Source: a bacterium
Lineage (GTDB): Bacteria > Armatimonadota > Zipacnadia > Zipacnadales > Zipacnadaceae
Direction: 5' to 3'
Assembly (NCBI GenBank): GCA_030603495.1
Contig: JAUVXR010000044.1
Location: forward strand, 1-13,348
Length of the DNA stretch: 13,348 nt
Shown here: piece by piece, positions 1-13,348 of the stretch
Layout: the number at the start of each line of letters is the position of its first letter
Position numbering within the stretch: position 1 is the stretch's first letter
The notes under the pieces: model-generated
The model's database searches: none
Seen by the model: the letters and a program-made list of their open reading frames with translations, nothing else
What the model was told of the DNA's origin: nothing
Program-made: the position numbers and the translations under genes

Positions 1-1130
1 ATTTGTTTCTTCACCGAACATAAAGTAGGGGGGATTTTCGGCGAGAGGCCGATATACCCTGTTCGCGAACGAAGGCACAACAGCAACCCAACGAGCAATA
101 CCAGGTTAAGAGCCCACAAAGCCTTGCCCAGGATCCGGCGGTCCTCTAGTATTAAGACAACCGCGACGGGAATCACCCCTGCCAATATCTGCGCCGTGGG
201 ATTGATATGGAGACTGGGGAAACCTATTGCTCGACGGAATCCCTGGGTAACTGGATCGAAGTGTCTCACGAAATAGAAACCCATAAGGCAGGCCGTTCCA
301 CAGGAGGCCGCGAGGTACATTGCAACTACCTTGATGTCAACAGCCGAACGAAGCGCCAGAGCTGCAACACCGAAGACAGCTAGCGGACAGATTACGACAA
401 CAACAAGAGTCCAGAAGCTCCTGGCAAGGTCGCCGCTGCTTAACACAGAGGGGATGAACGAAACGGCCAGAAGGCCTGCGGCCAGCAATGCGGTGCGAGA
501 TGCCGCCACGGAGTATCGGTGTAGAACGCAACTGCCGGTGCCTATTACTAGCAAGCTCGCCAGCAGAATCGTTGAGCCGAGAGACCAGTGCGGGGTGAGC
601 GGAGGTGAAGTCACGCCCAGAACACCAGCTAGAGGCAACACGAACAGGTAGATACCCACAGCGTGGGCCAGCTTTCCTGTCAATACCATCCCCAACGACA
701 GGAAGGCCAGGGCTAACGAGACGATTAGCACGGCGGCGTAGGTTCCACCAATTTGGCCCGACGCTATGACTACAATCGCTGCACCAACGGCGGCAAGCGT
801 CGCCATTACGGCGTGCCACACGGCAGGCCTAGGAACTGGCGAGGCTGCACAGGGCACCGAATCAGTTGACCAGAACCAGAGAAGGACTGCGACAACCAGA
901 CCCGGCAGCAGGAGATTCCTGGCCAACAGGGCGGCGGTGAACCCTGTAGTCAGATTCAACAAGGCAGCGCCGCTAGCGGCACTCAAGGCCGCGCACCCCA
1001 GTACCATGACTGTCGCACCCGGATTCTGGTGCCACTGGGCGCGTAGACGTTCCCAGCTTTTCCGGTCAAGACATAGTGTTTGGCGCACTTGGGAGCAATT
1101 CCTCACCGTGTTGTGTGGTGCGCGAACCAT
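1..1130 (-). CDS. O-antigen ligase/polymerase-like polytopic membrane protein, 3' end cut by window edge
   Basis: The frame is open without a stop from an ATG at 1130 to the left edge (about 376 codons); it is partial, lacking its C-terminus. The translation is strongly hydrophobic, with about 11 predicted membrane segments, the first at about residues 39-60. Near the visible end a segment containing NPTAQILAGVIPVAVV is followed by a hydrophobic helix and the motif LRSRTGYIGL. This resembles the entry to the Wzy_C/O-antigen ligase domain (a helix followed by an SR-G motif). Such proteins polymerise or ligate lipid-linked glycan repeats at the outer face of the inner membrane. It is the last visible gene of the polysaccharide operon and starts 53 nt after the methyltransferase stop. 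No clear ribosome-binding site precedes the ATG, so the exact start is uncertain. The last residues before the edge (after YIGL) look less natural than the alternative frame (see findings). Family assignment is inferred from topology, motif and context. Confidence 0.72.
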   Translation of the reverse strand, partial: MVRAPHNTVRNCSQVRQTLCLDRKSWERLRAQWHQNPGATVMVLGCAALSAASGAALLNLTTGFTAALLARNLLLPGLVVAVLLWFWSTDSVPCAASPVPRPAVWHAVMATLAAVGAAIVVIASGQIGGTYAAVLIVSLALAFLSLGMVLTGKLAHAVGIYLFVLPLAGVLGVTSPPLTPHWSLGSTILLASLLVIGTGSCVLHRYSVAASRTALLAAGLLAVSFIPSVLSSGDLARSFWTLVVVVICPLAVFGVAALALRSAVDIKVVAMYLAASCGTACLMGFYFVRHFDPVTQGFRRAIGFPSLHINPTAQILAGVIPVAVVLILEDRRILGKALWALNLVLLVGLLLCLRSRTGYIGLSPKIPPTLCSVKKQ

Positions 1131-1183
1131 TGTCGCAATAGCACTGGGCAGTTGGAGGCAGCAAGAGCGACCTCATGTGGTCT

Positions 1184-1981
1184 TCAGTCTTCTTTACAAG
1201 CTCGCCAAATCAGGTGCCCGGCCATCTCCATGCATTTGCGCAATCGATAGTCGCGATAAGATTCTTCATTCGGGCCTCGTCGTATGGTCTGCCAAACCAT
1301 CCACGCGAAGCAACGGAGTTCAAAAACCAATCGTATAGCCGGAGCAAGTAACCACGCGCCCAAGCGCCCTACGAAATGATAAGCGACAAGCACAGGCCCG
1401 TGGATCCCGGCGGTGATCTCCATGTCTGCAAAGCTAGTTACTGACAGCAGATGCTCTATTCCGTGAGCACTGGCATGAAAGAAGCAGGCTCTATCGTGCT
1501 CCGGCTCAAGATACGAGCTCGATCCCAGCAGTATGCCCCCTGGTTGTAGAACCCGGTGCGCCTCGGCAAGCAAGCTCCCCGGACTACGAACATGCTCCAG
1601 CACCTGTTGGCAGAAGACCACCTCAAATGTGCACTCGCCGAAGGGGAGCGCCTCACCATTTCCACAAACGAACCTGCCCCCTGGCGCCGCAAGTGGTGTC
1701 TCCACGTCCAGGCCCACCCAGGCATAACCTTTGTTGCCTATCTGCTCACGCATGGCCTGGCCTCCACATCCCAGATCCAGACACCAGCCATTTCCCGGGG
1801 GCATGCAATCGAGCAGGTTATGAAACCACCCCTGCCAGTGTGGTCCCGGTAAGCTTTGCCGGGAGGCCCTGTCATCTGGGGACACGCCTTGCTGTTGCAC
1901 CATATTGATAAGGCTGCTTCCTCCGTTAGACCATAATCTCACAAGAATCTGGACCTTGGTGCGGCAAGGCACCACGGGCAA
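1184..1981 (-). CDS. Class I SAM-dependent methyltransferase (Methyltransf_11-like)
   Basis: This 265-residue protein probably transfers a methyl group from SAM to a sugar, lipid carrier or other small substrate in polysaccharide synthesis; the substrate is not visible. Motif I is LDLGCGGQ at residues 68-75, and the acidic residue that would bind the SAM ribose lies in GLDVE (about 90-94). The stretch FCQQVLEHVRSPGSLLAEA (about 123-141) followed by HRVLQPGGILLG is typical of Methyltransf_11 proteins. The C-terminal third contains hydrophobic segments (about 195-232) that may associate with the membrane. The start is a TTG at 1981, chosen because AGGAG sits 6 nt upstream and overlaps the stop codon of the VanZ gene. 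An internal ATG at 1903 has only a distant GGAGG. The 9-nt spacing to the VanZ stop suggests translational coupling. Confidence 0.87.
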   Translation of the reverse strand: MPVVPCRTKVQILVRLWSNGGSSLINMVQQQGVSPDDRASRQSLPGPHWQGWFHNLLDCMPPGNGWCLDLGCGGQAMREQIGNKGYAWVGLDVETPLAAPGGRFVCGNGEALPFGECTFEVVFCQQVLEHVRSPGSLLAEAHRVLQPGGILLGSSSYLEPEHDRACFFHASAHGIEHLLSVTSFADMEITAGIHGPVLVAYHFVGRLGAWLLAPAIRLVFELRCFAWMVWQTIRRGPNEESYRDYRLRKCMEMAGHLIWRACKED

Positions 1982-1987
1982 GAGAAT

Positions 1988-1992
1988 CTCCT
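1988..1992 (-). promoter_or_regulatory. Ribosome-binding site selecting the TTG start of the methyltransferase
   Basis: AGGAG on the minus strand lies 6 nt before the TTG at 1981. Its AG overlaps the TAG stop of the preceding VanZ gene. The position supports a TTG start over the later ATG at 1903 and suggests that ribosomes finishing vanZ re-initiate here. Confidence 0.7.
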
Positions 1993-2425
1993 AGCGCTGC
2001 CAGGTCATCACCGTTGGCCACAGAATGACAAATGCGGCGGCAAGCACTACGCCAACCAGGTTCCCGGCAATGTCCTGAGCCTCGATCCCCCGTCCGGGTA
2101 CGAGGCTCTGGTGAATTTCGTCCAGGATGCTGTAACTGAAAGCCAGCCCCGCACCTGCCATGGATAGAACCCACATCGGTTGTGTAGGCCATGTAGTCCT
2201 AAAGGCGGCAGTAGCAAGCAGACACAATCCAGCGTAGAGAACCAAATGCCAGAAGAAGTCTGGTATGCCAGTAGCGTCAACGTGATCAGTGATGGGGGAA
2301 CCGAGACTAGACAAGACCCATACTCCAATCATGTAGATGACTACGGCTACCCACAACAATATGCAGACGAAACGATGACGCGGCGAGAGCAGGTGCGCGA
2401 ATTGGGATCGGGTGCGATCGTGCAT
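1991..2425 (-). CDS. VanZ-family membrane protein
   Basis: This 144-residue protein has several hydrophobic segments (about 19-41, 55-75, 84-101, 121-139). It carries the VanZ-family signature at residues 102-124: DEIHQSLVPGR, then AQDIAGNLVGV. VanZ-like proteins are small integral membrane proteins; the founding member gives low-level teicoplanin resistance. They are also common in exopolysaccharide clusters of environmental bacteria, where their biochemical role is not established. The ATG at 2425 has a modest AGG 5-7 nt upstream. The gene starts 39 nt after the kinase stop and ends 9 nt before the methyltransferase start, so it is an operon member. Resistance should not be inferred from the family name alone. 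Confidence 0.88.
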   Translation of the reverse strand: MHDRTRSQFAHLLSPRHRFVCILLWVAVVIYMIGVWVLSSLGSPITDHVDATGIPDFFWHLVLYAGLCLLATAAFRTTWPTQPMWVLSMAGAGLAFSYSILDEIHQSLVPGRGIEAQDIAGNLVGVVLAAAFVILWPTVMTWQR

Positions 2426-2464
2426 GAATGCCTAGCAACTCCAACTCACCGCTACTCGATCTTA

Positions 2465-4555
2465 CTACGCATCTTCACTGCGGTAGTAAGAATCGTAGTG
2501 GTAATAGTAGTAGTAGTAGCGGCCGGCCGCTCGGGATATTTTGTTCAGGACCGTTCCCACAATGCGACCATGCGCGCGGATAAGTTGATCCCGCGCGTCT
2601 GCGATCAGTCTCTTGCTGCAGCCGCCCTGTTCGACCACGAAGATCACGCCGTCCAGGCGCGAAGCTAAGGTGGCCGCATCCGCTAGCATTGCTGCTGGCG
2701 GCGAGTCAAACAGGACAAAATCTGCCCGGCGTAGAAGCGTCTCGCGCAACTGGGCCATCTTCTCAGAAGCCAACAGCTCTGCCGGATTCGGGGGAAGTGG
2801 ACCACTCGGCAGAACTTGCAATCCTTCTACATCGCTGGCCTTCAATACCTCGTCCAGGTCTCGTTCACCAACCAGCACATTACTTAGGCCCTGGGCGTTG
2901 TCTATGCCAAACAACTTATGAAGCGTTGGTCGGCGAAGGTCACTATCAACAAGAATGACTTCCCTGCCGTCTCGGGCCATTGTCATTCCCAGATTAGCGA
3001 CCACAAAGGTCTTCCCCTCGCCGGCACTGGCCGATGTTACAACAAGTCCGTGGGCGGGCTCGTCAACTGATACAAAGCTCAAATTCGAGCGAATGATCTG
3101 GAATGCTTCGGCTATTGCTGATCTGGGAGGCATCTCTGTCAACAGGATGGGCTCTTCCTTGCGAACATGTGAGACTGTCCCCAGCACCGGGGCTGCCAGC
3201 AGCTCAGCCACTTCCGTGGGATCCTTGATGGTGTCATCAAGATAGTCAATCAAAGAGGCCAGTATGATTCCGAGGATAAGTCCGAAAACGCAGGCCAGGA
3301 CGATGTTGAGGCGCGTCCTAGGCCGAATGGGATATATGGAGGCCACTGCTGGCTCGACCAGCCGAGCATTCGAGAGCCTCATCGCTTCGGCCACCCGCAC
3401 CTCGTGATACTTCTCTAGCAGAAGCGTATACACTCTGCCAGCAACGTCTTGCGCCCGAATCAGCCGCGATAGTTCCTTCTCTTTAGCAGGCACGCCACGC
3501 AACCGTGACTCGGCCTGATGCAGGGCGTGTCCCAGGGCTCCTACCCGCCCGCGTGCCGCTGCTGCTCTCGCCCTGCTCCGAGCGGCCTCAGTCAGAAGCT
3601 CGTTGTACACCGGGTTAGCACCTATCGTGGTGGAGGCGAGCACCGTCTCGAACTGCTGGGAGAGCTGTTGTTTCAATTCCTCTATGCGTGCCTCGACTGC
3701 CTGCACCGTAGAGCTTTCCGTGGCGTACTCCTCCAGTAGCCCAGCGCGGGTCGCCTCTAGTTTGGCGAGTTCCGCCTCCAGCTCCTGGAGTACAGGATTA
3801 CGCATTTCGTGGGAAGCCTGCAACCGCAACTGTTCCTCCCGGGAGAGCTTCTCCTCTATCGCCCGGCTTTCTGCCGACGCTGCCTGGGCGTCGGCTTCGG
3901 CAGAGGCTAATTCTTCGGTGATGCCTCCCAGTATTGCAATCTGCTGTTCAGTTTCCCCAGCAAAATCACTTATTCCCATACTATCCTTGAAGTACTCTAC
4001 CTTTTCTTCTGCCTCGGCCAGTTGCTCTTTCACTTTGGCCAACTGCTCCTGCAGAAAGACAGAAGCACTGGCGGCCGAGGCCCGGCCATATTCCTGATTC
4101 AGCAATACGTAGTTGTCTGCAACCGCGTTGGCTATGTCAGCGGCAACGCCTGGGTCGGCGTCATCCACATGAATTTCGATTAGGTCGGTCTCCGGGAAGG
4201 TCACAACTGATATCTGTCGCTGAAGCTCTCCTGTGCCGCGGTGAAGGTCCAAGTCAGCTATCACTGCCTCCAGAACTGGTCGTCTCGTTATCAGCCGCTT
4301 GTGTGTCTCTATCGTCCGGCTGCGCATCGTTTCGAGACCGCGGGCGACTATCGGAAGCTCCTCGTAGCCCTGGACGCCAGCGGATTGGGTTTCCACTAGC
4401 AGCGCTGCTGCTGCCCGGTATACAGGGGTTTGCAGGAAACTGCCAATAGCCACAACACTGACTAGAATTACCGACACTTCAACGACTATCCACTTGCGTC
4501 GTTGTAGAAGTTCAAAGAAATCGCGTAGCGCCACTCCAGGTGTTGGTTCAGCCAA
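2465..4555 (-). CDS. Polysaccharide chain-length determinant fused to BY-kinase (Wzc-like tyrosine autokinase)
   Basis: This 696-residue inner-membrane protein should control polymer length and export through cycles of tyrosine autophosphorylation. Order of parts: an N-terminal Wzz domain with a membrane helix at about 22-41; a long Ala/Glu-rich coiled-coil periplasmic region (about 160-400); a second membrane helix (about 415-437); and a cytoplasmic bacterial tyrosine kinase domain. The kinase shows Walker A SASAGEGKT (508-516), Walker A' VILVDSDLRRP (533-543) and Walker B FVLFDSPP (613-620). The tail at 680-691 carries nine tyrosines, six consecutive, as expected for the autophosphorylated cluster. 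The longest frame starts at 4573. I prefer the TTG at 4555 because AAAGGAG lies 8 nt before it and would be inside the coding region if the longer start were used. It follows the export gene by 76 nt and precedes vanZ, consistent with a Wza/Wzc export unit. Confidence 0.95.
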   Translation of the reverse strand: MAEPTPGVALRDFFELLQRRKWIVVEVSVILVSVVAIGSFLQTPVYRAAAALLVETQSAGVQGYEELPIVARGLETMRSRTIETHKRLITRRPVLEAVIADLDLHRGTGELQRQISVVTFPETDLIEIHVDDADPGVAADIANAVADNYVLLNQEYGRASAASASVFLQEQLAKVKEQLAEAEEKVEYFKDSMGISDFAGETEQQIAILGGITEELASAEADAQAASAESRAIEEKLSREEQLRLQASHEMRNPVLQELEAELAKLEATRAGLLEEYATESSTVQAVEARIEELKQQLSQQFETVLASTTIGANPVYNELLTEAARSRARAAAARGRVGALGHALHQAESRLRGVPAKEKELSRLIRAQDVAGRVYTLLLEKYHEVRVAEAMRLSNARLVEPAVASIYPIRPRTRLNIVLACVFGLILGIILASLIDYLDDTIKDPTEVAELLAAPVLGTVSHVRKEEPILLTEMPPRSAIAEAFQIIRSNLSFVSVDEPAHGLVVTSASAGEGKTFVVANLGMTMARDGREVILVDSDLRRPTLHKLFGIDNAQGLSNVLVGERDLDEVLKASDVEGLQVLPSGPLPPNPAELLASEKMAQLRETLLRRADFVLFDSPPAAMLADAATLASRLDGVIFVVEQGGCSKRLIADARDQLIRAHGRIVGTVLNKISRAAGRYYYYYYHYDSYYRSEDA

Positions 4556-4563
4556 AGTGCGAA

Positions 4564-4570
4564 CTCCTTT
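4564..4570 (-). promoter_or_regulatory. Ribosome-binding site selecting the TTG start of the BY-kinase
   Basis: AAAGGAG on the minus strand lies 8 nt before the TTG at 4555. The site falls within codons 2-4 of the longest possible frame (start 4573), so it argues for the shorter protein. Confidence 0.75.
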
Positions 4571-4631
4571 CAACTGATGCTGCGGGCATCTACGGCTGAG
4601 TAGGCATCAACGTGCACGATTGCCACCACGA

Positions 4632-6080
4632 CTAGAAACGGTCAAACAGCCACCACACATTGACGATAGAGGTGATCAACTCAGTCCAGTCCTGCCAATG
4701 AAGCTTCTTGGACTCGGGCACAAAGATCACATCGCCGTCTTGGACCACAAGCGGCTCGGGGTCGCGGCCTTCTGTCAGATCCCGAAGATTGACTCGCATG
4801 GGCTCGCCGCCCGAGGCGCCTTGGCGCATTAGTACCGTGTGTTGGGGAGCTGACTTCTCGGGTACCAGCCCCCGCGCCTTGCCGATTAAATCCAGGATGG
4901 TATCGCCAGATTCGAGCGGATAAACACCAGGCTGGTTGACGAAACCAAAGACGGCGGCCCGCTGGCGATTGGTCGGCACTATGACCGTATCTCCAGCGTA
5001 GCACCATACATCCGGCTCCTCAGCTCCCTCTCGGAACACCGGCTCATAATTGACCGTGAGAACCGTGCTGTCGGGACCGATTATCCGGATGTGCTGTGAA
5101 TCGCCATTGCTGGTCACCCCACCTCCCATCGCCAACACAGCACTCAGCTTCTCCTCACTAGCCAGGTAGTACGATCCTGGCTGGCGCACTTCCCCAAGTA
5201 CGACAACTTGATTGTTGACTTCGGGAATAAGTAAGGTATCGCCGGAGTGCATTGGCATGGCGGCCTGGGGATCATTGCCCGATAGAATAGCCGCAAGATT
5301 GATTGGCACCACTGTCTTGTCTGCTCTAATCAGGACAGCTTGTGAGCGGTTGGCCCTGCTACTGCCAGTTCCGTAGTCTTTGGCGAATCCCTCAGCCATG
5401 GCCAACGCATCGGCCACGGTGCCTCCGTCGGGTAGTTGGTAGCTGCCTGGCTTCTCGACCTCACCAATAACGCTGACGATATTGCGTCGTTCGATAACGA
5501 GGGTATCTCCCGCCTGGAGCTGCCCTATTTCCGCCTCCGAGTCCCCCGCTAGTATCTTTGCGAGATCCAGAAGTGTCGAGGGCGCACCGGCGCGAAACAG
5601 CCGCGCCGTCTCCCGCGAGGCCTCGGGAGTGAGGCCTGCCGCCAGGGCTATGGCCTCCCGGATGCCTACGTCGCGGTCCTGAGGAAGTGCATATGCGCCT
5701 GGTTTGTTGACCTCGCCCAGAACATATATCTCTTCGTCGCGATACCTGATCACGTTTACCGCTACCTGGGGGGCACGGAGGTGGTGTCCCAGGGCGTCAA
5801 CGAGCGCACCAGTAATCTGCTCAATGGTCTTACCTGCCGCCATGATCTCCCCCGCGAAGGGATACGAAAGCCTACCATCAGCTCGAATCTCTATGGGGTT
5901 GCGGGAATCAAAAGTGAGTTCGGGATGCCCCGCCACGGTAATTTGCACGACATCGCCGGGACGTAAGTGATAAGGGGCTGTCGGAGAGTTTGCCGAAGCC
6001 GGGCAGAGCAGAACCATCAGTAGAACTAAGCAGTAGACTACTAGTGCCGCATCCAGGCACACCCCATAACGAGTTCGCAC
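4632..6080 (-). CDS. Polysaccharide export protein, Wza-type, with several SLBB domains
   Basis: This 482-residue secreted protein probably forms the outer-membrane or periplasmic channel for the glycan made by this operon. From the GTG at 6080 it begins MRTRYGVCLDAALVV, a positively charged start plus hydrophobic core ending in ASANS, a good signal peptide (about 1-31). A Poly_export domain follows (about 36-112, starting YHLRPGDVVQI). Four SLBB-type units follow, each opening with a GEVxxPG-like turn: LGEVNKPGAY (about 121-130), IGEVEKPGSY (205-214), LGEVRQPGSY (295-304) and FGFVNQPGVY (378-387). The end is rich in aromatic residues (VNVWWLFDRF). The frame extends to a GTG at 6179, but that start would bury the signal peptide behind 33 residues. 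AAAGGGAG lies 8 nt before 6080. No canonical lipobox is seen: the Cys in VLLCPAS is preceded by Leu. It is the first gene of the operon. Confidence 0.93.
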   Translation of the reverse strand: MRTRYGVCLDAALVVYCLVLLMVLLCPASANSPTAPYHLRPGDVVQITVAGHPELTFDSRNPIEIRADGRLSYPFAGEIMAAGKTIEQITGALVDALGHHLRAPQVAVNVIRYRDEEIYVLGEVNKPGAYALPQDRDVGIREAIALAAGLTPEASRETARLFRAGAPSTLLDLAKILAGDSEAEIGQLQAGDTLVIERRNIVSVIGEVEKPGSYQLPDGGTVADALAMAEGFAKDYGTGSSRANRSQAVLIRADKTVVPINLAAILSGNDPQAAMPMHSGDTLLIPEVNNQVVVLGEVRQPGSYYLASEEKLSAVLAMGGGVTSNGDSQHIRIIGPDSTVLTVNYEPVFREGAEEPDVWCYAGDTVIVPTNRQRAAVFGFVNQPGVYPLESGDTILDLIGKARGLVPEKSAPQHTVLMRQGASGGEPMRVNLRDLTEGRDPEPLVVQDGDVIFVPESKKLHWQDWTELITSIVNVWWLFDRF

Positions 6081-6088
6081 GAGTACCG

Positions 6089-6096
6089 CTCCCTTT
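6089..6096 (-). promoter_or_regulatory. Ribosome-binding site selecting the GTG start of the export protein
   Basis: AAAGGGAG on the minus strand lies 8 nt before the GTG at 6080. Starting there places the signal peptide at the very N-terminus, so sequence and topology agree. Confidence 0.75.
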
Positions 6097-6243
6097 GCAG
6101 CGTTGATTTGCCCTTGTGTCTCTGGAGTATGGCGAGGGGGTACTTGCAGGTGTCTTAGGTCCAGTAAGTCGGCGCTCACAGCCGCCTACTGGTGACCTTT
6201 TGCTACTGGGTGCCCCCCCATATCGATCGCTTACTTGCCCATA

Positions 6244-6267
6244 AAGGCATCGGCCCACTTATGCCTT
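6244..6267 (-). repeat. Perfect 7-bp hairpin in the leader
   Basis: AAGGCAT at 6244-6250 pairs with ATGCCTT at 6261-6267 around a 10-nt loop, about 165 nt upstream of the export gene start. It has the same loop length as the hairpin at 6307-6332. Confidence 0.5.
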
Positions 6268-6306
6268 CCTCATCTGTTACTGCACCATCCTGGTAACGGT
6301 CAAACC

Positions 6307-6332
6307 GCTGTGCGCCGTCTCACTCGCACAGC
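6307..6332 (-). repeat. Perfect 8-bp hairpin in the leader
   Basis: GCTGTGCG at 6307-6314 and CGCACAGC at 6325-6332 pair perfectly around a 10-nt loop. It is the strongest stem in the leader. It is not followed by a T run on either strand, so a terminator role is not supported; an RNA structure or a protein-binding palindrome are both possible. Confidence 0.55.
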
Positions 6333-6479
6333 ACCAGGAGAGAAGGCACAAGGTGGCCTCAGCTTGGCACTACATCTGGGGTGTTGAAATCCCCAGCGCA
6401 GCTTGCTGATAGCCTATATCGGCATTCTCTGCAGATTTCTTGAGGCTGAAGCCGACAAATGATACAGTAAATCACCCAA

Positions 6480-6704
6480 TCAGCAGGACTGTTGAGTGGG
6501 CGCAGCAAGCAGATATCCTATCCACACCCAACCAGTAAGCAAGGACGTCGCGATAGAAAAGGGAACCGTTGACTTCAGGCTGTTGCCGAGGTAGTCCACT
6601 CCGGCTGGCTCAAGGCCAGGAAGCCAGAGAGTTCCAAGGTTGCTTCGCGGAATACACGGCGGCAGTGAGGCCGTGGCCATATTCAGTGGTACGGTAGCTG
6701 ACAT
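6480..6704 (-). other. Doubtful 74-codon open frame, no recognised family
   Basis: An ATG at 6704 opens a 74-codon frame ending at 6480. Its C-terminal half contains a moderately hydrophobic stretch (about FSIATSLLTGWVWIGYLLAA). The only ribosome-site candidate, AAAGG, is too close to the ATG. The frame lies directly beyond the point where the inverted transporter copy loses similarity, so it may simply be non-coding sequence or unrecognised debris. I recognise no family and would not annotate it as a gene without homologues. Confidence 0.15.
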
Positions 6705-6727
6705 TACCTTTGCAGAAGTGCTCTCCC

Positions 6728-6900
6728 CTTCCCAATAGATAAACGCCGATCACTGCATAATCAATAATAGTCAAAAGGCCTGTCCGTATGTTCTACACCG
6801 CCCAACGAATAGAAGGCACTATCACGTCTCTGGTAACTATTCACCTTATCCAGAATTGCCCATTTGAAATCGGATGGCCATCGCTCATTCGATAGCCTCT
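6728..6900 (-). pseudogene. Inverted, decayed partial copy of the symporter 5' region and first ~20 codons
   Basis: Read on the minus strand, this segment aligns along its whole length with 8174-8348 on the plus strand. It covers the upstream region, the ribosome site and the first 20 codons of the sodium:solute symporter. By hand I count about 21 mismatches and one 2-nt gap over about 171 positions. The equivalent of the start codon is ATA (6789-6787), and the GGGGAGG ribosome site is weakened to GGGCGG, so this copy should not be translated from that site. The translation of the remnant (IIDYAVIGVYLLG) still reads like an SSS-family N-terminus. It therefore came from a symporter gene, either this one or a close paralogue. 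Similarity stops at about 6728, with no downstream symporter sequence visible. Confidence 0.85.
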
Positions 6901-7031
6901 GGAGTTATGTGGAGGGTCGGCGGTCCGACATCAGCGAAAACCGGTACCGCCCCCAGTGCAACTATGGAGAGTGACGAGGCGATGTAGAAGCATGGGGTAA
7001 CGATCACCTCATCCCCCGGACCTATCCCCCG
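6888..7031 (-). pseudogene. Fragment of a DegT/DnrJ/EryC1-family sugar aminotransferase
   Basis: About 48 codons read GIGPGDEVIV, then a segment ending ALGAVPVFADVGPPTL and HITPEAIE. This is the conserved N-terminal stretch of PLP-dependent DegT/DnrJ/EryC1/StrS aminotransferases, which act on nucleotide-linked keto sugars. Intact members are about 370-400 residues; here only the segment around residues 50-100 of a typical member is present. Upstream of GIG the frame loses the family pattern (GGKRGC), and downstream it stops at a TGA within the inverted repeat boundary. The catalytic lysine region is absent, so it cannot be functional. Such enzymes are common in polysaccharide loci, so the fragment may be a relic of a longer sugar-modification cluster. 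Confidence 0.72.
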
Positions 7032-7050
7032 GCAACCACGTTTACCACCC

Positions 7051-7496
7051 ATGGGCAACTCAGTACACCCACAAGATATACAAGACAACAAGCACAACAA
7101 AGCCGAGTCGTTATCGTTGGCTTTAGATATGGCTCACGAATACGGCAACAGCAAGCGTGACGTGAAGGTCCTCACCACAAGCCTGGCGAAGTTCCGACTT
7201 ACGCCTCTGGAAAAGGTCCAGGCCGAAGTGGACGAGCACGTGGCGGGAGGTAGGACAGAGAACCCAGCGGCTTACGCTAACCGCTTGGCAGTGGTCTTTG
7301 CAGAGGCAGAACGCGAAGCACGTGCGGTCAAAAAACTAAACAGCGCCGCGAGACCTTCAACCTAATACTGAGCACGGCAGCCCATTAACAGCAGGCCCGC
7401 CAGTTAACAGATCGCTTGGAAGCCGGATTATTGGACTATTGGCCTGATGAAGAGAAATTGAATGAGGAAGCGATCAAGCTGGTGACTGCCCGCTAG
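7051..7496 (+). pseudogene. Unrecognised protein gene broken by a frameshift and an in-frame stop
   Basis: The first frame (ATG 7051, stop 7365) encodes 106 residues, mostly hydrophilic and helical, including AGGRTENPAAYANRLAVVFA. At a run of six A (about 7330-7335) the protein-like reading moves to another frame, giving KQRRETFNLILSTAAH. A TAA (about 7395-7397) interrupts it, after which the same frame continues QQARQLTDRLEAGLLDYW and ends KLNEEAIKLVTAR with a TAG at 7496. The pieces together look like one protein of about 145 residues that has been inactivated. Its true N-terminus is uncertain, because the region before about 7075 borders the aminotransferase fragment on the other strand. 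No family is recognised. The stop lies 15 nt before the receiver gene, so the two may once have been cotranscribed. Confidence 0.5.
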
Positions 7497-7511
7497 ACTG
7501 ACGGAGGCAAC

Positions 7512-7934
7512 ATGACCCAGTCACCCGGCCAGCGTGTTACTGTGTTTGTAATCGACGACGATGTACGCATGCTAGCCGTCTGTCGGCAGATACTAGAGCA
7601 TGCGGGCCACAACGTCCTGGTAGCTCAGCGAGGGGAAGATGCGATAGGCACATTCCACGAGCATCACCCTACTATTGACGTGGCTGTGGTAGACTGGAAG
7701 CTCCCTGATCTGAGCGGAGATGAAATAATAGAGCAGATGCTGGAAATTGACCCGGAGGCCAGAATAGTATTCTTCACTGGCTACGCTGTCGATGAAGAGA
7801 CGCGCCGGCGGGTCGAGCCCAAGACCAAGACCTTGCTGAGAAAGCCCTTTGATGGTCAGCAACTGCTTGATGCTATCCAGGCGGCCATGGGATCGGACAA
7901 TCACGACAGTGGCAGCCGAACCAGCAAGGGCTGA
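7512..7934 (+). CDS. Stand-alone CheY-like response regulator receiver protein
   Basis: This 140-residue protein consists almost entirely of one receiver domain (about 9-131). The phosphorylation set is complete: acidic pair D16/D17 in VIDDDV, phospho-acceptor D61 in VVDWKLPDLSG, switch threonine T89 in FFTGY, and lysine K111 in LLRKPF. No DNA-binding or enzymatic output domain follows, so it would signal by protein contact with a kinase, phosphotransfer protein or other partner. The short tail (SDNHDSGSRTSKG) is polar. GGAGG lies 4 nt before the ATG at 7512. No histidine kinase is visible nearby. The flanking sequence is debris on both sides, so its partner cannot be inferred from position. 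Confidence 0.93.
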   Translation: MTQSPGQRVTVFVIDDDVRMLAVCRQILEHAGHNVLVAQRGEDAIGTFHEHHPTIDVAVVDWKLPDLSGDEIIEQMLEIDPEARIVFFTGYAVDEETRRRVEPKTKTLLRKPFDGQQLLDAIQAAMGSDNHDSGSRTSKG

Positions 7935-8173
7935 TCGAGAAGGCGATTGAGGTAGTGTCCACCTGATGGCTGGCCAACCCGACAGCCTCAACAGTAACAA
8001 CCGTCTATTCTGCACTGGCAGAAAGGTACTGTCGCGTCTGTAACGTGTCCTGTGCGGTAGCCCGAACACGTGCAGAACCTTCACTTCGGGGCAATCTGAG
8101 ACGTTTTCAATGCTTGCCGTACAGAACAAGAAGGAAATCGAGATCCTGCTGTCGAATAGCTAAGGCAGCGGTG
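7935..8173 (+). other. Non-coding spacer with a possible transposase/integrase fragment
   Basis: I see no intact gene here. One short frame ending at 8163 reads FSMLAVQNKKEIEILLSNS. The part KKEIEILL resembles the start of many integrase-type transposases (typically KEIEILLLRHQ), but the match is too short to call. A 62-codon frame (8045-8233) crosses into the inverted repeat and shows no family features. Confidence 0.3.
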
Positions 8174-8348
8174 AGAGACTATCGAATGAGCGATGGCTAT
8201 CCAATTTCAAATGGGCAATTCCGGACAAGGTGAGTAGTCACCAGAAATGTGATAGTGCCTTCTATTCTTGTGGGGAGGTGTAGAACATGCAGACAGGCCT
8301 TTTGGCTGGTGTTGATTATGCAGTAATCGTTGTCTATCTATTGGGAAT
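8174..8348 (+). repeat. Right arm of the imperfect inverted repeat (symporter upstream region and first codons)
   Basis: This is the intact-looking partner of the copy at 6728-6900. It contains a small hairpin GGTGA-GTAG-TCACC (8229-8242), the GGGGAGG ribosome site (8272-8278) 8 nt before the symporter ATG, and the first 20 codons. A 15-codon frame MSDGYPISNGQFRTR (8188-8235 region) is present in both arms at the same position. The two arms lie about 1.27 kb apart and enclose the aminotransferase fragment, the broken gene and the receiver. Confidence 0.85.
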
Positions 8349-10098
8349 GGTTGGACTCGGATTCTGGATGTCCAAGCGTCAGAAAACCTCGAAGGACTAC
8401 TTCCTGGCGGGACGCAGGATGGGCTGGCTTGTCTTGGGGCCGTCGATATTGATATCACTGACCAGCGGTATTTCGATGCTAGGCGGCCCCGGGTACTCAT
8501 ACAGCCACGATCTGCAGTTTCCCCCTGCAGGTGCGATGCTGATTGTTCCAATTACCTTGGTGGTCGTCTACGTTATTGTGCCGATACTTTATCCCCTGTC
8601 ACTTACCACCGCCTACACGTACTTGGAGTACCGTTTTGGCTTAAGCGTACGGCTCCTGGGTAGTGGCCTATTCATCCTGCAGCGCGGCGGCTGGTTGGCA
8701 ACAGCCATCTTTGCTCCCTCGGTAGCGCTGGCCGCGGTGATTAATGTACCCGGGTTAACTGAGCCGCAGGAGGCAATGCTGGCGGTGGTGGTAATAGGTA
8801 CCGTGGCTACACTATATACTACGATGGGAGGGATCGAGGCGGATATCTGGAGTGATGTCATACAGTTCTATGTGTTTGCCGGAGCACTGGTACTTATATG
8901 GTTCTACCTGCTACGTGACGTGGGCGGGTGGAACGAAGTGTGGCGTATCAGCAGCGAAGCTGGGCGTACTTTTCCGTTGCGCACTGTTAACGAATTCAAG
9001 AGTTGGATCTTCAATCCCAACCTGAGCCCCACGGTTGAGTTGACGTTTTGGTGGATTCTCATAAGTACATCACTGGGTATGCTTAAGGACGCCGGTACTG
9101 ACCAGATTACACTGCAGCGGTACTTCAGCGGTCGCAATATCACACAGACCATCCGCTCCATTTGGCTGGGATGGGTTGGCTTTATGCCAGTGTGTTTCCT
9201 GTTGCCACTCACCGGCGTCGGACTGTTTGCTTATTTCCATCTATACGGTGGCCAGCATCCTGCCATCCCGTCCAACCCTGATCAGGTGTTGCCCTACTTT
9301 GTGGCGGCTATCCTGCCGGTGGGAATCTCCGGGCTATTCATTGCTGCTCTGTTCGCCGCCACAATGTCCAGCGTTGACTCAGGCGTTAATTCTTTAAGCG
9401 CCAGCTGCATTACCGACTTCTATCGGCGACTGCGGGGAACAGAAGGCACGAAGAGTAGCCGCAAAGCTTTTGACAAATTCATTGCAGCGGTTCTGGCGGT
9501 GGTGATTGTGGGAACAGTAGTGGCGATAGTGCTGAACATACCGCCCCTTAGTCGGGTGGTGAGCCAAGGCGGCGCGGCCTCCGGTGTGGCTATCGCAACC
9601 GTTCTTATCATAGCATTAATAGTAGCCTTACGTGCCTACGCTGGCCTGACCCTGCCGCTGATACGAAGAACTTTCGCCCGGATCGCTCCCGAGCATGGCG
9701 ATGAAGCCCACTACTTACGAATTTCGCGCTACGGCACTGTTGCCTGGGGCGTGGTGGCGACGGTTGCTGCGCTATACTGTGGAAGATTAGGTCAAATCTA
9801 TCAAATTGGTGTGATACTGATGGGCTTTTGGGGCGGGCCGCTGTTGGGCATTTTCTTCCTCGGTTTCCTCACGCGCCGCGCGAATGCAACGGGTGCAATT
9901 GTCGGAGCAATTGTCGGACTCATTGTCACCGTCATTTGGTGGCGACTAGGTTTCACGGTGTTTCTGTATAGTTTTGTGGGCTTAGTTCCAACCCTGGTTG
10001 TTGGTTACCTGGTTAGCCTGGCCACAGCCCGCCCGACGGCTGAGCAGATTGAGGGCATGACCACATATACTCGCTTCCCCATTGAGGAGCAAGACTAA
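8287..10098 (+). CDS. Sodium:solute symporter (SSS family) transporter
   Basis: This 603-residue inner-membrane protein should couple sodium entry to uptake of an organic solute. The family transports sugars, amino acids, carboxylates, proline and pantothenate; the substrate is not evident here. The N-terminus (DYAVIVVYLLGMVGLGFW, then DYFLAGRRMGWL) is the classic SSS opening. About 13 hydrophobic segments follow. The conserved loop and helix MSSVDSGVNSLSASCITDFY starts at about residue 360, matching the family's DS-N--S pattern before the D-Y motif. Length is normal (about 500-600). The ATG at 8287 has GGGGAGG 8 nt upstream. It is intact, unlike its neighbours. A transposase remnant follows immediately after the stop, and the decayed polysaccharide-degradation genes lie beyond it. 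A sugar or carboxylate substrate is plausible from that context but unproven. Confidence 0.95.
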   Translation: MQTGLLAGVDYAVIVVYLLGMVGLGFWMSKRQKTSKDYFLAGRRMGWLVLGPSILISLTSGISMLGGPGYSYSHDLQFPPAGAMLIVPITLVVVYVIVPILYPLSLTTAYTYLEYRFGLSVRLLGSGLFILQRGGWLATAIFAPSVALAAVINVPGLTEPQEAMLAVVVIGTVATLYTTMGGIEADIWSDVIQFYVFAGALVLIWFYLLRDVGGWNEVWRISSEAGRTFPLRTVNEFKSWIFNPNLSPTVELTFWWILISTSLGMLKDAGTDQITLQRYFSGRNITQTIRSIWLGWVGFMPVCFLLPLTGVGLFAYFHLYGGQHPAIPSNPDQVLPYFVAAILPVGISGLFIAALFAATMSSVDSGVNSLSASCITDFYRRLRGTEGTKSSRKAFDKFIAAVLAVVIVGTVVAIVLNIPPLSRVVSQGGAASGVAIATVLIIALIVALRAYAGLTLPLIRRTFARIAPEHGDEAHYLRISRYGTVAWGVVATVAALYCGRLGQIYQIGVILMGFWGGPLLGIFFLGFLTRRANATGAIVGAIVGLIVTVIWWRLGFTVFLYSFVGLVPTLVVGYLVSLATARPTAEQIEGMTTYTRFPIEEQD

Positions 10099-10179
10099 GG
10101 GGTAGGGCCGGCAATGCTGAGCTGCTTTATGACCGACATGGGGGATACGGGGCCAGTGAGAGCCGTATCAAGCAGCTCA

Positions 10180-10601
10180 AAGGCGACCGGCAAAGGGACC
10201 GACGTGCCCGCCGGGTTGCTAACGTCAGAGTCGCCTTCCCAGCTGAGAACCTGCTCCAGGACATCCCCGTAGATTTCCGGGCATTGCTCGAGCGTGAACC
10301 CTTCGATCAGGTTACCTTGGGTGGCCTGAATCCTAATCTGGACGCTGCCAACAGCGATTAGTTGCGCCAACGGCTGGACGACCGCGGCCTCGATCTGATT
10401 TCGGCCCATATCCGTGGCCGACGCGATAAGACCCAGGATGGGCGCAAGCTGCGCCGCTACGAGCGCCCCTGGATTGTGGAGTGGACCTGCGCTTGGTTGG
10501 CCAACTTCCACCGATTGGTCGTCCGCTGTGAACGTGAGCTGCAAATCTATGGCGCCTTCTTCCATCTCGCCTGTATCATGACCGTGCTCAATAGGTTATG
10601 A
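10180..10601 (+). pseudogene. IS5-type (DDE) transposase remnant
   Basis: The C-terminal part after a TAG at 10359-10361 reads RQRLDDRGLDLISAHIR, then KTQDGRKLRRYERPWIVEW, then CAWLANFHRLVVR and AFFHLACIMTVLNRL, ending at 10601. This closely follows the C-terminus of IS5-group transposases (qDGRKLRRYkRRWkVER-faWL-nfRRLvvRyE), including the catalytic glutamate in VEW. Before the TAG the same frame gives NPNLDAANSD, consistent with the D-AYDSD-LR segment. Another frame at about 10190-10250 reads GKGTDVPAGLLTSESPS, resembling the DGKGVPLG--L-SASP segment of the same families; this would imply a frameshift. The N-terminal DDE part and the left end are missing, and I could not recognise terminal inverted repeats. 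It begins just after the symporter stop. The long antisense frame over it (10095-10565) is a shadow. Confidence 0.8.
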
Positions 10602-10609
10602 AACCAGTT

Positions 10610-11076
10610 CTAGTACACCAGTGCCTCACTCGCTGCTCCAATGAATTCTACATAGTTGTGCACATACTGTGGTGGCAGCGGGTACATGCGGGGAGACGTG
10701 GTGTTCATCATTATCTGCCCGCTGCGTCCTGCGACCATCTCCCGAATCGCCTCAACCTTCGTCCGCATCTCTCCAGGTTTCGCCGTATACAGGTCCCGAT
10801 CCTGGACATAGCCCGTCAGGCAAATCCGCCCGTCTACGTACTCGAGCGCCTCGTCCAGGGCAATGTCGCCTTGGGGTGGTGGCTCCATCGGCTCGAGCAT
10901 GTCAAAGCCGACCTCCAGGAAATCATCGAGCGCCACCCTGACTCTGCCGTGGGAGTGGAGCGCAACCAGGTGACCAGTCTCGTGCACCATACCCACAAGA
11001 TGCTCGTGGTAAGGCGTCACCAGTTCGCGGAAGATATGTGGTGGTAACATCGCCGGCGTTGCCAGCTCCGCACCGC
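10610..11076 (-). pseudogene. 3' part of a uroporphyrinogen decarboxylase-like (URO-D) protein gene
   Basis: About 155 codons read GAELATPAMLPPHIFREL, then HEHLVGMVHETGHLVALHSH, DMLEPMEPPPQGD, and CLTGYVQDRDLYTAKPGEMR, ending at a TAG (10610). This is the C-terminal half of URO-D-superfamily proteins of the non-haem type often found beside glycosidases and methyltransferases in environmental bacteria. The N-terminal half is missing. Immediately upstream the sequence switches to the frame of a different gene (glycosidase-like) without a stop, start codon or ribosome site. It is therefore a truncated relic joined to that gene by a deletion or rearrangement. The last codon lies just after the transposase remnant on the other strand. 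Confidence 0.82.
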
Positions 11077-12967
11077 CCAGCGCATCTGCTCCGGTACGAA
11101 TAGTCCAACGTCGCCTGGGCTCATCCACGGAATAACCCGGCCCTTGGGGCCCATGTGCAGCTTCGCCCGGCGCACCTCGTCGCCCATGTATTCGATATAG
11201 ACTGGATACAGCGGGGTGTAGGTGGACGGCTCCGAGTTAATGCCGTAGACCTCATTGATCCAGGAGACATCCCAGATATCGTGATACCACGTGCCTGCCA
11301 CGAAGTCATATACTCCCAACTCGGGCATCTTTACCCCGGCTGCACTGCAGCCCTGCGCGATGGCATGGTAGTACTCGCCGAAAAGCTCGACATGTACCGT
11401 TGTCAAGCATGGTTTACAAATTGGCTTAGGTGCCAAGCTTGTAGGTGTTGGGTAGGAGTCCACCAGAAAGTCGATCTCACTTTGCATATGCTCGCCGCGG
11501 TAGGTCGGGCAGCCGGCGTTGGACCCTGGTGCGTATTCGCCCGGCCCGAGTGCGCAGTGTGTCTCTTCTTTCGAGCGATACCAATACATGGTCATGTAGT
11601 AGCCGACAATCTTGTATCCGCGCTGACGTGCCTGCGCCACAAATTCGAAGGCCTGCTTGTAGTCGCGGGGGTATTTAGTGGCAGACACATGGGACATGGA
11701 GCAGGACACCGCCGTAAGGCCCATGCGATCACACATATCCAGGAACCCGGGCCAGCGTCCGCTAAGCTGCGTCCAGTTCCTCCATGGCCCGATCTGTGTG
11801 AGCAGCCTTTCAGAACGGGGCACCGGCCCGATGCTGACGGCCTCCAGCGGGACGGTGGCGGTATAACCCGACCTATCCTGCACCTCCAGGCCATAGCGCA
11901 GTTCCCCCCTCGTCCCTGCTGGCCAGTCCGTGGTCATCTGGAAATTGGCGAAAAACCCGCTAACGTCCCACGCACTATAATAACTCATAAGAAACGCTGA
12001 ATCGCGCGAGATGGAGGTTGTCAGGATGTAGCGGGTACCACCATCTTTGAGACGAATCCGCTCGGCGCCCGCCAGTTGTGCCGACAGATCACCGCCGTAG
12101 ATTCCGCTCTCGGGGCATCAACGACCGTGACGCCCGCCGGGACATCCACGAAAAATCGAATCTCGGTCGGTTCCGGCGAACTAACCACAATACCAAATCG
12201 GCACGGGCTGGCAAAATCGCGGCACACGTGGATAGTATCGCGCAGCGAGTAAACATACGGCATGGTGAAGGTGAACAGCCGTTGATCTTCAGCAGAAAAC
12301 TCAACTTGCTCTGGGGCATGGTCGCCGGCAAATACCTGCAATTCGTCACTGGAAATGTGAGGGCCACGCATACGCAGCCCAACATATCGCCCCCGCGTCT
12401 TCAGATCGCGGAAGCGCAGGTTGTAGACCTACGGTGTACCTCTCTCTCTTCGAGCACGCCGAATTGCTCCCTGTCTCCCATCCGCCAGAAGTCAAAGTCG
12501 TCCGCCAGGTAGAAAGTCTCTCCATCGTCGCTGACTAGGACCTCGATGTGGTCCGGAAAGACGTCCGGACGGTGTGCCAGCCCACCCTGCAAGCGGATCG
12601 CCACCTCCTCAATCGGTTGAATCTCGCCCAAGTCGAGCTTGATCTGGGCGATGTGTGTACCATGCCAGCAAACAGCCTTGGGATCACTCCAGATGATTAA
12701 TTGATCCGACACGATCCCGTCGGTGAGGTCGGTCCCGTCTGTCCCCTCCTCCTTAGTCCGGCCAAAATTGGGCACCGGCAGCATCTTGTATGGTTTGTGC
12801 AATGCCAGGTTGACGCGCTGTTCCTAGCCCTGCGCACCGACTACCTCCGCGATCTGCTCTCCTTCCTGTGTGCAAATAGCCTCGTGGTGAACAGCTACTA
12901 GCAGCCCTCCGATTACCAGAAAGGCTGTCAACATCGCCCACAGCCGAACAACACGCTTAGCTTTCAT
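11077..12967 (-). pseudogene. Secreted F5/8C-domain, glycosidase-like protein gene, 3' truncated, with an amber stop and two frameshifts
   Basis: The gene starts at an ATG (12967) with AGGAGGAGG 8 nt upstream and encodes a signal peptide (MKAKRVVRLWAMLTAFLVIG then GLLVAV). A TAG at codon 48 (12824-12826) interrupts it. The same frame continues EQRVNLALHKPYKM into a discoidin/F5-8C-like carbohydrate-binding region (DLTDGI, IKLDLGEI, PDHIEVLVSDDGETFYL). Near 12420-12445, by a CT repeat, the reading moves to a second frame (YNLRFRDLKTRGRYVGLRM). At a four-base C/G run (12112-12115) it moves to a third (ESGIYGGDLSAQLAGAERI). That frame runs through a beta-rich section into a large domain with barrel-like segments (GYYMTMYWYRSKEE, VELFGEYYHAIAQG, RVIPWMSPGDVGLF). 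At about 11066-11080 the pattern ends and URO-D sequence begins. The enzyme family of the large domain is not recognised with certainty. Confidence 0.75.
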
Positions 12968-12975
12968 CTGTCTGT

Positions 12976-12984
12976 CCTCCTCCT
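12976..12984 (-). promoter_or_regulatory. Strong ribosome-binding site of the decayed secreted protein gene
   Basis: AGGAGGAGG on the minus strand lies 8 nt before the ATG at 12967. It fixes the true start upstream of the amber codon, which the longest uninterrupted frame (from about 12802) would miss. Confidence 0.8.
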
Positions 12985-13141
12985 ACAGATTGTTGCAGAA
13001 GCTATATTCCTTACTTATGCACCGGCTCTCGGAGGAGCCCGCCATACAGCTGCTATAAGCATCTCCCGGACTCGATGTCCCCAGAATGCTGTGACAATTC
13101 AGTGCGGTGAGACGAAAACCTCCGTGCGGCTTTCGCCGACG

Positions 13142-13348
13142 CTAGTACCGCCGGGCCTCGGAGATGCGGATCTCGCCGATCTGGCCGAAGAAATTGCCCC
13201 AGCCGGCATAGTTGGCATGATGGTGACGGCCCTGTTCATCAGCACACCAAAACGCGTAGCGGTCTAATATTCTGGTGCTGACGCTGAACTGCGCCTTGTG
13301 CTGCCGGTTGTTGACCAGCTTTCTTCCATCAGGGTTATGCATCTGCCA
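13142..13348 (-). CDS. C-terminal end of a LamG-like (concanavalin-fold) secreted protein, 5' end outside window
   Basis: The frame is open from the right edge to a TAG at 13142, giving 68 visible codons. The last residues, FFGQIGEIRISEARRY, match the closing strand of LamG/concanavalin A-like domains (typically F-G-IDEVRIS---RY). Aromatic and glycine-rich residues before it (HANYAGWGNFF) suit a beta sandwich. Such domains bind glycans or are parts of large secreted proteins. Its stop is 174 nt upstream of the decayed F5/8C gene start. This spacer holds a small CGGC-GAAA-GCCG hairpin just after the stop (13130-13142 region), a weak terminator candidate. Confidence 0.6.
   Translation of the reverse strand, partial: WQMHNPDGRKLVNNRQHKAQFSVSTRILDRYAFWCADEQGRHHHANYAGWGNFFGQIGEIRISEARRY

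Follow-up and report, generated by a model that had tools for sequence, protein, structure and literature searches.

The two inverted arms found at 6726-6900 (minus) and 8174-8350 (plus) are best explained by an insertion sequence-associated duplication of the start of a symporter gene, followed by decay, with scars of two insertion sequences. We give this reading a probability of roughly three in four. The homology of the arms, the additional copies elsewhere in the genome, the assignment of the proximal parts to IS1380 and IS66, the truncation of a DegT gene and the decay of codons are observed directly, and each is described below. The window, i.e. the whole stretch that was analysed, is the entire 13,348-bp contig C8 of a 2.67-Mb assembly with 62 contigs. 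Genomes of Zipacnadia have been described from Guaymas Basin sediments (PMC10290634).

Comparison of the two arms

To compare the arms, the reverse-complemented left region was aligned with the right one using blastn. Only one match is obtained, 6726-6900 (minus) against 8174-8350 (plus), with 86.4% identity over 177 columns and an E-value of 6.8e-57. In the ungapped columns 153 out of 175 positions (87.4%) are identical, and the differences consist of 17 transitions, 5 transversions and a single 2-base gap. The longest exact match is 19 bp. In a repeat search of the window the arms are recovered as the inverted pairs I1 and I2, spaced by 1,273 bp, and these rank far above all other inverted pairs. 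The initial annotation had proposed two inverted similar segments, 6728-6900 (minus) and 8174-8348 (plus), about 88% identical by hand count and about 1.27 kb apart, i.e. the coordinates were nearly exact and the alignment bears the similarity out.

Downstream of the right arm lies an intact sodium:solute symporter of 603 amino acids (8287-10098, plus; PF00474, E-value 5.8e-38). It obtains 131 bits for PF00474, against a cut-off of 22.8, and 198.9 for TIGR00813, where the cut-off is 184. The distal part of the right arm, 8242-8350, is formed by the symporter leader and the first 21 codons. The left arm contains the same leader followed by 21 decayed codons. It reads ATA CGG where the right arm reads ATG CAG, and the ribosome-site region is TTGGGCGG on the left and TGGGGAGG on the right, i.e. 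the string GGGGAGG is gone from the left arm. The start codon has been lost, as the initial annotation had noticed, the ribosome site is altered, and the copy in the left arm is dead.

The arms had been described as the upstream region of the symporter plus its first codons. The codons, 21 in number, are there, but the arms are composite, and their first 68 bp are insertion sequence ends and not just promoter. Read from 8174 onwards, the right arm consists of the right tip of an IS1380-family element (8174-8222), an IS66-type terminal repeat (8226-8241), the leader and the symporter codons, and the left arm has the same composition.

Between the arms there is an intact stand-alone receiver-domain gene (7512-7934, plus; PF00072, 2.1e-20). 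Inverted repeats around a gene are also seen in invertible promoter or gene segments, and it had been suggested that recombination between the arms could invert the segment with the receiver gene. Such a switch would flip 1.27 kb and change the side that is driven. However, the arms are only 86% identical, the left arm is truncated and has lost its start codon, and promoter-like sites are not more frequent than expected from shuffled sequences. Unlike in known invertible segments, the repeats are imperfect, one side is dead and no recombinase was found. Since no site-specific recombinase is among the family matches of the scanned open reading frames of the window, and since the longest exact match between the arms is 19 bp, we consider a switch extremely unlikely. 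The receiver gene is a bystander without visible relation to the arms.

Two other reading frames of the window were noted. At 7051-7365 (plus) there is an open frame of 104 amino acids, its start facing the DegT fragment on the other strand, that has no match in Pfam, NCBIfam or PHROGs. At 10610-11128 (minus) a C-terminal URO-D-like fragment covers profile positions 195-321 out of 346, apparently from a truncated gene.

The IS1380-family scar

The region 7958-8222 (plus), which includes the proximal part of the right arm, was compared with an IS1380 element, at its 3' end, of G010, a genome of the same family and another genus. The Smith-Waterman score is 125, while shuffled sequences reach a mean of 23 and a maximum of 38. 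When the shared core is left out the score is still 82, with a shuffle maximum of 35. The alignment runs end to end, from the stop codon of the transposase to the right terminal repeat, and the G010 homologue covers the right arm together with 216 bp upstream of it. In G010 this 3' end follows a transposase fragment matching both PF13701 and the NCBIfam IS1380 model (NF033539), and the element has a left repeat, GCATTGCCCGTATG, to be compared with the right repeat GCATTGCCCATTTG.

The right tip AAATGGGNAATCCC is also found behind the transposase in other IS1380 fragments of the family, for instance near C1:63736 and on C51 of the same genome. In the window the right tip, CAAATGGGCAATTCC, ends at about 8222 and is common to other IS1380 right ends; no left end is present in the window. 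At the DNA level G010 is the one relative of 7958-8222, which counts against the duplication and decay reading; with the 3' ends of other IS1380 elements this region has just the tip motif in common.

From this alignment we interpret 7958-8222 as the 3' non-coding terminal region of an IS1380-family element, i.e. a terminal scar only. The homologous element still has part of its transposase and a terminal repeat at either end, but the right copy keeps just the last 265 bp and the left arm and the C1 copy (see below) the last 49 bp, without transposase or left end. No IS1380 transposase was identified among the scanned open reading frames of the window. In the whole genome PF13701 (IS1380-type) has ten matches, all of them partial and the largest covering about half of the model, so this genome is rich in insertion sequence debris.

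At C1:62580-63530 (locus L009, 2581-3531) a URO-D-like N-terminal stretch apparently continues in frame into an IS1380 transposase, of which the C-terminal half is present; the family match covers the transposase part only and URO-D was assigned by eye. Such a fusion would likewise point to deletion joints in the genome.

The IS66 terminal repeat

Adjoining the IS1380 tip is a 16-bp sequence, CAAGGTGAGTAGTCAC (8226-8241, plus), that differs in one base from CAAGGTGAGTAGTTAC, the consensus of the terminal inverted repeat at the right end of an element of the IS66 family. The left-arm version, TAAGGTGAATAGTTAC (6833-6848, minus), has two mismatches, i.e. the match is 15/16 in the right arm and 14/16 in the left arm. 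The mismatches are at different positions, hence the common ancestor of the arms probably had the full consensus.

The motif was searched as CAAGGTGAGTAGTYACC, allowing at most one mismatch, in 291 genomes of the phylum. It is present in 21 of them, with up to 50 copies in a single genome where the reversed control gives 0, and within the order it is dispersed with a control near zero. When 84,980 species genomes were searched for a taxon-specific motif from the order, the single match lay in a genome of Candidatus Zipacnadia (Armatimonadota), which is therefore the probable class of the genome analysed here. The copies of the repeat end sharply before variable flanks and are often located near contig ends. 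At a locus of a sister species (L076) two repeat ends are found in inverted orientation around a short filler, and in genome G009 (L068) a DDE_Tnp_IS66 reading frame (1.7e-13) runs into the terminal repeat.

A taxon-wide regulatory operator, CAAGGTGAGTAGTTAC, located upstream of several genes was also considered. It was rejected in view of the sharp ends, the variable flanks, the frequent position near contig ends, the inverted pairs and the IS66 frame. The nearest parallel to this part is given by IS66-family insertion sequences and their small non-autonomous derivatives (PF03050). The 16-bp terminal repeat CAAGGTGAGTAGTYAC also occurs in a family of the order in which it is reached by an IS66 transposase frame, but the window has only the 16-bp stub next to the IS1380 tip, and no IS66 transposase gene was found among the scanned open reading frames.

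Neither the IS1380 nor the IS66 element is intact at this locus, and neither left ends nor target-site duplications could be recognised, which also counts against the duplication and decay reading. Elements of the IS1380 family make a short target-site duplication of 4 bp; here their left end is missing, and no empty site was found. In a contig of another genome (G016:C59; L019 1500-1541) the similarity to the window runs for about 20 bp beyond the IS66 repeat (CAGAAA..GTGCC), which may be due to chance or to a target preference. A viral or phage origin was rejected, as neither motif has an exact match in viral contigs.

Other copies in the genome

A DNA search of the same genome places the proximal part at four sites, three of them with symporter sequence: the right arm, the left arm, C1:66287-66533 (plus) and C7:566-613 (minus). 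According to blastn the C1 copy extends to C1:66287-66854, 567 bp at 96% identity. It contains symporter codons 1-152, with 91% identity at the protein level, and is then cut. The C7 copy consists of the first 48 bp of the unit standing alone, at 92% identity. The initial annotation had called for a search for further copies, and this one yields an isolated IS1380 right tip and a third, partial, transporter copy. Three origins were offered there (inverted duplication, recombination between paralogues, a family of repeats in front of genes), and two of them hold in part: the proximal segment 8174-8241 is a dispersed repeat and the distal segment 8242-8350 is a transporter duplication.

The three copies with symporter sequence can all be regarded as paralogues of one family (PF00474, TIGR00813). 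The right copy is the intact member, and the left arm and the C1 copy are 5' fragments of recent paralogues; these are limited to 21 and 152 codons, respectively, and both look dead. Nonsynonymous and synonymous codon changes relative to the right copy are 13:6 for C1 and 7:2 for the left arm, as expected if the extra symporter copies are unconstrained. The right-hand symporter is the only intact product of the duplicated unit. Symporter remnants were also sought between 6180 and 6726, using frames with stops as X, and no family match was obtained. The shared core is confined to this genome and the weak relative in G010, and a search by symporter protein in the contigs of other genomes gave no confirmed relatives.

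At its end the C1 copy runs into 132 bp (C1:66849-66980) that are 100% identical to C55:23222-23353, the dnaJ-prmA spacer, and that lie at the end of the C1 contig. The 132 bp were either duplicated recently or belong to a chimeric end of the contig, and a mis-assembly may be involved, which again counts against the duplication and decay reading. Artefacts in assembling or binning the metagenome, such as a strain mixture or a chimeric contig, would account for part of the arrangement, and both this contig end and the shortness of the window contig (13.3 kb) fit with it. However, both arms are in one contig, and on the right the gene is intact. The arms are also 14% different, including a 2-base gap, and are therefore not one sequence assembled twice. 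Overall, we regard an artefact as quite improbable.

The shared breakpoint

The left edge of all four copies falls at window position 8172-8174, exactly at 8174 for the left arm and C1 and at 8172 for C7, while the right ends differ among all copies. In the left arm the edge lies within a fragment of a DegT/DnrJ/EryC1 aminotransferase (6885-7100, minus; PF01041, 3.6e-12), whose 3' side is cut by the arm and whose codons PEAIE coincide with bases 1-13 of the arm. When the fragment is compared with solved DegT proteins the alignments reach its last residues, ITPEAIE, i.e. these 13 bp (AGAGGCTATCGAA) belong to the DegT codons as well. At that place AGAGACTATCGAA is found in the right copy, and 12 of the 13 bases are common to both. 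The simplest reading of these sequences is that the left arm and the DegT gene are joined by a microhomology-type deletion joint.

In the C1 copy this border is also where an enolase-like frame (PF13378) stops. Only distant homologues were found when its natural end was sought, so microhomology at C1 is unproven. Upstream of the C7 tip, the end of a Kelch gene (L010, about 640-660, minus) shares the 13-mer GCTTGCCGTACAG with the IS1380 scar (8112-8124), perhaps as another microhomology joint.

An alternative is that the unit starting at 8174 is a mobile or recombinogenic cassette, where the hairpin CCATCG-AATGAG-CGATGG would act as a recombination or transposition end that carried the symporter 5' part to the DegT gene, the enolase-like gene and elsewhere. 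The left arm, the C1 copy and the C7 copy all start at 8172-8174 with different left neighbours, and nothing in the flanks of the first two resembles the upstream IS1380 region, which speaks for a cassette. However, G010 and the right copy continue through 8174 into IS1380 sequence, i.e. the position is internal to the IS1380 element. Further, each copy has a different right end, the junction of the left arm coincides with DegT codons, no recombinase is encoded among the family matches of the scanned window frames, and outside this genome the core has just the weak relative in G010. We therefore find a cassette unlikely.

The duplication and decay reading has to account for the same edge. Independent random deletions are not expected to choose one and the same base, 8174, and this counts against the decay explanation, by which the edge is not fully explained. 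The hairpin just inside 8174 may be a deletion hotspot. It is very doubtful that 8174, located before the hairpin in the right end of IS1380, actively serves as a breakpoint or alternative terminus by which captured host genes are scattered into other genes. For the hairpins an RNA family was also considered and rejected, as there is no Rfam match and the folding z-scores of the four copies (-0.55, -0.54, -2.7 and 0.8) give no consistent signal.

Proposed history of the locus

For the insertion sequence-associated duplication and decay we infer the order of events, the insertion of one element into the other and the deletion mechanism as follows. The first event would have been the insertion of an IS66-family element in front of the ancestral symporter gene, and the end of this element would now be seen at about 8241. 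Next, an IS1380-family element would have come to lie against or inside this end, with its right tip at about 8222, and both elements would have decayed to scars. Later, the unit of IS1380 tip, IS66 tip, leader and symporter 5' part would have been copied at least two times. One copy, inverted nearby, would be the left arm, which is 14% diverged and would be either older or faster decaying, and another, 4% diverged, would have gone to the C1 locus. Both extra copies would have lost the upstream IS1380 body and the downstream rest of the symporter by illegitimate deletions, with the left arm joined to the DegT gene through short microhomology.

Read like this, an eye-catching inverted repeat would be the sum of known processes: two insertion sequence scars, a duplication of a gene start and a microhomology-type deletion. 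An apparently conserved promoter can also consist of insertion sequence ends, which calls for caution when motifs are searched in small decaying genomes. Only the breakpoint common to the copies merits further attention. If it were active, IS1380-type elements would capture and scatter neighbouring host genes, here the 5' part of a symporter, and this uncultured class of Armatimonadota could serve to compare whether insertion sequence tips act as breakpoints.
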